A DNA stretch of 64,000 nt, taken from Micromonospora ureilytica. Lineage in GTDB: Bacteria; Actinomycetota; Actinomycetes; Mycobacteriales; Micromonosporaceae. The notes beneath the pieces are model-generated. The model was not told where the DNA came from. It saw only the letters and a list, made by a program, of their open reading frames with translations, and made no database searches. Positions 1 through 64,000 of the stretch are shown one piece after another; position 1 is the first letter of the stretch, and the number at the start of each line of letters is the position of its first letter. Location: contig NZ_JADOTX010000001.1 in assembly GCF_015751765.1 (NCBI RefSeq), forward strand, positions 1,922,001 through 1,986,000, in the 5' to 3' direction. The position numbers and the translations under genes are program-made.

Positions 1-3000
1 AGGTTGTCCCACCCGCCGGTCGACCCGATGCTTGCCGTGCCGATCAGCGTGCCGGTGGGCGAGCCGGTCCGCAGTTCGATGGTGCCGCCGAGCCCGCCGT
101 TGGTCACCCCGAGCGTCACCGAGCCGATGTTGCGCAGGTCCGCCGGCCCGAACGCCACCCAGTCGTTGTGGTCGACCTCGCCGAGCCGCTTGCCGGCGCG
201 GGCGGTTGCCCGGTCGTTGACAGTGACGCCGGACTGCGCGCTGAAGTGCTCGGCCTCCTTGCTCTTCGGCTGCAACTGGACCCGGGTCGAGCCGGTCAGC
301 GCGGGTACGCCGCCGGCCGCGCCGCCGTCGGTGTACTGCGCGGTGATCAGGGTGTAGAGGTTCTGCCCCGGCCCGTGGCCGTCACCGGCGTCCGCCTCGG
401 TGGCGAGAAGCCCCGAGCAGCCGGTGTACACGTCCAGCGGGTGGGCGTGCTGGTCGTGGCCGAGCTGCGTCTGCACTGTCACCTTCGCGCAGTCGATGGT
501 GGTCTCCTCCGGGTCGGTGACCGTCACCGTGTACGGGATCTTGTCCCCGAAGTCGAAGAACCCGCCGTCGGGCACGGTGATGGTCACCGTCGGTCGGGTG
601 TTGCCGACCACCACGTCGGTCACCGCGGTGGCGGTCAACCCGTTGCCGCTGTTGCGGATGGTCAGCCGGGCGGTGTGTTTCCCGGCCGTCGAGTAGGTGT
701 GGCCCGGGTTGGCGGCGGTGGAGTCGGTGCTGCCGTCGTTGGTGAAGTCCCAGGCGTAGCTGAGCGCCGACCCGTCACCGGCGGACGACCCGGCCGAGGA
801 GAACGTCACCGCGAGCGGCGTACGTCCGCTGTCCGGGGTGGCGGCGATCTTCGCGGTCGGTGGCCGCCCGTTGGCGACATAGTCGATGCGGTAGATGCCC
901 GCGCCGGCGTTGCTGCCGCCGCGACCGCTGCCGGTGCCCTCGCCGAAGTCGATGACGTAGAGCGAACCGTCTGGGCCGAACTCCGCCTCGAAGGGCTGGA
1001 TCCAGCTCATGTTGTCGAAGATCCCGTTGATCGACTGGAGGTCACCCACGGCGGTGGGGCCGAAGCGCGCGTTGCTGAAGGTCTGCGCCGTCTTGTGGAC
1101 CGAGAGCGTCTTGAACCATCTGCGGGTCAGCTCATAGGTGATCCACTTGCCCTCGAAGTACTCGGGGAACTTCGTGGTGCGGGTGTTGGCCGGGTCGTAG
1201 TCGTAGACCGGACCGCTCATCGGCCCGCCACCGCCGGTGCCCAGCTCGGGAAACTGGGTGGAGGCGGAGTACGCGTACCAGACCAGCGCGGACTTCGCCG
1301 CCGGCAGAGTGGCCAGGCCGGTGTTGTTGGGCGAGTTGTTCACCGGCGCCGCGCAGTTGAACTTCGCCCCCGAGGTGTTGGTGGCGAAGTTGTAGTCGTT
1401 GAACGGGATGTTGTTGCCCACGCAGTACGGCCAACCGAAGTTGCCGGCGCTGGTGATCCGGTTGAACTCGACGGTCCCCTCCGGACCACGGTTGGGGTCG
1501 GCGGCGCGGGCGTCCGGGCCGTAGTCGGCCACCAGCACCGCGTTGGTCTGCGGCTCGATGGTGATCCGGAACGGGTTGCGCATGCCCATCGCGTAGATCT
1601 CCGGCCGGGTCCTCGCGGTGCCGGCCGGGAAGAGGTTGCCGCTCGGCACCGTGTACGTACCGTCGGATTGTGGGGTGATCCGCAGGATCTTGCCGCGTAG
1701 GTCGTTGGTGTTGCCGGCGGTGCCCTGGGCGTCCCAGGCGGCGCGGCCGGCGCGCTCGTCGACAGGCGTGTAGCCGCTGGAGGCGAACGGGTCGGTGTTG
1801 TCACCGATCGCCGCGTAGAGCCGCCCGGCCCCGTCCATGGCCAGCGACCCGCCCATGTGCGAGTTGGCCCGGCCCTCGCCCCGGTAGGTGGGGACGGCCA
1901 GCAGGCGTTTCTCCGAGGAGAGCGCGACGCTGTTGTTGGCGACCGTGAACCGGGACAGGTTGAGCTGTTTCAGGGTCTTGTCGGACCAGAGCAGGTAGAC
2001 CCAGCCGTTGCTGGCGAAGTTGCGGTCCAGGGTCATCCCGAGCAGCCCGTCGGACTGGTCGGTCATCGCCGAGGTGTAGGCGAAGTCCAGCAGCGTGGTG
2101 ACCTGGAGGGTGTCGGAGTTGACCACCTTGAGCGCGCCCGTGCGCTGGATGTAGTAGACCTTCCGGTCCGGGCCGACGGCCAGCTCGAACGGGTCGGCCA
2201 GGTTCTCGGTGACCAGCCCCACCCGTTCGAAGTTGCTGGTCTTGGTGGCCGAGCAGTCACCGGCGACCGCGCCGGCCGCCCACTCGATGCCGTAGCGCAG
2301 GTGCTCCAGGAACGTCGGGGTGCTGAACTGGGAGCTGGCGTGCCCACCGGCGGTGAACCAGGACCGGCCGCCGTCGTAGCGCTGACACCAGGAGTACGCG
2401 TGGTCGACGCCCTCGTCCAGGCCGTTGATCCCGTCGCGCACCTTGATCTGCGCGAGGGTGTGCACGTTGCCGGTCGGGTTGGTCCGCCAGTTGTACCACT
2501 CCTCGCTCTGCTCCCAGAGCTCCGGCAGGTTGCGCGTCGACGGGTGCGCCCGGTCGAGCACCTTGACCCGGCCGGGGAAGGTGCCGCCGGTGGACGAGAA
2601 GTCGGGGTGGTAGTCGAAGATCGTGCCGACCAGGCCCTCGTACCAAGGCCAGTCGCGTTCGCTGGCCGAGGCGGCGTGCAGGCCGGCCCAACCGCCGCCG
2701 TTGCGGATGAACGTCTGCAACGCGGCCCGCTGGCTGGCGTTGAGCAGGTCACCCGAGGTGGGCAGGGAGTTGGTGTTGTTGAAGACCAGGACGTCGAAGG
2801 TGGCGAGGTTGGCGTCGGTGAACGCCGCCGCGTCGGTGGTGGCGACGACCTCGAAGTTGTGGGCGGCGCCGAGCTGCTGGATCGCGGCGATGCCGGCCGG
2901 GATCGAGTCGTGGTAGAAGTTGGTGATCTTGGAAAAGACCAACACCCGGAAGCGCGGGGCGGCCTCGGCGGGCAGGGCGGTGGTGGTGCTCACCACTGCG

Positions 3001-3047
3001 GCAATGGCGAGCAGGATCAGGCAGAACGCACGGAGGTGTCGGGGCAT
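1..3047 (-). CDS. Secreted ThuA / PQQ-type sugar dehydrogenase / PKD multidomain protein (partial, C-terminus off the left edge)
   Basis: The reading frame is open from an ATG at 3047 to the window edge, about 1015 residues, with no stop, so the C-terminus is missing. An AGGGAG ribosome site lies just upstream. A Sec signal peptide covers about residues 1-29 (hydrophobic core, then PAEA before APRF). A ThuA/trehalose-utilisation-like domain follows (about 33-245; VLVFSKITNFYHDS, GGGWAGLHAA). Next is a six-bladed sugar-dehydrogenase (GSDH-like) region with VGPDRKVYY, GDNTDPF and GMRNPFRI, to about residue 690. A PKD domain (SYAWDFTNDGSTDSTAANP) and more beta-rich sequence reading into a possible CBM6-type carbohydrate-binding module come last. 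Proteins of this layout are secreted by actinomycetes and presumed to act on carbohydrates. The substrate is unknown. LacI-type operators upstream suggest sugar control. Confidence 0.85.
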   Translation of the reverse strand, partial: MPRHLRAFCLILLAIAAVVSTTTALPAEAAPRFRVLVFSKITNFYHDSIPAGIAAIQQLGAAHNFEVVATTDAAAFTDANLATFDVLVFNNTNSLPTSGDLLNASQRAALQTFIRNGGGWAGLHAASASERDWPWYEGLVGTIFDYHPDFSSTGGTFPGRVKVLDRAHPSTRNLPELWEQSEEWYNWRTNPTGNVHTLAQIKVRDGINGLDEGVDHAYSWCQRYDGGRSWFTAGGHASSQFSTPTFLEHLRYGIEWAAGAVAGDCSATKTSNFERVGLVTENLADPFELAVGPDRKVYYIQRTGALKVVNSDTLQVTTLLDFAYTSAMTDQSDGLLGMTLDRNFASNGWVYLLWSDKTLKQLNLSRFTVANNSVALSSEKRLLAVPTYRGEGRANSHMGGSLAMDGAGRLYAAIGDNTDPFASSGYTPVDERAGRAAWDAQGTAGNTNDLRGKILRITPQSDGTYTVPSGNLFPAGTARTRPEIYAMGMRNPFRITIEPQTNAVLVADYGPDARAADPNRGPEGTVEFNRITSAGNFGWPYCVGNNIPFNDYNFATNTSGAKFNCAAPVNNSPNNTGLATLPAAKSALVWYAYSASTQFPELGTGGGGPMSGPVYDYDPANTRTTKFPEYFEGKWITYELTRRWFKTLSVHKTAQTFSNARFGPTAVGDLQSINGIFDNMSWIQPFEAEFGPDGSLYVIDFGEGTGSGRGGSNAGAGIYRIDYVANGRPPTAKIAATPDSGRTPLAVTFSSAGSSAGDGSALSYAWDFTNDGSTDSTAANPGHTYSTAGKHTARLTIRNSGNGLTATAVTDVVVGNTRPTVTITVPDGGFFDFGDKIPYTVTVTDPEETTIDCAKVTVQTQLGHDQHAHPLDVYTGCSGLLATEADAGDGHGPGQNLYTLITAQYTDGGAAGGVPALTGSTRVQLQPKSKEAEHFSAQSGVTVNDRATARAGKRLGEVDHNDWVAFGPADLRNIGSVTLGVTNGGLGGTIELRTGSPTGTLIGTASIGSTGGWDN

Positions 3048-3078
3048 GGGGGCGCTCCCTGTCGGACGGTGAGGGTCG

Positions 3079-3090
3079 GAAAGCGCTTTC
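3079..3090. promoter_or_regulatory. LacI-family operator-like palindrome
   Basis: GAAAGCGCTTTC is a perfect 12-bp palindrome centred on the CG step typical of LacI/GalR-family operators. It lies 32 bp upstream of the ATG of the secreted ThuA protein, so a repressor bound here would block that promoter. No LacI-family gene is present in the window, so the regulator must be encoded elsewhere. Confidence 0.6.
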
Positions 3091-3143
3091 TCGCTGCCCG
3101 CATCACGGTACTGACAGCCAGTGACGACCGTCAATAGCCCTCT

Positions 3144-3158
3144 GGTAAGCGGTTTCCC
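3144..3158. promoter_or_regulatory. Second, degenerate LacI-type operator candidate
   Basis: GGTAAGCGGTTTCCC is an imperfect dyad (reverse strand GGAAACCGCTTACC) with the same AAGC/GNTTTC character as the perfect palindrome at 3079-3090. It lies about 65 bp further upstream, a spacing that would allow co-operative binding. It is less certain because the arms do not match fully. Confidence 0.35.
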
Positions 3159-3278
3159 GCCCTGTCGGCGTCCGTGCGTCGGCGGGCCCCACGAGCCCAT
3201 GGGTACGCCTTAGGATGGCCCCTGGACACGTCCCGTGACTCTCCGGATGCGGCGTGTCCATCGACCTGGGGAGGTCTC

Positions 3279-4124
3279 GTGACGGTGCCGTCCACGTCGG
3301 AATTACCCGAGGGCCGCTGTGCCGAGCGGATCGACACCACGACCGTGCATCCGGCTCGCCGCTACAACTACTGGCTCGGCGGCAAGGACAACTTCGCCGC
3401 CGACCGGCAGTCCGGCGACCAGATCGCGGCCGTCTACCCGGGGGTGCGCACGCTCGCCAGGGAAAACCGGGCCTTCCTCGGCCGGGCGGTCCGGTTCCTC
3501 GCCGAGGAGGTCGGCGTCCGGCAGTTCCTCGACATCGGCACCGGCATCCCGAGCGCCGACAACACCCACGAGGTGGCCCAGTCCGTCGCCCCCGACTCCC
3601 GGGTGGTCTACGTCGACAACGACCCGATGGTGCTGGTGCACGCCCGAGCGCTGCTGACCAGCGACCCGGCCGGCGCCACCGCCTACCTGGACGCCGACCT
3701 ACGCGACCCGGAAAAGATCCTCGCCGACCCGCAGCTGCACGCCACACTGGACCTTTCCCAGCCGGTGGCGCTGGTGCTGATCGCCGTGACGCACTTCCTC
3801 ACCGACGACGACCGCCCACACGAGCAGGTCGCACGCCTGCTCGACCCGCTACCGTCGGGCAGCTGGCTGGCGCTGACCCACTTCACCACCGACCACATCC
3901 CCGCCGACACCGTCACACGGATGGAGGCCGAGTTCGCCGCCGGCCGGATGAAGCAGGACGCCGTACCCCGCGACCGCGCCGAGTTCGCCCGCTTCTTCAC
4001 CGGCCTGGACCTGGCCGAACCGGGCATCGCCCCGGTCAGCGAGTGGCGCCCGCAGGTGCCGCCGGAGCAGCGTCCGCCGCTGGCCGACGCCTCCATCTAC
4101 GGCGCGGTGGCCCGCAAGCCCTGA
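3279..4124 (+). CDS. SAM-dependent methyltransferase, DUF574 (Methyltransf_19) family
   Basis: A GTG start at 3279 behind GGGGAGG gives 281 residues. The frame is open further upstream, but this start matches the family N-terminus and ribosome site. Family hallmarks are YNYWLGGKDNFAADR near residue 27, FLDIGTGIPSADNTHEVAQ (motif I, SAM-binding loop), VVYVDNDPMVLVHAR (motif II acidic residue) and a C-terminal VSEWRP. This family is strongly expanded in Streptomyces and Micromonospora; most members have no assigned substrate. A paralogue sits at 27022-27831. It appears monocistronic, ending at a hairpin terminator. The Rossmann fold and SAM binding are secure, the methylated substrate is not known. 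Confidence 0.92.
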   Translation: MTVPSTSELPEGRCAERIDTTTVHPARRYNYWLGGKDNFAADRQSGDQIAAVYPGVRTLARENRAFLGRAVRFLAEEVGVRQFLDIGTGIPSADNTHEVAQSVAPDSRVVYVDNDPMVLVHARALLTSDPAGATAYLDADLRDPEKILADPQLHATLDLSQPVALVLIAVTHFLTDDDRPHEQVARLLDPLPSGSWLALTHFTTDHIPADTVTRMEAEFAAGRMKQDAVPRDRAEFARFFTGLDLAEPGIAPVSEWRPQVPPEQRPPLADASIYGAVARKP

Positions 4125-4225
4125 CCTCTGAGTCATCCGAATACCTCTGAGGAATGCCGCCTCCGACCAACCTGGCCGCCGTACCGTCCGGGCTGACCGG
4201 GGTCGCCTGGTGTGCGGAGAGGTTG

Positions 4226-4257
4226 CCCGGGCCGAGGTCGGTGGACCTTGGCCCGGG
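4226..4257. terminator. Bidirectional hairpin terminator between convergent genes
   Basis: A 14-bp stem (CCCGGGCCGAGGTC pairing with GACCTTGGCCCGGG, one G-U pair) closes a 4-nt GGTG loop. It lies between the ends of the convergent methyltransferase (stop 4124) and acetyltransferase (stop 4272). There is no T-tract, as is common for actinomycete terminators. Confidence 0.7.
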
Positions 4258-4271
4258 TCCTGTCGCTGACC

Positions 4272-5030
4272 TCAGTTCGTGCCGATGTAGAGCCGTTCAC
4301 CGGCGGGTCGGTAACCGACGCGCTCGTATACCCGCCATGAGTCCTCGCCGGAGGCCTCCAGCCAAGCGATCTCCGCACCGGTGGTGAACAGCCGCCGGGT
4401 CAATTCGGCGGTGATCGCGCCCGCCAGTCCCCGACGACGGAAGGGCGTCCGAACGGCGATGCCGGCGACCTCGCTTACCGCGCCGGTGGGCGGGGCTGCT
4501 CCACCACCTCCCGCACAGGTGCCGTCGTCAGTGACGGCCATGACGGCCACGCCGCCGGCCCCCTGCTGGCGCCGGAGCCGAGCCACGTCGGCCGTGGAGG
4601 CCACCGGATCGCCGCCGAAGGCTTCGTTCTGAGCGCTGATCAGCGCGGCCCGCTGAACATCGGTGCCGGGCTCGCGCAGATTGAGGCCGTCGAGCGTGGG
4701 TGGTGCCGTCAATGCGCTGGGCACACAGATCAGGTAGGTGTGCCGGGCTTCCACTGTGAATCCGTCAGCGACCAGTTGCGCCTCCAGACCGGAGGCGCAA
4801 CTGCTGACGTACTCCAGGCGCGGTTTGCGGCCAGCCGCGCGAAAGGCCGCCACCAGGGCGGTGACGTCCGCCGCGGTGATGGCAGCACCGGGACGCGGGG
4901 TCGCGTAGTTGATGTGGGGACTTGTCGTTGTCGGATCCATCCCAATCACGAACGGCCCTACCTCTACGGGCGCGGGTCGGTTGGACAGGTTGGCGACGAC
5001 GGACTGCTGGATGCGGACGTCCATGGTCAA
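4272..5030 (-). CDS. GNAT-family N-acetyltransferase
   Basis: About 252 residues. The start is ambiguous: a TTG at 5030 has GAGG at good spacing, while an in-frame ATG lies two codons on, at 5024. The C-terminal half has the GNAT acetyl-CoA loop, EVAGIAVRTPFRRRGLAGAI (Q/R-x-x-G-x-G/A type, here RRRGLAG), followed by the usual helix and VYERVGYRPAG near the end. The N-terminal half (RLEYVSSCASGLEAQLVADGF, then TYLICV) resembles the first domain of two-domain GNATs. The acceptor substrate cannot be read from sequence. It stands alone on its strand. Confidence 0.82.
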   Translation of the reverse strand: MTMDVRIQQSVVANLSNRPAPVEVGPFVIGMDPTTTSPHINYATPRPGAAITAADVTALVAAFRAAGRKPRLEYVSSCASGLEAQLVADGFTVEARHTYLICVPSALTAPPTLDGLNLREPGTDVQRAALISAQNEAFGGDPVASTADVARLRRQQGAGGVAVMAVTDDGTCAGGGGAAPPTGAVSEVAGIAVRTPFRRRGLAGAITAELTRRLFTTGAEIAWLEASGEDSWRVYERVGYRPAGERLYIGTN

Positions 5031-5290
5031 CGTAAACCTCGATGCATGGGAGAAGCTGCGGTGGGTGAAAGGAGCGTTGGACCGCTCACCGTGCGAGCAG
5101 CGCGACGTTCAGCCGTCGCGTGGTCAACACTCAGGCGGCCGCTCGGCCGACCCGGATCACAGGCGTCATTCCCTCATGCAGAGTTGCCACGCCGATCGCG
5201 TGGTCGGCCGCAAGGTTGCCGTAGTCGGCCTGGGCTTGTCAACCCTTGATCACTGCGTCATCGGCGTCTGTCGCCAGCCTTCAGCTACCC

Positions 5291-5851
5291 CTACGACGCT
5301 GCCTCCCGACGCCAGGTCTCGGCGAGCAGGGCGTAGGTGTAGCCGTCCACCCAACCCAGCTCGGCGTGCCAGGAATCACCGACGCCGTGCTGTTCACGAC
5401 GCATGCCGATCTTCTCGAGGATCCGCACCGAGGCGAGATTGTCCGCGAAACAGCCGGCAGTGATCCTTCGAATATTCAGCCGCTCGAACGCGTGCGCCAC
5501 CACAGCGGTGACCGCCTCAGTCGCGTAGCCATGGCCGCCGTAGGCCGGATCGAAGATGTAGCCGAGTTCGGCCTCCGTCCGCGGTGGCATGCCGGGCTGC
5601 CCCATGCCGTCGACGACATCGAGCGAGACAGTTCCGATCACCACACCATCAAGCGTGGCCGCCACGCTGTGGTCGTCGGGGTCTGCCGCCGCGCGTCGCC
5701 ACGCCGCCTGCAAGGTTGCCGGATCGACCTCGGTGCGTAGTAGCCAGCGCGTGACCTCGGGCAGATTGCGGTACTCCAGGATCCGGTCGACGTCGTCATC
5801 ACGCACCGGGCGAAGCTCGAGGCGTTCGGTGCGCAAAGCGTTGTGTTCCAT
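5291..5851 (-). CDS. GNAT acetyltransferase of RimJ/RimL type
   Basis: 186 residues from ATG at 5851. The frame is open upstream to 6100, but that part is arginine-rich and atypical. The protein starts LRTERLELRPVRDDDVDRIL, the standard RimJ/RimL-like opening, and has the acetyl-CoA motif ELGYIFDPAYGGHGYATEAV and the late AGCFADNLASVRILEKIGMR block seen in this subfamily. Relatives acetylate ribosomal-protein N-termini, aminoglycosides or small amines; the target here is unknown. The 5031-5290 gap separates it from the preceding acetyltransferase, so the two are probably separate transcripts. Confidence 0.85.
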   Translation of the reverse strand: MEHNALRTERLELRPVRDDDVDRILEYRNLPEVTRWLLRTEVDPATLQAAWRRAAADPDDHSVAATLDGVVIGTVSLDVVDGMGQPGMPPRTEAELGYIFDPAYGGHGYATEAVTAVVAHAFERLNIRRITAGCFADNLASVRILEKIGMRREQHGVGDSWHAELGWVDGYTYALLAETWRREAAS

Positions 5852-6125
5852 GAGGCGCCACGTTAGTGGACGTGCTGATTTCAGTATCGGGCTCGCCCGG
5901 CGGAACGACGAGCGAGCCCCCGAACGACAACAGCGTCTGACACCAGCTCCGCCAATGCCGTGCGAATTCCGCATCGACGCCAACGTGGGCATCGACCCGT
6001 TGTCGGTAGAGGGATAGACGGCGCTCGCGTTCGTTGCGGGGTGACGCCACCGGCCGGGGGTACCGGAACACACGACTACACGACCCGTCCCCACGGGCAA
6101 GCGGACCTTGTTCTCACGGCCGCTG

Positions 6126-7268
6126 TCAGTCTGCGTGTACCGGTTCCGCCGGCCGGGTGAAGAAGCGAGCGATGTCCTCCGCCGCGGTGGGGGACAGCAT
6201 CATCGCTTGGACTCGCGCGGACATTTCGGCGATCGGGTGAATCCTGCTGAACATCGACTCTTCGTACGCCCGAATCGCCGAATTCGGGTCGGCGGTATTG
6301 GCGGCGAGCTGGCTGGCGAGTTCGGCGGCGTCGAGCATGGCCTGGTTGGCGCCCTCGCCGACCGGTGGCATGAGGTGCGCGGCGTCGCCGATGAGGGTGA
6401 CGCCCGGCCGGCCGGTCCAGCGCGTACCGATGGGCATCGTCTCGATCAGGCGTGGCGTCGGCGCGCTCTCGGCGGCCTCGATGAGTGCGGTGAGGCGGGG
6501 GTCCCAGCCAGCGAACACGTTCAGCAGGGCGCGTTTGCTGCGGTACGTATCCAGGGGCCGGCCCTCCGCGCGCAGCGAGATCCCGACCCGGAGGCTGCCA
6601 TCGCCGAGACGTTGCGCTGCCAGGATCTGGTTCACGCCGACGCACCACATGTTGCCGGGGCCGACAAGCTCGGCGAGATCGGGGTGGCGGCGCTCGACGT
6701 CGTCGATTGTCAGCTCGACGAGGGTGGCCACGTAGAACAGTTGGACGTCGGTCAGCAGCGACCGGACGACCGAGCGTGCGCCGTCCGCGCCGATGAGGGT
6801 GTCGCAGCTGACTCGGTGGCCGCCGTGAAACGTCAGGTCCCAGCCGCCGTCCGGTCGCGGGGTCGCCGCGACAAGCCGGTGCCCCCAGACAACCGTGTCG
6901 CCGGGGAGGGAGTCGAGCAGAAGGTCACGCAGTGCGCTCCGGTCGATCTCGGGACGCCCGGAGAATGAGCCAGGTTCGGGTTCATGGTGTACCAGCATTC
7001 GTCCGGTCGGGTCGAGGATGCGATGTTCCTCGCCGTCGGGCCGCGCCTCCGACCGGAACCGGCCGGCGAGACCCGCTTGGGCCAGGGCCAGTTGACCGGA
7101 CTCCGGGTGTAGATCGAGAGCACCGCCCTGGGGCCGCGCGGATCGGCTTGCCTCCCGGTCGTACACCACCGTCTCGATGCCGTGCTGGTGCAGGATCCGA
7201 GCCAGCGTCAACCCGCCGAGTCCACCACCGGCGATCGCGATTCGCGTTCTCACGGCGCTACCGTACAC
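6126..7268 (-). CDS. FAD-dependent monooxygenase, TetX/PHBH-like
   Basis: About 380 residues from a GTG at 7268; a second GTG at 7253 (VRTRIAIAGGG) is an alternative. The protein has the Rossmann FAD motif IAGGGLGGLTLARIL at the N-terminus, a central GADGARSVVRSLL (DG motif) and VTLIGDAAHLMPPVGEGANQ (GD motif) near residue 300, the full class A flavin-monooxygenase set. Related proteins hydroxylate aromatic compounds or inactivate tetracyclines. It is transcribed divergently from a TetR regulator, and its start codon lies inside the shared operator at 7259-7294, which suggests substrate-induced expression. The substrate is not predictable. Confidence 0.88.
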   Translation of the reverse strand: MYGSAVRTRIAIAGGGLGGLTLARILHQHGIETVVYDREASRSARPQGGALDLHPESGQLALAQAGLAGRFRSEARPDGEEHRILDPTGRMLVHHEPEPGSFSGRPEIDRSALRDLLLDSLPGDTVVWGHRLVAATPRPDGGWDLTFHGGHRVSCDTLIGADGARSVVRSLLTDVQLFYVATLVELTIDDVERRHPDLAELVGPGNMWCVGVNQILAAQRLGDGSLRVGISLRAEGRPLDTYRSKRALLNVFAGWDPRLTALIEAAESAPTPRLIETMPIGTRWTGRPGVTLIGDAAHLMPPVGEGANQAMLDAAELASQLAANTADPNSAIRAYEESMFSRIHPIAEMSARVQAMMLSPTAAEDIARFFTRPAEPVHAD

Positions 7269-7294
7269 TGTATTGGTGGATACAGCGTACGGTA
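7259..7294. promoter_or_regulatory. 36-bp inverted-repeat operator shared by divergent monooxygenase and TetR genes
   Basis: The arms TACCGTACACTGTAT (7259-7273) and ATACAGCGTACGGTA (7280-7294) match at 14 of 15 positions around a TTGGTG spacer. Both predicted GTG starts fall within it (7268 on minus, 7276 on plus). It is the obvious binding site of the adjacent TetR protein, implying autorepression and control of the monooxygenase. Confidence 0.85.
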
Positions 7295-8001
7295 GTGAGC
7301 CACTGCCCGTTTGGGAGCGGCCCGAACCTCAGCCGCGCGCGGTGCCGGTGCCGTTGAGCCGCGAGAAGATCGCCGCTACGGCGCTCCGGCTTGCCGACGC
7401 GCACGGCCTCGACGGGCTGTCACTGCGCAAGATCGCCAAAGAGCTCGGTGTCGGTCCGATGCGGCTCTACGACTACGTGATCAACAAGTCGGAGCTACTC
7501 GATCTCATGGTCGACGTCGTCTACGCCCGGATCGCCGAGGTGGGCCAGCGCTCCGGGTGGCGCGACACGGTGCTGTCCATCGCCCACGCGACCCGCGCCG
7601 CCGCCCTTGACCACGAGTGGTTCTCCGACGTGCTCGGCGGGCGGCCACACCTGGGACCACACGCGCTCGCCGTGGGCGAAGCGACCGCTGCGGCGCTCAG
7701 TGCGGCCCCCGGCGTGCGCGACATCGACGATCTCCAGCGAGCCGTGGGCGCCCTCAACGCCTTCATCATCGGATCGGTCCGCAGGGAGGTCACCGAACGA
7801 CGCACCGTACGTTCCACCGGCGCCGACGAAGCCGCCTTCCAGGCCAGCCTCGGCCCCTACCTCACGCGCATGTTGAAGACCGGAAGATACCCCACAGTGG
7901 CCCGCCTCGTCGTCGACGGTGCCCACCTCAACGCCGAGGAAACCTTCGACCACAACCTGACCACCATCCTGGACGGCATCACCCGCCGCAGCCCAACGTG
8001 A
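7276..8001 (+). CDS. TetR-family transcriptional regulator (TetR_C class)
   Basis: 241 residues from GTG at 7276. The frame continues upstream to 7177 but that would run through the neighbour and the operator. After a short Pro-rich leader, LSREKIAATALRLADAHGLDGLSLRKIAKELGVGPMRLYDYVINK is a TetR DNA-binding domain (HTH over about residues 45-65). The C-terminal domain resembles the TetR class C ligand-binding fold (DHEWFSDVLGGRPHLGPHALA, then FIIGSVRREV). It is divergent from the flavin monooxygenase and probably represses both genes through the 36-bp dyad. With this start the mRNA would be leaderless or nearly so. Confidence 0.88.
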   Translation: MDTAYGSEPLPVWERPEPQPRAVPVPLSREKIAATALRLADAHGLDGLSLRKIAKELGVGPMRLYDYVINKSELLDLMVDVVYARIAEVGQRSGWRDTVLSIAHATRAAALDHEWFSDVLGGRPHLGPHALAVGEATAAALSAAPGVRDIDDLQRAVGALNAFIIGSVRREVTERRTVRSTGADEAAFQASLGPYLTRMLKTGRYPTVARLVVDGAHLNAEETFDHNLTTILDGITRRSPT

Positions 8002-8051
8002 TCCGTTGCGCTGCGGCCCAGCGGCTCGCCAGTCCAGACAGGAGCCCACGA

Positions 8052-8870
8052 ATGGACGTCAGCCTGGCGACCAGCGCCGGCAGGGCCGATCGGCCGAACG
8101 AGGACTTCGTCGGCGCGGTTCCCGGCGCTGTCGTCCTGCTCGACGGCGCCGGCATTCCGGGAGCCGAGCATCTCTGCTCCCACGGCGTCGCCTGGTACAC
8201 GCACCGCCTCGGCGGCGCGCTGCTCGGCCACTTGTCGCGCGGCGACGGGCGAGATCTCGCCACGATCCTCGCCACCGCCATCGGTGAGATCGCCGCCGAG
8301 CACGGCGACACCTGCGACATCGCGGATCCGAGCAGCCCGCAGGCCACGGTCGCGATGGTCCGCGCCGACCAGGACCGCCTGGAATGGCTCCTGCTCGCGG
8401 ATTCCTACCTGGTCCTCGACCGGGTCGACGCCGGTCCGCTGGTGATAACCGATGAACGCGAGGCAACTGCCCGGCGCGAATGCTCAGCGCCGCTGGCCGG
8501 CATTGCCCAGGAAACGCCAGAGTACGACCGGGTGCGAGCCTCCTGCGCCACCGCGCTGCGTGCCCGCCGGAACCAGCCGGGCGGGTACTGGATCGCCAAG
8601 GATGACCCGCGCGCGGCGCGGGAGGCGGTGACCGGCGGCCGGTCCCTCGCCGACCTGAACGGTGTCGCGTTGCTCAGCAACGGTGCCAGCCGCATCGTCA
8701 ACCCGTACGGTCGGACCGACTGGTCGGGCGTGTTGGACCTGCTTCGCGCCAGCGGGCCGGCCGGCGTCATCGCCCTCGTCCGGCAGGCCGAGGCGCAGAC
8801 CTCCGTTGGTGCGGATGCGCACAGCCCGGACGACGCCACGGTGGCCCACTGCACGCACCTGCCGCGTTGA
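8052..8870 (+). CDS. PP2C-like phosphatase-fold protein
   Basis: 272 residues from ATG at 8052 behind AGGAG. It begins with DVSLATSAGRADRPNEDFVG, matching the N-terminal PP2C pattern in which an Asn-Glu-Asp segment binds metal, followed by AVVLLDGAG (the DG metal-binding position) and later DPSSPQATVAMVRADQDRLEWLLLADS, the usual core strands. The C-terminal part (VALLSNGASRIVNPYGRTDW, then SPDDATVAHCTHL) resembles the DDAT metal motif. A serine/threonine-phosphatase-like role is plausible, but several PP2C residues look altered, so activity is unproven. It follows the TetR gene by 50 bp and could be co-transcribed. Confidence 0.7.
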   Translation: MDVSLATSAGRADRPNEDFVGAVPGAVVLLDGAGIPGAEHLCSHGVAWYTHRLGGALLGHLSRGDGRDLATILATAIGEIAAEHGDTCDIADPSSPQATVAMVRADQDRLEWLLLADSYLVLDRVDAGPLVITDEREATARRECSAPLAGIAQETPEYDRVRASCATALRARRNQPGGYWIAKDDPRAAREAVTGGRSLADLNGVALLSNGASRIVNPYGRTDWSGVLDLLRASGPAGVIALVRQAEAQTSVGADAHSPDDATVAHCTHLPR

Positions 8871-8903
8871 GCACCTGGCCGTGCCACGAGAGCGTGCTCG
8901 ACC

Positions 8904-10457
<1,554 letters not shown>

Positions 10458-10633
10458 GCTGGTGCGCTCCCTGCTCACCGCCATGGTTGAGGCGCGGCGA
10501 CTACCCGTTATGCGCAGAATGTCACACTTAGTAGTAGCTGGTCCTCGCTTCGGCGGGGCGCGCTGCGGCGTACCACGAGAAGAGCGACTCCCTACGCGGC
10601 CGGCGGCCCGGGGGAGCGGGGGGAGCGGGGCGG

Positions 10634-11860
10634 ATGGACCGGTGGCGCGACGGCGCGGCGGCGCTGGCCGCCCGGGCGGTCGCGGCCGGCCGCGGCGGAG
10701 CGCGCCTGGCCCGTCGGGTGCCGGCGCCCTGGCCGTACGTCATCGGCCTGTTCCTCGGCGCGAAGCTGCTGCTCACAGTGCTCGGGCTCCTGGTCCTGCA
10801 CGCCTGGGACGGCGTCCCCGGGGCCCCGCCGCCGGACGAGGCGTTGATGTGGGCGCAACAGCGCGAGATCTCCGGGCACCGGTGGATCTCCTTCTGGTTC
10901 GCCTGGGACTCGCTGCTCTACCTGCGGCTGAGCGAGCTGCCCCTGAGCGGGCCGTGGAGAGACTTCGGCTTTCCCCTGCTGTACCCGTTCGTGGCCCGGC
11001 CGGTCGGCGTGCTGCTCGGCGGCGACACCGCCCTCGCCCTGTTGCTGATCAGCAACGTCGCGTTCCTGCTGGCCATCTGGTACGGCTACCGGCTGGCGGA
11101 GCTGCTGCTCGGCGACGCGCACGCGGCCCGGCGGTTCACCCGGTATCTGGTGCTGCTGCCGACCGCGTTCCTGTTCCAGGCCGCGCTGACCGAGTCGCTC
11201 TTCGTCTGCCTCGCGTTGGCCGCCTTCTACTACGCCGAGCGCCGCCGGTGGCTGCTGGTCGGTGTGGTCGGCTACTTCCTGGCGATGAGCCGCTCCGTCG
11301 GCCTGCTCGTGGTGCTGCCGCTGGCCCTGGTGCTGCTCCGGCAGCACGACTGGCGGCTCGGGCCGCGTGCCCTGCTCGGCTACCTCCGGATCGGCTGGCC
11401 GTTGCTGCTGCTGCCCGCCGGCTGGTTCACCTTCATGGCGTACTGCCGGTGGCGGGGTGGGGACTGGTTCGCCTACCAGCACGCCCAGCAGACCGGATGG
11501 GGAATCGAGGTGCAGAACCCCCTGCCGGTGCTGCTGAACGGGTTGGCCGGGGAGCCGCGCGACGCCGCTCGGGTGTGGTTCGCCGTGGCCGTCCTCGCCG
11601 TGCTGGTCGCCGGGTTCCGCCGCCGGGAGCTGGCCTACCTGGTGTACGGCGTCCTCATGGTGCTGGTGCCGCTGTCGATGGGCCCGCCGGTGTACAAGAG
11701 CCTGCTGCGCTATCTGCTCGCCGCGTTCCCGGTGGCGCTGGTGCTGGCCCGCTGGGCTCGCCACGCCAGCGCCGACGTGTGGCTGACCGCGACGCTCGCC
11801 CTGGTGCAGGGCGTGCTGTTCGTGCTCTGGCTCAGCTACTGGACCCACACGATCATCTGA
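10634..11860 (+). CDS. Integral membrane PIG-V-type (GT-C) mannosyltransferase
   Basis: 408 residues from ATG at 10634 behind a GGGGGGAG-rich leader. About nine or ten hydrophobic segments fill the protein, with the first after an Arg/Ala-rich cytoplasmic tail (about residue 35). The extracytoplasmic loop RWISFWFAWDSLLYLRL matches the aspartate-containing loop of GT-C enzymes (FDAxWYL in PIG-V, here FAWDSLLYL). The adjacent RYLVLLPTAFLFQAALTESLFV is the usual second signature. Such proteins use polyprenyl-phosphate mannose to glycosylate lipids or proteins outside the membrane. The acceptor is unknown. It is divergent from the Glf-like flavoprotein. Confidence 0.82.
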   Translation: MDRWRDGAAALAARAVAAGRGGARLARRVPAPWPYVIGLFLGAKLLLTVLGLLVLHAWDGVPGAPPPDEALMWAQQREISGHRWISFWFAWDSLLYLRLSELPLSGPWRDFGFPLLYPFVARPVGVLLGGDTALALLLISNVAFLLAIWYGYRLAELLLGDAHAARRFTRYLVLLPTAFLFQAALTESLFVCLALAAFYYAERRRWLLVGVVGYFLAMSRSVGLLVVLPLALVLLRQHDWRLGPRALLGYLRIGWPLLLLPAGWFTFMAYCRWRGGDWFAYQHAQQTGWGIEVQNPLPVLLNGLAGEPRDAARVWFAVAVLAVLVAGFRRRELAYLVYGVLMVLVPLSMGPPVYKSLLRYLLAAFPVALVLARWARHASADVWLTATLALVQGVLFVLWLSYWTHTII

Positions 11861-11946
11861 TCAGGCCGCGCCCCGACGCGACCCCGGCGCCGCACCTGTG
11901 CGAACCTGCCACCCGTCGTTGCAAGCGCACCCTTCCTGGAGGCCCG

Positions 11947-12507
11947 GTGTTCGCCCTGCCGCTGACCGAGGACGTCGAGCTGCGCCCGCTGAACCCGTGG
12001 CGAGCCGAGGAGTTCCTCGCCCACCTCGACCGGGCCCGCGAGCACCTCCAGCCCTGGGTGTCGCCGTCCTTCGTCGCCACCGACCTGCCGTCGGCCCGCG
12101 CGGTGCTGCAGCGGTACGCCGACCTCTGGGCCAGCGACAGCGGCGGCATCTGGGGACTGTGGTGGCGCGGCACACTCGTCGGTGGGGTCATGTTCGTGTC
12201 ATTCGACGTGACCCGGGGCGTCTGCGAGGTCGGTTGCTGGGTGGAGCCGGCGGCGCAGGGCAGAGGGCTGGTCGCCCCGGCGGTGCGCCGGATCGTCGAC
12301 TGGGCGGTGCGCGAGCGCGGCATCCAGCGGGTGGAGTGGCGTACCAACGCCGACAACACCCGCAGCAAGGCCCTCGCCGACCGGCTCGGCCTGCGCCTCG
12401 ACGGCACGTTGCGCCAGGTCAGCCCGGGTCCGCACGGTCGGATCGACAGTGAGGTCTGGTCGGTGCTGGCCGACGAGTGGCCCGCCCCGCCACTTACCGT
12501 CCACTGA
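11947..12507 (+). CDS. GNAT acetyltransferase of RimJ/RimL type
   Basis: 186 residues from GTG at 11947, five bases after GGAGG; the frame is open further upstream but overlaps the preceding gene. DVELRPLNPWRAEEFLAHLD is the typical RimL-like opening. EVGCWVEPAAQGRGLVAPAV carries the acetyl-CoA-binding Q-G-R-G-L loop, and IQRVEWRTNADNTRSKALAD is the conserved late block of ribosomal-protein serine acetyltransferase relatives. It lies 86 bp after the mannosyltransferase and probably has its own ribosome site rather than translational coupling. The target is not known. Confidence 0.86.
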   Translation: MFALPLTEDVELRPLNPWRAEEFLAHLDRAREHLQPWVSPSFVATDLPSARAVLQRYADLWASDSGGIWGLWWRGTLVGGVMFVSFDVTRGVCEVGCWVEPAAQGRGLVAPAVRRIVDWAVRERGIQRVEWRTNADNTRSKALADRLGLRLDGTLRQVSPGPHGRIDSEVWSVLADEWPAPPLTVH

Positions 12508-12549
12508 CGACAGCGAATAGTTGTCATACCCGCGCGGCAGCATGCATCC

Positions 12550-12963
12550 ATGGCCGTCCCCGCGCTCACCCCTCATTCCGACCCGCCGCGTTCCGTGCCG
12601 CTGCGTGAGGCGCGCACCCGGTTCAGTCAGCTCGTCGCGCTGGCCGAGCTGACCGACGCGGTCACCGTCGTCACCCGCGACGGCGATCCCCGCCCGGTCG
12701 CCGCGATCGTCCCCGCCGCAGCCGCCCGCAGCGGCGCACAGGCCCGCGCCGACGCCGACCGGCTCGCCACTGTCACCGCCGGCTGGGCCCGCCGCCTCGA
12801 CGAGCAGCACCGGCGCAGCAGCCAGCGGCACGCCGCCGAGCTGGGCGCGGTCCGCGCGGCGCTGGCCGAGGTGTGGGCCGAGCTGGATCGCCGGGTCGTC
12901 CCGGGCAGCGATCCGACGTTGGCCCGACTGCGCGCCGCACACGCCGACCTGCTCGCCGGCTGA
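12550..12963 (+). CDS. Phd/YefM-like antitoxin-fold protein without adjacent toxin
   Basis: 137 residues. The N-terminal part (SVPLREARTRFSQLVALAE, then VVTRDGDPRPVAAIVPA) is the Phd/YefM fold: the SLREARxxFSxLV helix followed by the VTRxGxPVAVL strand. The remaining C-terminal half is a charged, alanine-rich helix with heptad-like spacing (AGWARRLDEQHRRSSQRHAAE) and may be coiled coil rather than a toxin-binding tail. The neighbours are an acetyltransferase and modC, so there is no toxin (RelE, Doc or PIN) beside it. It may be an orphan antitoxin or a transcription factor derived from one. Confidence 0.7.
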   Translation: MAVPALTPHSDPPRSVPLREARTRFSQLVALAELTDAVTVVTRDGDPRPVAAIVPAAAARSGAQARADADRLATVTAGWARRLDEQHRRSSQRHAAELGAVRAALAEVWAELDRRVVPGSDPTLARLRAAHADLLAG

Positions 12964-12993
12964 CCCCGGTTCGGCCTGCTGGTTCGCGGCCGG

Positions 12994-14061
12994 TCAGCCG
13001 GTGGCCGGGTAGGCGTGGGTCTCGGTCGCCTTGACCGCCACCCAGACCCGCTGGCCGAGGATCAGCCGCAGCTGGGCGGCGGCGGCCGGCGTGACGTCAG
13101 CGGCCACGCCGATCGGGCCGTCCAGTTGCACCCGCACGTTGTCACCGTGGCGCTGGACACCGGCAACGGTGCCCGCCCAGGTGTTGCGCGGGCTACCCTC
13201 CGGCCGGGCCGGGTGCAGAGCCACCGCGGCCGGGCGGAACGCCACGAACGCTTCACCCTCCAACCGGTCGGCGACCGTGAGGGTCAGCTCCGGCGAAACC
13301 CGCACCCCGTGCCCGTCGGCGCGGCCCCGGTACAGGTTCAGCCCGACCAGCCGGGCGACGTAGTCGGTGCGCGGGCGGGCGGTGACGCTCGGCCCGTCGC
13401 CCTCCTGCACCACCCGGCCACCCTCGACGATGACCAGTCGGTCGGCCAACGCCAGCGCGTCCAGCGGGTCGTGGGTGACCAGCACCGTCGCGCCCGCATG
13501 GGCGGACAGGTGCCGGTGCAGCTCCGCGCGGGTGTCCAACCGGGTGCGGGCGTCCAGCGCGGCGAGCGGCTCGTCCAACAGCAGCAGCGACGGTGCCACG
13601 GCCAGCGCGCGGGCCAGCGCCACCCGCTGCGCCTGACCGCCGGAGAGCTGCCGGGGCCGGCGCTGCGCCTGCGCGTCGAGCCCCACGCGGCCCAGCCACT
13701 CCCGGGCCGTGGCGCGGGCGGCCCGCCGCTCGACGCCGTGCCGGCGCGGCCCGAAGGCCACGTTGTCCAAGGCGCTGAGGTGCGGAAAGAGCAGGTAGTC
13801 CTGGAAGACCACGCCGATCGAGCGGCGTTCGGTGGGCACCCAGCCCCCGGTCGCCGGGCGGTCCAGGTCGACACCGTCGACTGTGACGTGCCCCTCGGTG
13901 AGGGGATGCAGCCCGGCCAGCGCGCGCAGCGCAGTGGTCTTGCCGGCGCCGTTCGGGCCGAGCAGCGCCACCACCTCGCCCGGCGCCACCCGCAGCGGCA
14001 CGTCGAGCCGGAAGGCGCCCCGGTCGACGACGAGCCGGGCATCGAGGAGTGGATCGCTCAT
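12994..14061 (-). CDS. modC: Molybdate ABC transporter ATP-binding protein ModC
   Basis: 355 residues from ATG at 14061, overlapping the modB stop by ATGA. The NBD has Walker A GPNGAGKTT near residue 35, Q-loop VFQDYLLFPHLSALDN, signature LSGGQAQRVALARAL and Walker B LLLLDEPLAALDARTR. The C-terminal 100 residues (about 255-355; AFRPAAVALHP, then VQLDGPIGVAADVTPAAAAQ) form a TOBE/Mop-like molybdate-sensing domain as in ModC. It energises molybdate import with ModA and ModB at the cytoplasmic face. It is the last gene of the coupled regulator-modA-modB-modC operon. Confidence 0.93.
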   Translation of the reverse strand: MSDPLLDARLVVDRGAFRLDVPLRVAPGEVVALLGPNGAGKTTALRALAGLHPLTEGHVTVDGVDLDRPATGGWVPTERRSIGVVFQDYLLFPHLSALDNVAFGPRRHGVERRAARATAREWLGRVGLDAQAQRRPRQLSGGQAQRVALARALAVAPSLLLLDEPLAALDARTRLDTRAELHRHLSAHAGATVLVTHDPLDALALADRLVIVEGGRVVQEGDGPSVTARPRTDYVARLVGLNLYRGRADGHGVRVSPELTLTVADRLEGEAFVAFRPAAVALHPARPEGSPRNTWAGTVAGVQRHGDNVRVQLDGPIGVAADVTPAAAAQLRLILGQRVWVAVKATETHAYPATG

Positions 14062-14894
14062 GCGGTGGTCATCCAGCGGTCCCGCAACGCGACCAGGATG
14101 CCCACCGACACGACGAGCAGCACCAGGCTGAGCACGATCGCGGACTCCACATCGGTCTCCAACGCCAGGTAGACGGCGAGCGGCATGGTCTGCGTACGAC
14201 CGGGATAGTTGCCGGCGAAGGTGATGGTGGCACCGAACTCGCCGAGCGCCCGCGCCCAGCACAGCACCGCCCCCGCGGCCAGGCCGGGCGCCACCAGCGG
14301 CAGCGTGACGTGGGTGAAGGTGGTCCACCGGCTGGCGCCCAACGTCGCCGCGGCCTCCTCGTAACGGTGGTCGGCCGCGCGCAGCGCACCCTCCACGGCG
14401 ATCACCAGGAACGGCATGGCGACGAACGACTCGGCCAGCACGACACCCGTGGTCGTGAACGGCAGGGTGATGCCGAACGTGGCGTCGAGCCAGCCGCCGA
14501 CCAGCCCACGCCGGCCGAAGACCAGCAACAACGCCACCCCACCGACCACCGGCGGCAGCACCAGCGGCACGGTGACCAGCGCGCGTACCAGCCGACGGCC
14601 GGGAAACTCGACCCGGGCCAACATCCAGGCGAGCGGCACCCCGAGCAGCAGACAGAGTGCGGTGGCCAGGGTGGCGGTCTGCACCGACAGCCGCAGAGCC
14701 GTCAACGCGCCCGGCTCGGTGAGCCGCTCCGGCAGGGTCGTCCACGGTGCCCGGATCAGCAGCCCGGCCAACGGCAGGACCAGGAACAGCAATCCCAGCC
14801 CGGCGGGGATCAGCAGCGCCGCCGGCACCCGCCCCCGCCGTCGCGGCGTGGCCTGTCGCCCGCCGGGTGTGTCGTCGTCGTGGACCTGCCTCAC
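14058..14894 (-). CDS. modB: Molybdate ABC transporter permease ModB
   Basis: 278 residues with five to six membrane segments, starting at ATG 14894 inside the modA stop (ATGA overlap) and ending in the modC start. The conserved permease EAA loop is EEAAATLGASRWTTFTHVTLP, followed by LGEFGATITFAGNYPGRTQTMPLAVY, the signature ending of ModB-family permeases that distinguishes them from sulfate CysT/CysW. A short charged N-terminus precedes the first segment. It forms the molybdate translocation path for ModC. Confidence 0.94.
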   Translation of the reverse strand: MRQVHDDDTPGGRQATPRRRGRVPAALLIPAGLGLLFLVLPLAGLLIRAPWTTLPERLTEPGALTALRLSVQTATLATALCLLLGVPLAWMLARVEFPGRRLVRALVTVPLVLPPVVGGVALLLVFGRRGLVGGWLDATFGITLPFTTTGVVLAESFVAMPFLVIAVEGALRAADHRYEEAAATLGASRWTTFTHVTLPLVAPGLAAGAVLCWARALGEFGATITFAGNYPGRTQTMPLAVYLALETDVESAIVLSLVLLVVSVGILVALRDRWMTTA

Positions 14895-15802
14895 GGAGCC
14901 TGGAACCCCGCCTCGGTGAGAACCGCCTGCGCCGGCGCCGAGCGGACGTACGCGACGAAGGCCCGTGCGCCGTTCGGATTCGGCGCGTCCTTCAACGCGA
15001 CGATCGGGTAGTCGTTGACCGCCCGCGCCGACTCGGGAAACTCCACGCCGGTCACGTCGGCACTCGCCGCCCGCGTGTCCGTACGGTAGACCAGTGCCGC
15101 GTCGACCTCACCAAGCTTCACCTTGGCGAGCGCGCCTTTGACGTCCCGTTCCAGGGTGACCGGCGTCAGCGCGACGCCGGCCGCGTCCAGGGCGGTGCGG
15201 GCCGCCGCGCCGCAGGGCACCTGACTGGCGCAGAGCGCCACCTTCACACCCGGGCTGGTCAGGTCGGCCAGGCCGGCCACTGCCTTCGGGTTGCCCCGGG
15301 GCACCGCGATCACCAACTGGTTGCGGGCGAAGATACTCGGTGTGCCGTCGGCGTTGCCGGCCTCGGTGACCGTCGTCATGTTCGCCGGAGCGGCCGAGGC
15401 GAACACGTCCGCCGGGGCGCCCTGGATGATCTGGTTGGCCAGAGCGGAACTGCCGGCGACGTTGAGGGTCACCCTGCTGCCCGGGTTGGCGGCCTCGAAG
15501 TCCTTCCCGATGCGGGTGAACGACTCGGTCAGCGAGGCGGCCGCGAACACGGTCACCGTGCCGGTCACCCGGCCGTCCCCGCCGCCGCCGGTTGCCCGGT
15601 CGGCGCTCCCGCCGCAGCCGGCCACCACCAGGGCAACCGCCACGAGTACGGCCACCGCCGTGCGCCTGCTCCGCGCCCTTGTCCGCCCGACCGTTCCCGC
15701 GTTCGTCCGGCCGATCGTTTCCGCGTTCGTCCGCCCGATCGTTCCCGCGTTCGTCCGCCCGATCGTCCCCGCGTTCGTCCGGCCGACCGTTCCCGCCCTC
15801 AT
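14891..15802 (-). CDS. modA: Molybdate-binding lipoprotein ModA with repetitive N-terminal extension
   Basis: 303 residues from ATG at 15802, which overlaps the stop of the upstream HTH-TOBE gene, supporting this start. The lipoprotein signal comes unusually late: an Arg-rich stretch RARSRRT and hydrophobic core end in VALVVAGC at about residue 62. The first 38 residues are an 8-residue repeat (AGTIGRTN type) encoded by 24-bp tandem repeats. The mature part has TVFAAASLTESFTRIGKDFE, NVAGSSALANQIIQGAPADVFASA and NDYPIVALKDAPN, typical of ModA. It captures molybdate or tungstate outside the membrane for ModBC. Confidence 0.92.
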   Translation of the reverse strand: MRAGTVGRTNAGTIGRTNAGTIGRTNAETIGRTNAGTVGRTRARSRRTAVAVLVAVALVVAGCGGSADRATGGGGDGRVTGTVTVFAAASLTESFTRIGKDFEAANPGSRVTLNVAGSSALANQIIQGAPADVFASAAPANMTTVTEAGNADGTPSIFARNQLVIAVPRGNPKAVAGLADLTSPGVKVALCASQVPCGAAARTALDAAGVALTPVTLERDVKGALAKVKLGEVDAALVYRTDTRAASADVTGVEFPESARAVNDYPIVALKDAPNPNGARAFVAYVRSAPAQAVLTEAGFQAP

Positions 15803-15812
15803 CCGGCCGACC
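15693..15812. repeat. 24-bp tandem repeat (5 units) spanning the modA start
   Basis: Five consecutive 24-bp units (first GTTCCCGCGTTCGTCC..., 15693-15716) differ at only a few positions, with partial units on both sides. Each unit is eight codons, so unit gain or loss would preserve the modA frame. The most diverged unit (15789-15812) contains the modA ATG, the stop of the upstream gene and their overlap. Confidence 0.9.
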
Positions 15813-16218
15813 GTCCCCGCGCCGGGGCGGGTGCGGCCCGCTCCACCACGACCGTGGTCGACTTGATCACCGCAACGGCCACCGAACCGACCCGCAGGTC
15901 GAGCTCGTCGACGGCCTCCCGGCTCATCAGCGACACGACCCGGAACGGGCCCGCCTGGATGTCGACCTGGGCCATCACCGTGTCCTTGCGGACGTCGACG
16001 ACGATGCCGCGCAGCCGGTTGCGGGCCGAGGAAAGCTCGGCGCCAGCGTCCGGGTCGGCGGCCTGAGCGCGAGCGAACGCCGCCAGGTCGACGCCGTCGA
16101 CGACCCGGTGGCCGTGCTCGTCACGCCCGGCCGTCAGGCGCCCGGCGTCCACCCACCGGCGAATGGTGTCGGCGCTGACGCCGAGCAGGTCCGCGGCCTC
16201 CCCGATCCGGTACGTCAT
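15799..16218 (-). CDS. HTH-TOBE molybdenum-responsive regulator (first gene of the mod operon)
   Basis: 139 residues from ATG at 16218, with AAGGTGAG upstream; a GTG at 16221 is an alternative. YRIGEAADLLGVSADTIRRWVDAGRLTA is a MerR/excisionase-type winged HTH (about residues 3-30). After a linker, SARNRLRGIVVDVRKDTVMA to AVAVIKSTTVVVERA (about 68-130) is a single TOBE/Mop domain that binds molybdate or tungstate. This HTH-Mop layout differs from Escherichia coli ModE (long N-domain, two Mop repeats) but is common in actinobacteria. It probably represses the operon when molybdate is plentiful; the operator is not evident. Confidence 0.88.
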   Translation of the reverse strand: MTYRIGEAADLLGVSADTIRRWVDAGRLTAGRDEHGHRVVDGVDLAAFARAQAADPDAGAELSSARNRLRGIVVDVRKDTVMAQVDIQAGPFRVVSLMSREAVDELDLRVGSVAVAVIKSTTVVVERAAPAPARGRSAG

Positions 16219-16362
16219 CACCAGCTCACCTTAACTCCCGCATTTGCCAGGGCGGAAGGCCGGTATGGGCAGCAACCGCATGGACAAATGGCTATCGATG
16301 CCAGCAGCTGCGTCTTCCTGTGCTGTCTCAGGACGCATGCGGCTCCCTCGGGGCGCCCGCAA

Positions 16363-16435
16363 GATCGTGCTCGAACCAGGATGTAGTGGCCTCATCGATA
16401 CGTCGACACCACTACTTCCTGGTTCCAGCACGATC
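16363..16435. repeat. Long inverted repeat (27-bp arms, 19-nt loop)
   Basis: The left arm, 16363-16389 (GATCGTGCTCGAACCAGG...), and right arm, 16409-16435, match at 25 of 27 positions when one is reverse-complemented. The 19-nt loop includes ATCGAT. This would fold as a very stable RNA or cruciform. It has the look of a dispersed intergenic palindrome, but one copy is all I can see here. Confidence 0.85.
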
Positions 16436-16442
16436 TGGGCGC

Positions 16443-16510
16443 GGGGCGCGGGGCGCGGGGCGCGGGGCGCGGGGCGCGGGGCGCGGGGCGCGGGGCGCGG
16501 GGCGCGGGGC
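16443..16510. repeat. GGGGCGC heptamer microsatellite
   Basis: Nine consecutive perfect copies of GGGGCGC run from 16443 to 16505, with partial copies on both flanks. The G-runs could form G-quadruplex structures on the plus strand. Copy number is likely to vary between strains. Confidence 0.95.
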
Positions 16511-16563
16511 GACCCAAACCCCGCTCACGGTCGGTCGGGCACGGTGTCCGTCCTCAAGATTCG

Positions 16564-16625
16564 CGCAATATCAGGGATGTTGCTGCCTCTCCAGCGTCCG
16601 AGGCAGCAACATCCGGGAAGTTGCG
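16564..16625. repeat. Large imperfect palindrome with perfect 15-bp core
   Basis: GGATGTTGCTGCCTC (16575-16589) and GAGGCAGCAACATCC (16600-16614) are exact inverted repeats around a 10-nt loop. The stem continues outward imperfectly (CGCAA/TTGCG, 22 of 26 positions overall), and the flanks CAAGAT and ATCTTG extend it further. It resembles a REP-like intergenic element rather than a simple terminator. Confidence 0.85.
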
Positions 16626-16640
16626 TAGATCTTGGAGCGT

Positions 16641-16670
16641 GGGTGTGGGTGTGGGTGTGGGTGTGGGTGT
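16641..16670. repeat. GGGTGT hexamer microsatellite
   Basis: Five perfect tandem copies of GGGTGT directly precede the terminator hairpin of the SCO5389-family gene. Together with the GGGGCGC tract this makes two G-rich microsatellites within 230 bp. Confidence 0.95.
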
Positions 16671-16671
16671 G

Positions 16672-16703
16672 CGGCGGGCGGGCTCGCGGGAGCCCGCCCG
16701 CCG
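16672..16703 (-). terminator. GC-rich hairpin terminator after the SCO5389-family gene
   Basis: CGGCGGGCGGGCTC (16672-16685) pairs perfectly with GAGCCCGCCCGCCG (16690-16703) around GCGG: a 14-bp stem six bases beyond the minus-strand stop codon. There is no U-tract. Confidence 0.8.
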
Positions 16704-16709
16704 TGAGGG

Positions 16710-17102
16710 TCAGCAGTTGCGGAGTTCGGGGGACTGGTTGAGCAGTTGGCCACGGGTCGACACGAACCGGCGGTAGCGCTCGCTGTCGGCGGCCGACGGG
16801 CGGAACGCGGCGACGCGGTGGCAGTTCTGGAAGGCCAGGCGTACGCCGAAGTGCCGCTCCAGGCCGGCGCGGATCGCGTCGCTGGCCAGCGCGCGGAGCA
16901 GTTGACCCCGGTCGTCGTCGGTGGGCGGCGGGACGACGTTGTCGGCCAGTTCGGCGTCGCCGGCTTCCAGTTCGGCGACGACCCGGCTGACGGTGGCCCA
17001 GGCGTACGGCAGCGAGTCGCGGACGCACGCGATGAACGCCTCGTCGTCGACGGGGCCCCGTTCGGCGGCGTCGAGCAGGGTGGGCGGGACGGTGAGCGAC
17101 AT
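16710..17102 (-). CDS. SCO5389-family protein
   Basis: 130 residues from ATG at 17102 behind GGAGGAGA; the frame upstream to 17165 runs across the Zur-like site and is not used. The sequence SLTVPPTLLDAAERG, then FIACVRDSLPYAWATVSRVV, RGQLLRALASDAIRAGLERH and FGVRLAFQNCHRVAAFRP matches the small conserved SCO5389 family of actinomycetes, whose function is unknown. Cys occurs in FIACV, in QNCHRV and as the last residue (LRNC). A Zur-box-like sequence sits about 22 bp upstream of the start, hinting at zinc-responsive expression. It ends in a strong hairpin. Confidence 0.82.
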   Translation of the reverse strand: MSLTVPPTLLDAAERGPVDDEAFIACVRDSLPYAWATVSRVVAELEAGDAELADNVVPPPTDDDRGQLLRALASDAIRAGLERHFGVRLAFQNCHRVAAFRPSAADSERYRRFVSTRGQLLNQSPELRNC

Positions 17103-17124
17103 GGTTCTCCTCCGCATCAGCAAA

Positions 17125-17139
17125 TGATTACCGTTTTCA
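17125..17139 (-). promoter_or_regulatory. Zur-box-like operator upstream of the SCO5389-family gene
   Basis: On the minus strand the site reads TGAAAACGGTAATCA. It matches the actinobacterial Zur pattern as I remember it (TGRNAAYGRTTWTCA) at 14 of 15 positions. It lies 22 bp upstream of the ATG, where a repressor would block initiation. Binding is inferred. Confidence 0.55.
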
Positions 17140-17188
17140 ACAACGGCCTCGACTGAGCAGACCACGTCTCTCGGACGACGTCAACGAT

Positions 17189-17213
17189 GTCCCCGGCGCG
17201 CCGCGCCGGGGAC
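17189..17213 (-). terminator. Palindromic terminator downstream of smpB
   Basis: GTCCCCGGCGCG, one central base, then CGCGCCGGGGAC make a perfect 25-nt dyad about 100 nt past the smpB stop. It would end the smpB transcript before the SCO5389-family promoter. The rest of the 17166-17315 gap holds short direct repeats (GCCCGCACAAG/ACCCGCACAAG) and no tmRNA. Confidence 0.65.
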
Positions 17214-17315
17214 CCACGCACAGCCGCGCGAAGGCACCCGCACAAGGGCACCCGCGAAGAGCGCCCGCACAAGAGCACGTGCGGACGAACCGTGTCCTGG
17301 GTGAACGCGGGCGCG

Positions 17316-17807
17316 TCAGGGCCTGCGGGGGTGGCCCTTGAGGTGCCGGCCCAGCTCGCGGGCGATCTCCCGGTTGGCGTCGCGCTCGGCCAGCGTCTGC
17401 CGCTTGTCGTAGGAGCGCTTGCCCTTGGCGAGGGCCAACTCGACCTTGGCGTAGCCGTTCTCGAAGTACATCGACAGCGGGACGAGGGTCACGCCGCCCT
17501 CGCGGACCTTGTCCAGGATCCGGTCGATCTCGGCCCGGTGCAGGAGCAGTTTGCGGTTGCGGCGCGGGGCGTGGTTGGTCCAGGTGCCGTAGGTGTACTC
17601 GGCGATGTGCAGGCCGTACAGCACGATCTCGCCGTCGCGTTCGTGTGCGAACGCGTCCACCAGCGAGGCCCGCCCCTCGCGCAGTGACTTCACCTCGGTG
17701 CCGACCAGCACGATGCCCGCCTCGTACGTGCGCAGCACGGTGTACTCGTGCCGGGCCTTCTTGTTCGAGGCGATCAACCGGCGTGCGGGCGGCTTGGACG
17801 GGGTCAC
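17316..17807 (-). CDS. smpB: SsrA-binding protein SmpB
   Basis: 163 residues from GTG at 17807. The SmpB fold is clear: [61 protein letters not shown], and the C-terminal basic tail [20 protein letters not shown] that enters the ribosome decoding centre. SmpB binds tmRNA and delivers it to stalled ribosomes in trans-translation. The usual actinobacterial neighbours (ftsE/ftsX upstream, ssrA downstream) are not seen here. It is probably transcribed after, or with, the membrane hydrolase gene 43 bp upstream. Confidence 0.97.
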
Positions 17808-17850
17808 CAGGCGACGATATCCGGCCGCCGGGGCAGGCGTGCCGCCCGGC

Positions 17851-20088
17851 TCAGTCGCGTGCCGGGCGCGCGGGGCGTAGTCGCGCGGTCAAATCCCGTA
17901 CCGCGTCCGCGAACGCCTCCTGTGACTCACACGGCCAGTGTCCGAGGATCGGTGGGGGAACGCTGTCGCTGGGGGCTGGCACCACGTCCTGCGGGTCGGT
18001 CAACCGCCGGTCCACGGTCGCCGCCGGCCCGGTCAGCGTCTCGGCCTCCCCGGGGCGGTGGGAGGCGAAGATCCAGCCGCCGATCGGGTCGGTGTCGCGC
18101 CACAGGTTGATCCAGCGCCAACCGACCCGTTCGCCGATCTCCCGCAGCGCCGGCTCGTCGGCGTATGCCGGGAACAGCCGGGAGTACAGCCGGCCCAGCG
18201 GCGACCCGTAGGTCAGCAGGGCGACCCGCTCGGTGATCCGGGTGGGTAGTTGCAGAACCGTGGCGGCGAGCAGCACCGAGCCGTGGCTGTGTCCGGCCAG
18301 CAGCACACAGTGCCCCTGCTCCACCAGGTAGGTGATCCGTTTGGCCAGCTCCGGCACGGCCCGCTCGGCGTAGCAGGGTGGCGCGAACGGGTGCGCGGCC
18401 CGGGGCCAGAAGGTGCCCAGATCCCAGAGCACACCCACGTACCGGCGGAACTGCGCTGTCCGGTACGCGAAGATGCCGCCCACCACCAGGCCGAGCAGGA
18501 TCGCGGCGATCACGTAACTACCCGACCCGATCAGGAAGTTGACCATGCCTTCCGGCACTCCGACGTAGCGCTGCGCCACGTCGCCGGGTAGGAGCTGGAG
18601 CAGGCCGAGCACGCTGGTGGCCAGGCCGAGCGCCGCCAGGGCGGCGTACACCACGGAGAGCGGTTCCAACCGTTCGGTGAAGCGGGCCCGGGCCACCGCG
18701 TGCTCGACCCGCCGCAGCCGGGCCGCCGCCTGCGGCGGCGCGTCCGGGAAGTCGGCGGCCACGATCGCCCGCGCGGCCCGCCGCCGCCCGCGCCGGGTCA
18801 GCCTGGTGACCAGGCCGGCCACCAGCAGCGCGATTACCACGGCCAGGAAGAACCCGAAGATCGCCCACTTGTACGCCAGCGGAGGGCTGGTCTCCAGGCC
18901 GTCCGCGGTCGTCCCCTCGCGATCGAGCAGGTCCGCCACCCGGTAGACCAGCTCGGCCGAGAACGCCACGGCGAGCCCGGCCGAGATCGTCATGAAGACC
19001 GGCGCTCCCAACGCGCGTATGGGTGACCTGCGCTGCCCGCCGCCCCGCCGCCAGATCACCAGCACGGCGAGGACGGCCACCAGCACGGTCTGGCTGACGA
19101 ACATCCAGGCCACGATCGCGCTGTAACCGGGCAGCGCACCGCCCTGCGGCCACGGCGCCGGGCTGATGACGACGTGCACGATCACCAACATCGTCACGCC
19201 GCAGGCGGTGGTGCGCAGCCCGCGGAATACGCCGTCCACCCGGGGTGACGGGTCGGTGCGGTCGATGCTCGGCACCACGGTGACCAGGACCAGGCAGGCC
19301 AGTAGCACCGCCGCGGTGACGGTCAGCAGGATCACCATCACCCACGAGCGGTGCTGGCTGGCCCGCGCGGCCAGCAGGCTGGCGCTCAGCGTGCCGAAGG
19401 CGGCCGCGACGTGGACCGAGCGCAGCCGACCCACCAGCGGCTCGCCGTCCCACTGGCCGACGGCGCTCAGCTGGTGTTTCGACGCCGGCGTCGACGGCGT
19501 CCGGAACGCGTCGAACGAATGGCCCGGGCGAGCGCCCAGCCACCAGACGAGCCCGATGGCGGCGACCGGCACGAGCGCCAGCACACCCAGGCGCAGCCCG
19601 GTGGGGCGTCCGCCGAGCCAGGACAGCCAGCTCCGGCCGGCCAGGCACGACGGGGTGTCCATGCAGCGCCACGCGATCAGGTCCAGCGCTACCCCGACGA
19701 TGGAGAGCACGTAGAGCACGGTGAGGGTGAGGGCGAGCACCCGGCACAGCGCCATGAAGCCGCGCTGCGAGACGGTGTTCGCCGGGCGCATCCAGAGCGC
19801 CACGTTGCAGAGCATGAACGGCAGCAGGAAGACCAGCGACAGCGTCCGCACGGCCGTACCGGACGGCAGGTCGCTCCAGCGGTACGCCTCCAGCGTCACC
19901 CCGTCCGTCCCGGTGGAGTCCGGATAGCCGGGGCGCGGTCGGTAGAACCCTCCGCTGCGGTCCCCGGCGACCTGGTGCACGTGCGGCCGGTCCAACACCT
20001 GGTCCGCCCCCGCGCCGGAGACACCGTGCACGCGCAGCTCCACGATCCCGCCCGACGGCGTCGGTCCGGTCGGTGTCGCGTCCGCCAT
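17851..20088 (-). CDS. Large multi-spanning membrane protein with alpha/beta-hydrolase-like domain
   Basis: 745 residues from ATG at 20088. The N-terminus [21 protein letters not shown] looks like the first strand of a hydrolase fold. About ten hydrophobic segments follow from residue 80 to 570 (for example [19 protein letters not shown] and [15 protein letters not shown]). The C-terminal cytosolic part has [20 protein letters not shown], a G-H-S-H-G nucleophile elbow, and later [14 protein letters not shown] with possible acid and histidine residues ([15 protein letters not shown]). Family function is not established; a lipase or esterase role is inferred from the elbow. The fold is split: the first strand lies before the membrane part, the elbow after it. 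Confidence 0.8.
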
Positions 20089-20239
20089 GGGCCCCCCGAG
20101 GTGTGCGCGGCAACCGGGCGGGTCGTCGATGTCCGGCCACCCGCGCGGCTCCCCGGCTTACCCGTCCGCGAGGCGGTCAACCGTGGGCCGGGCCCTGGCG
20201 ATGGTGCGGTCGACCCTCGACAGGTGATTTCATGGCGCC

Positions 20240-21898
20240 ATGGCGAACCCGGTGATCCTGACCGTCGACGACGACCCCGTGGTGTCCCGGGCGGTCGCCC
20301 GGGACATCCGGCGCCGCTACGGCGACCGCTACCGGGTGCTGCGTGCCTCCTCCGGGCCGGAGGCGCTGGACGCGTTGCGAGAGGTCAAGCTGCGCGGCGA
20401 ACCTGTGGCGTTGCTGCTGGCCGACCACCGGATGCCGGAGATGACAGGCGTCGAGTTCCTCGAAGCGGCCATGGACATCTTCCCGGCCGCCCGCCGGGTG
20501 CTGCTCACCGCGTACGCGGACACCGACGCCGCGATCGAGGCCATCAACGTGGTCGACCTGGACCACTACCTGCTCAAGCCCTGGCACCCGCCGGAGGAGA
20601 AGCTGTACCCGGTGGTCGACGGGCTGCTGGAGGCGTGGGCGGTCACCCCGGACGCGGCCAGCGCCGAGATCCGGGTCGTCGGGCACCGTTGGTCGGCGCC
20701 GTCGTTCAAGGTCCGTGACTTCCTGGCCCGCAACCTGGTGCCGTACCGATGGCTGTTGTCCGATGATCCGGAGGGCGTCCGGCTGCTCGACGCGGCCGGG
20801 GCCACCGAGGCGGACGTACCGCTGGTGGTGACGCCCGAGGGCAAGGCGTTGATCGCCCCGAGCGAGGCCGAGTTGGCCGCGCTGGCCGGGCTGACAGTGG
20901 TGCCGGCGTGTGACTTCTACGACCTGGTGGTGATCGGCGGCGGCCCCGCCGGTCTCGGCTCGGCCGTGTACGGCGCGTCGGAGGGGCTGCGCACCGTGCT
21001 CGTGGAACGGCGTGCGACCGGCGGTCAGGCCGGGCAGAGCAGCCGGATCGAGAATTACCTGGGCTTCCCCGATGGTGTGTCCGGCGCCCAGTTGACCGAT
21101 CGGGCCCGGCGGCAGGCGGTCAAGTTCGGTGCCGAGCTGCTCAGTGCCCGGGAGGTGGTCGGTCTCAGCGAGGCCGGCGGCGCCCGGCTGCTGCGCTTCG
21201 GCGACGGCACCGAGATCGCCGCGCACACGGTGGTGCTGGCCACCGGCGTGTCGTACCGGGTGCTCGACGCCCCGGGCCTGGCCGACTTCACCGGGCGGGG
21301 GGTGTTCTACGGCGCCGCCGCCACGGAGGCGCCGAGCTGCGTCGAGCAGGATGTCTACATCGTCGGCGGGGCCAACTCCGCGGGCCAGGCGGCGGTCCAC
21401 TTCTCCCGGTACGCGTCGAGGGTGCACCTGCTCATCCGTGGTGCGGACCTGACCGCCTCGATGTCGCGTTACCTGATCGACCAGCTGGAACGGATCGACC
21501 GGATCACCGTGCACCCGCACACCGCAGTGGTCGGCGGGGCCGGGGACGGTCACCTGGAACGGCTCACCCTCTGCGACACCCGCACCGGGGAGGCCCGCTC
21601 GGTCGACACCTCCTGGCTGTTCATCTTCATCGGCGCGGAGCCCCGTACCGACTGGCTGGACGGGGTGCTGGTCCGCGACGGGCGCGGTTTCATCGTGACC
21701 GGCCCGGATCTGCTCGCCGGAGGACGGCGGCCGGCCGGCTGGTCGCTGTCGCGCGACCCGTACCACCTGGAGACCAGCGTGCCGGGCGTGTTCGCCGCCG
21801 GGGACGTGCGGGCCGAGTCGGTCAAGCGGGTCGCTTCGGCCGTCGGCGAGGGTGCGATGGCCGTGTCGCTGGTGCACCGATACCTGGAGGCTCAATGA
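20240..21898 (+). CDS. Receiver-domain / thioredoxin-reductase-like flavoprotein fusion
   Basis: 552 residues from ATG at 20240. Residues 1-125 form a response-regulator receiver: acidic D10-D12, phosphoacceptor D62 (LLADHRMPEMTG) and K near 114 (LLKPW). About 140-215 is a thioredoxin-like segment, and from about 225 comes a TrxB-like flavoprotein: VVIGGGPAGLGSAVYGASEG (FAD), RATGGQAGQSSRIENYLGF, VYIVGGANSAGQAAVHFSRY (NADPH) and VFAAGDVRAESVKRVASAVGEG. The redox CxxC of classical TrxB (CATCD) is replaced by AAATEAPSC, so normal disulfide chemistry is doubtful. It overlaps the cNMP-histidine kinase start by 4 bp, so the two probably form a phosphorelay pair. Confidence 0.9.
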   Translation: MANPVILTVDDDPVVSRAVARDIRRRYGDRYRVLRASSGPEALDALREVKLRGEPVALLLADHRMPEMTGVEFLEAAMDIFPAARRVLLTAYADTDAAIEAINVVDLDHYLLKPWHPPEEKLYPVVDGLLEAWAVTPDAASAEIRVVGHRWSAPSFKVRDFLARNLVPYRWLLSDDPEGVRLLDAAGATEADVPLVVTPEGKALIAPSEAELAALAGLTVVPACDFYDLVVIGGGPAGLGSAVYGASEGLRTVLVERRATGGQAGQSSRIENYLGFPDGVSGAQLTDRARRQAVKFGAELLSAREVVGLSEAGGARLLRFGDGTEIAAHTVVLATGVSYRVLDAPGLADFTGRGVFYGAAATEAPSCVEQDVYIVGGANSAGQAAVHFSRYASRVHLLIRGADLTASMSRYLIDQLERIDRITVHPHTAVVGGAGDGHLERLTLCDTRTGEARSVDTSWLFIFIGAEPRTDWLDGVLVRDGRGFIVTGPDLLAGGRRPAGWSLSRDPYHLETSVPGVFAAGDVRAESVKRVASAVGEGAMAVSLVHRYLEAQ

Positions 21899-23352
21899 GC
21901 ACGGATAGTGGCCGGCTGACACCGGCGCAGTTGCGCACCCTGTTCCTGTTCGAGTCCCTCGACGACAGGCAACTCGAGTGGCTGGCCGAGCGCGGCCGGG
22001 TCGAGCAGCGTGCCGGGGGCACCCTCGTATACGCCGAGGGGGAGCCCGGGACCTGCTTCTTCGTGCTGGTGCGCGGTGCGGTGGCGCTGAGCCGCCAGGT
22101 GCGCGGAGACGAGATCGAGGTCAGCCGCACCGACCAGCGCGGCGTGTACGGCGGGGCGGTCCAGGCCTACCTGGGTGACCAGGTCGACCAGATCTACCGC
22201 AACAGCATGCGGGCGGTGGTCGACTCGGACTTCTTCGTGCTGCCGGCGGAGGACTTCGCGTACGCCCTGCGGTCCTGGTTCCCGATGCCCATGCACCTGC
22301 TGGAGGGGCTGTTCCTCGGCCTGCGGAACAGCCAGGCCATCGTCGGCGAACGGGAGCGGCTGTTGGCGCTCGGTTCGCTGTCGGCGGGGCTGACCCACGA
22401 GCTGAACAACCCGGCCGCGGCGGCGGTACGGGCCACCTCGGTGCTGCGGGACCGGGTCGCCGGGATGCGGCACAAGCTCGCGATGGTCGCCGACGGTCGG
22501 CTCGACGGGCGCGCCCTGCATGGCTTGGTCTCCTTGCAGGAGGAGGCGGTAGCCCGGGTGGCCACCGCGCCGAAGTTGACCCCGATGGAAACCGCCGACG
22601 CCGAGGACACCCTCACCGACTGGCTGGAGGAGCACGGGGTCAACGGTGCCTGGGACCTGGCCCCGATCCTGGTCGGCGGTGGTCTCGACGCGGCCTGGTT
22701 GGCGCAGGTGAAGGCCGCGGTCGGCGCCGCGGACCTGGAGGCGGCGGTGCGCTGGCTCACCTACACCGTCGACACCGAGCTGCTGATGCGCGAGATCGGC
22801 GACGCGGTCACCCGGATCTCCGGGCTCGTGGACGCCGCCAAGCAGTACTCGCAGCTGGACCGCGCGCCGCACCGGGTGGTGGACGTGCACGACCTGCTCG
22901 ACGCCACGCTCGTGATGTTCAAGGGCAAGATCCCCCCCGAGGTCAAGCTGGTCCGCGAGTACGACCGGAGCCTCCCACCGGTGCCGGCGTACGCGGCCGA
23001 GCTGAACCAGGTGTGGACCAACCTGATCGACAACGCGTTGGGCGCGATGGGGGAGAAGGGCGTGCTGACCGTCCAGACCGGACGGGTCGGCGACCAGTTG
23101 GCGGTGGAGGTCACCGACACCGGGCCGGGTATCCCGCCGGAGGTGCGTCCACGCATCTTCGAGCCGTTCTTCACCACGAAGCCGGTCGGCTCGGGCACCG
23201 GTTTGGGGTTGGACATCTCGTACCGGATCGTGGTGCACAAACACCACGGCGACATCCGGGTGGAGACCGAGCCGGGCCGGACCACGTTCCGGGTCCTGTT
23301 GCCGATCACGGAGGGTGCACCGGACGTGCCACGCGACGCGCCGGCTACCTAG
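21895..23352 (+). CDS. Sensor histidine kinase with N-terminal cyclic-nucleotide-binding-like domain
   Basis: 485 residues, ATGA-coupled to the receiver-TrxR gene. Residues 15-140 are a cNMP-binding/Crp-like domain (LFLFESLDDRQLEWLAERG, then CFFVLVRGAVALSRQVRG). No membrane segment is present. The kinase core has H168 in GSLSAGLTHELNNPAAAA, an N-box NQVWTNLIDNALGAMGE, the G1 box VEVTDTGPGIPPEVRPRIF and a G2-like box GSGTGLGLDISYRIVVHKHHG. It would phosphorylate the receiver of its upstream partner. The ligand of the N-domain is unknown and may be a cyclic nucleotide or none. Confidence 0.92.
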   Translation: MSTDSGRLTPAQLRTLFLFESLDDRQLEWLAERGRVEQRAGGTLVYAEGEPGTCFFVLVRGAVALSRQVRGDEIEVSRTDQRGVYGGAVQAYLGDQVDQIYRNSMRAVVDSDFFVLPAEDFAYALRSWFPMPMHLLEGLFLGLRNSQAIVGERERLLALGSLSAGLTHELNNPAAAAVRATSVLRDRVAGMRHKLAMVADGRLDGRALHGLVSLQEEAVARVATAPKLTPMETADAEDTLTDWLEEHGVNGAWDLAPILVGGGLDAAWLAQVKAAVGAADLEAAVRWLTYTVDTELLMREIGDAVTRISGLVDAAKQYSQLDRAPHRVVDVHDLLDATLVMFKGKIPPEVKLVREYDRSLPPVPAYAAELNQVWTNLIDNALGAMGEKGVLTVQTGRVGDQLAVEVTDTGPGIPPEVRPRIFEPFFTTKPVGSGTGLGLDISYRIVVHKHHGDIRVETEPGRTTFRVLLPITEGAPDVPRDAPAT

Positions 23353-23419
23353 AGACATCGGGTGGTTGCGGGCAGTAGTCTCGGGCGGCGTTCGTGATCC
23401 CGCCCCCGAGGAGGGTTCC

Positions 23420-25375
23420 GTGGAGTCGATGGCCCGCCAGCGCACCCCCGTCGAGGACGACCAGCCGGACGATCCACCCGGCGCGATGCTGCCGGAGTTG
23501 GAGGATCGGGACTGGCTGCACCACGCGCAGGAGTTCGCGCACACCAGCTTCTGGGCGGTGGCCCGCCGACTGCCCCGGCTGGTCCGGGAAGCGGTCGGCC
23601 TGGCCTGGTCCACCAACCGTCGGGACACGATCGCCTCCATCGGCCTCAACATCGCCGCCGGGGTGATGACCACCTTCGGCCTGCTCGCCACGACCAGCGT
23701 GCTCCGCGAGTTGTTCGCCGCCGGTCCCACCCCGGACCGGGTCCGTTCGGCCCTGCCGGCCCTGATCGTGGCCGCGGCGGCGGTGTCGGCACGGGGTGGC
23801 CTGACCATCGCGGCCGGCTGGGCCCAGGCCCGGCTGACCCCGCAGATCAACTACCAGGTGGAGCTGCGTCTGTTCGAGGCCACCACGGCTGTGGACCTGG
23901 CCGCGTTCGACGACGCCGGCTTCGCCGAGGAGATGGACCGCGCGCGCGACCGGGGGATGGGCGAGGCGGCGTGGATCGTCGACCACACCGTCAACCTGGT
24001 CACCGGCGTGGTCGGCATGCTCGCCACCGCCGTAGCGGTGACAGTCATCCAACCGCTGCTGTTGCCCTGCCTGCTCCTCGCCGCGATTCCCCAGGCGATC
24101 ACGGCCGTGCGGATGGCCCGCCGGGAATACCTGGCGATGCTGGCCCGGATCACCCGGCGACGCCGGATGTGGATGCTGGCCCACCTGATGGCCAACCGGC
24201 ACACCGCCGCGGAGGTGCGCGCGTACCAGATGCGCGAGTTCCTGCTCGCCGAGTATCGCGGGGTGATGGCGGTCGAGACCCGCGCCCAACTGCGGCTGGT
24301 CCGCTCGCAGACCGGCACCCGGGTTATCGGCGCCACGGTGGCGGGGCTGGCCACCTTCGGTGTGTACGCGGTCCTCGGTGGCCTGCTGCTGAGCGGGATG
24401 GTCGCCCTCGCCGCCGCGGCGACCGCTCTGCTCGCGCTGCAGTCCGCGCGGACCAGCCTGGGAGTGGCGGTCGTCGCCACCAACTCGCTGTACGAGGACG
24501 CCCTCTACTACCAGGACTACCGGGACTTCCTGGCCCGTGCCCACGCCCGGGTGCCGATCGGGGGCGACCGGGTGGCCGACGGTGTCGGCGTGATCGAGGT
24601 GGACGACGTGAGCCTGAGCTATCCGGACACCGATGCCCCGGCGGTGGACGGGGTCAGCCTGACCATCCGCCGGGGTGAGGTGATCGCACTGGTCGGCGAG
24701 AACGGCTCCGGCAAGACCACCCTGGCCAAGCTGATCGCGGGGCTCTATCAGCCGACCGGCGGGGTGATCCGCTGGGACGGGGTCGACGCCGCCGAGTTGG
24801 ACCCGCACACCCTGGGCGCCCAGGTGGCCGTGATGACCCAGGAGTGGTGGAAGTTCCCGTTCACCGCCGGGCAGAACATCCGCGTCGGGCGGCACGACCG
24901 CCCGCCGGACCGGTCCGGCCCGAGTGTTCAGGAGGCGGCCGGCGCGGCCGCCGCGCACGACATGATCGTCGGCCTGCCGCACGGCTACGACACGCTGCTC
25001 GACCGGGAGTTCAAGGATGGCCACGAGCTGTCCGGCGGGCAGTGGCAGCGGCTGGTCGCGGCGCGCGGCCTCTATCGGGACGCCGCCCTGCTGATCTGTG
25101 ACGAACCCTCGGCCGCCCTGGACGCGCGTGCCGAACACGCCCTGTTCCAGCACCTACGTCGTCGCCCCGACCGGGCGGTCGTCCTGATCACCCATCGGCT
25201 GGCCAACGTCCGGCACGCCGACCGGATCCTCGTGCTGGAGCGGGGCCGCCTCGTCCAGCAGGGCAGTCACGACGAGCTGATGGCGGCCGGTGGCCTCTAC
25301 CGGGAGCTGTTCACCCTGCAGGCCAGCGGCTACCTGACCGGCGCCGACGAACGCCGCCCCGCCGACACCCGCTGA
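23420..25375 (+). CDS. ABC exporter (fused membrane and ATPase domains)
   Basis: 651 residues from GTG at 23420 behind GAGGAGGG; an ATG at 23429 is alternative. The N-terminal 60 residues are charged, then about six membrane segments fill residues 60-370. The NBD from about 395 has GENGSGKTT (Walker A), VAVMTQEWWKFPFTAGQNI (Q-loop), ELSGGQWQRLVAARGL (signature) and LLICDEPSAALDAR (Walker B), ending with THRLANVRHADRILVLERG. It is 67 bp after the kinase gene and could be in the same transcript. Its cargo is not known. Confidence 0.9.
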   Translation: MESMARQRTPVEDDQPDDPPGAMLPELEDRDWLHHAQEFAHTSFWAVARRLPRLVREAVGLAWSTNRRDTIASIGLNIAAGVMTTFGLLATTSVLRELFAAGPTPDRVRSALPALIVAAAAVSARGGLTIAAGWAQARLTPQINYQVELRLFEATTAVDLAAFDDAGFAEEMDRARDRGMGEAAWIVDHTVNLVTGVVGMLATAVAVTVIQPLLLPCLLLAAIPQAITAVRMARREYLAMLARITRRRRMWMLAHLMANRHTAAEVRAYQMREFLLAEYRGVMAVETRAQLRLVRSQTGTRVIGATVAGLATFGVYAVLGGLLLSGMVALAAAATALLALQSARTSLGVAVVATNSLYEDALYYQDYRDFLARAHARVPIGGDRVADGVGVIEVDDVSLSYPDTDAPAVDGVSLTIRRGEVIALVGENGSGKTTLAKLIAGLYQPTGGVIRWDGVDAAELDPHTLGAQVAVMTQEWWKFPFTAGQNIRVGRHDRPPDRSGPSVQEAAGAAAAHDMIVGLPHGYDTLLDREFKDGHELSGGQWQRLVAARGLYRDAALLICDEPSAALDARAEHALFQHLRRRPDRAVVLITHRLANVRHADRILVLERGRLVQQGSHDELMAAGGLYRELFTLQASGYLTGADERRPADTR

Positions 25376-25427
25376 CCAGATTGCGCTGAGCCGAGCCACG
25401 GAGACTGCCGCGGACCGACGCGGCGGG

Positions 25428-26999
25428 CTAGGTCCAGGCGCGGTCGAGGGCCATCGCCAGCCGCTGTGTCCACTGCTCCACGGTGCCCTCGATACCGGGG
25501 TACTCGTCGGTGAAGTTGTCCCAGTCGACGCCCCAGGTCAGCACGGTCTCGGCGACGAAGCGGTCGGCTTCGTAGGCGAGTTCCGGTCGCATGAGCCGGC
25601 GGACCAGGTCCAGGTCGACGGTGGTGGTCTCGGCGAGGAGGACCGCGTCGTAGAGGTCCTTGCCCTGCGGATACGAGTCGGTGGCCAGCCACAGCAGCTT
25701 CCACGCCAGCGCCAGCGCGGCGGGTGCGGCCAGCATCGACTCCGCGACACCCGGCAGCATGACCGTCTCCGGTGGGAGGGGAAGTTGTTCGCCGAAGACG
25801 ATGTCGATCTGTACGTGGCCGTCCGGTGCCCCGGGCACGCTGAACGGGACGATGAGGCGGCGGCCGTCGGCTCGCTCGTACGTCCAGATGGCGGCCTCGC
25901 TGATCCGGTCCGGTCGCAGGCCGGCATCCGGGGCGGCCCGGACGGCGGCCTTGACGGCGTCGAGGAGCGCACGGGCGTCGGCACTGTCGCTGGTGATCAT
26001 GTGCGGGACGACGACGAAGTCGAGATCGCCCGGCTCGCGGGCGCGGTCACCCACCTGGGCCGGCATGAGGACACTGCCGCGCAGCATGAGATGGCGGCTC
26101 TCGGGGATCGCCGCGATGACCGCCAGGACCTGTCGCATCGCGGCGCGTCGGGCGGTGGTCCACCGCTCACCGGTGGCGGCCACGAGGAAGTCGGGCTCAC
26201 CAGACCGGTACGCGTTCGGATAGTGCCTGAGTGCCGGATCGAACGCTGCCCGCTGGCGGACGGGCACGTCGGCGGGCAGTGGTCGGTAGGTCGGCGGGTA
26301 GTCAGGCGAGCCCTCCGGCGCGGACCTCATGGTGTTCTCGTGCTCCACCTGCCACTCGTTCACGCGGCTTTCGGGCACGTCCAGCCAGCGGTCGTCATGT
26401 GCCAGGTTGTTGTCGAACACGACGTACTCCTGCTCGACGGCGACGGGCTCGTGGCCGGCGGCGGCCAGGGTCGCGACGAGGTCGTCCAGGCGCTGCTTGG
26501 CGGTGGCGAGCCCGACGCCGTGGCAGCGCTGGTTGACGAACCGTTCCTGCGCACCACCAGCGCGTTCCCGGCGGGCGTTGCGGGACAGCCGCGCCCCGTG
26601 CGGCTCGACCAGATCGGTGAGCGCCAACACCTGCGCCACCACCGGGCCGGTCAGCAGCAGTTTGACGTGATGCTCGAAGTACCGACCTGCCGGCTCCGCC
26701 GCCGCCTGCTCGTCCGACTGCGGCACACCGACGCACCACGGTGCCGCTTCGATCTTCGTGCGGTTCACGTACATGCCGGTGGCCCGCAGCTCGCGTTGCC
26801 AGCGCTGCGCCACGGCCTTTTGCTCGGCCAGCGTGCCGCGCCCGGTCAGGGTGAGCATCGGCTGGGCGGCGAACGTGCCCCGGTCGAGCACGATGTGCAC
26901 GAACTTCAGCCCGTGCCGGGCCGCGAAGGCAGACAGCGCGTCCGCCTCGTGATCTCGAACCGTGATGTGGATTTCGAAGTCCCCCGACACCTCACGCAT
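25428..26999 (-). CDS. AbiEii/AbiGii-type nucleotidyltransferase fused to a duplicated N-terminal domain
   Basis: 523 residues from ATG at 26999. The C-terminal half (about 250-523) holds the nucleotidyltransferase signature HLMLRGSVLMPAQVGDRARE followed by PGDLDFVVVP, the GS...DxD pattern of AbiEii-like enzymes. Later SYPQGKDLYDAVLLAE matches the KDxxD region of AbiEii toxins. The N-terminal half has two similar blocks, FEIHITVRDHEADALSAFAA and RYFEHHVKLLLTGPVVAQVL, each followed by an E/A-rich helix, suggesting an internal duplication of a beta-alpha fold. A toxin-like or RNA-modifying role is possible. No AbiEi antitoxin lies beside it; an AbiEi-like DUF559 protein is 36 kb away. Confidence 0.75.
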   Translation of the reverse strand: MREVSGDFEIHITVRDHEADALSAFAARHGLKFVHIVLDRGTFAAQPMLTLTGRGTLAEQKAVAQRWQRELRATGMYVNRTKIEAAPWCVGVPQSDEQAAAEPAGRYFEHHVKLLLTGPVVAQVLALTDLVEPHGARLSRNARRERAGGAQERFVNQRCHGVGLATAKQRLDDLVATLAAAGHEPVAVEQEYVVFDNNLAHDDRWLDVPESRVNEWQVEHENTMRSAPEGSPDYPPTYRPLPADVPVRQRAAFDPALRHYPNAYRSGEPDFLVAATGERWTTARRAAMRQVLAVIAAIPESRHLMLRGSVLMPAQVGDRAREPGDLDFVVVPHMITSDSADARALLDAVKAAVRAAPDAGLRPDRISEAAIWTYERADGRRLIVPFSVPGAPDGHVQIDIVFGEQLPLPPETVMLPGVAESMLAAPAALALAWKLLWLATDSYPQGKDLYDAVLLAETTTVDLDLVRRLMRPELAYEADRFVAETVLTWGVDWDNFTDEYPGIEGTVEQWTQRLAMALDRAWT

Positions 27000-27021
27000 C
27001 GGCGGAGTCTATGCCAGGGCG

Positions 27022-27831
27022 TCAGAGCACGCGGGCGACGCCGCAGTAGCCATCGACCGGGGCCGGGGGCCTGCTGTCGGTACGCCAGTGCCCCAGCGGC
27101 ACGACACCCGGCTCGACCAGGTCGAGGCCGTCGAAGAACGCCGTGAAGTCCGCGACCGCACGCAGGTGGTACGGCAGGGCACCGCTTTCGTTGTACTGCC
27201 GATGCGACTCGATGACCCGCTCGCTGGTAGCCGTACCGTCGGACATCGCCAGGAAGCTGCCCGGCGGTAGGGACGAGACCAGAGCGTCGACGATGGCCCG
27301 CGCCTCGGCCGGCTTCTCGACGTGACCCATGACGCCCAGCAGCATCAGCGCGATCGGCGCACCGAAGTCCAGTGTGTCCCGAGCGGCCTGGACGATCTTC
27401 TCCGGGTCGCGCAGGTCGACGTCGACGTACTGGGTGGCGCCCTCCTGGCTGCTGGTCAGCAGCACCCGGGCGTGCGCGAGAACCATCGGGTCGTTGTCGA
27501 CGTAGACGACGCGCGCCTGCGGCGTGATCCGTTGGGCGACCTGGTGGGTGTTGTCGGCCGTGGGCAGGCCGGTACCGACGTCGAGGAACTGACGGATCCC
27601 CGCCTCCGCGGCGAGATAGGTTACGGCTCGTCCGAGAAACGCGCGCGAATACCGGGCCGCCTCGACGATTTCCGGGAAGACCGCCCGTACCTGTTGGCCG
27701 ACCTCGCGATCCGGGGCGAAGTTGTCCTTACCGCCGAGCCAGTAGTTCCACACCCGTGCCGAGTGCGGCACCGTCGTGTCCAGCTTGGCGGCCGAACCTC
27801 CCACCGGCTGCTCAGCGTGGTCCTGCGACAT
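27022..27831 (-). CDS. SAM-dependent methyltransferase, DUF574 family (second copy)
   Basis: 269 residues from ATG at 27831, with AAGGGGAGA upstream. Hallmarks are VWNYWLGGKDNFAPDREVGQ, FLDVGTGLPTADNTHQVAQR and ARVVYVDNDPMVLAHARVLL, as in the copy at 3279-4124, though the mid-part (PIALMLLGVMGHVEKPAEA) differs. Such paralogues are abundant in actinomycetes and have no firmly assigned substrate. It follows the nucleotidyltransferase gene with 22 bp between, both on the minus strand, but it is upstream in transcription. Confidence 0.92.
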   Translation of the reverse strand: MSQDHAEQPVGGSAAKLDTTVPHSARVWNYWLGGKDNFAPDREVGQQVRAVFPEIVEAARYSRAFLGRAVTYLAAEAGIRQFLDVGTGLPTADNTHQVAQRITPQARVVYVDNDPMVLAHARVLLTSSQEGATQYVDVDLRDPEKIVQAARDTLDFGAPIALMLLGVMGHVEKPAEARAIVDALVSSLPPGSFLAMSDGTATSERVIESHRQYNESGALPYHLRAVADFTAFFDGLDLVEPGVVPLGHWRTDSRPPAPVDGYCGVARVL

Positions 27832-27941
27832 GTCCGTCTCCCCTTACCAGCCATGCGATGTCGAGGCCGTAGCCTAGCGGCGCGGCGACGCTCGCTGATA
27901 CTGCGGATCGACGTAACCCTTGATGGCGGCAACGGCCACGG

Positions 27942-28253
27942 TCAGAGGTCGTCGGGCCACCATAATGGATCGAGGCTCTTGCCGTGGCCGTGTGGGCAGG
28001 TGCCTTATCCGGTGTTGGAGACGTTCCAGTGGCGGTGGCAGTACGGTGCGTCGCAGGGGCCGCAGAAGCCAGCGTCATCGTAGAAGCCGGCAGTCGTCAC
28101 GGCGGCGAACCGGTACGGCTCGGTGAAGGCGGCGGCGATCCGCGTCGCTCTCGCCAGATCGACCGAGTCGCCGGTGCCATTGCCGGCTTCGATGCCGGAG
28201 AAGATCAGCCACCACTGCTGGTCGCCATGACGCTGTCGGGCGGCGTCGAACAC
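27942..28253 (-). pseudogene. Small actinobacterial CxxC protein gene with apparent premature stop
   Basis: From GTG 28253, one base after the NUDIX stop (TGACGTG), the frame runs 82 codons to a TAA at 28005-28007. Past that stop the same frame continues for 20 conserved-looking codons, GTCPHGHGKSLDPLWWPDDL, then TGA at 27942. The relatives I remember end in SxxGYGxCPxGHGKSLDP, so TAC to TAA would explain the break. The upstream part keeps QQWWLIFSGIEAGNGT, ATRIAAAFTEPYRFAAVTT and FCGPCDAPYCHRHWNVS with a Cys-rich metal-binding look. A truncated product may still be made. Function is unknown. Confidence 0.65.
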
Positions 28254-28254
28254 G

Positions 28255-28764
28255 TCAGGGGGTGCCGGTGAGGAACTCGGCCAGGACCCGCGTGTGGGTG
28301 GAGAACGCCAACTCGACCGGGTCGGAGAGCACCAGCCACTCGGTCGCCTCCTCCGTCGGCGTCGACGGTGGCAGGTCCTCGGCCGGCCGCTCGGGCAGCA
28401 CACCGAAGATCATTATTGTGCCGCCGTGCGGGGCGCCGCGCACCGCGAGCAGTCGGGCGTCCTCGGCGGCCGCGACCAGGCCGGTCTCCTCCCGCAGCTC
28501 ACGAACGAGGGCTTCGGACCACTCCTCGCCGTACTCGACGAAGCCGCCGGGCAGCGCGAGCAGCCCGCGGGCCGGCTCGATGTCCCGACGGACCACCACG
28601 ACACCCAGGCCGTCGGCCGTGCGGACCGGCAGCACCGCGACCGCCACGGGCAGCGGGTTGCGCCAGACAGTCTCGCCGCAGGCCGCGCAGACCCGCGGCC
28701 ATCTGTCGGCCGGCGGGTAGGCGGCGCCGCAGTAGGAGCAGTGCGAGTACGGCGTGCCGGTCAT
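28255..28764 (-). CDS. NUDIX hydrolase with zinc ribbon
   Basis: 169 residues from ATG at 28764. The N-terminus has CSYCGAAYPPADRWPRVCAAC, a zinc-ribbon of two CxxC pairs, as in NudC-like and related NUDIX hydrolases. The NUDIX box (about residues 75-97; GFVEYGEEWSEALVRELRE continuing ETGL) is intact with the catalytic REXXEE glutamates. The product should hydrolyse a nucleoside diphosphate-X substrate such as NADH or ADP-sugars. Its stop TGA is followed by the GTG of the small CxxC gene. Confidence 0.88.
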   Translation of the reverse strand: MTGTPYSHCSYCGAAYPPADRWPRVCAACGETVWRNPLPVAVAVLPVRTADGLGVVVVRRDIEPARGLLALPGGFVEYGEEWSEALVRELREETGLVAAAEDARLLAVRGAPHGGTIMIFGVLPERPAEDLPPSTPTEEATEWLVLSDPVELAFSTHTRVLAEFLTGTP

Positions 28765-28817
28765 CCGCAGCACGTTACCCCTCGCCGCCGCCCACTCTGC
28801 CGCGCCGCCGCTCAGGC

Positions 28818-29459
28818 TCAGGCCTCCGGGGCGCCGGTGTAGAAGGCGGTGGTGCGTTCGGCGGCGGCCTTCGCCTCGTCGGCGTCGGTGCCGGCGGCGA
28901 TGCTCGCTTCGCACCACAGCTGGCTGCTCAGCTCCATGGCCCGTCGTCCCTCGGCGGAGGCGGTCCACTCGGCGCCCTGTTCCGGGGTGATCCCGCTGCC
29001 GTCGCCGGCCAGGTGCGAGGCGAGGCCGAGCAGCCCGAGGTCCCAGCCGACGCCTACCGCGCCCGGCCCGAACTGGGCCCACCGGTCCTGGTCGACGTGC
29101 GCGATGTGGTCCAGGTCGAGGCGGGCCCGCTCGTCGCCGACCGGGGTGACCCGCACCTCGATCCAGCTCACCTCGCCGCCCATTTCCCAGGTGGCGGTGA
29201 AGCGGTGCGGCGGCTCGCAGCTCTCGACGGTGCCGTGGGCGTTGCCCTGGAGCTGGTACGTGCCGCCCAGCCGCAGGTCGCCGGAGATCGGCAGGAACCA
29301 GCGCGGGATGCGCTCGGCGCTGGTGCAGGCGTCCCACAGATCCTCGGCCGTCGCCTGGTAGGTCTGGCTGATCGTGGTGACCCGCGCCTCGCCGGCTTCC
29401 AGGGTGCGGCTGCCGACCTTCCGCTGGACGGCGTTGATCTGCTCGGTGGCGTCGAACAT
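28818..29459 (-). CDS. SRPBCC (AHSA1-like) protein, partner of the ArsR regulator
   Basis: 213 residues; the ATG overlaps the ArsR stop as TGATG. The SRPBCC/Bet v1-like fold shows in YQATAEDLWDACTSAERIPR and WFLPISGDLRLGGTYQLQGN, the START-like AHSA1 opening, then EVRVTPVGDERARLDLDHIA and the C-terminal helix. Such ArsR-SRPBCC pairs are common in actinobacteria and the SRPBCC member is thought to bind a hydrophobic small molecule; the ligand is not known. It has a long C-terminal extension past the domain. Confidence 0.88.
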   Translation of the reverse strand: MFDATEQINAVQRKVGSRTLEAGEARVTTISQTYQATAEDLWDACTSAERIPRWFLPISGDLRLGGTYQLQGNAHGTVESCEPPHRFTATWEMGGEVSWIEVRVTPVGDERARLDLDHIAHVDQDRWAQFGPGAVGVGWDLGLLGLASHLAGDGSGITPEQGAEWTASAEGRRAMELSSQLWCEASIAAGTDADEAKAAAERTTAFYTGAPEA

Positions 29460-29824
29460 CAGGTGTTCCTCTCATCGGGTGGATCGGCGGGCCCGCGCAG
29501 CCGACGCTCACGTCGGCCCCGGGCCAGCTCGGTGGCGAGTGCCGCCAGGGGCGGGGCCCAGAACCGGCGGAAGTGCTCCAGCCAGCCGTCGACCTCGCGC
29601 AGTGGGCGTGGGTCGACCGCGTAGAGCCGCCGGGTGCCCTCCGGCCGCACGGTGGCGAAGCCGTTGTCGCGCAACACCTTGAGGTGCTGGGACACGGCGG
29701 GCTGGGAGATGCCGAACTCCTCGCGGATGACCGCGCTGACCGCACCGGCGGTCTGCTCGCCGTCGGCGAGCAGCTCCAGGATGCGGCGCCGGACCGGATC
29801 GCCCAGCACGTCGAAGGCGTGCAC
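29459..29824 (-). CDS. ArsR-family transcriptional regulator
   Basis: 121 residues from GTG at 29824. AFDVLGDPVRRRILELLADG and ISQPAVSQHLKVLRDNGFAT are the ArsR winged HTH, and VRPEGTRRLYAVDPRPLREV the wing and start of the dimer helix. It lacks the Cys-rich metal box of true arsenic sensors. It is translationally coupled to the SRPBCC gene and lies 11 bp downstream of a 36-bp dyad, probably its own operator. A role in regulating the pair is inferred. Confidence 0.9.
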   Translation of the reverse strand: MHAFDVLGDPVRRRILELLADGEQTAGAVSAVIREEFGISQPAVSQHLKVLRDNGFATVRPEGTRRLYAVDPRPLREVDGWLEHFRRFWAPPLAALATELARGRRERRLRGPADPPDERNT

Positions 29825-29834
29825 GACGACAGTT

Positions 29835-29870
29835 GTATCACTGACGGCTTATTTAAGCCAAGTCTGATAC
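29835..29870. promoter_or_regulatory. ArsR operator candidate: nested palindromes
   Basis: GGCTTATTTAAGCC (29846-29859) is a perfect 14-bp palindrome. Outside it, GTATCA (29835) and TGATAC (29865) form a second inverted repeat about the same centre. The site is AT-rich, lies just upstream of the ArsR GTG and overlaps the stop codon of the molybdenum hydroxylase gene. Confidence 0.7.
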
Positions 29871-31943
29871 TCCGATGAGCTTGTCCAGCCGGATCGGCAG
29901 CTCCCGGATCCGTACGCCTGTCGCGTGGTGCACCGCGTTGGCGACCGCCGCTGCGGCGCCGACGATGCCGATCTCGCCGATGCCCTTCACTCCGGCCGGG
30001 TTCAGCTCGTCGTCCCGTTCGTCCAGCCAGTACGCCTCGACGGACTCCACGTCCGCGCAGCCGGTGATGTGGTAGGTGGCCAGGTCGTGGTTGACCCAGT
30101 CGCCGTACCGCTCGTCGAGCAGGCCCTCCTCGTGCAGCGCCATCGACAGCCCCATCGTCATCCCGCCGATGAGCTGGCTGCGCGCCGTCGTCGGGTTCAC
30201 CACCCGACCCGCCGCGAACACCCCGAGCATCCGGTTCAGCCGCACCTCGCCGGTGTCCGCGTCGACCCGCACCTCGACGAACTGCGCCCCGTACGCGTAC
30301 CGGGGCAGCGTGGGTTGCCCGCCCACCTCCTCGGTGGTGTCCGCCTCGGTGGTCACCTCGCCGGTCGGCGGCCCACCGTCGCGCAGCTTCTCGCGCAACG
30401 CCTGAGCAGCGCGTATCACCGCCCAGCTCCAACTGGCGGTCCCCATCGAGCCGCCGGCCAGCGCCGCCGTCGGCAGCGCGCTGTCCCCGATGCGGATCTC
30501 CACCCGCTCCGGCGGCACCCCGAGCGCGTCGGCGGCCACCTGCCAGATCGCCGTCCGGGCGCCGGTGCCGATGTCGGTGGCGTTGATCTGGACCAGGAAG
30601 CTCCCGTCCGGCCGGGCGGTGGCCGTCGCCGTGGACGGCCGGGCTCGGGCCGGGTAGCTCGAACCGGCCACCCCCGTCCCGATCAGCCAGCGCCCGTCGC
30701 GTCGGGACCGGGGCGACGGATCACGGCCGGACCAGCCGAACCGCTGTGCGCCCTCGCGCAGGCAGGCCACCAGGTTGCGGCTGGTGAACGGGCGTCCCTG
30801 ATCGGGGTCGACAGCTGTGTCGTTGCGGATGCGCAGCTCCACCGGGTCGATGCCGACGGCGATGGCCAGCTCGTCCACAGCGGACTCCAGGGCGTACGCG
30901 CCGGGGCACTCGCCCGGGGCGCGCATCCAGAACGGCGTGGGCACGTCGAGGCGGACCAGCCGGTGCGTGGTGCGGCGGTGCGGTGCGGCGTACATGCTGC
31001 GGGTGTAGACGGCTGTCTGCTCGGCGAACTCCCGGATGGTCGAGGTCTGGCTGATCGCGTCGTGGCAGATGGCGGTGAGCCGGCCGTCGGTGTCGGCGGC
31101 GAGGCGGACCCGCTGGATGGTGGGGGTGCGGTAGCCGACCGGCCCGAACAGTTGCTGGCGGGTCAGCGCCAACTTGACCGGGCGGTCCACGTGCCGGGCG
31201 GCGAGGGCGGCCAGCACCACCGACGCCTTGGCGTACCCCTTGCTGCCGAAGCCGCCGCCGACATGTTCGGCGACGACCCGGATCGACTCCGGCGGCAACT
31301 CGAACAGCTCGGCCAGGGTGGCGCGCACCGGTGTCGCGCCCTGGGTGGAGTCGTGCACCAGGAGCCGCCCGTCGTGCCATTGCGCGGTGGTGGCGTGCGG
31401 CTCCATCGGGTTGTTGTGGTACGCCGGCGTCCGGTAGGTGACGTCCACCCGCACCGGGGCGGCCGCGTACCCGGCGTCGAAGTCGCCCTCGGCGGTGTCG
31501 GTCGGATAGCTGGGGTTGACCTGGTCCGGTTTGTACAGGCCGGGGTGGTCGTCGGTGAGCACTGTGCTGTGCGGGCCGGTGTCGTAGTCGATCCGGACCA
31601 GTCGGGCGCCCTCGCGGGCCGTCTCCAGGCTGGTGGCCACCACCACGGCGACGTACTGCCCCCGGTAGTGCACCATCGGCTCCTGCAACAGCCGCAGCTC
31701 CGGCTGCGGGCCGGGCGCCATCCGGGGCGCGTTGCCGTGGTGCACCACGGCCAGCACGCCGGGCGACGCCAGCGCCTCCGTCGTGTCGATCCTGGTGATC
31801 CGGCCCCGCACCACCGCCGACGGAACCGCCCAGCCGTAGGTGACCCCGTCCACCGGGTACTCCACCGCGTACCGGGCCGTGCCGGTGACCTTGGCGGGGC
31901 CCTCCAACCGGGGATACGCCCGTCCGACGGCCCCGGTGCTCAC
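29853..31943 (-). CDS. paoC: Molybdopterin-binding subunit of a PaoC-type aldehyde oxidoreductase
   Basis: 696 residues from GTG at 31943, overlapping the FAD-subunit stop (GTGA). Motifs of the xanthine oxidase family large subunit include VAEHVGGGFGSKGYAKASVV, FWMRAPGECPGAYALESAVD and, near the C-terminus, GVKGIGEIGIVGAAAAVANA with the catalytic Glu (GxGE). With the FAD subunit carrying the extra cysteine loop, the set matches E. coli PaoABC (YagTSR), which oxidises aldehydes; xanthine as substrate is less likely. The Mo cofactor is bound here. Electrons pass to the 2Fe-2S and FAD subunits. Confidence 0.9.
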   Translation of the reverse strand: MSTGAVGRAYPRLEGPAKVTGTARYAVEYPVDGVTYGWAVPSAVVRGRITRIDTTEALASPGVLAVVHHGNAPRMAPGPQPELRLLQEPMVHYRGQYVAVVVATSLETAREGARLVRIDYDTGPHSTVLTDDHPGLYKPDQVNPSYPTDTAEGDFDAGYAAAPVRVDVTYRTPAYHNNPMEPHATTAQWHDGRLLVHDSTQGATPVRATLAELFELPPESIRVVAEHVGGGFGSKGYAKASVVLAALAARHVDRPVKLALTRQQLFGPVGYRTPTIQRVRLAADTDGRLTAICHDAISQTSTIREFAEQTAVYTRSMYAAPHRRTTHRLVRLDVPTPFWMRAPGECPGAYALESAVDELAIAVGIDPVELRIRNDTAVDPDQGRPFTSRNLVACLREGAQRFGWSGRDPSPRSRRDGRWLIGTGVAGSSYPARARPSTATATARPDGSFLVQINATDIGTGARTAIWQVAADALGVPPERVEIRIGDSALPTAALAGGSMGTASWSWAVIRAAQALREKLRDGGPPTGEVTTEADTTEEVGGQPTLPRYAYGAQFVEVRVDADTGEVRLNRMLGVFAAGRVVNPTTARSQLIGGMTMGLSMALHEEGLLDERYGDWVNHDLATYHITGCADVESVEAYWLDERDDELNPAGVKGIGEIGIVGAAAAVANAVHHATGVRIRELPIRLDKLIGVSDLA

Positions 31944-32923
31944 GACGACGCCAGTTCGGTGAGCGCCCGCACGGTGATGGCCCGGGTCAGCGGCAGCTTG
32001 AAGCCGTTGTGCCGTAGCGGGCGCGCCTCGGCCAACTCCGCGTCGGCGGCCCGTGCCGCCAGCTCCGGGCTGAACGGACGGCCGCGCAGCTCCTCCTCGG
32101 CCCGGTACGCCCGCCACGGCCGGTGCGCCACCGCGCCGTACGCCAGCCGCACGTCGCGGACCACGTCCCCGTCGAGGTCGAGCACCGCAGCCACCGAGCC
32201 GGCCGCGAAGGCGAACGAGGCCCGGTCGCGAACCTTGAGGTACGTCGAGCGGCGAGCGGCGGGCAGCGGCGGTAGCCGGACGGCGGTGATCAGCGTGCCC
32301 CGAGCGAGGGTGGTCTCCCGCTCCGGGTGGGTGCCGGGGGAGCGGTACAGGTCGGCGATCGGGATGTCGCGGGGGCCGTCGGCCTCGTGCACCTCCACCA
32401 CCGTGTCGAGGGCGGCCAACGCGACGGCCAGGTCGGACGGGTGGGTGGCCACGCACTGCTCGGACCAGTCCAGCACCGCCAGGTCGCGATTCTGGCCGTG
32501 CAGGGCGGCGCAACCGCTGCCCGGCTCCCGTTTGTTGCACGCCTTACTCGTGTCCTGGAAGTAGACGCAGCGGGTGCGCTGCAACAGGTTGCCGCCGGTG
32601 GTGGCCATGTTGCGCAGCTGTCCGGAGGCGGCGGCGAGCAGGGCGCGGGCCAGCACCGGGTAGTCGCGGCGCACCACCGGGTGTGCCGCGAGGTCGCTGT
32701 TGCGGACGGTCGCGCCGATCCGCAGGCCGCCGTCGGGCACCTCCTCGACGGTGTCGAGCGGGAGCCGGGTCACGTCCACCAGCACGTCGGGGCGCTGTAC
32801 CCCGAGCTTCATGAGGTCCACCAGGTTGGTGCCACCACCGAGGTAGGCGGCCTGCGGTTCGGCCGTCAGCACGGCGACCGCCTCGGCCACGTCGGCGGGC
32901 CGGTGGTAGCGGAACGCCCTCAC
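31940..32923 (-). CDS. paoB: FAD-binding subunit of PaoB type, with extra Fe-S cysteine loop
   Basis: 327 residues from GTG at 32923, overlapping the PaoA stop by 4 bp. FRYHRPADVAEAVAVL and AAYLGGGTNLVDLMKLGVQ are the CO-dehydrogenase flavoprotein opening and FAD motif. A stretch with RTRCVYFQDTSKACNKREPG then SGCAALHG has the Cys spacing of the 4Fe-4S loop that is special to PaoB-type subunits. The C-terminal half is the CO_deh_flav_C domain (STYLKVRDRASFAFAAGSVA). Hence the complex is more likely PaoABC-like than a plain xanthine dehydrogenase. Confidence 0.9.
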   Translation of the reverse strand: MRAFRYHRPADVAEAVAVLTAEPQAAYLGGGTNLVDLMKLGVQRPDVLVDVTRLPLDTVEEVPDGGLRIGATVRNSDLAAHPVVRRDYPVLARALLAAASGQLRNMATTGGNLLQRTRCVYFQDTSKACNKREPGSGCAALHGQNRDLAVLDWSEQCVATHPSDLAVALAALDTVVEVHEADGPRDIPIADLYRSPGTHPERETTLARGTLITAVRLPPLPAARRSTYLKVRDRASFAFAAGSVAAVLDLDGDVVRDVRLAYGAVAHRPWRAYRAEEELRGRPFSPELAARAADAELAEARPLRHNGFKLPLTRAITVRALTELASS

Positions 32924-33507
32924 TGTGTCGCTGCCCTCATAGCGCCGGCAGCCGGCTCGCGCACACCCGCCGTCTCGCGCACGGCCGCGACGATGTGCGG
33001 GTACGCGGCGCAGCGGCACAGGTTGCCGGCCATCCGCTCGCGGATCTCCGCGTCGGTCAGTTCGGCGGGCGTGTTCAGGTCGCCGGTGACCGCGCTGGGC
33101 CAACCCCGGGAGACCTCGTCGAGCATGCCGCGGGCGGAGCAGAGCTGCCCGGGGGTGCAGTAGCCGCACTGGAACGCGTCGTGCGCGATGAAGGCGGCCT
33201 GCAACGGGGACAGTTCGTCCGGCCCGGCCAGCCCTTCGACGGTCACCACCGACCGACCGTCCACGGTGACCGCGAAGACCAGGCAGCTCTTCACCCGGCG
33301 GCCGTCCAGCAGCACGGTGCAGGAGCCGCACTGGCCGTGGTCGCAGCCCTTCTTCGCCCCGGTCAGGTCGAGGTGCTCGCGCAGCGTGTCGAGCAGGGTG
33401 GTGCGGTTGTCCAGGGTCACCTCGCGGGACGCGCCGTTGACCTCGACCGTCACCCGGGACGAGTGCCGCTCGTCGATCGTCGTCGCGTTCTCCCGTCCGC
33501 CCTGCAC
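32920..33507 (-). CDS. paoA: 2Fe-2S subunit of PaoA type
   Basis: 195 residues from GTG at 33507. GCDHGQCGSCTVLLDGRRVK carries the plant-ferredoxin cluster, and FQCGYCTPGQLCSARGM with NLCRCAAYPHI the second 2Fe-2S cluster. Unlike E. coli PaoA there is no twin-arginine signal peptide, so the complex appears cytoplasmic. It is the first gene of the coupled paoABC operon, divergent from the mocA-like gene, and its promoter lies in the 72-bp gap 33508-33579. Confidence 0.92.
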   Translation of the reverse strand: MQGGRENATTIDERHSSRVTVEVNGASREVTLDNRTTLLDTLREHLDLTGAKKGCDHGQCGSCTVLLDGRRVKSCLVFAVTVDGRSVVTVEGLAGPDELSPLQAAFIAHDAFQCGYCTPGQLCSARGMLDEVSRGWPSAVTGDLNTPAELTDAEIRERMAGNLCRCAAYPHIVAAVRETAGVREPAAGAMRAATQ

Positions 33508-33579
33508 CGGCCCAGACTAGCTTTGTCGGTATATTCCGGGGCGAATAACGCGAAGCTCTTCGTACGGGAGGGGACGACG

Positions 33580-34161
33580 GTGACCGCCGGGCTGCTGCTG
33601 GCCGCCGGCGCCGGTCGGCGCTACGGCCGGCCGAAGGCGCTTGTCGAGCTGGACGGCGAGCCGCTGGTGCGGCGCGCGATCCGGTTGCTCCGCGATGGCG
33701 GCTGCGCACCCGTGCACGTGGTGCTCGGCGCGGGCGCCGACGAGGTGCCCGACCTGCCCGGCGCGGTGCCGGTCCGGCACGACGGCTGGCCCGACGGGCT
33801 GGGCTCGTCGCTGCTGCGGGGCCTGGCCTCGCTGCCGGCCGAGGTCCCGGCCGCCGTCGTGGTCCTCGTCGACCAGCCGCTGCTCAGCCCGGTCGCGGTG
33901 CGCCGGGTGCGCGCGGCGTACGCCGACGGCGCGGTCGTCGCGGTCGCCACCTACGCCGGCCGCCCCGGGCATCCGATCCTGCTGGGTCGGCAGACCTGGC
34001 CGCTGTTGAGCGGGTACGCCGTCGGCGACCGGGGTGCCCGCGACCTGCTGCGCGACCGACCGGACCTGGTGGTCGAGGTGCCCTGTGACGACGTCGGCTC
34101 CCCGGTCGACGTGGACACCCCGGCCGACCTGCTCCGACTCGGCCCGCTCAGCGACGGGTGA
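33580..34161 (+). CDS. mocA: Molybdenum-cofactor cytidylyltransferase-like protein (MocA family)
   Basis: 193 residues from GTG at 33580 behind GGGAGGGGA. LLLAAGAGRRYGRPKALVELD is the NTP-transferase loop of the MocA/MobA family, followed by VVLVDQPLLSPVAVRRVRAAYADG and the late GSPVDVDTPADLLRL. MocA converts Mo-molybdopterin to the cytosine dinucleotide form used by xanthine-oxidase-family enzymes, so it could mature the product of the divergent paoABC operon. Family membership is strong; CTP specificity is inferred from context. Its end overlaps the convergent TMEM175 gene by 14 bp. Confidence 0.85.
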   Translation: MTAGLLLAAGAGRRYGRPKALVELDGEPLVRRAIRLLRDGGCAPVHVVLGAGADEVPDLPGAVPVRHDGWPDGLGSSLLRGLASLPAEVPAAVVVLVDQPLLSPVAVRRVRAAYADGAVVAVATYAGRPGHPILLGRQTWPLLSGYAVGDRGARDLLRDRPDLVVEVPCDDVGSPVDVDTPADLLRLGPLSDG

Positions 34162-34816
34162 GCCAGCGGGGCAGCCCTTCGCTGGTGACCGCGTGATAGG
34201 TGATCATGAAGATGACGCCGATCAGGCCCAGCAACGGACTGACGAACCAGCCGAGCAGACCGCTGAGGCCGTACAGGATCAGGCCGGTGACCGGGCGCAG
34301 CCGCTGCGTCCGCACGTACTCGGGACTCACCCGACGCTCCAGGAGCGCCGGGTGGCGGTGCAGGTAACCGAAGAACAGCAGCCAGGGGGCCGACATCAGG
34401 GCCGCGGCCAGCGCGTACAGGGCGACCGCCGCGCGTTGGTCGTCGGTGTCGCCATGGGTGAACGCCGACGCCAGCACCGCGGTGGGAAAGGGGATGATCA
34501 CCGCGCCGAAGAGCACGGCGAGGTTGATCCAGCTCAGCGTGAGCGTGGTGCCACGGATCAGCCGCAGCAGCGCGTGGTGGTTGAGCCAGAGCACCCCGAT
34601 GTAGACGAAGGACACCACGAAGGCCAGGTAGGAGGCGCCCTCACCGAGCAGACCGGTGAGCAGGTCGCCCTCGTGGTACTCCGGCACCCGCAGATCGATG
34701 ACCAGCAGCGTGATGACGATGGCGAAGACACCGTCGCTGAAGGCCGTCATCCGGTCGGTGGCGGACACTCGCCCCTTGGGATCGGGCTGCTCGACCTCGT
34801 CGGGTGCTGCGGACAT
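34148..34816 (-). CDS. TMEM175-family potassium-channel-like membrane protein
   Basis: 222 residues from ATG at 34816. RMTAFSDGVFAIVITLLVID is the TMEM175 signature (FSDGVFAI in the first pore helix), then about five more membrane segments follow: SYLAFVVSFVYIGVLWLNHH, INLAVLFGAVIIPFPTAVLA and later ones. Bacterial TMEM175 proteins form tetrameric K+-conducting channels. It stands alone and overlaps the 3' end of the mocA-like gene in convergent orientation. Confidence 0.88.
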   Translation of the reverse strand: MSAAPDEVEQPDPKGRVSATDRMTAFSDGVFAIVITLLVIDLRVPEYHEGDLLTGLLGEGASYLAFVVSFVYIGVLWLNHHALLRLIRGTTLTLSWINLAVLFGAVIIPFPTAVLASAFTHGDTDDQRAAVALYALAAALMSAPWLLFFGYLHRHPALLERRVSPEYVRTQRLRPVTGLILYGLSGLLGWFVSPLLGLIGVIFMITYHAVTSEGLPRWLTRR

Positions 34817-34877
34817 TGCCGCAGGCTAGCCACTCGGCAACCCGGTCGGTGGCGGTTTCGCCCGATCCGGACGGGAA

Positions 34878-34909
34878 CGGCCGCCCGGGGTCGACACCCC
34901 GGGCGGCCG
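34878..34909. terminator. Hairpin terminator of the beta-glucosidase operon
   Basis: CGGCCGCCCGGGG (34878-34890) pairs perfectly with CCCCGGGCGGCCG (34897-34909) around TCGACA: a 13-bp stem, 18 bases past the beta-glucosidase stop. Confidence 0.8.
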
Positions 34910-34926
34910 CTCGCCAACCCCCTCGT

Positions 34927-36333
34927 TCAGGCCACCGGCGTCGTGGTGCCGGTCGTGCGGGCGATCTGGTGGGCGCGAACCAGTTCGGCGTAGCGCAGAC
35001 CACTCGCCTTCACCGTCCGGCGCTGGGTGGCGTAGTCGACGTGCACCAACCCGAAGCGCTTGTCGTAGCCGTACGCCCACTCGAAGTTGTCCAGCAGCGA
35101 CCAGACGAAGTAGCCGTCCAGGGGAACCCCTCGGGCCACCGCCGACGCGCACGCGGCCAGGTGCTGCTCCAGGTGGTCGGTGCGTTCCTTGTCCTCCACC
35201 GTGCCGTCCGGGGTGACCTCGTCCCGCCACGCCGAGCCGCTCTCGGTGACGATGATCCGGCTCGGCCGGTACTCCTCGTGCACGTCGACGAGCAGCCGCT
35301 CCAGGCCCGTCGGATACATCTCCCAGCCCATCGCGGTCTCCACCGAGCCGGGCACCGGCACCTGCCGGGCGTACGGGGCCGCGCCGGTCGGGTCGTCGAC
35401 CACCAGCTGACGGAAGTAGTAGTTCACCCCGAGGAAGTCCGTCGGCGTGGCGATCACCGCCAGGTCGTCGCCGCGTACCGGCGGCTCGACCCCGTAGGTG
35501 GCGATCATGTCGGCGGGGTAGCCGCGCCCGTGGATCGGGTCCAGCCACCACCTGTTGACGTGCCCGTCGGCGCGGCGGGCGGCCGCGACGTCCTCGGGTC
35601 GGTCGGTCGCCGCCTCGATCGGGCTGAGGTTGACCACCAGGCCGACCGAGGCCGGCCGGGCGGCGTTGGCGCGGATCGCCTGGGTGGCCAGGCCGTGCCC
35701 GAGCAACACGTGGTGCGAGGCGTGCACCGCGCGGGTGAGGTCGCGCTCACCGGGGGCCATGTTGCCCTCCAGGTGACCGATCCAGCACACGCAGAGCGGC
35801 TCGTTGACAGTGCACCAGTCGGCCACGCGGTCACCGAGGCGGCCGGCGACCACCGCCGCGTAGTCGGCGAACGCCTCCGCGGTGGCGCGCTCCGGCCAAC
35901 CGCCGGAGTCCTGCAGGACCTGCGGCAGATCCCAGTGGTAGAGCGTGACGAACGGCCGGATCCCGTCGGTGAGCAACGTGTCGACGAGCCGATCGTAGAA
36001 GTCCAGACCGGCTGCGTTGACCCGCCCGACGCCGTCGGGCATGACCCGGGGCCAGGCCACCGAGAAGCGGTACGCGTCCACGCCGAGTCGGCGCAGCAGA
36101 GCCAGGTCCTCCGGCCACCTGTGGTAGTGGTCGCACGCCACCGCGCCGGTGTCGCCGTTGTCGACGTTGCCGGGGGTCGCCGAGAAGGTGTCCCAGATGG
36201 ACGGCGCCCTGCCGTCGACGTCGACGGCCCCCTCGATCTGGTACGCCGCGGTGGCGACGCCCCAGAGGAAGTCGGGTGGCAGCTTGGACAGGTCGGGCAC
36301 GGGACGGTTCTCCTCTGGGATTGACTGACTCAC
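34927..36333 (-). CDS. GH1 beta-glucosidase
   Basis: 468 residues from ATG at 36333, overlapping the permease stop by 4 bp. [20 protein letters not shown] is the GH1 N-terminal signature; [19 protein letters not shown] carries the acid/base Glu (TVNEP) and [12 protein letters not shown] the nucleophile Glu (ITENG-type motif, here VTESG). [15 protein letters not shown] and the C-terminal [20 protein letters not shown] complete the barrel. It has no signal peptide, so it would cleave imported beta-glucosides such as cellobiose in the cytoplasm. It is the last gene of the SBP-permease-permease-hydrolase operon, consistent with import of the same sugar. Confidence 0.95.
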
Positions 36334-37169
36334 TTGACCGCGCCGGCGGTCAGGCCGGCGACGAAGTACCGCTGCAGGGCCAGGAACCCGACGACCACCG
36401 GGATGCTGACCACCAGTGAGGCGGCCATGATCTGGTTCCAGTAGACGTTGAACTGGGTGGAGTAGCCCTGCAGGCCGACGGCCAGGGTGCGGCTGCCCTC
36501 GTCGGTCATCACCGACGCGAAGAGCACCTCACCCCACGCGGTCATGAACGCGTACACGGTGACCGCGACGACGCCGGGCACGGCGGCCGGCAGGATGACC
36601 TGGAACAGGGTGCGCAGCGGACCGGCGCCGTCGACCTGCGCCGCCTCGTCCAGACCACGGGGGATCGAGTCGAAGTAACCGACCAGCATCCAGATCGAAA
36701 ACGGCAGCGAGAAGGTCAGGTACGTGATGACCAGTCCGGTGCGGCTGGCGTACAGCTCGATGCCTGTGGCGTTGCCCAGGTTGACGTAGATGAGGAACAG
36801 CGGCAGCAGGAACAGGATGCCGGGGAACATCTGCGTGGACAGCACCGTCACCGAGAAGACACCGCGACCGCGGAACCGGTACCGGCTCACCGCGAACGCG
36901 GCGAAGATGGCCACCACCACCGAGCAGATCGCCGCGATGCTCGACACCACAAGGCTGTTCACCAGGTACCGGGCCAGCGGCACTGTGCTCCACATGTCGA
37001 TGAACGGTTGCAGGGTGGGCCGGCTGGGCCACCAGGTGAAGCCGTTCTGCACGTCCTGCAACGGCTTCGCCGCCGACGTGACCATCACGTAGAGCGGGAT
37101 GACGACGAAGAGGGTGAGCAGGGTCAGCACGATGCGCCGGCCCCAGCGCTCACCGGCGGTCTCACGCAT
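36330..37169 (-). CDS. Carbohydrate ABC transporter permease (MalG/CebG type)
   Basis: 279 residues with six hydrophobic segments. The permease EAA loop is [21 protein letters not shown], and [21 protein letters not shown] and [20 protein letters not shown] are typical of sugar-importer MalG proteins. It starts at ATG 37169, overlapping the end of the MalF-type gene by 8 bp. It works with the other permease and the lipoprotein; the ATPase is not encoded here and is probably a shared MsiK-like subunit. Confidence 0.93.
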
Positions 37170-38154
37170 GGTCGTCCCTCCGACGGTTGGTGATCAGCAG
37201 GTACGCGGCCGAGACGACCAGCAGGAACAGCAGCAGCGCCACCGACATCGCCGACCCGGAGCCGAAGTCCCAGGTCTTGAAGGAGCTGCGGTAGATGTGG
37301 ATGGAGATGAGGTCGGCCTGCTCCGGCGCGGAGCCGCCGAACAGCACGAACGGGGTGTTGAAGTCGTTGAACGTCCACAGGAACAGCACCAGCAGCAGCA
37401 CCAGGTTGACCGGCCGCAGCATCGGCAGGGTGACCGAGCGCAGCCGACGCCAGAACCCGGCGCCGTCGATCGCGGCGGCCTCGTACAGCTCGCCGGGCAC
37501 GTTCTGCAGCCCGGCCATCAGGCACAGGAACGCGAATGGCCAGTTGCGCCAGACCGACACGACCAGCAGCGACCAGAAGCTGTTGTCGCCGATCAGCCAG
37601 AACGGCCGTTCGTTCAGCAGGCCGAGCTGGTCCACGAGCACGTGGTTGACCAGGCCGGTGTCGCGTTGCAGCAGGAAGCTCCAGGTGATCACGGCGGCGT
37701 AGACCGGCAGCGCGTACGGGGTGAGGAACAGCGCCCGCAGGATCGCCCGTCCACGGAACGGCCGTTGCAGGACGACCGCCGCGGAGATGCCGAGCAGCCA
37801 GGCGAACCCGACCGAGAGCAGGCTGTAGGCCAGGGTGACCCAGAACGAGTGCAGCAGTTCCTTGCCGGCGGCGCTGTTCAGGTCGAGCGTCGCCCGGTAG
37901 TTCTCCAGCCCGATGAAGGGCGCTGTGGACCAGTCGCGGATGTGGAACTGGGTCAGCTCCAGCAGGCTCATCCAGACCCCGACCACCATCGGGACGACGT
38001 GGATGGCGAGTTCCAGCACGATGGCCGGTGCGAGCAGCAGATAGGGCAGGAGTGAGCGGCGGGGGCCGCGGGGCCGGCGGGCCGGCCTCCGGGCCGGCGA
38101 CCCGGCCCGGGGTTCGCGTCGGTCGGCGTCCGGCGCGGTGGTGCTGGTTGCCAT
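37162..38154 (-). CDS. Carbohydrate ABC transporter permease (MalF/CebF type)
   Basis: 330 residues from ATG at 38154. A basic N-terminal tail (about 35 residues, RRPRGPRRS) precedes six membrane segments: LLLAPAIVLELAIHVVPMVV, then TLAYSLLSVGFAWLLGISAA, and the EAA loop YEAAAIDGAGFWRRLRSVTLP. It pairs with the MalG-type permease to form the translocation channel. Confidence 0.93.
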   Translation of the reverse strand: MATSTTAPDADRREPRAGSPARRPARRPRGPRRSLLPYLLLAPAIVLELAIHVVPMVVGVWMSLLELTQFHIRDWSTAPFIGLENYRATLDLNSAAGKELLHSFWVTLAYSLLSVGFAWLLGISAAVVLQRPFRGRAILRALFLTPYALPVYAAVITWSFLLQRDTGLVNHVLVDQLGLLNERPFWLIGDNSFWSLLVVSVWRNWPFAFLCLMAGLQNVPGELYEAAAIDGAGFWRRLRSVTLPMLRPVNLVLLLVLFLWTFNDFNTPFVLFGGSAPEQADLISIHIYRSSFKTWDFGSGSAMSVALLLFLLVVSAAYLLITNRRRDDHA

Positions 38155-38224
38155 CGGGGTCCTCTCGGAGGCGGTGGCCGTGGCCGGGCTCAGCGCCCGA
38201 CCACGGCCACCGGTGACGCCTGGG

Positions 38225-39523
38225 TCAGCGCATCTTCTGCTGCGCGTCGGTCAGCTTCGCCTTCACCGACGCCTCGGTGACCGGCTTGCCGCTGGCCGCG
38301 TCGGCGAACAGCTCCTTCATCGCGGTGCCGACCAGGGTCTCGAAGGTGCTCTCCTCGGGCACCTGCGGCAGCGGGGCCGCGGTGGTGACCAGGGTCTCCT
38401 GGATGGTCTTCTGCTCCGGGGCGCTGAACGCCGGGTCGGAGGCCGCCGTCTTCACCGCCGGCAGCGATCCGTACGTCTTGTTGAGGATCGTCTGCTCCTC
38501 GTCGCTGGTCATGAACTTGACGAAGCTCAGCGCGCCGTCCTTGTTCTTGGTGTGCTTGAAGACCGCCATGTTGATGCCGGCGACCATGCTGTTGACCTTC
38601 TTGCCGCCGGCCGGCGGGCTGGCCAGGAACGGCACCGGGGCCACCCCGTACGCGTCGGCGGGCATGTTCTGCGTCTTCAGGTTCGACCCGGCGGACTGCC
38701 ACAGCAGCATGGCGGCCTTGCCGTTGGCGAAGTCGGAGACCGACTGGTTCTGCGCGTACTCGGCGTTGCTCGGGTTGGTGATCTTGTCGGCGGCCATGAA
38801 GTCGATGTACCGCTTGATCGCCGAAACGTTCTGCGGGGTGTCGAAGGTCGGCTTGCCGGCCGAGTCGAACCACTCGCCGCCGTACTGCTGGCTGAAGGTG
38901 AAGGCGTGGTGGGCGTTCTCCGACGGGTTGGCACCCTCGATCGCCAGACCCCACTTGCCGCCGGTGCTCAGCTTCTTGCCGTACTCGGCGAGCTGCTCCC
39001 AGGTGGTCGGCGGTGCGGTGATGCCGGCGTCGGCGAACGACTTCTTGTTGTAGTACAGGCTGTAAGCCATGCTGTAGAGCGGCACGGCGGCCGGCGGCTT
39101 GCCGGGGGCGCCGGCGGCGGCGAGCGCGGCGGGCACGATCCGGTCCTTGCCGCCGACGGCCTGCAGGGCGGCGTCATCGAACTCGACGAGCGCGCCGGTG
39201 GCCTGCAGCGACGCCGACCAGGTGTTGCCGATGTTGACCACGTCCGGGCCCTTGCCGGAGGCGGCGGCCGCCAGCAGGCGGTTGAGCAGGTCCGACCAGG
39301 GGACCACCTCGACGGTGACCTTGATGCCGGTCTGCTTCTCGAACTTGTCCAACTCCGGCTGGAGGGTGGTCTTGTCGGCCTCCAGGCTGGCGCCCTGGTT
39401 GCTGGCCCAGTAGGTGAGCGTCTTGGGTGCTGCGGCGGAGTCGTCGCCGGAGCCACCGCAGGCGGTCAGCGAGGCGGCCGCCAGTACGGCGGCGGTGAAT
39501 ATCCCGAGGTGTCGTCTCGACAC
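38225..39523 (-). CDS. Extracellular solute-binding lipoprotein of the sugar ABC transporter
   Basis: 432 residues from ATG at 39523. The N-terminus MSRRHLGIFTAAVLAAASLT ends in the lipobox LTACGG (Cys about 22). The remainder is a family 1 binding protein (MalE-like): LTYWASNQGASLEADKTTLQ, GPDVVNIGNTW, MAYSLYYNKKSFADAGIT and AMLLWQSAG. It feeds the two permeases, probably a beta-glucoside such as cellobiose given the linked GH1 enzyme. Its promoter lies in the 237-bp gap shared with the divergent ROK regulator. Confidence 0.93.
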   Translation of the reverse strand: MSRRHLGIFTAAVLAAASLTACGGSGDDSAAAPKTLTYWASNQGASLEADKTTLQPELDKFEKQTGIKVTVEVVPWSDLLNRLLAAAASGKGPDVVNIGNTWSASLQATGALVEFDDAALQAVGGKDRIVPAALAAAGAPGKPPAAVPLYSMAYSLYYNKKSFADAGITAPPTTWEQLAEYGKKLSTGGKWGLAIEGANPSENAHHAFTFSQQYGGEWFDSAGKPTFDTPQNVSAIKRYIDFMAADKITNPSNAEYAQNQSVSDFANGKAAMLLWQSAGSNLKTQNMPADAYGVAPVPFLASPPAGGKKVNSMVAGINMAVFKHTKNKDGALSFVKFMTSDEEQTILNKTYGSLPAVKTAASDPAFSAPEQKTIQETLVTTAAPLPQVPEESTFETLVGTAMKELFADAASGKPVTEASVKAKLTDAQQKMR

Positions 39524-39669
39524 GGGTCAGCCCTTCCGGTGCGTGGTGGGGGTCCACCGACCTTCGTCGCCGATAGGGGTCGGGGCGACGGGGGCCGGCT
39601 GCGGACAGGGGTTCGGGGGTGCGCCGTCGGGGTCCGTCGGCGTTTCCCGGGAGTTACATCACGGCTTAA

Positions 39670-39686
39670 TTTATGTCGTCATTAAA
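39670..39686. promoter_or_regulatory. Candidate ROK-regulator site in the divergent promoter region
   Basis: TTTATG, TCGT, CATTAAA forms an imperfect dyad in an AT-rich island within an otherwise GC-rich 237-bp gap. It lies about 75 bp upstream of the ROK gene. ROK repressors bind AT-rich dyads of this kind. The arms match only in part, so this is tentative. Confidence 0.35.
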
Positions 39687-39760
39687 GTTGTTGGCAGGTG
39701 GGTCGTCAAGCACGAGGCGGTTACAGTCGCCTCGAACGGCCGACGGGAACGAGGTGACGA

Positions 39761-40960
39761 GTGGAGCTGGCGCGTGCCACCAACCGCAGCGTGCGGTTGC
39801 GCAACCGGTCCGCCCTGCTGACCAAGCTCTTCCTGGACGGCCCGCTCACCAGGCAGGACCTGGTGCGCAGCACCGGGCTGAGCCAGCCAGCGGTCAGCAA
39901 CGTGGTGGCCGACATGATCGACGAGGGGCTGGTCGCCGAGGCCGGTGCCGCCGAGTCCGACGGCGGTCGGCCCAGCATGCTGCTGCGGATCGCGCCCCGA
40001 TTCGCCTTCGTGGTCGGCGTGGACGTCGGCGAGACCCGGGTCCGGGTGGAGCTGTTCGACTTCGCGATGACCCTGCTGGCCAGCGTCGAGTACCCGCTCG
40101 ACCCGGCCCGCACCGAGCCCGACCTGGTGGCCGGGCACGTGCTGGCCGGGATCGACGCGGTGACCGGCCAGGCCGGGGTGGCTCCCGGCAACGTGCTCGG
40201 CGTCGGCATCGGCGTCTCCGGCGTGGTCGAGCAGGGCGCCGAGGCGGTCGTGCACGCCCAGGCTCTCGGCTGGGACCGGGTGCCGCTGGAGCGTCTGATC
40301 GGCGCCGGCACCGACCTGCCGCTGCACATCGACAACGGCGCGAAGACCCTCGGCCAGGCCGAGATGTGGTTCGGCGCCGGTCGGGGCGCCCGGCACGCCG
40401 TCTTCGCGCTGGTCGGCTCCGGGGTGGGCGCGTCGGTGGTGACCAACGGCGCCACCTACCGGGGCGCGTCCAGCAGCGCGGGGGAGTGGGGGCACACCAC
40501 CCTGGTGTACGGCGGCCGGGCCTGCCGGTGCGGCGCGCGTGGCTGCCTGGAGGCGTACGTGGGGGCGGAGGCGATCATCGACCGCTACCGGGAGGCCCGC
40601 CGGGGTCGACAGGTCCCAGGCGAGGACGAGGAGTCCCAGATCGCCGCGCTGGTCGCCGCCGCGGAGACCTCGGCCACCGCCCGACGGGTGCTGGACGACA
40701 CCGCCGGCTACCTCGGCGCCGGGGTGGCCAACCTGATCAACCTGTTCAACCCGGAGCGTGTGGTGCTCGGCGGCTGGGCGGCGATGGCGCTGGGCGACCT
40801 GCTGCCGGCCGTGCGGGAGGCCGCCGGCCGGCAGGCGCTGCGCCAGCCGTACGAACAGGCGTCGATCGAGCTGTGCCGGCTCGGGGTGGATGCGGTGGCG
40901 TTGGGCGCGGCCACGCTGCCGATCGCCCGCTTCCTCACCGAGGGCGGCATCCGCCGCTGA
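39761..40960 (+). CDS. ROK-family transcriptional regulator
   Basis: 399 residues from GTG at 39761. The N-terminal HTH is SALLTKLFLDGPLTRQDLVR and GLSQPAVSNVVADMIDEGLV (about residues 18-60). The ROK kinase-like part has GVDVGETRVRVELFDFAM and, in EWGHTTLVYGGRACRCGARG, the zinc motif CxCGxxGC that defines the family. GAGVANLINLFNPERVVLGG is the usual late motif. It is divergent from the sugar importer/beta-glucosidase operon and is expected to repress it in the absence of inducer. Confidence 0.93.
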   Translation: MELARATNRSVRLRNRSALLTKLFLDGPLTRQDLVRSTGLSQPAVSNVVADMIDEGLVAEAGAAESDGGRPSMLLRIAPRFAFVVGVDVGETRVRVELFDFAMTLLASVEYPLDPARTEPDLVAGHVLAGIDAVTGQAGVAPGNVLGVGIGVSGVVEQGAEAVVHAQALGWDRVPLERLIGAGTDLPLHIDNGAKTLGQAEMWFGAGRGARHAVFALVGSGVGASVVTNGATYRGASSSAGEWGHTTLVYGGRACRCGARGCLEAYVGAEAIIDRYREARRGRQVPGEDEESQIAALVAAAETSATARRVLDDTAGYLGAGVANLINLFNPERVVLGGWAAMALGDLLPAVREAAGRQALRQPYEQASIELCRLGVDAVALGAATLPIARFLTEGGIRR

Positions 40961-41075
40961 GCGCGGACGACGGTAGAGCCCTCGGCAAATTACACGAAAA
41001 CCGATTCTCGGGATAAATAACGAAGTTATAGATCGATGTCTTGACGCCGTCGCAATGTCGCCGCAACACTCCTAC

Positions 41076-41087
41076 GAGAGCGCTCTC
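41076..41087. promoter_or_regulatory. LacI-family operator-like palindrome upstream of the discoidin/beta-helix gene
   Basis: GAGAGCGCTCTC is a perfect 12-bp palindrome 100 bp upstream of the ATG. Its core GAGCGCTC is that of CebR-type sites (TGGGAGCGCTCCCA), which control cellulose-related genes in streptomycetes. A TTGACG at 41041 may be a -35 element. No LacI-family gene is nearby. Confidence 0.6.
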
Positions 41088-41187
41088 CGACCCGCGACGC
41101 CGCATCGGCGGCACCACCCACGGCGCCACGGGGCGAGCCGATCCCATCCGCGCGGCAACCCGTAACCCCCTATCGACAGGCGATGTC

Positions 41188-43413
41188 ATGACATCTCGCG
41201 CTACATCCGTACGCCCCCGTCCCCGGGTCGTGCGGCACCTGCTCGTCGGACTCACAGTGGCCCTGGTCGCGACGCTCACGCCGACCGGGACCACGACACC
41301 CGCGCAGGCCGCCCCCACCCTGCTGTCCCAGGGCCGTACGGCGACCGCCTCGTCCACCGAGAACGCCGGAACGCCCGCCGCGGCCGCTGTCGACGGCAAC
41401 ACCGGCACCCGCTGGTCCAGCGCGTTCAGCGACCCGCAGTGGCTCCAGGTCGACCTGGGTGCCCGCGCCACCATCACCCAGGTCAATCTGCTCTGGGAGG
41501 CCGCCCACGGCCGGGCCTTCCAGCTCCAGACCTCCGACAACGGGTCCACCTGGACCACGATCTACTCGACCACCACGAGCGCCGGCGGCACCCAGAACCT
41601 CACCGTCTCCGGCGCCGGCCGCTACGTCCGCATGTACGGCACCGCCCGGGGCACCGGCTACGGCTACTCGCTCTGGGAGTTCCAGGTCTACGGCGAGACC
41701 GGCGGCGGCACCAACGAACCCCCGGTGACGCCCACCGACCCGTACAACCCCAACCTCGGGCCGAACACCTTCGTCTTCGACCCGAGCACGCCGACGTCGA
41801 CCATCCAGAGTCGACTGAACACCCTCTTCACCCAGCAGGAGACCAACCAGTTCGGCCCGCAGCGCTACGCGGTGCTGTTCAAGCCCGGCAACTACACCGC
41901 CGACGTCAACCTCGGCTTCTTCACCCAGGTCGCCGGCCTCGGCATGAGCCCGGACGACGTCAACCTCAACGGCCACGTGCGTGCCGAGGCGTTCTGGTTC
42001 GGCGGCAACGCCACCCAGAACTTCTGGCGGGCCGCCGAGAACCTCTCGGTCACCCTGCCCGCCGGGCAGACCGTGGAGCGCTGGGCAGTTTCCCAGGCCG
42101 CGCCGTACCGACGGATGCACCTGCGTGGCGCGCAGAACCAGATCCAGCTCTGGAACGGCGGCGACGGCTGGTCCAGCGGCGGCCTGCTGGCCGACACCCG
42201 CATCGACGGCCTGGTCGTCTCCGGCTCGCAGCAGCAGTGGTACTCCCGCAACAGCGAGTTCGGCAACGGCTGGACCGGCTCGGTGTGGAACATGGTCTTC
42301 CAGGGCGTCAACGGCGCTCCCGCGCCGAGCTTCCCCAACCCGTCGCACACCGTCATCCCGCAGACCCCGCAGGTCCGGGAGAAGCCCTTCCTGTACGTCG
42401 ACGGCACCGGTGAGTACCGGGTCTTCGTACCGGCGCTGCGCACCAACTCCACCGGCACCAGCTGGTACAACAAGACCCCGGCCGGCTCGTCCATCTCGCT
42501 GTCGCAGTTCTTCGTGGTCCAGCCCGGCACCAGCGCCGCCACCATCAACGCGGCCCTCGCCCAGGGGCGGCACCTGCTCTTCACCCCGGGCGTGCACCAC
42601 GTCACCGAGCCGATCCAGGTCAACCGGGCCGACACTGTCGTCCTCGGTCTCGGCCTGGCCACCATCCAGGCCGACAACGGCGCGGTGGGGATGCGGGTGG
42701 CCGATGTGGACGGCGTCAAGGTGGCCGGCCTCATGTTCGAGGCCGGCACGACGAACTCGCCGGTGCTGATGGAGGTCGGGCCGTCCGGCTCGTCCGCGAG
42801 CCACGCCAGCAACCCGACCTCGCTGCACGACGTGTTCTTCCGCATCGGCGGGCCGCACGTCGGCAAGGCCACCAACTCGCTGACCGTCAACAGCGACAAC
42901 GTGATCGGTGACCACATGTGGCTGTGGCGGGCCGACCACGCCGCCAGCGGCGTACCGACCGGGTGGACACTGAACACCGCCGACACCGGGCTCACCGTCA
43001 ACGGCGACAACGTCACCATGTACGGCCTCTTCGTCGAGCACTACCAGAAGTACCAGACCATCTGGAACGGCAACGGTGGGCGGACGTACTTCTACCAGAA
43101 CGAGCTGCCGTACGACGTGCCGAACCAGGCGGCCTGGATGAACGGGTCGACCCGGGGTTACGCCGCGTACAAGGTCGCCGATTCGGTGACCAGCCACCAG
43201 GCGTTCGGGTTGGGCAGCTACAGCTACTTCAACGTCAACCCCGCGGTGGTCGAGGAACGGTCCTTCGAGGTGCCCACCAACTCGAACGTGCGCTTCACGA
43301 ACATGGTCACCGTCTCGCTCGGTGGCGTCGGCACCATCAATCGGGTGATCAACAACGCCGGTGGCACCGCGAACGCGGCCAACCAGACGGTGTACCTGAC
43401 CACCTACCCCTGA
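41188..43413 (+). CDS. Secreted discoidin (F5/8 type C) plus right-handed beta-helix protein
   Basis: 741 residues from ATG at 41188. A signal peptide ends near residue 43 (TTTPAQA before APT). Residues about 45-175 form an F5/8C carbohydrate-binding domain (ATASSTENAGTPAAAAVDGN, TGTRWSSAFSDPQWLQVDLG). After a Pro/Thr linker the body has GPQRYAVLFKPGNYTADVNL, FFTQVAGLGMSPDDVNLNGH and repeated VSG/NxDNV turns, a pectate-lyase-like beta-helix. Relatives are often labelled adenylyl cyclase or coagulation factor, labels without clear basis. A secreted polysaccharide-active role is inferred; the catalytic residues are not identified. Confidence 0.82.
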   Translation: MTSRATSVRPRPRVVRHLLVGLTVALVATLTPTGTTTPAQAAPTLLSQGRTATASSTENAGTPAAAAVDGNTGTRWSSAFSDPQWLQVDLGARATITQVNLLWEAAHGRAFQLQTSDNGSTWTTIYSTTTSAGGTQNLTVSGAGRYVRMYGTARGTGYGYSLWEFQVYGETGGGTNEPPVTPTDPYNPNLGPNTFVFDPSTPTSTIQSRLNTLFTQQETNQFGPQRYAVLFKPGNYTADVNLGFFTQVAGLGMSPDDVNLNGHVRAEAFWFGGNATQNFWRAAENLSVTLPAGQTVERWAVSQAAPYRRMHLRGAQNQIQLWNGGDGWSSGGLLADTRIDGLVVSGSQQQWYSRNSEFGNGWTGSVWNMVFQGVNGAPAPSFPNPSHTVIPQTPQVREKPFLYVDGTGEYRVFVPALRTNSTGTSWYNKTPAGSSISLSQFFVVQPGTSAATINAALAQGRHLLFTPGVHHVTEPIQVNRADTVVLGLGLATIQADNGAVGMRVADVDGVKVAGLMFEAGTTNSPVLMEVGPSGSSASHASNPTSLHDVFFRIGGPHVGKATNSLTVNSDNVIGDHMWLWRADHAASGVPTGWTLNTADTGLTVNGDNVTMYGLFVEHYQKYQTIWNGNGGRTYFYQNELPYDVPNQAAWMNGSTRGYAAYKVADSVTSHQAFGLGSYSYFNVNPAVVEERSFEVPTNSNVRFTNMVTVSLGGVGTINRVINNAGGTANAANQTVYLTTYP

Positions 43414-43477
43414 CCGGGGCGCCCGCTCCGGCCCGGTCCTCTGTGACCGGGTCGGCCGGGTAGCACCCAGGGCCGAG

Positions 43478-43508
43478 GCCGGCCCGGTCCCGCCGAGACC
43501 GGGCCGGC
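43478..43508. terminator. Bidirectional hairpin terminator
   Basis: GCCGGCCCGGTC (43478-43489) and GACCGGGCCGGC (43497-43508) form a perfect 12-bp stem with a 7-nt loop, between the convergent beta-helix gene (stop 43413) and flavoprotein gene (stop 43523). Confidence 0.75.
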
Positions 43509-43522
43509 TGCGGTCGTGCCGC

Positions 43523-44845
43523 TCAGCCGGCCAGCACCTCGGCCGCAGCCCGCTCACCGGCACGCACCGCGCCCTCCAGGTAGCCACTCCAGCGGGTGGC
43601 CGTCTCGGTGCCCGCCCAGTACACCCGCCCCACCGGCGTCCGCAGGTGCGGGCCGTACGTCCGCCACGTGCCCGGGGTGAGCGCACCGGAGAAGCAGCCC
43701 CGGGTCCACTCGTCGGCCGACCAGTCGTACTCGACGAGATCCACCGGGTCCTCGGCTCGTGGTCCGACCACGCCGGCCAACGCCTCCAGCAGGCATCGTC
43801 GACGCCGCGCGAGGGACATGCCGCGCAGCGTGGCGGCGTCCGTGGAGTAGCTGAACCCGGTCAGCACCCCGAGCGGTGAGGTCGGGGTGGAGTTGTCGAC
43901 AGTCTCGGTGAGCGGACCGGCGCTGCTGGTGGCCACCCCGGAGCGCCCGTCGGCACGCCAGAACGGCTCCGGGTACACGGCGTGCACCTTCAGCGCCGAA
44001 CCCATCGGCATGCGCTGGGTGAGCCCGTCACGCAGCGGGGGCAGCGGCGGGTCGTACCGGATCCGGCCGGCCAGTGCCGGGGCCAGCGCGACCACCACGG
44101 CATCGCCGTCCACGCGCCCGGTGTCGGTCCACGCCGTCGCGCCGTCGACTGTCTGTTCGATGGCCCGCACCGGCGCGGCCAGCGTCAGCGCGCCCGGCGG
44201 CAGAGCGGTGGCCATCCGTTCGGCCAGCGCCGGCGGCCCGCCCACGATCCGGTCCTGCTGCGCGCCGCCGGCCATCCCCAGCAACGGTCCGGTCCCGCCG
44301 GCGCTGCGCAGGTAGAACAGCAGGTGCAACAGGGACAGCTCGTCCGCGCCGGTGGCCAGCAGCCCGCCGGCGAGGACCCGCCCCAGGTAGTCGGCGGTGA
44401 CGTCGTCCCCGGCCGTGGCGGTGAGCCACCCGCCGAGGGTCGTCCGGTCCCACAGTGCGGCCTCCGGCGTCGCCCAGGGTGCGGCCGGGTCCAGTCGTGC
44501 GGCGTACTCGTCGAGCAGGCCGAGCACCCGGCTCACCTGCGTCGACGGCTCGGCCCGGGGCGCACCGGCCCAGAGCACTGTGGGCGCGCCGATCGATGCC
44601 GAGGCGAAGGTGGCCAGCCCGTGCTCGGCGACCAGCGCGTACATCCGGTCCTGGGTCGGACCGATCCACTGCGCTCCCAGGTCGAGTTGCGTGAGCTCGG
44701 GCAGCCATCGGGTCAGCACCCGACCGCCCACCCGGTCACGGGCCTCCAACACCCGCACCTGGGCGCCGGCGCGGCTCAGCGCCAACGCGGCCGCGAGACC
44801 GGAGAAGCCGGCGCCGACCACGACCACCCGCAAGCCGTCGACCAC
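43523..44845 (-). CDS. Flavin amine oxidase-family protein
   Basis: 440 residues from GTG at 44845 (VVDGLRVVVVGAG); a TTG start at 44863 is possible. VVVVGAGFSGLAAALALSRA is the dinucleotide motif, followed by GAQVRVLEARDRVGGRV and the C-terminal YWAGTETATRWSGYLEGAVR (the FAD-binding AGTExxxxWxGYxEGA motif of monoamine oxidases). The C-terminus is complete. Substrate is unknown; amines or polyamines are typical for the family. Confidence 0.9.
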   Translation of the reverse strand: MVDGLRVVVVGAGFSGLAAALALSRAGAQVRVLEARDRVGGRVLTRWLPELTQLDLGAQWIGPTQDRMYALVAEHGLATFASASIGAPTVLWAGAPRAEPSTQVSRVLGLLDEYAARLDPAAPWATPEAALWDRTTLGGWLTATAGDDVTADYLGRVLAGGLLATGADELSLLHLLFYLRSAGGTGPLLGMAGGAQQDRIVGGPPALAERMATALPPGALTLAAPVRAIEQTVDGATAWTDTGRVDGDAVVVALAPALAGRIRYDPPLPPLRDGLTQRMPMGSALKVHAVYPEPFWRADGRSGVATSSAGPLTETVDNSTPTSPLGVLTGFSYSTDAATLRGMSLARRRRCLLEALAGVVGPRAEDPVDLVEYDWSADEWTRGCFSGALTPGTWRTYGPHLRTPVGRVYWAGTETATRWSGYLEGAVRAGERAAAEVLAG

Positions 44846-44926
44846 ACCGCGGTCTACCCACAACCGGCGCAGGCATGACTACCGGCTCCGGTCGCGGCGC
44901 CGGCGGACCGTACCCCCGTCCTTCGT

Positions 44927-44998
44927 CCTTTGCTCTGCACCCGCCGACGCGCCACCGCGGCTTTGGGCACCGGCGCGTCCGCGGGTGCAGAGCAAAGG
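44927..44998. repeat. 72-bp intergenic palindrome with perfect 18-bp arms
   Basis: CCTTTGCTCTGCACCCGC (44927-44944) and GCGGGTGCAGAGCAAAGG (44981-44998) are exact inverted repeats. Just inside, GACGCGCC and GGCGCGTC extend the stem after a single C-C mismatch, leaving an 18-nt loop. It fills most of the divergent gap before the DGPF gene and looks like a dispersed intergenic element rather than a terminator. Confidence 0.85.
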
Positions 44999-45125
44999 GC
45001 ACGCCGGCACCGGGGCCGGGTCGGCCACCGACAAACTTTCTGCCGGCCTGTCGATCGGGGCGGCGGCCGATCGTATGGAGGATGAGAGGTCGGCGAGAGG
45101 CCGGCCGCCCCCGCGAGGAGGAACG

Positions 45126-45482
45126 ATGACGTTGTACCTGCTCAGCATTCATCAGCCGCAGGGTGAGCTGCCGCCGGAGCCGGAGTTCCTGGCCGGTGTG
45201 ATGCGTCAGCTCGGCGAGTTGCGCGACGAGTTGGCGTCCACCGGGTCGTGGGTCTTCGGGCAGGGCCTGCACGGCCCGGAGACCGCCACCGTGCTGCGGC
45301 CCCGCGACGGCGAGATCCTCGTCACCGACGGACCGTTCGTGGAGGGCAAGGAGTACCTGGGCGGCATCACCATCATCGACGTGCCGGACCTGGACGCCGC
45401 CCTGGACTGGGGTCGCCGCTACGCGTTGGCGACCACCCTGCCGATCGAGGTCCGCCCCTTCCAGGGTGGGGCCGGGAGCTGA
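45126..45482 (+). CDS. DGPF (YCII-like) protein, partner of the ECF42 sigma factor
   Basis: 118 residues from ATG at 45126 behind GAGGAGGA. It carries the DGPF motif of its family, [20 protein letters not shown], in a YCII-type alpha/beta fold ([20 protein letters not shown] at the N-terminus). DGPF proteins accompany ECF42 sigma factors and are expected to affect or be affected by them; the biochemical role is not known. The sigma gene begins two bases after its stop, suggesting translational coupling. Confidence 0.9.
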
Positions 45483-45484
45483 CC

Positions 45485-46708
45485 GTGCCGAATGTGGAGG
45501 CGGTGTTCCGCGCGGAGTACGGCCGCGCGGTCGCCGTCCTGGTCCGACTCCTCGGCGACATCGACCTCGCCGAAGAGGCCGTCCAGGAAGCCTTCGCCGT
45601 CGCGGTGGAACGGTGGCCGACCACCGGCCCGCCGCCCAGCCCGGCCGGTTGGCTCATCACCACAGCCCGCAACCGGGCGATCGACCGGCTGCGCCGCGAG
45701 GCGTCCCGGACCGAGCGGCAGGCCCAGGCGGCCCTGCTGTACGCCGCCGACCCACCCGCGGAGGAGGGACCGGTGCGCGACGACCAACTACGGCTGATCT
45801 TCACCTGTTGCCATCCGGCGCTCGCCCCGGCCGCCCGTGTCGCGCTCACCCTGCGGCTGCTCGGTGGCCTGAGCACCGCCGAGATCGCCCGAGCCTTCCT
45901 GGTGCCGGAGCCGACGATGGCGCAGCGACTGGTCCGCGCCAAGTCGAAGATCCGCAACGCCGGGATCCCGTACCGGGTGCCCCGCGACGCCGACCTGCCC
46001 GACCGGCTGCACGGCGTCCTCGCGGTGCTCTACCTGATCTTCAACGAGGGTTACACGGCCAGCGCCGGCCCGCACCTGGTCCGCGCCGAGCTGTGCGCCG
46101 AGGCGATCCGGTTGACCAGGCTGCTGGTGGAGCTGATGCCGGACGAACCGGAGGCGCTCGGTCTGCTCGCGCTGATGCTGCTGACCGAAGCCCGCCGGGC
46201 GGCGCGGACCACCGCCGACGGAGACCTGGTGCCGCTCGCCGAGCAGGACCGGCGCAGGTGGGACACCACCCTGATCAGCGAGGGGCAGGCGTTGGTTCGT
46301 CGCTGCCTGCGCCGCGACCGGCCTGGCCCGTACCAGATCCAGGCCGCGATCGCCGCCGTGCACAGCGTCGCGCGACGCGCCGCCGACACCGACTGGGGCC
46401 AGATCCTCCAGCTGTACGCCCAACTGACCGTGGTCGCCCCCAGCCCGGTGGTCGCGCTGAACCGGGCGGTAGCGCTCGCCGAGGTGGCCGGACCGGCGGT
46501 GGCGCTGACCGAGGTGGATCGGCTCGACCTGGACGGCTTCCACGTCTACCACGTGGTCCGCGCCGACCTGCTGGCCCGACTCGGCCGGGGCGGGGAGGCC
46601 GTCGAGGCGTACCGGACGGCCGTCGCCCTGACGGACAACGCGGCCGAACGGGCCTATCTCACCGCACGGGGGGCGGCCCTGAGCGCGCGTTTGCCGCCGC
46701 CGGGGTAG
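45485..46708 (+). CDS. ECF42-type RNA polymerase sigma factor
   Basis: 407 residues from GTG at 45485, just after the DGPF stop. Region 2: [40 protein letters not shown] and [16 protein letters not shown]. Region 4: [20 protein letters not shown] and [16 protein letters not shown] long C-terminal extension (about 175-407; [40 protein letters not shown], then TPR-like repeats) is the mark of ECF42. There is no anti-sigma gene, as usual; the extension is thought to control activity. It probably directs transcription of its own operon. Confidence 0.92.
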
Positions 46709-48353
46709 GCCGGGAATGGAGGGAAGCTTTCAACTCATCCAAGCCCAGCGAACCCAGCTCCAGGGCCTGGCGATGGAATGCCCGCCGGTCGCCGGGGTAG
46801 GACGAGCGGCCTGCCAGCCACACGCGCTCACCCGCCTTGTAGGCCAGCGCCTGCCCCGGCCGCCCCAGGTAGCGCCCGAGCTCGGCGGACGCGTACGGCC
46901 CCTGGTGACAGCGGTCCCGCAACAGCCGCAGCGCAGCATCCGGCGTCCACACTGCTCCGTCACCGAAGGACATCGGCAGTCGCAGGTGCAGGCCGATGTC
47001 GAGCACGACCCGGGCTGCCCGCAGGAGCTGCATGTACAGGTACCCCAGTCGAGCACCCGGCTCTTCATAGAGCCCGAGCTCGTCCATGAAACGCTCGGCG
47101 TACAGCGCCCAGCCCTCCTGACTGCCGGAGAGGCCGCCGAGCAGGTTCAACCGCTGCCCGAGGCCTCCCCGGCAGACCTCGGAGCCGAGGTGGAGGTGAT
47201 GGCCGGGAACACCCTCGTGATAGGCGGTGCTGTAGGCGTACCAGGTGGGGAAACTCGCGGCGTCCTCGGGGACCGACCACCAGACCCGGCCCGGCCGCGT
47301 CAGGTCCCGCGACGGCCCGATGTAGGCAATGCCGGACGAGGTGGTCAATCGCGACTCGATGCGCCGTAGAGGGGCGGGGATGTCGAAGTACACACCGTCC
47401 AGCCGTTCGGTGGCGGCCTCCAACAGCTCCTGCAGCCACGCGGCGAACGCCTCCCTGCTGTGCAGCGTGCCGGGTGCGTCGGGGCTGGCGAGCCGGGCAA
47501 GCACCTCCGGCACGCTCCCGCCCAGGGCCTTCGCTTCCGCGATCAGCTCTGCCTCTATCGCTTCGAACTCGTCCCAGCCCCACTCGTACAGCTCGCGCAG
47601 GTCAGGCTGGGCCGCGAGGAAGGTGCGCACCCAGAGTGCGTACCGCTGCGGGCCGAACGTCTCCTCCTCGACGGCCTGTGGTGCCAGGTCCGCGGTCAGC
47701 ATCCCGGTCAGTTTCTGGTACGCCTCTCGGGCGTCCGTTGCTGCGACCTGCAACGACGCCCGCTGACGCCCCTCGCCGTAGCGATCCACCAGGGCGGCAT
47801 CGTCGGCGATCCAGGTGCGGCAGCGCTGCCTGACGAGCTCCACCTGACGCCGCGCCGGCAGATTGCCGCGCTCTGCGGCGAGTAAGAGGCTGCGGGCGTA
47901 CCCGTCCAGGGTGGCGGGGATCGCGGCCATGCGTGCGCCGACACGGGCCCAGGCCTCCTCGAAAGCCGCGCCCTCGGTGTCGCGGCTGGGAACCGCGGCC
48001 TCGACGGCCTGGCGGATGAGCTGAAGCGGACCGGTGGCGGCCGTGTGCAGTTCGCGCAGGTCCTCCCCGGCGTCGTGGAAGGCGATACGCGTATGCAGCC
48101 GTTCGGCGAGGTGGGCGTGCAGCGGGCCGGCGGCCGGCGGTGCGTCACCCAAGCTCTCGAGTTCGCGCAGGGCGCGGGCGGCGAGGTCGGCGCGGGCCTG
48201 GTGGCCCTCCGGGCTGTAGTCGGTAAGCCCGTCGACATCCTGCTCGCCAGCCTCGACGACCGCTGTGCAGGGGTCCAGGCTTGCCATGTCGCACAGGAGT
48301 CGATCCGCGAAGTCCTCGATCACGGGAACAATGCTAGGGCGGGTGTTTGTCAT
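46659..48353 (-). CDS. DUF885-family protein (putative metallo-hydrolase)
   Basis: 564 residues from ATG at 48353. Near residue 385 is [17 protein letters not shown], the HExxPGHH motif of the DUF885 family, with Glu later in [18 protein letters not shown]; these could be a zinc site, although no enzyme activity is firmly established. Helical sequence makes up most of the N-terminal 300 residues. There is no signal peptide. The C-terminal 50 bp overlap the 3' end of the convergent ECF42 gene. Confidence 0.85.
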
Positions 48354-48407
48354 CGGGGTAGGCCGGGAAACCGAGGCGCCGGCCGCAGCAGTGGATGGGG
48401 AGGGCCC

Positions 48408-49541
48408 ATGGCGTACCGTCCGACCGCCGCCGACGCCGTGCCCGACCTGTCCACCCTCACGCTCGGCGTGGAGGAGGAGTACCTGCTGCTCGACCCGGAC
48501 AGCGGACGGAACCTGCCGGTCGCCGACCAGGTGCTCGCCGCGCTGCGCGGCCCCGCCCGGGACCAGAGCCGCCAGGAGTTCCGGCACAGCATGGTGGAGA
48601 TGGTCACCCCGGTCTGCGCCGACCTCACCGAACTTCGCACGCACCTGGTGGCGTTGCGTCGCTCCGCCGCCGGGGCCGCCACGGCGGCCGGGGCCCGACT
48701 GGTGGCGGTCGGCGCCACCCCGGTGGCCGAACCGCACCGGACGGTCCCCGACGAGCCGCGCTACCACGCGATGTCCCGCCGGTACGGGCCGGTGGCGCAC
48801 GACCCGGCGGTGTGCGGCAGTCACGTACACGTCGGGCTGCCCGACCGGGAACTGGCCGTGCAGGTTTGCAACCACCTGCGGGTGTGGCTGCCGGTCGTGC
48901 AGGCGATCACCACCAACTCCCCGCTGCACGACGGGTACGACACCGGGCACGCCAGTTGGCGCTCCATGCAGTTGGAACGCTGGCCCAGCATCGGGCCGAC
49001 GCCGTACTTCGACTCCGCCGCCGACTACGACCGCACCGTCGACCAGCTGATCGCCGCCGGCATCATGCTCGACGCCGCGATGGTCTACTGGTACGCCCGT
49101 CCGTCGTCGACGTACCCGACGGTGGAGGTGCGGGTCGGTGACGTCTGCACCGAGGTGGACGACGCGGTGCTGGTCGCCGCGCTGGTCCGGTCTCTCGTGG
49201 CCACCCTCGCCGACGACGTACGCGCCGGGGTGACCGCCCCGAACGTGCGGGACTGCCTGGTCGCCGCGGCGCACTGGCGGGCCGCCCACGACGGGCTCGA
49301 CGGCCAGCTGATCGACCTACGGGCCGGTGGCACCCGGCCGGCCTGGGCACTCGTCGACGAGCTGATGGCGGTGATCGCCCCGGCTCTGCTGCGCCACGGC
49401 GACCTCGGGTACGTGTTGGCCCAGCTCGCCCGGCTGCGCCGCGACGGCACCGGTGCCACCCGGCAGCGGCAGGTGCTGGCACGCGCCGGGGACCTGCACG
49501 CGGTCCTCGACGACCTGATCGTCCGCACCGCCGCCGGCTGA
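48408..49541 (+). CDS. ybdK: Carboxylate-amine ligase, YbdK / GCS2 family
   Basis: 377 residues from ATG at 48408 behind GGGGAGGG. TLTLGVEEEYLLLDPDSGRN is the N-terminal GCS2 signature (GVEEE), and AVCGSHVHVGLPDRELAV the metal-binding HxHxG-like motif. ASWRSMQLERWPSIGPTPYF is the usual GCS2 block. Relatives join glutamate to cysteine weakly and are annotated glutamate-cysteine ligase 2 type; the acceptor here is unknown. It is convergent with the NAGGN-type amidotransferase. Confidence 0.9.
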   Translation: MAYRPTAADAVPDLSTLTLGVEEEYLLLDPDSGRNLPVADQVLAALRGPARDQSRQEFRHSMVEMVTPVCADLTELRTHLVALRRSAAGAATAAGARLVAVGATPVAEPHRTVPDEPRYHAMSRRYGPVAHDPAVCGSHVHVGLPDRELAVQVCNHLRVWLPVVQAITTNSPLHDGYDTGHASWRSMQLERWPSIGPTPYFDSAADYDRTVDQLIAAGIMLDAAMVYWYARPSSTYPTVEVRVGDVCTEVDDAVLVAALVRSLVATLADDVRAGVTAPNVRDCLVAAAHWRAAHDGLDGQLIDLRAGGTRPAWALVDELMAVIAPALLRHGDLGYVLAQLARLRRDGTGATRQRQVLARAGDLHAVLDDLIVRTAAG

Positions 49542-49560
49542 CACGCGCCGGGCCGGCGGC
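49530..49560. terminator. Small bidirectional hairpin between convergent genes
   Basis: GCCGCCGGC (49530-49538) and GCCGGCGGC (49552-49560) make a 9-bp stem with a 13-nt loop that includes the carboxylate-amine ligase stop codon. Confidence 0.5.
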
Positions 49561-51345
49561 TCAACGGATGTCGTGGGTCTGGAGCCACAGCTCCAGCAGG
49601 CCGAGCTGCCACAGCTTGTTGCTGCCGGCCGCCGCCTCCGCCCGGTCCGGCTCGGCGAGTAGATGGGCCACGTACTCCGGTCGGAACAGCCCCCGCTCAC
49701 GCGCGGCCGGCGCCTGCAACGCCTCGGCCACCAGCTCGCGCACCGGGCCGTCCACCTTGCGCAGCGCCGGCACCGGAAAGTAGCCCTTGCGCCGGTCGAT
49801 CACCTCGGCGGGCAGCACCTCACGGGCGACCTCCTTGAGCACGCCCTTGCCGCCCTGGGCGACCTTGTGCTCCGGCGGGCAGTGCGCGGCCAGGGTGACC
49901 AGGTCCTGGTCGAGGAAGGGCGTGCGCACCTCCAGACCCCACGCCATGCTCATGCTGTCCACCCGCTTGACCGGGTCGTCGGGGAGCATCAGGTGGGTGT
50001 CCAGGCGCAACACGGCGTCCAGCGCGGTCTGCGCCCCCGGCGCGGCCAGATGCCCGGTGAGCAGGTCCCTGCTGGCGTCCTGCTCCAGGGCGTATTCCCT
50101 GCCGACGATGCGGCGCAGCTCGTCGTGGCCGTGGTCGAAGAACGCGGCGGCGAACGTCTCGGCGGCGCCGTGCCGGGGCGTCCCCACCAGTGGTTGGTGG
50201 TAGCCGTAGCCGGCGAACACCTCGTCGGCGCCCTGCCCCGACTGGGCCACCTTCACGTGTCGCGCCACCTGCTCGGAGAGCAGGTGGAAGGCGACCACGT
50301 CGTGGCTGCCCATCGGCTCGGTCATCGCCAGCACGGCCCGTCGGACCGCGGGCACCAGGTCGTCGTCGGCCAGTCGGATCCGGTGGTGGTCGGTGTCGTA
50401 CGCGCGGGCCACCAGGTCGGAGTAGTGGAACTCGTCGCCGGACTCGCCGTTGCGGCTGTCGAAGCCGATGCTGAACGTTTGCAGGTGTTGCTGCCCGGCC
50501 TCGGCGAGCAGCGCCACGATGAGGCTGGAGTCCAGTCCGCCGGAGAGCAGCACCCCCACCGGCACGTCGGCGACCAGCCGTCGACGTACCGCCGCGCGCA
50601 GCGCGTCGCCGATCGTGGCCCGCCAGTCGGCGGCATCCATTCCCGAGTCGGCGGGCTCCCGCACGTAGTCGGGTCGCCAGTAGACCTCCTCGCGGCTGCT
50701 CCCGTCCGCCTCGATCACCCGCAGGGTGGCCGGCGGCAGCTTGCGCACGCCGCGCAGCACGGTGCGCGGCGCGGGCACGATGGAGTGCCAGGACAGGTAG
50801 TGGTGCAGCGCCACCGGGTCGATGCCGGTGTCGACGTCGCCGGCCCGCAGCAGCGCGGGCAGGGTGGAGGCGAACCGCAGCCGCCCCGGTGTCTCGGCGA
50901 GGTAGAGCGGTTTGATGCCGAGCCGGTCGCGGGCCAGGATCAGCCGCCGCCGGGCCCGGTCGACCAGCCCGATCGCGAACATGCCGACCAGGTGGTCGAC
51001 GAACCGTTCACCCCAGTGGGCGTACGCCACCAGGATCACCTCGGTGTCGCTTGTGGAGTGGAAGGCGTACCCGGCGTTCCGCAGCTCTTCGCGCAGCTCG
51101 GGGTAGTTGTAGATGCATCCGTTGAAGACCAGCGCCAGGCCCAGGTCGTCGCGGACCATCGGCTGCCCGCCCGCGTCGGACAGGTCGATGATGGTCAGCC
51201 GGCGGTGCCCGAGGGTCACCCAGCCATCGGCGAACAGACCCTCGTCGTCCGGGCCGCGTGAGCGCATCGCCTCGGTCATCCGGGTGACCGCCGCCGCGTC
51301 GGGCGAGCGGCCGTCGAATCGCGCCTCCCCGCTGATCCCGCACAT
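49561..51345 (-). CDS. Asparagine synthetase-like amidotransferase (N-acetylglutaminylglutamine amide type)
   Basis: 594 residues from ATG at 51345, with Cys2 as glutaminase nucleophile (MCGISGEARFDG). The GATase II domain covers about 1-210 (RGPDDEGLFADGWVTLGHRR, FNGCIYNYPELREEL). The synthetase domain has PPi loop VLLSGGLDSSLIVALLAEAG and SQGQGADEVFAGY. Length and sequence match the amidotransferase that makes the osmolyte N-acetylglutaminylglutamine amide rather than housekeeping AsnB. Its usual partner (a GNAT/ATP-grasp synthetase) is not visible; a YbdK ligase is convergent beside it. Confidence 0.82.
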   Translation of the reverse strand: MCGISGEARFDGRSPDAAAVTRMTEAMRSRGPDDEGLFADGWVTLGHRRLTIIDLSDAGGQPMVRDDLGLALVFNGCIYNYPELREELRNAGYAFHSTSDTEVILVAYAHWGERFVDHLVGMFAIGLVDRARRRLILARDRLGIKPLYLAETPGRLRFASTLPALLRAGDVDTGIDPVALHHYLSWHSIVPAPRTVLRGVRKLPPATLRVIEADGSSREEVYWRPDYVREPADSGMDAADWRATIGDALRAAVRRRLVADVPVGVLLSGGLDSSLIVALLAEAGQQHLQTFSIGFDSRNGESGDEFHYSDLVARAYDTDHHRIRLADDDLVPAVRRAVLAMTEPMGSHDVVAFHLLSEQVARHVKVAQSGQGADEVFAGYGYHQPLVGTPRHGAAETFAAAFFDHGHDELRRIVGREYALEQDASRDLLTGHLAAPGAQTALDAVLRLDTHLMLPDDPVKRVDSMSMAWGLEVRTPFLDQDLVTLAAHCPPEHKVAQGGKGVLKEVAREVLPAEVIDRRKGYFPVPALRKVDGPVRELVAEALQAPAARERGLFRPEYVAHLLAEPDRAEAAAGSNKLWQLGLLELWLQTHDIR

Positions 51346-51443
51346 CAGCCGGGCCTCCCGTCACCTCGCCCCCGACCGGTGCCGGCCGGTCCCGCCGACC
51401 GGACGGGGCCGCTGGCTACCCGGGGGCGCGGTGGGCAAACCCG

Positions 51444-51875
51444 TCAGCCGCGCAGGGTGCGCAGGATGCGGACCAGCTCGACGCGATCGGTGTCGTTGAG
51501 GTGGCCGAAGAAGCGGTCGGCCTCGGCCCGACGCGCGGCCCGGATGGCGGTGCTGACGCGGTCGCCCTCCTCGGTGAGCGCGACCAGCGTCGCCCGCCGG
51601 TCGGCCGGGTCGGGTCGGCGCTCGACCAGCCCTCGGGTCTGGAGGTCGTCGACGACCTCGGTCGCCGAGCGGGGCGCGATGCGCAGGTGCTCGGCGAGGG
51701 TGCCGGGGCGTACCTCGCCGTGCCGGGCCAGCACGCCGAGGGCCCGGGACTGGCTGGGGGTGACGTCCCAGGGCGCCAGTGAGTCGCGGGTCTGCCGGCG
51801 CAGACGGGACGCCACGGCCCAGAACGTCTCCGCCAGGCTCTCGTCGTCGGCGCTGTCGACGGTGTGCTCGGTCAC
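51444..51875 (-). CDS. MarR-family regulator of the divergent ABC exporter
   Basis: 143 residues from GTG at 51875. AVASRLRRQTRDSLAPWDVT, VLARHGEVRPGTLAEHLRIA and PRSATEVVDDLQTRGLVERR, then PDPADRRATLVALTEEGDRV form the MarR winged HTH (DxRxxxxxLT-type wing). It is divergent from the ABC exporter at 51958, with overlapping palindromes between them at 51907-51926; by analogy with other MarR/exporter pairs it should repress both. Confidence 0.93.
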   Translation of the reverse strand: MTEHTVDSADDESLAETFWAVASRLRRQTRDSLAPWDVTPSQSRALGVLARHGEVRPGTLAEHLRIAPRSATEVVDDLQTRGLVERRPDPADRRATLVALTEEGDRVSTAIRAARRAEADRFFGHLNDTDRVELVRILRTLRG

Positions 51876-51906
51876 CGGAATACGGTAGCAGGATATGTGG
51901 TTGCTC

Positions 51907-51926
51907 CCTCATGATGAGGTAACCTC
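51907..51926. promoter_or_regulatory. MarR operator candidate: two overlapping palindromes
   Basis: CCTCATGATGAGG (51907-51919) and GAGGTAACCTC (51916-51926) are perfect odd-length palindromes that share GAGG. They lie between the MarR start (51875) and the exporter TTG (51958), where they would control both promoters. Confidence 0.65.
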
Positions 51927-51957
51927 AGCAATATTGCCGACGAAAGGTAGTGCCCCC

Positions 51958-53751
51958 TTGGAACCCACCCCGAAGGGCCGCGACCGCGGCCACCGCACCC
52001 TCAGCGCCGAAGAGAAGGCGCAGGCCCGTCAGGTGTCGCTGCGCCGCATCGGCCGCCTGTTCAACCCCCACCGGCCCGCGCTGGCCGCCGTCACCGCGAT
52101 CATCGTGGTCTCCTCGATCATCGCGATGGCCACCCCGTTCCTGCTGCGCGCCGTCATCGACCGCGCCCTGCCGCAGGGCGACGTGACGCTGCTGGTCTGG
52201 CTGGTCCTCGGCATGGTCGCCGTCGCGGCCGTGACCTCCGCGCTCGGTGTCGTGCAGACCTGGATCTCCACCCAGGTCGGCCAGCGGGTCATGCACCGGC
52301 TGCGCACCGACGTCTTCAGCCACCTCCAGCGCCAGTCACTCGGCTTCTTCACCCGCACCCGCACCGGCGAGGTGCAGTCCCGGATCACCAACGACATCGG
52401 CGGCATGCAGTCGGTGGTCACCTCCACCGCCACCGCCGTTGCCGCCAACCTCACCACAGTGGTCGCCACCACTGTCGCCATGGTCGCGCTCTCCTGGCAG
52501 CTCTCCCTGGTCTCGCTCGTGGTGCTGCCGCCGGCCATCTGGCTGACCCGTCGGGTCGCCCGGATGCGCCGCGAGATCACCGCCCAGCGGCAACGCGAAC
52601 TCGCCGACCTCAACGTCACAGTCGAGGAAGGGCTCTCGATCAGCGGCGTACAGCTGGCCAAGACCCTCGGCACCGGCCCCGCGCTGATCGACAGGTTCAC
52701 CGCCTCCTCGGCCCGCCTGGTCGACCTGGAGCTGCGCAGTGAGCTGGCCGGCCGCTGGCGGATGGCCTCGATGAGCATCATCTTCGCCGCCGTACCGGCG
52801 GTCATCTACCTCGCCGCCGGGCTGCCCGGCACCGCCGGCACGCTGAGCATCGGCACCCTGGTCGCCTTCACGGCCCTGCAGGGCGGCCTGTTCCGGCCGC
52901 TGATGGGGCTGCTCAACGTGGGCGTCTCGCTCACTGCGTCGCTGGCGCTCTTCGCCCGGATCTTCGAATACCTGGACCTGCCGGTCGACGTGGCCGACCC
53001 CACCGAGCCGGTCCGCCTCGACCCCACCCGGGCGCGCGGCCACCTGCGCCTGGAGGACGTCACCTTCGGCTACCCGGGCAGCGACACCGCCGCCCTCGCC
53101 GGGATCACCCTCGACGTGCCCGCCGGCACCAGCCTCGCCCTGGTCGGCGAGACCGGCTCCGGCAAGAGCACCCTCGCCGGGCTGGTCAGCCGGCTGCACG
53201 ACCCGACCGCCGGCCGGATCACCGTCGACGGCGTCGACCTGCGCGACCTGCGCCTGGCCGACCTGGCCGCGATCGTCGGCGTGGTCAGCCAGGAGACGTA
53301 CCTGCTGCACACCACCGTCCGGGAGAACCTGCGCTACGCCCGGCCGGAGGCCACCGACACCGAGATCGAGGACGCCGCCCGCGCCGCCCAGATCCACGAC
53401 CTCATCGCCGGGCTGCCCGACGGGTACGACACGGTGGTCGGCTCGCGCGGCCACCGGTTCTCAGGTGGTGAGAAGCAGCGCCTCGCGATCGCCCGGACGC
53501 TGCTGCGTGACCCGCGCATCCTGGTCCTCGACGAGGCCACCAGCGCGCTGGACACCGAAACCGAACGTGCCGTGCAGCGGGCCTTCGACGTGCTCGCCCA
53601 GGGGCGCACGACGATCACCATCGCGCACCGACTCTCCACGGTGCGCGACGCCGACCAGATCGCGGTGCTCGACCACGGTCGGATCGTCGAGGCCGGCACC
53701 CACGACAGCCTGCTGGACCGCAACGGCCGCTACGCCACGCTGGCGGCCTGA
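51958..53751 (+). CDS. ABC multidrug-type exporter (fused TMD-NBD)
   Basis: 597 residues from TTG at 51958; the frame is open back to an ATG at 51895, but that would put the operator inside the coding region. Six membrane segments lie in about residues 45-320 (ALAAVTAIIVVSSIIAMATPF, FLLRAVIDRALPQGDVTLLV). The NBD has GETGSGKST, VVSQETYLLHTTVRENLRYA, HRFSGGEKQRLAIARTL and ILVLDEATSALDTETERAV. It probably works as a homodimer exporting a drug or lipid. Control by the divergent MarR is inferred. Confidence 0.93.
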   Translation: MEPTPKGRDRGHRTLSAEEKAQARQVSLRRIGRLFNPHRPALAAVTAIIVVSSIIAMATPFLLRAVIDRALPQGDVTLLVWLVLGMVAVAAVTSALGVVQTWISTQVGQRVMHRLRTDVFSHLQRQSLGFFTRTRTGEVQSRITNDIGGMQSVVTSTATAVAANLTTVVATTVAMVALSWQLSLVSLVVLPPAIWLTRRVARMRREITAQRQRELADLNVTVEEGLSISGVQLAKTLGTGPALIDRFTASSARLVDLELRSELAGRWRMASMSIIFAAVPAVIYLAAGLPGTAGTLSIGTLVAFTALQGGLFRPLMGLLNVGVSLTASLALFARIFEYLDLPVDVADPTEPVRLDPTRARGHLRLEDVTFGYPGSDTAALAGITLDVPAGTSLALVGETGSGKSTLAGLVSRLHDPTAGRITVDGVDLRDLRLADLAAIVGVVSQETYLLHTTVRENLRYARPEATDTEIEDAARAAQIHDLIAGLPDGYDTVVGSRGHRFSGGEKQRLAIARTLLRDPRILVLDEATSALDTETERAVQRAFDVLAQGRTTITIAHRLSTVRDADQIAVLDHGRIVEAGTHDSLLDRNGRYATLAA

Positions 53752-53782
53752 ACACCGGCTCACAGCAGGCTTACAACCGTCT

Positions 53783-53806
53783 CGAAACAGTCTTAGAACT
53801 GTCTCG
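53783..53806. terminator. Weak hairpin between convergent exporter and TetR genes
   Basis: CGAAACAGT (53783-53791) and ACTGTCTCG (53798-53806) pair at 8 of 9 positions around CTTAGA, directly after the minus-strand TetR stop. It is a candidate terminator or regulatory element. Confidence 0.4.
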
Positions 53807-54730
53807 TTATTGCGCGGTCAGGTGGCGGTAGACAGTGGCCCGCGAGACACCCAGCGCCGCGGCGATCGCGTCCACCGAGTGGGTGCCCGCCGCGTGCATC
53901 CGCCGGGCCGCCTCGACCTGCTCGCGGCCCAGCGCGGGCGGCCGCCCCGGCCGCCGACGCCGGCTCGCCGTTCCCGCGCCGCCGGCCACGGTCGGTGGCG
54001 TCGTCGGGATCGCGCCTCCCGGGGCCCTGTCCCTCGTTGTCGTGTGCGTCGGGGGTTCGCGCCTCGACGGCGGGATCGTCGCGGCCGTGCGCGGCCCGGC
54101 TGCGGCGTCCTCGTGCGCCCCGGCCCCGGCCTCCTCGTGCGCCCCGGCCCCGGCCTCCTCGTGCGGGCGGGGCGCCGCGTCCGCGGGCAGTGGGGCCAGC
54201 AGCCGGCGTGCGCCGTCGAGCATGTCGGCGCGCAGCACCTCGTCGGACACGTCGGTGAAGAAGACGACCGGATCGCTGCAGGCGCCCACCGCCTGCACCG
54301 CGAGGACCCGCTCGCGACGCCCGGCGTTCGGCCCGGCGATGAGGTCGTTGGCCCGCATCGCGACCTCCATGAGGCGGTGGTACGTGTCGCCCCGGCCGAT
54401 CAGCGCGATGTCGTGGAAGAGCATGCCGAGCGGCCGGCGATGGGCGAGCATGATGTCCAACCAGCCCTCCAGCACCGTCCACCGGGCCCGCTCGGTGGGC
54501 TGACTCTGGGCCGAGTCGAGCAGCGCCTCCAGGTCCGCCACCAACGGCTCGACCAGGGCGGCGAGCAGATGCTCCTTGGCCGGGAAGTGGTACAGGATCG
54601 CAGTCTTGGTGAGCCGCAGCCGCTCGCCGATCTGGCGCAGCGAGGTGCGCTGGTAACCGTGTTCGGCGAACAGGTCGAGCGCGGCGCGCAGGATCCGGGT
54701 GCGGGTGTCGTCCGCGGGATCGGCGGTCAT
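53807..54730 (-). CDS. TetR-family regulator with a second, C-terminal helix-turn-helix
   Basis: 307 residues from ATG at 54730. The N-terminus has a TetR HTH (TRILRAALDLFAEHGYQRTS, RQIGERLRLTKTAILYHF) and a helical ligand domain to about residue 195. A low-complexity linker follows with repeats PHEEAGAGAHEEAGAGAHED, then Pro/Thr/Arg-rich sequence. Residues about 262-307 read RRRPGRPPALGREQVEAARR and DAIAAALGVSRATVYRHLTA, a resolvase/Hin-type HTH. A TetR with two DNA-binding regions is unusual. It is divergent from the ABC-2 exporter pair, with a dyad at 54783-54799. Confidence 0.85.
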   Translation of the reverse strand: MTADPADDTRTRILRAALDLFAEHGYQRTSLRQIGERLRLTKTAILYHFPAKEHLLAALVEPLVADLEALLDSAQSQPTERARWTVLEGWLDIMLAHRRPLGMLFHDIALIGRGDTYHRLMEVAMRANDLIAGPNAGRRERVLAVQAVGACSDPVVFFTDVSDEVLRADMLDGARRLLAPLPADAAPRPHEEAGAGAHEEAGAGAHEDAAAGPRTAATIPPSRREPPTHTTTRDRAPGGAIPTTPPTVAGGAGTASRRRRPGRPPALGREQVEAARRMHAAGTHSVDAIAAALGVSRATVYRHLTAQ

Positions 54731-54782
54731 GCCGGCCAGCCTAGCGACGTCCTGACCAGTGGGCACCGTCACCGTTGATTCG

Positions 54783-54799
54783 ACTGACCAACGGTCAGT
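54783..54799. promoter_or_regulatory. TetR operator in the divergent promoter
   Basis: ACTGACC, AAC, GGTCAGT is a 17-bp dyad with perfect arms, between the TetR start (54730) and exporter ATP-binding gene (54840). Its 7-bp arms fit a TetR dimer and it overlaps the likely promoter. Confidence 0.75.
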
Positions 54800-54839
54800 A
54801 CAGTGGTGACGGTCGACGCATCCAATGGCAGGAGGGGCG

Positions 54840-55826
54840 ATGTCCGTCATCTCGATCGGCAACCTGGTCAAGACGTTCGGCGCCATCCGGGCACTCGACG
54901 GGCTGGACCTGCACGTCGAGCAGGGGGAGGTGCACGGCTTCCTCGGGCCCAACGGCTCCGGGAAGTCCACCACCATCCGCATCCTGCTCGGGTTGCTCCG
55001 CCGCGACTCCGGCGACGCCCAGGTGCTCGGCGCCGACCCGTGGCGCGACGCGGTCCGCCTGCACCGCCGGCTGGCCTACGTTCCGGGCGACGTCAGCCTC
55101 TGGCCCAACCTGACCGGCGGGGAAGCCATCGACCTGCTCGGTCAACTGCGCGGCGGCCTCGACCGACGCCGCCGGGACGAGTTGCTGCAGCGCTTCGACC
55201 TGGACCCGACCCGCCGCTGCCGCACCTACTCCAAGGGCAACCGGCAGAAGGTCGCCATCGTCGCCGCCTTCTCCTCCCCGGTTGAGCTGTACGTGCTCGA
55301 CGAGCCGACCTCCGGCCTCGACCCGCTCATGGAGGCGGTGTTCCAGGACGAGGTCCGACGGGTCAAGCGGGCCGGCGCCACAGTGCTGCTCTCCAGCCAC
55401 GTCCTTGCCGAGGTCGAGGCGCTCTGCGACCGGGTCAGCATCATCCGCGAGGGCCGCACCGTCGAAACCGGCACCCTCGCCGAGCTGCGCCACCTCACCC
55501 GCACGGCGGTGACCGTCGAGACCGCCCGCCCGGTCACCGGCCTGGACGCGCTGCCCGGCGTGCACGACGTGCACGAGGTCGACGGCCGTACCCACCTGGA
55601 GGTCGACCCCGCCCACCTCGACGAGCTGCTCGGCCAGCTCATCCGCTTCGGCGTCCGCGCGCTGACCAGCACGCCACCCACCCTGGAACAGCTCTTCCTG
55701 CGCCACTACGGCGACGACCCGGCCGCCGCTGCTACAGGCGCTCCCACCGGCGCCTCGGGCGCTCCCGCCGCTGGTGCCTCCGGCGCCGATGCGCAGGCTG
55801 ACGCCCCGCAGGCCGGTGCCCGGTGA
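54840..55826 (+). CDS. ABC transporter ATP-binding protein (drug-exporter DrrA type)
   Basis: 328 residues from ATG at 54840, with GGAGGGG upstream. Walker A is GPNGSGKSTTIRILLGLL, Q-loop AYVPGDVSLWPNLTGGEAI, the signature an altered TYSKGNRQKVAI, and Walker B LYVLDEPTSGLDPLMEAVF. The C-terminal 30 residues are Ala/Gly/Pro-rich low complexity (TGAPTGASGAPAAGASGADA). It drives the adjacent permease, with which it overlaps by 4 bp (GTGA). Confidence 0.92.
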   Translation: MSVISIGNLVKTFGAIRALDGLDLHVEQGEVHGFLGPNGSGKSTTIRILLGLLRRDSGDAQVLGADPWRDAVRLHRRLAYVPGDVSLWPNLTGGEAIDLLGQLRGGLDRRRRDELLQRFDLDPTRRCRTYSKGNRQKVAIVAAFSSPVELYVLDEPTSGLDPLMEAVFQDEVRRVKRAGATVLLSSHVLAEVEALCDRVSIIREGRTVETGTLAELRHLTRTAVTVETARPVTGLDALPGVHDVHEVDGRTHLEVDPAHLDELLGQLIRFGVRALTSTPPTLEQLFLRHYGDDPAAAATGAPTGASGAPAAGASGADAQADAPQAGAR

Positions 55827-57448
55827 GCGCCCTCACCGGCACGACCCGGCTGGCCCGGCTCGTGCTGCGCCGCGACCGGATCCGCCTCGCCATCTGGATA
55901 CTCGGCACGCCACTGCTCGGCTACGCCCTGGCCGGCAGCGTCGCCGGCATCTACCCGGACCAGGAGGCCCGGCTGGGCTACGCCACCACCTCCGCGTCCA
56001 GCCTGGTCGCCCGCGCCTTCAACGGTCCCATCCACGGCACCGACCTCGGCGCCGTGGTGGTCGCCGAGACGTACGTGACGCTTGCCCTGATCGTCGCGCT
56101 GTTGAGCACCTTCGCGGTGACCCGGCACACCCGCCAGAACGAGGAGACCGGCCGGGCCGAACTGCTCGGCGCCAACGTGGTCGGCCGGTACGCGCCGCTC
56201 ACCGCCGCGCTGCTCGTCATCGTCGCGGCGAACGCCCTGGCCGCCGTGCTGCTCGCGGTCGCGCTGGTCGGCGCTGGTCTGCCGCTCGCCGGCTCCGTCG
56301 CGGCCGCGGGCGCGATCGGCGGCGTCGGGGTCGCCTTCACCGCGATCGCCGCGGTCACCGCCCAACTCTCCGTCACCGCACGCGGCGCCAACGCGCTCGC
56401 CGCCGCCACCGTCGGGCTCGCCTTCGTGCTGCGCGCCGCCGGTGACGTGCTCGGCGAGCAGAGCGCCGACGGGACCCGCGTGCGGAGCGCCTGGCCGTCG
56501 TGGATCTCGCCGCTCGGCTGGGGCAATCAGGTACGAGCCTTCGACGGTGAACGCTGGTGGGTGCTCGCCCTGCCCGTCGCGCTGCTGCTCGCCGGGGTGG
56601 CGCTGGCGTACGCCCTCGCCGAGCGACGCGACCAGGGCGCCGGGCTGATCGCCCCCCGACGCGGCCCGGCCACCGGTGCGCCACGGCTGCTCAGCCCCAG
56701 CGGGTTGGCCTGGCGGATGCAGCGCGGCACACTGCTCGGCTGGGCGGTCGGGGTGGCCGTGCTCGGCCTCTCCATGGGCGTCGCCGCCGACGAGTTCAAC
56801 GACATGATCGACGCGAATCCGGCCGCCGCCGAAGCGATAAACGCGATGGGTGGCGGCGCCGACCTGATCAACGCGTACCTGGCCGCGATGCTCGGCCTCT
56901 TCGCCCTGACCATCGGCGCGTACGTCGTGCAGGCCCTGCTGCGCGTACGCGGCGACGAAGCCGACGGGGTGTTGGAGGCGGCCCTCGCCACGGCGGTCAG
57001 CCGCACCCGCTGGCTCGGCACCCAGGTGCTCGCCGCGACACTCGGCGCGGTCGCCCTGCTGCTCCTCGCCGGCGTGACCACCGGCCTCGGCTACGGCATC
57101 GTCACCGGAGACCCGCTCGGCCAGGCCGTCGAGCTGGGTGGTGCCGCGCTGCTACGCCTGCCCGCCCTGCTCGTGGTGGCCGGGGTGGTGACCGCGATCT
57201 TCGGGCTGCTGCCCCGCTGGTCGGTGGTGCTGTCCTGGACGGCGCTGCTGGTCTTCCTGCTCCTCGGGCAGCTCGGCGCGGTACTGGAGCTGCCGCAGGC
57301 CGCGCTCAACGTCTCGCCGTACACCCATGTGCCGGCCGTGCCCGCTGTCGACCCGGCGGCGCTCCCTCTGGTGGTGCTGGCGACGGTGGCCGCGGCCCTG
57401 CTCGCCGTCGGCGTGGCCGCCTTCCGCCACCGCGACGTGCCGTCCTGA
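55823..57448 (+). CDS. ABC-2 type exporter permease (tetronasin-resistance-like)
   Basis: 541 residues from GTG at 55823. About twelve hydrophobic segments are seen: IRLAIWILGTPLLGYALAGS, VTLALIVALLSTFAVTRHTR, LLVIVAANALAAVLLAVALV and others, with an inter-half loop. The conserved HTRQNEETGRAELLGANVVG is a marker of the TnrB-like family of two-half permeases. It forms the membrane part of the TetR-linked exporter; the cargo is unknown. Confidence 0.9.
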   Translation: MSALTGTTRLARLVLRRDRIRLAIWILGTPLLGYALAGSVAGIYPDQEARLGYATTSASSLVARAFNGPIHGTDLGAVVVAETYVTLALIVALLSTFAVTRHTRQNEETGRAELLGANVVGRYAPLTAALLVIVAANALAAVLLAVALVGAGLPLAGSVAAAGAIGGVGVAFTAIAAVTAQLSVTARGANALAAATVGLAFVLRAAGDVLGEQSADGTRVRSAWPSWISPLGWGNQVRAFDGERWWVLALPVALLLAGVALAYALAERRDQGAGLIAPRRGPATGAPRLLSPSGLAWRMQRGTLLGWAVGVAVLGLSMGVAADEFNDMIDANPAAAEAINAMGGGADLINAYLAAMLGLFALTIGAYVVQALLRVRGDEADGVLEAALATAVSRTRWLGTQVLAATLGAVALLLLAGVTTGLGYGIVTGDPLGQAVELGGAALLRLPALLVVAGVVTAIFGLLPRWSVVLSWTALLVFLLLGQLGAVLELPQAALNVSPYTHVPAVPAVDPAALPLVVLATVAAALLAVGVAAFRHRDVPS

Positions 57449-57553
57449 GTCGCGGGTCGGGCGCCCCGGTGATCGTTGGCAGCTGAGCGATTCGACACGC
57501 CGACGTCAGCGCAGAGGGTGAGGGGGTTGCCCGGGGCTGGCAGCCTCGACCGC

Positions 57554-58126
57554 GTGAGCGACCTTCAGACGCAGCTTCCGGCTCTCCTCGGCGTACTGGT
57601 TGGCACCCTGGGCACGATCCTCGCCACCTCCCTGGCCGACCGCGCACGGTGGCGGCGCAGTCAGAGCGTCCGCTGGGACGAGCGCCGGCTCGACGCGTAC
57701 GTCGACTACGCGCACGCCCTCAAGGAGAGTCACGCGGTGGCGCTGCGACTGACGGCTGAGCACCGGCCGGGATCGCGGAGCCACCCCATCGATCGCGAGG
57801 AGGGCCTGGCCCGGCTGGCTGAGGCGGACGCTCGGCGCACCATCGTCTGGGAGAATCTGCTGCTGCTCGGCGACGAGCCGACGGTTGTCGCCGCCGCCAG
57901 CTGGCGGGACGCGATCTGGCAGGTCGAACGGCTCGCCCGGGGAATCGTCGAGTCGCCGTCGGACGTGGTGGAGATGCTGACCCGGGTCGACGAGGCCCGC
58001 GACGGGTACTACCGGGCCGCCCGGCACAGTCTCGGAGTACGCGGGGGGTCGGTGGAGCAGTCCGCGACGTTGCGGCAGGCGTTGGTCGACCGGTCCACCG
58101 CGGCGTCTGAGGTGCCCGCCGCCTGA
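57554..58126 (+). CDS. Hypothetical protein with N-terminal membrane anchor
   Basis: 190 residues from GTG at 57554. The first 30 residues contain one hydrophobic helix, LPALLGVLVGTLGTILATSL, followed by charged helical sequence with WRRSQSVRWDERRLDAYVDY and HALKESHAVALRLTAEHRPG. This pattern is common in uncharacterised actinomycete proteins. I cannot assign a function. An eroded partial copy of its first 80 bp lies at 59051-59130. Confidence 0.75.
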   Translation: MSDLQTQLPALLGVLVGTLGTILATSLADRARWRRSQSVRWDERRLDAYVDYAHALKESHAVALRLTAEHRPGSRSHPIDREEGLARLAEADARRTIVWENLLLLGDEPTVVAAASWRDAIWQVERLARGIVESPSDVVEMLTRVDEARDGYYRAARHSLGVRGGSVEQSATLRQALVDRSTAASEVPAA

Positions 58127-58237
58127 GTGCGGCGGTGCCGGAGCGGTTTCCCTGGCGGTCGCGGCGTCCCGACGGCCGACCGGTACCTGACACCATCCAC
58201 GGCCGTGCAGGGGGTTGTCGCACGCTACCGCGACACT

Positions 58238-58319
58238 GAGGCTTCCTCGATCGGGGAGGTGCCTCGTGCCGTATGTCAGGTCACACACCAGGAAGGGTGG
58301 CGCGCGGGTTCGGGCGCAC
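58238..58319. repeat. 82-bp repeat, copy 1 (start region of the Mrr-like gene)
   Basis: This copy includes the ribosome site and first 18 codons of the Mrr-like gene. It matches 62070-62151 at 71 of 82 positions in the same orientation. Confidence 0.85.
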
Positions 58320-58997
58320 TACCGAAGGCGGCGCACGGGCAGCATTCGGCGCAGATCGACGGTCCGCCGCGTGTCCGGTGGCGGCAGATCTGCCAACGGC
58401 TGGGTTCTAGCACTGTGTGCCGTCGTCGTTTTCCTGCTCGTTCGCATGGTCATCGATTTCGTGCAGCGGCACCCATACTGGTCCGCTCTCCTGGCGAGCC
58501 TCGTCGTAATGGCGGCGGCCACGGTGGGTCTTGTCGTGTCGAAGCAGCGTGCCCGCGAGCGGGCCGACCAGGCCCAGCGGGACAGGCTGATCGCGGTGAC
58601 CGACACGATGAGCGGCCCCGAGTTCGAGCAGTGGTTCGCCCGGATCCTGGTCGCGTCCGGGTTTCGGAACGTGACGGTGTGCGGTGGCTCCGGCGACCGG
58701 GGAGCGGACGTCCTGGCGATCGCCCCCGACGGCCGACGCGTGGTGGTGCAGTGCAAGCGGCAGAGCCCCAACAACCGGGTCGGCAGTGCCGCGATCCAGC
58801 GGTTCGCCGGCACCTGCCGAGACATCCACGGTGGCGAGATCTGCATGCTCGTGACGAACAGCTTCTTCACCGCGGGCGACGGTATTCAGATAGCCCGGCA
58901 GCTCAACATCACGCTCGTCGACCGGGATGCGCTGGAAATGTGGTCCTGGACGGGAAGACCAGCGCTGGGGTCCGTCACGGGAGGCGGATCGCACTGA
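58266..58997 (+). CDS. Membrane-anchored Mrr-like restriction endonuclease-fold protein
   Basis: 243 residues from GTG at 58266 behind GGGGAGG. Residues 1-50 are Arg-rich (HTRKGGARVRAHYRRRRTG). Two membrane segments follow: ANGWVLALCAVVVFLLVRMV and YWSALLASLVVMAAATVGLV. The nuclease part (about 115-225) has MSGPEFEQWFARILVASGF and GGSGDRGADVLAIAPDGRRV, then VVVQCKRQSPNN: the PD-(D/E)xK pattern of Mrr-cat (Glu, Asp, QxK). Mrr-like proteins with membrane segments are known in bacteria, and may respond to foreign or modified DNA. No methyltransferase is adjacent. Confidence 0.85.
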   Translation: MPYVRSHTRKGGARVRAHYRRRRTGSIRRRSTVRRVSGGGRSANGWVLALCAVVVFLLVRMVIDFVQRHPYWSALLASLVVMAAATVGLVVSKQRARERADQAQRDRLIAVTDTMSGPEFEQWFARILVASGFRNVTVCGGSGDRGADVLAIAPDGRRVVVQCKRQSPNNRVGSAAIQRFAGTCRDIHGGEICMLVTNSFFTAGDGIQIARQLNITLVDRDALEMWSWTGRPALGSVTGGGSH

Positions 58998-59050
58998 CGC
59001 AGAACGTCGGGGCAAAGGCTGGCGGGGCTTGACCGTGCTGGTAGCCACGG

Positions 59051-59130
59051 CCTCGTAAGCGAGCTTTTGATGCTGCTTGCAGCGCTCCTCGGCGTCTTGG
59101 TCGGCACGATCCTCGCCACCTCGCTGGCGC
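59051..59130 (+). pseudogene. Eroded partial copy of the hypothetical gene at 57554
   Basis: The block CTCCTCGGCGT...GGCACGATCCTCGCCACCTC resembles 57554-57640: the start GTGAGC has become GTAAGC, a 9-bp deletion removed three codons, and the frame breaks after CTGGC. It keeps the helix coding LLGVLVGTILATSLA. Only the 5' part survives. The remaining gap 59131-59227 contains no gene I recognise. Confidence 0.65.
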
Positions 59131-59227
59131 GATTGAATGTTTGTGAGGACAGCGGCCGCCGCGACGCGCGCACAGGTGACCGTTCAGGTGGTGGCGTGTA
59201 GATCCTCTTTGATCCACGCTGTTCGTT

Positions 59228-60160
59228 GTGAAGGCCTTCGTGGGGGTGACTGACGAGAGGTGGTACCGCTTCCTTGCGGAGCGTCCCGCGCTGAACGAGG
59301 TCAACTTCTGGCGGCCCTCCGGCGGTACATTTCGGGCTCTCACTCCAGGCGAGCCCTTCCTGTTCAAGGCACACTTTCCGCTGAACCGGGTGGTGGGCGG
59401 CGGCTTCTTCAGCGGCTTCACGCAGCTGCGGATCTCCGAGGCGTGGGAGCTCTTCGGCGAGGCCAATGGAGCTTCGAGTATCGACGAGATGCGCCGCAGT
59501 GTCGGGCGCTACCGCAAGCAGGCGATCGGTGCAGGGGAGGATCCGATCATCGGCTGCATCTTCGTCCGGGACGTGACCTTCTTCCCCGACGAATCGACTG
59601 TCGATCCACCGCCAGCGTTCGCGTCGAATGTCGTACAGGGCAAGACCTACAACCTGGCCGACGCCGATACGGCGTCGTACTTCGATCTGCTGATCCACCG
59701 TCTGATCGGGACGACGGCGGCGGTTGACCTGAGCGGGCCCTGGCATCGTCCCGGACCCGTCTACGGAGACCCGCGACTGGTGCCCCAACGGCTCGGGCAG
59801 CAGTCATTCAAGGCGGTGGTCCTGGGAGCCTACGGCCGGCGTTGTGCGATCACCGGCAACAGGGTCCAGCCCGTGCTGCAGGCCGCGCATATCCGCCCGC
59901 TCCCGCTGGGGGGCGAGCATCGGCTGGACAACGGCCTGTTGCTCAAGTCCGACGTGCACATCCTCTTCGACCGTGGCTACCTGGGCGTCGATCCGAAGCA
60001 CCGCCTTCTGGTCAGTCCGCGGCTTCGCAGCGAGTTCGGCAACGGCGACCAGTTCTATGCGAAGGCGGGCGAGCAGATCGCTTTGCCAGAACGACGCCGC
60101 GACCGGCCGCGTGCTGATTTCCTCGAATGGCACCTCGACACCGTCTACAAGGCGGCTTGA
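59228..60160 (+). CDS. HNH endonuclease-domain protein
   Basis: 310 residues from GTG at 59228. The C-terminal domain has VLGAYGRRCAITGNRVQPVL, QAAHIRPLPLGGEHRLDNGL and LLKSDVHILFDRGYLGVD, the HNH motif of restriction-type and McrA-like nucleases (AHIxP, DNGL, HxxFD). The N-terminal 200 residues (VTDERWYRFLAERPALNEVN, then FWRPSGG and PFLFKAHFPLNRVVGGGFFS) form a separate domain typical of the actinobacterial HNH group in which a modified-base-binding role is suspected. It may act in defence. It overlaps the next gene's end by 16 bp, convergent. Confidence 0.88.
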   Translation: MKAFVGVTDERWYRFLAERPALNEVNFWRPSGGTFRALTPGEPFLFKAHFPLNRVVGGGFFSGFTQLRISEAWELFGEANGASSIDEMRRSVGRYRKQAIGAGEDPIIGCIFVRDVTFFPDESTVDPPPAFASNVVQGKTYNLADADTASYFDLLIHRLIGTTAAVDLSGPWHRPGPVYGDPRLVPQRLGQQSFKAVVLGAYGRRCAITGNRVQPVLQAAHIRPLPLGGEHRLDNGLLLKSDVHILFDRGYLGVDPKHRLLVSPRLRSEFGNGDQFYAKAGEQIALPERRRDRPRADFLEWHLDTVYKAA

Positions 60161-60426
60161 TCCAGTTCTGCCCGCGCTAAGCGAGGCTCGGGTTGATTCG
60201 GTTGCCCGGACGCCGTTAGGCCGGCTAGTTGGACGTAGACCTCACGTTTGGCTGTCGCGTTGCCTCGGCGGTTGAGGACGTAGCCCGTCAACCAGATCCA
60301 ACCTTCGTACGTTGGTCGGTCGCAGACTGAGACGACGCGGAAGGTCAGGGCACGATCCCCGGCGAACTGCACAGACGCTCGGCCGTCGATGACGAGCAGG
60401 TCGCCGGGGGAGGGACGCGCGGTCAC
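60145..60426 (-). CDS. Small hypothetical protein, coupled to the DivIVA-like gene
   Basis: 93 residues from GTG at 60426, which overlaps the stop of the preceding gene (GTGA), so I prefer it over the open frame start at 60468. The sequence PSPGDLLVIDGRASVQFAGD, RALTFRVVSVCDRPTYEGWI and WLTGYVLNRRGNATAKREVY looks all-beta. I do not recognise a family with known function. It is probably a product of the GntR-linked two-gene unit. Confidence 0.65.
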   Translation of the reverse strand: MTARPSPGDLLVIDGRASVQFAGDRALTFRVVSVCDRPTYEGWIWLTGYVLNRRGNATAKREVYVQLAGLTASGQPNQPEPRLARAELDQAAL

Positions 60427-60716
60427 CAGTGGCCGGAATTGTGGTGGTGCTTCTGCGGTGGCGGGCACTCCCGCGCGTGCATCGTCTGCCAGTCACGCAG
60501 CGCCCGCTTGATCCGGTCGTTCTCCCGGCTGAGCAGCCGTACCGTCTCGTTGAGCATGGTTAGCTCGTCGGCCACCCGGGCCTGGAACTCGCGTACCTCA
60601 TCGGGGTCGACGCCGCGCCGACACGCGGCGAACGCGCGGGTCCGCACCTCGTGCGGCGTCAACCTGCCTGGGTAGCCGGCGGGGTAGGGCTGGCCACCTC
60701 GATACACCTGAGCCAC
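60423..60716 (-). CDS. DivIVA-domain-like small protein
   Basis: 97 residues from GTG at 60716 behind AGAGAGGA; an upstream start to 60833 looks less likely. RGGQPYPAGYPGRLTPHEVR precedes TRAFAACRRGVDPDEVREFQ, resembling DivIVA N-terminal helices, and a coiled-coil segment ARVADELTMLNETVRLLSRE. The tail (PPPQKHHHNSGHW) is His-rich. It is divergent from the GntR gene, with a 312-bp gap. Confidence 0.65.
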   Translation of the reverse strand: MAQVYRGGQPYPAGYPGRLTPHEVRTRAFAACRRGVDPDEVREFQARVADELTMLNETVRLLSRENDRIKRALRDWQTMHARECPPPQKHHHNSGHW

Positions 60717-61028
60717 GACGATCCTCTCTGAGGGCAGGCGGGAGCGCGGAAGGTCCTTGTGGTGGGTCTGGAAGGGCGGGTCGTCCGCTCGGGGGCCGCG
60801 GGCGACCCGCCCGCTCCGCCGCCGCAGCCCCATTCAGCGGTACGACAGCAGGGCAGTCCGGTGGGTCGGGACGGGCACACGCACCCGCCCCGACCAGGGG
60901 ATGAGCCGAACTCGTTGCCACGCGAGGATCGGCCCGAAATCAACATAGCTAGACATGTCAGATGAGTCAACGCTGCTTGTTAGGCGTGTCGCGGTGTGAT
61001 CAAATCGGGTTGCCACGCGAGGAGTGCC
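60717..61028. other. 312-bp divergent intergenic region before the GntR gene
   Basis: No gene is seen. It should contain the promoters of the GntR gene (plus) and the DivIVA-like gene (minus). A GACATGTC palindrome at 60952-60959 within AT-rich AGCTAGACATGTCAGATGAG is a possible GntR operator core. A GC-rich stretch of GGGCGGGTCGTCC type lies at 60770-60840. Confidence 0.5.
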
Positions 61029-61268
61029 ATGCGAGAAGTGCCGGATTACTGGCGCATCGCCGATGATGTGATCGCCGACGTCAGGTCGAAGAAGTTGAAG
61101 CCCGGGGACAAGCTGCCCTCAATCGCTGAGTTGCGTGCTCGCTACGACGTCAGCCACGGGACTGTGCAGATGGCCTACGCCCGGTTGGAAGCGCTGCGGG
61201 TGATTCGACGGCAGCAGGGCAAAGGCGTCTTCGTGACCGACCCGAAGACCTGGATGCGGGAGCCGTAG
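61029..61268 (+). CDS. GntR-family regulator, minimal (HTH only)
   Basis: 79 residues from ATG at 61029 behind GAGGAG. PDYWRIADDVIADVRSKKLK and PGDKLPSIAELRARYDVSHG, then TVQMAYARLEALRVIRRQQGKGVFV form a GntR winged HTH. There is no effector domain, so it is a HTH-only type as found with actinomycete mobile or accessory modules. It is expected to control itself and the divergent small genes. Confidence 0.85.
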   Translation: MREVPDYWRIADDVIADVRSKKLKPGDKLPSIAELRARYDVSHGTVQMAYARLEALRVIRRQQGKGVFVTDPKTWMREP

Positions 61269-61685
61269 GTAGCGGGCCGGCTACTTACACGAGCCTTTTG
61301 GGTACCCCCGTCCCTTCCGCGGACGACTAAAGTCGGCGCGTGATCGACCGGGCGGGCTTCCGGGCCAATGTCACTCTGATCGCTACCCTCAGCGAACTTG
61401 CCGATCCGGCTCAACGGCACGACGACGCCTCCATTCGGTTACGGCCAGATCTGGACCGCACCGTGGTGCATCGGGCCATGTCAGGCGCAACCGCGGCTGA
61501 CGCGTGTTCAGGGCGGATGCCCATTCGACGGAGATCGCTGGCGGATCGTCGCGGTAGCGCCGCCCGTTGTCGGGAGCCGAACCGCACGCGCCCATGCAAG
61601 CCTTTACTTTCACGAACTTCGATGTCCCGGTCTCGGCTCGACGCGGAGCCGCCATGCACCGTGGACGGTGATGTGAGGAGGCTTC
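61269..61685. other. 417-bp gap without a convincing gene
   Basis: Two ORFs run through it (GTG 61340 on plus, TTG 61398 on plus), but neither has a ribosome site, a homologue I recognise or good codon use near its end. The stretch likely holds the promoter of the small secreted protein. An ACTAAAGTCGG hexamer-rich segment at about 61326 may belong to that promoter. Confidence 0.5.
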
Positions 61686-61943
61686 ATGCGCGGACGCAGA
61701 TGGGCGACCCTGGTGACGGCGGTGGCGCTGGCGCTGGGCGGATTGGTCGGGTTCAGCGCCGCTCCGGCTGCGGCGGACCCGCCAGGCGGCACGCTGCGCA
61801 ACGTCTACTCCGACGGTCAGTTCTGCAACAGCTACGGCAGTGAGGGTGTTCGGGCCGGCCTCTGGAGTCGGTACTACTGCGAGTACCGCCAGTACACCCC
61901 CAACGCCCCAGGCTTCTACTTCCTCTGGAGCTTCACCTCCTAG
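61686..61943 (+). CDS. Small secreted protein
   Basis: 85 residues from ATG at 61686 with a good site GTGAGGAGGC. A signal peptide covers residues 1-30 (RRWATLVTAVALALGGLVGF, then AAPAAA before DPPG). The mature part, about 55 residues, is aromatic-rich with two Cys (FCNSYGSEGVRAGLWSRYYC) and ends FYFLWSFTS. One disulfide is possible. Family not recognised. Confidence 0.8.
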   Translation: MRGRRWATLVTAVALALGGLVGFSAAPAAADPPGGTLRNVYSDGQFCNSYGSEGVRAGLWSRYYCEYRQYTPNAPGFYFLWSFTS

Positions 61944-62309
61944 CGCTTACCTGCTCGGACGGGCGTTCTCGGACCCGATTGGCCGCCGCCGGGTCGACCA
62001 GACCGGCGGCGGTCATCCGCCACGGGATAGGTGGCTACGTAGCTGATCCGTCGGTGCGGGCGCAAGACCGAGGCTTCGTCGACCGGTGAGGTGGCTCGTG
62101 CCGGATTCCAGGTCACACGCTAGGAACGGTGGCGCGCGGGTTTGGGCGCACAGCATCCCTGCTGGTCGGCTCTCCTGGTGATCGGGTGTGAGGAAGGCCC
62201 GTCACCTGACGATCGTCGAGTGTCAGGGCCCCCGTGCACGGCCGATTTCCCGACAGCGTCCGCAGTCCCAACGGCGTACCGTCCCGGATCAAGCATGGGG
62301 AGGAGTCGG
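61944..62309. other. 366-bp gap containing an eroded copy of the Mrr-like 5' region
   Basis: From 62070 this gap repeats the Mrr-like gene's ribosome site and start with stop-free reading for about 30 codons, then breaks. The rest looks like upstream sequence of the AhpD-like gene. No other gene is seen. Confidence 0.6.
62070..62151 (+). pseudogene. 82-bp repeat, copy 2 (fragment of the Mrr-like gene start)
   Basis: It matches 58238-58319 at 71 of 82 positions, including GTGCC at the start codon. After it, GCTGGTCGGCTCTCCTGG resembles the Mrr-like gene at about 58478, so roughly 150 bp has been lost in between. The fragment soon meets a stop. Confidence 0.75.
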
Positions 62310-62879
62310 ATGAGTTTCCTGCAGCAGGCAGAACAGTCGCCGGACACCGAGCGGATGTTCGATATCGATACGAAGGCGATGGGCTATCTGCCCAACTTCA
62401 CCAGGTTGTTCGCCCACAACCCGGCGGTGTACGTGGCATGGCAGCAGCTCAACGGTGCGGTGAAGGCCGGGATGGAGCTGCGCCGCTATGAGTTGGCGAC
62501 CCTCGCCGCGGCCCGGGCCCTGAAGTCGTCGTACTGCGGCCTGGCGCATGGAAAGGTCCTGCGCGACAAGTTCTTCGACGCGCCGACCGTCGCCGCCATC
62601 GCGTCGGACCACGGTAGCGCCGGTCTCTCCGCGCAGGAGGTCGCAGTAGTCAACTTCGCCGGTAAGGTCGCGGCGGATGCGAACTCCGTCACCGAGGCCG
62701 ACGTCGCGGGCCTGCGCGGTCACGGTCTCGATGACGCGGACATCTTCGGCGTGATCCTCGCCGTTGGCGCCAGGTGCTTCTTCAGCACCGTCCTCAGCGC
62801 TGCCGGGGCCGAGCCCGATCCGCAGTACAACGAGAGCCTGGACGTGGATCTGCGGCAGGCGCTGAGCTTCGGCGGTTAG
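62310..62879 (+). CDS. AhpD-like (carboxymuconolactone decarboxylase family) protein
   Basis: 189 residues from ATG at 62310 with GGGGAGGAG upstream. AMGYLPNFTRLFAHNPAVYV and LRRYELATLAAARALKSSYC lead into GLAHGKVLRDKFF, the CMD motif with Cys and His but lacking the CxxC of AhpD (YCGLAHG). The rest (GLSAQEVAVVNFAGKVAADA, DIFGVILAVGARCFFSTVLS) fits the CMD helical fold. A peroxidase-like or decarboxylase-like role is uncertain as the resolving Cys is missing. Confidence 0.85.
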   Translation: MSFLQQAEQSPDTERMFDIDTKAMGYLPNFTRLFAHNPAVYVAWQQLNGAVKAGMELRRYELATLAAARALKSSYCGLAHGKVLRDKFFDAPTVAAIASDHGSAGLSAQEVAVVNFAGKVAADANSVTEADVAGLRGHGLDDADIFGVILAVGARCFFSTVLSAAGAEPDPQYNESLDVDLRQALSFGG

Positions 62880-63107
62880 ACCCAGAAAGAACGCCGACCA
62901 GTCTGTCCCAGCGTCAGTCGGCAGCGCGTTCAATGCCGCTTTGCCGAAGCGACTCGTCGTCGCCTCTCTGGCCTGATACTGGCGAGGCACCACGGGTCCG
63001 CATACCACAATCGAGATGCCTCCGGCGGCTGTCCACAGGTGCGTTGGCTGTCCACAGCGGCAGTCATGTCGGCAGTACTCGGTCGTACGCCGGGGCAGGG
63101 TGGGGCG

Positions 63108-64000
63108 GTGGACCCGAGGTTGCATGCTCTGCTCGTGCGGGGCAATGGGCTGGTCACTCGACGGGACATACTGCGGGCGGTCCCGGCCTGGACGATCCAG
63201 ACCTCCCAGCGGGCTAATCGGCTAGTACGGCTGCTTCCCGGGATATACGGCGACCCCGCGCTGATCTGTCACGCCAACACCGACCTGCCGACGCTGGCCC
63301 GGGTCGAGCGGGACGTCGCCCGACGCGCTGCGCTGCTTTACGTCGATGGGCGTGGGGCGCTGAGCCGCCTGACCGCGCTCGACGTGTGGGGCCTACGCCG
63401 CCAGCCACTGGGGGAGCCGGTGTATCTCGACCTGCCGCGACGGTCAGGCCTGCGGGACCGGCCGCATCTTGTTGTAGCCCACCGGTCCGACTTCGCGGTC
63501 GCGCCGCCGCAGGTGGTGATCCGGGGAGGGTTGCTGGTCATTCGGCTCGACCGGACCCTGGTGGACTGTTGGCCGCTGTTGCCGCCGGTCGACCGATCGA
63601 GTCTGCTCATCCGTGCGGTCAACGATCGGATGACCACGCCGCAGCGCCTGGCCGCCGCCCTCGGCGAGGTGGCGAGAATGCCCGACCGTGGGGCACTGAG
63701 CGGTTTGCTGGATCGGCTCGCCGCCGGGTGCCGCAGCCCGTTGGAGATCTGGGGCCACGACCACGTCTTCACCGGGTCGGGAATGCCGACGTTCACCCGG
63801 CAGGCGCGGATACGGGTCGGTGCCCGGACGATCTACCTCGACATGTTCGCCGAGGCGGAACGGGTCAACATCGAGCTGGACGGCGCGACCAGCCACGGCG
63901 ACCCGGCCGAACGCGAGATCGACCTCCGCCGCGACGCCCTGCTCGCCACCGTCGGCATCCTCGTCGTCCGCTTCAGCCACCGCCGCCTCACCACGGAACC
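63108..64000 (+). CDS. AbiEi-like wHTH plus DUF559 nuclease-like protein (partial, right edge)
   Basis: The frame is open from GTG 63108 to the window end, about 297 residues. The N-terminus LHALLVRGNGLVTRRDILRA is a winged-HTH of AbiEi-antitoxin type. The C-terminal part carries a DUF559/Vsr-like region: DMFAEAERVNIELDGATSHG, DPAEREIDLRRDALLATVGI and LVVRFSHRRL. This is the common actinobacterial two-part protein, with the role unknown; its mate may lie beyond the edge. The AbiEii-like gene is at 25428, far away. Confidence 0.82.
   Translation, partial: MDPRLHALLVRGNGLVTRRDILRAVPAWTIQTSQRANRLVRLLPGIYGDPALICHANTDLPTLARVERDVARRAALLYVDGRGALSRLTALDVWGLRRQPLGEPVYLDLPRRSGLRDRPHLVVAHRSDFAVAPPQVVIRGGLLVIRLDRTLVDCWPLLPPVDRSSLLIRAVNDRMTTPQRLAAALGEVARMPDRGALSGLLDRLAAGCRSPLEIWGHDHVFTGSGMPTFTRQARIRVGARTIYLDMFAEAERVNIELDGATSHGDPAEREIDLRRDALLATVGILVVRFSHRRLTTE

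Follow-up and report, generated by a model that had tools for sequence, protein, structure and literature searches.

What does a two-component receiver control when it is fused to a flavoprotein of the thioredoxin reductase (TrxB) type that has no CxxC motif? This question is raised by two genes in a 64,000-nucleotide stretch of the Micromonospora ureilytica genome (C1:1922001-1986000 of 7.1 Mb), referred to here as the window. On the forward strand, to which all window coordinates below refer, gene A (20240..21898, 552 aa) encodes a receiver (REC), a degenerate glutaredoxin (Grx) domain and a CxxC-less TrxB-like flavoprotein, and gene B (21895..23352, 485 aa), overlapping it by ATGA, encodes a soluble histidine kinase. 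The initial annotation had proposed that the two form a cognate two-component pair with an output other than DNA binding, a prediction that is backed by both sequence and genomic context. Taken as a whole, the best explanation would be an FAD/NAD(P)H module that is gated by phosphorylation and works without thiol-disulfide exchange, a reading that we regard as an even call.

The receiver domain of A (residues 6-118, 20255..20593) was identified by Pfam Response_reg (PF00072, E 1.1e-12). The residues of its acidic pocket and switch, D10, D11, D62 (codon 20423-20425), T90 and K113 (codon 20576-20578), were found in 116/116 aligned sequences, the window included, and D12 in 115, giving A the acidic pocket, phospho-Asp, Thr and Lys of a two-component response regulator. 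B contains a cNMP-binding-like sensor domain (residues 41-125, 22015..22269; PF00027, E 3.6e-7, 30.5 bits against a cut-off of 27.5) and a HATPase_c domain (residues 368-472, 22996..23310; PF02518, E 5.4e-26). The putative phospho-acceptor H168, within HELNNP (22396..22398), is His in 125/125 sequences, and the Pfam HisKA match was sub-threshold (12 bits versus 26.9); B has the H-box His and HATPase_c domain of a histidine kinase. Neither protein is strongly hydrophobic over any segment (best 19-residue Kyte-Doolittle means of 1.71 for A and 1.29 for B), consistent with the earlier description of B as a kinase with a cNMP-like N-terminal domain and no membrane part.

The ligand pocket of this sensor domain is atypical. 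The Glu and Arg of the phosphate-binding cassette in the CRP pocket are taken here, as an assumption, as the yardstick for positions 88 and 103 of B. The usual Glu occurs at position 88 in 12/125 sequences and is Ala in B, and the commonest residues at position 103, placed by eye as the likely site of the usual Arg, are N (61), A (22), H (13), G (12) and T (7) of 125, with Asn in B. Cyclic-nucleotide sensing by B is weakened by these residues; since the pocket is without the usual Glu and atypical at the Arg position, binding of a cyclic nucleotide by B is improbable.

In order to establish how widely the pair occurs, relatives of A and their neighborhoods were compared. The homology search returned at least 8000 candidates, all scored at E <= 0.001, so the matches of A are not due to chance; the closest named homologues among the matches listed were Micromonospora proteins. 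When genome contigs were scanned and the best 80 of at least 377 relatives retained, the kinase gene adjoined A in 80/80 loci, an outcome in favor of the gated module and of the context conservation that the initial annotation had proposed to check. Thirty-one of the 80 loci were titled Micromonospora, and the others included Streptomyces, Frankia, Rhodococcus, Nocardia and a Mycobacterium MAG. Within a plasmid collection the pair was also found in Deinococcus, Nostoc, Gloeothece and Caballeronia, with B confirmed by BLAST. The earlier suggestion that similar pairs may exist in actinobacteria was therefore an understatement, all the more as REC-TrxB is a published response-regulator class. Specifically, SCO7298 appears in a review of Streptomyces coelicolor as a TrxB-class regulator that forms a pair with the kinase SCO7297 (PMC9739842), a cyanobacterial census gives the TrxB class one member (PMC9953108), and an archaeal census describes a Mycobacterium-like combination of REC and thioredoxin reductase (PMC5847659). 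In a 396-genome sample of the phylum, 95 had a match at E <= 1e-60; seven of these were Grx-TrxR fusions (motifs checked) and the other 88 were taken as CxxC-less from the members fetched, indicating a widespread class. A/B is thus a typical representative of a class that is common and catalogued but functionally uncharacterised.

An intact receiver was defined by D62, K113 and an Asp at position 11 or 12, and kinase genes were counted for relatives with enough downstream sequence, excluding five loci where it was short. For intact receivers (n = 124), B lay within 3.5 kb in 118 and was adjacent in 117, versus none nearby for degenerate receivers (n = 16), as expected if the kinase acts on the receiver of a gated module. 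Counting against so direct a reading, the correlation is mainly one clade-level split, not many independent events, because the six that are intact but have no B (L141, L142, L144, L145, L149 and L153) fall in the divergent kinase-less set that also contains the degenerate receivers. Clustering of 25 loci from this divergent set revealed no neighbor family in more than three. Neither A nor B had a PADLOC match for anti-phage defence at E <= 0.001.

The fusion of the receiver to a TrxB-like flavoprotein, as first described, was recovered by Pfam, with Pyr_redox_2 (PF07992) covering residues 227-538 of A (E 1.6e-33) in addition to Response_reg. The FAD/NAD(P)H domain (residues 226-550, 20915..21889) has intact FAD motifs, and G233, G235, P236, G238, G261, G262, Q263, G521 and D522 were invariant across 75 sequences, degenerate-receiver members included. 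R400, R530 and H546 were likewise invariant, a pattern consistent with a working, gated module; R400 is not specific to the family, as Arg is also present in 21/24 TrxB. In A, the sequence IRG stands where TrxB has its HRR nucleotide motif; this argues against the gated module in so far as the nucleotide used, or hydride transfer at all, is uncertain.

The domain has no CxxC, in agreement with the initial annotation, which had placed AAATEAPSC where TrxB has CATCD. The loss of the motif stands, but the cysteine quoted, C367, lies off both CxxC positions. Within GAAATEAPSC (residues 358-367, 21311..21340), the first CxxC position falls on G358 in both alignments (Gly in 54/54 receiver-type rows), and the second on A361 in the full-length alignment. 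The domain alignment introduces a one-residue gap, placing this second position on T362 and the TrxB Asp on E363. In the flavoprotein domain, CxxC was absent from all 159 receiver- or cNMP-type relatives. A second mark of these proteins lies in the C-terminal KRVASAVGEG (residues 529-538, 21824..21853), where position 530 is R in 68/68 CxxC-less rows versus Q in 31/31 CxxC-bearing rows, suggesting that a change from Q to R goes with cysteine loss. H546 is His in the same 68/68 CxxC-less rows and in 0/7 Grx-TrxR rows. Both the missing motif and the strict R530 favor a module without thiol-disulfide exchange.

According to source names such as 'thioredoxin reductase (NADPH)' and 'fused response regulator/thioredoxin-disulfide reductase', A would be a true thioredoxin reductase, and its 211.1 bits to TIGR01292 reflect that kinship. 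This score is below the cut-off of 343.45, however, and activity would have to proceed via cysteines other than a CxxC. A has three cysteines, at 224, 367 and 445, of which C224 and C445 are not conserved (7 and 29 of 116). The reading is highly improbable; thioredoxin reductase activity of A was rejected on the missing cysteines of its predicted active site, and the name 'thioredoxin reductase' is probably wrong for A. If so, the names often given to these proteins in source records are misleading. The genome of the window also encodes a CATC-bearing TrxB elsewhere, in keeping with a separate role for A as a gated module. Bacillithiol disulfide reductase YpdA has a Cys in its GGGPC motif; A reads GGGPAG at this place and scored 54 bits against the TIGR04018 cut-off of 339.9.

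The remaining cysteine, C367, is the sole conserved one, present in 115/116 close sequences, and could be thought to stand in for the CxxC in a single-cysteine disulfide or persulfide reductase. The polysulfide induction of sco7298 (there trxB3) in S. coelicolor (PMC9952706) would fit such an enzyme. Several observations weigh against it: in thinned sets C367 was found in only 28/54 receiver-type rows (and 10/14 cNMP-type rows), the position is V, Y, H, Y, Y and F in the kinase-paired relatives L132, L159, L175, L176, L177 and L178, respectively, and it lies five or six residues beyond the second CxxC position. Given its presence in barely half of the less redundant rows and its absence from six kinase-paired relatives, C367 is unlikely to be a general CxxC replacement, and a reductase built upon it is decidedly improbable.

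Between the receiver and the flavoprotein lies a linker (residues ~143-222, 20666..20905) that, judged by profile alignment, is a degenerate glutaredoxin domain. Comparison of 42 core linkers with seven live domains of Grx-TrxR fusions by hhalign yielded a probability of 99.5% (E 3.9e-23), versus 1.5% and 1.0% for control receiver profiles. Weaker searches were less telling: Pfam Glutaredoxin matched 5/70 family members at E <= 0.01, at an unspecified position within the protein, and had no match in A itself, and the best match of the linker in a PDB profile search, the mycobacterial glutaredoxin 2lqo, was not significant (E 0.079). The live motif WCPDC reads WSAPS in A, its CxxC position being S152-A-P-S155 (codons 20693-20704) by alignment, with Ser at 152 in 113/116 sequences and at 155 in 109/116, and Cys at 155 in two. 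P194 presumably sits at the cis-Pro place of redoxins. As in the flavoprotein domain, CxxC was found in the linker of 0/159 receiver- or cNMP-type relatives, adding to the case for a module without cysteine chemistry.

To gain a deeper understanding of how the cysteines were lost, a tree of the flavoprotein domain was generated from 99 rows with a midpoint root. It resolved 68 REC and cNMP rows (100/100), seven Grx-TrxR rows (100/99) and 24 canonical TrxB rows (100/98). Taking TrxB as outgroup makes Grx-TrxR the sister of the 68 REC and cNMP rows, all of which are without CxxC, while the Grx-TrxR relatives (L167, L168 and L181-L185) retain CPDC and CATC in 7/7, a contrast that favors the gated module. 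The simplest reading of these sequences is that both motifs were lost once, after the Grx fusion. The branch order of REC versus cNMP rows was not resolved. The cNMP type comprises 14 rows, and a cNMP domain precedes the same core in 11/11 scanned; L139, L189 and L192 were outside the domain scan, and the L139 protein, as annotated, is too short to contain a cNMP domain. Since this family carries its cNMP domain before the same core, the comparison suggests a core with exchangeable inputs, as would be expected if REC serves to gate it.

The mechanism proposed for the gated module is as follows. B would sense an intracellular cue via its cNMP-like domain, autophosphorylate at H168 and act as phosphodonor to D62 of A. 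In turn, the receiver would gate the FAD/NAD(P)H module through the degenerate Grx domain, and hydride taken from NAD(P)H would not be relayed via cysteines; the flavin may react directly with a non-disulfide acceptor or partner. If true, a flavin module under direct two-component control would be an unusual output. Expression of sco7298 is compatible with this: it was induced by polysulfide, it was the only gene to keep its induction in an adpA mutant, its promoter was among the AdpA probes (PMC9952706), and the transcript was up after acid shock (PMC2631018). Weighing against this support, induction was measured at the transcript level in another genus, and SCO7298 would be the equivalent of A on the strength of class and pairing.

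The main rival of the gated module is a silent redox sensor, in which A would bind FAD and NAD(P)H without turnover, and flavin state together with D62 phosphorylation would determine the conformation by which a partner, for instance a zf-UBP protein, is recruited. The loss of both disulfide centres, the FAD motifs kept even among degenerate-receiver members and a recurrent zf-UBP neighbor are all consistent with such a sensor. The strictness of R530 and H546 in the CxxC-less rows suggests retained chemistry instead, although sensing is still compatible with it, and we consider the silent sensor possible but rather doubtful.

The candidate partner emerged from the gene neighborhoods. Among neighbor families present in at least five of 27 representative loci, the zf-UBP zinc finger was the most frequent recognisable one besides A, B and antisense frames (nine loci); one further family, with no assigned identity, was found in 5/27. 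Near cNMP-type genes, zf-UBP occurred in 5/13 loci. Across the 396-genome sample, zf-UBP was present in 68/88 genomes with a CxxC-less relative versus 27/308 others, values uncorrected for phylogeny and genome size. Within 4 kb of a relative, 27 zf-UBP pairs were counted in 24 genomes from 12 families, where a uniform-placement estimate gives fewer than one. Physical linkage is the safer evidence for the association. The zf-UBP protein is a candidate partner of A, and the association provides the first concrete one. Against its serving the gated module in this way, 20/88 genomes with a relative have no zf-UBP, and the genome of the window has its single zf-UBP match 1.3 Mb away from the pair, where it overlaps the end of an exchanger ORF. 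The degenerate Grx domain, the clade-wide cysteine loss and the zf-UBP association had been overlooked in the first reading of the locus.

Some zf-UBP frames are joined to transporters. Eight frames with hydrophobic runs were picked from 17, and seven were fused to a Na+/H+ exchanger domain and one to LtrA, a selected set from which no rate can be read. In Nostoc, LtrA is annotated immediately after the pair, and in Deinococcus ~2 kb beyond it. BLAST placed exchangers near TrxB genes in L010/L186 (one place), L081, L098 and L225 (the last fetched for its zf-UBP), and LtrA in L132, L133 and, weakly, L044. Counted without a control set, enrichment of exchangers or LtrA beside TrxB genes is only a lead. 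A broader proposal, speculative and in our judgment unlikely, sees the redox-dead Grx-TrxR core as a general flavin switch gated by signals, through phosphorylation in REC fusions and through a ligand in cNMP fusions. It would act via zf-UBP on membrane transporters such as Na+/H+ exchangers and LtrA, linking redox state to ion or pH control.

Relative to the open-access literature searched, a Grx-TrxR output degenerate at both CxxC motifs and its association with zf-UBP are apparently new; that literature yielded no reaction data on the REC-TrxB class and no mention of a zf-UBP link to it. SCO7298/SCO7297 has the same REC-TrxB fusion and regulator-kinase pairing as A/B, and the passages of the review on SCO7298 give its class with no mention of a Grx domain or CxxC loss (PMC9739842). 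TrxR-like ferredoxin/flavodoxin reductases have the TrxR fold without CxxC and can be active reductases (PMC10294844). These are described with a C-terminal helix bearing an FAD-stacking residue (PMC10294844), which, judged on sequence, is absent from A; A stops shortly after the last TrxB segment, three residues after HRYL. AhpF resembles A in having an N-terminal extension before a TrxR-like domain, but has Cys pairs in both parts (PMC8945050), where A has them in neither. Canonical low-Mr thioredoxin reductase (TIGR01292) shares the homologous domain and FAD motifs, whereas A is without CxxC, has an altered HRR and R for Q at 530, and carries extra N-terminal domains. Grx-TrxR fusions share the Grx-TrxB order and, in L167 and L168, a similar C-terminal GDVRSGSTK..ASAVGEG, but have both CxxC motifs and, in the two scanned, no receiver. 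The cNMP-TrxB fusions share the CxxC-less core, the linker domain and zf-UBP neighbors with A, and in them a cNMP domain in cis replaces the receiver and kinase.

In the soluble histidine kinase of the pair (B), a long stretch (residues ~190-298, window 22462-22788) separates the H-box from the part matched by solved kinases, suggesting that the DHp hairpin holds an insertion. A single gene for A, the receiver-flavoprotein partner, was found with two or three B-like kinase ORFs nearby at L132, L134, and L179. In each of two cyanobacterial loci (L133 and L135), glgX and an AGE-family epimerase preceded the A-B pair. Relatives lacking the kinase formed a divergent set (L140-L158 and L169-L174), many with decaying receivers, and a search for shared neighboring genes around these loci yielded none that were conserved.

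The zinc-finger family zf-UBP, which recurs beside CxxC-less TrxB-like genes, forms the C-terminal domain of seven scanned Na+/H+ exchangers and of one LtrA protein (L219-L224, L229, and L230). On a Rhodococcus plasmid (L138), clpB, trxA, and zf-UBP genes are followed by a cNMP-TrxB fusion. At L186, in the window genome, an orphan and apparently partial CxxC-less TrxB-like ORF (5041-5883, -) adjoins a Na+/H+ exchanger ORF (5774-7609, +).

Grx-TrxR fusion proteins from the same phylum (L167, L168, and L181-L185) contain both CxxC motifs and are the apparent sister group of the CxxC-less clade, which comprises the receiver-type and cNMP-type relatives.
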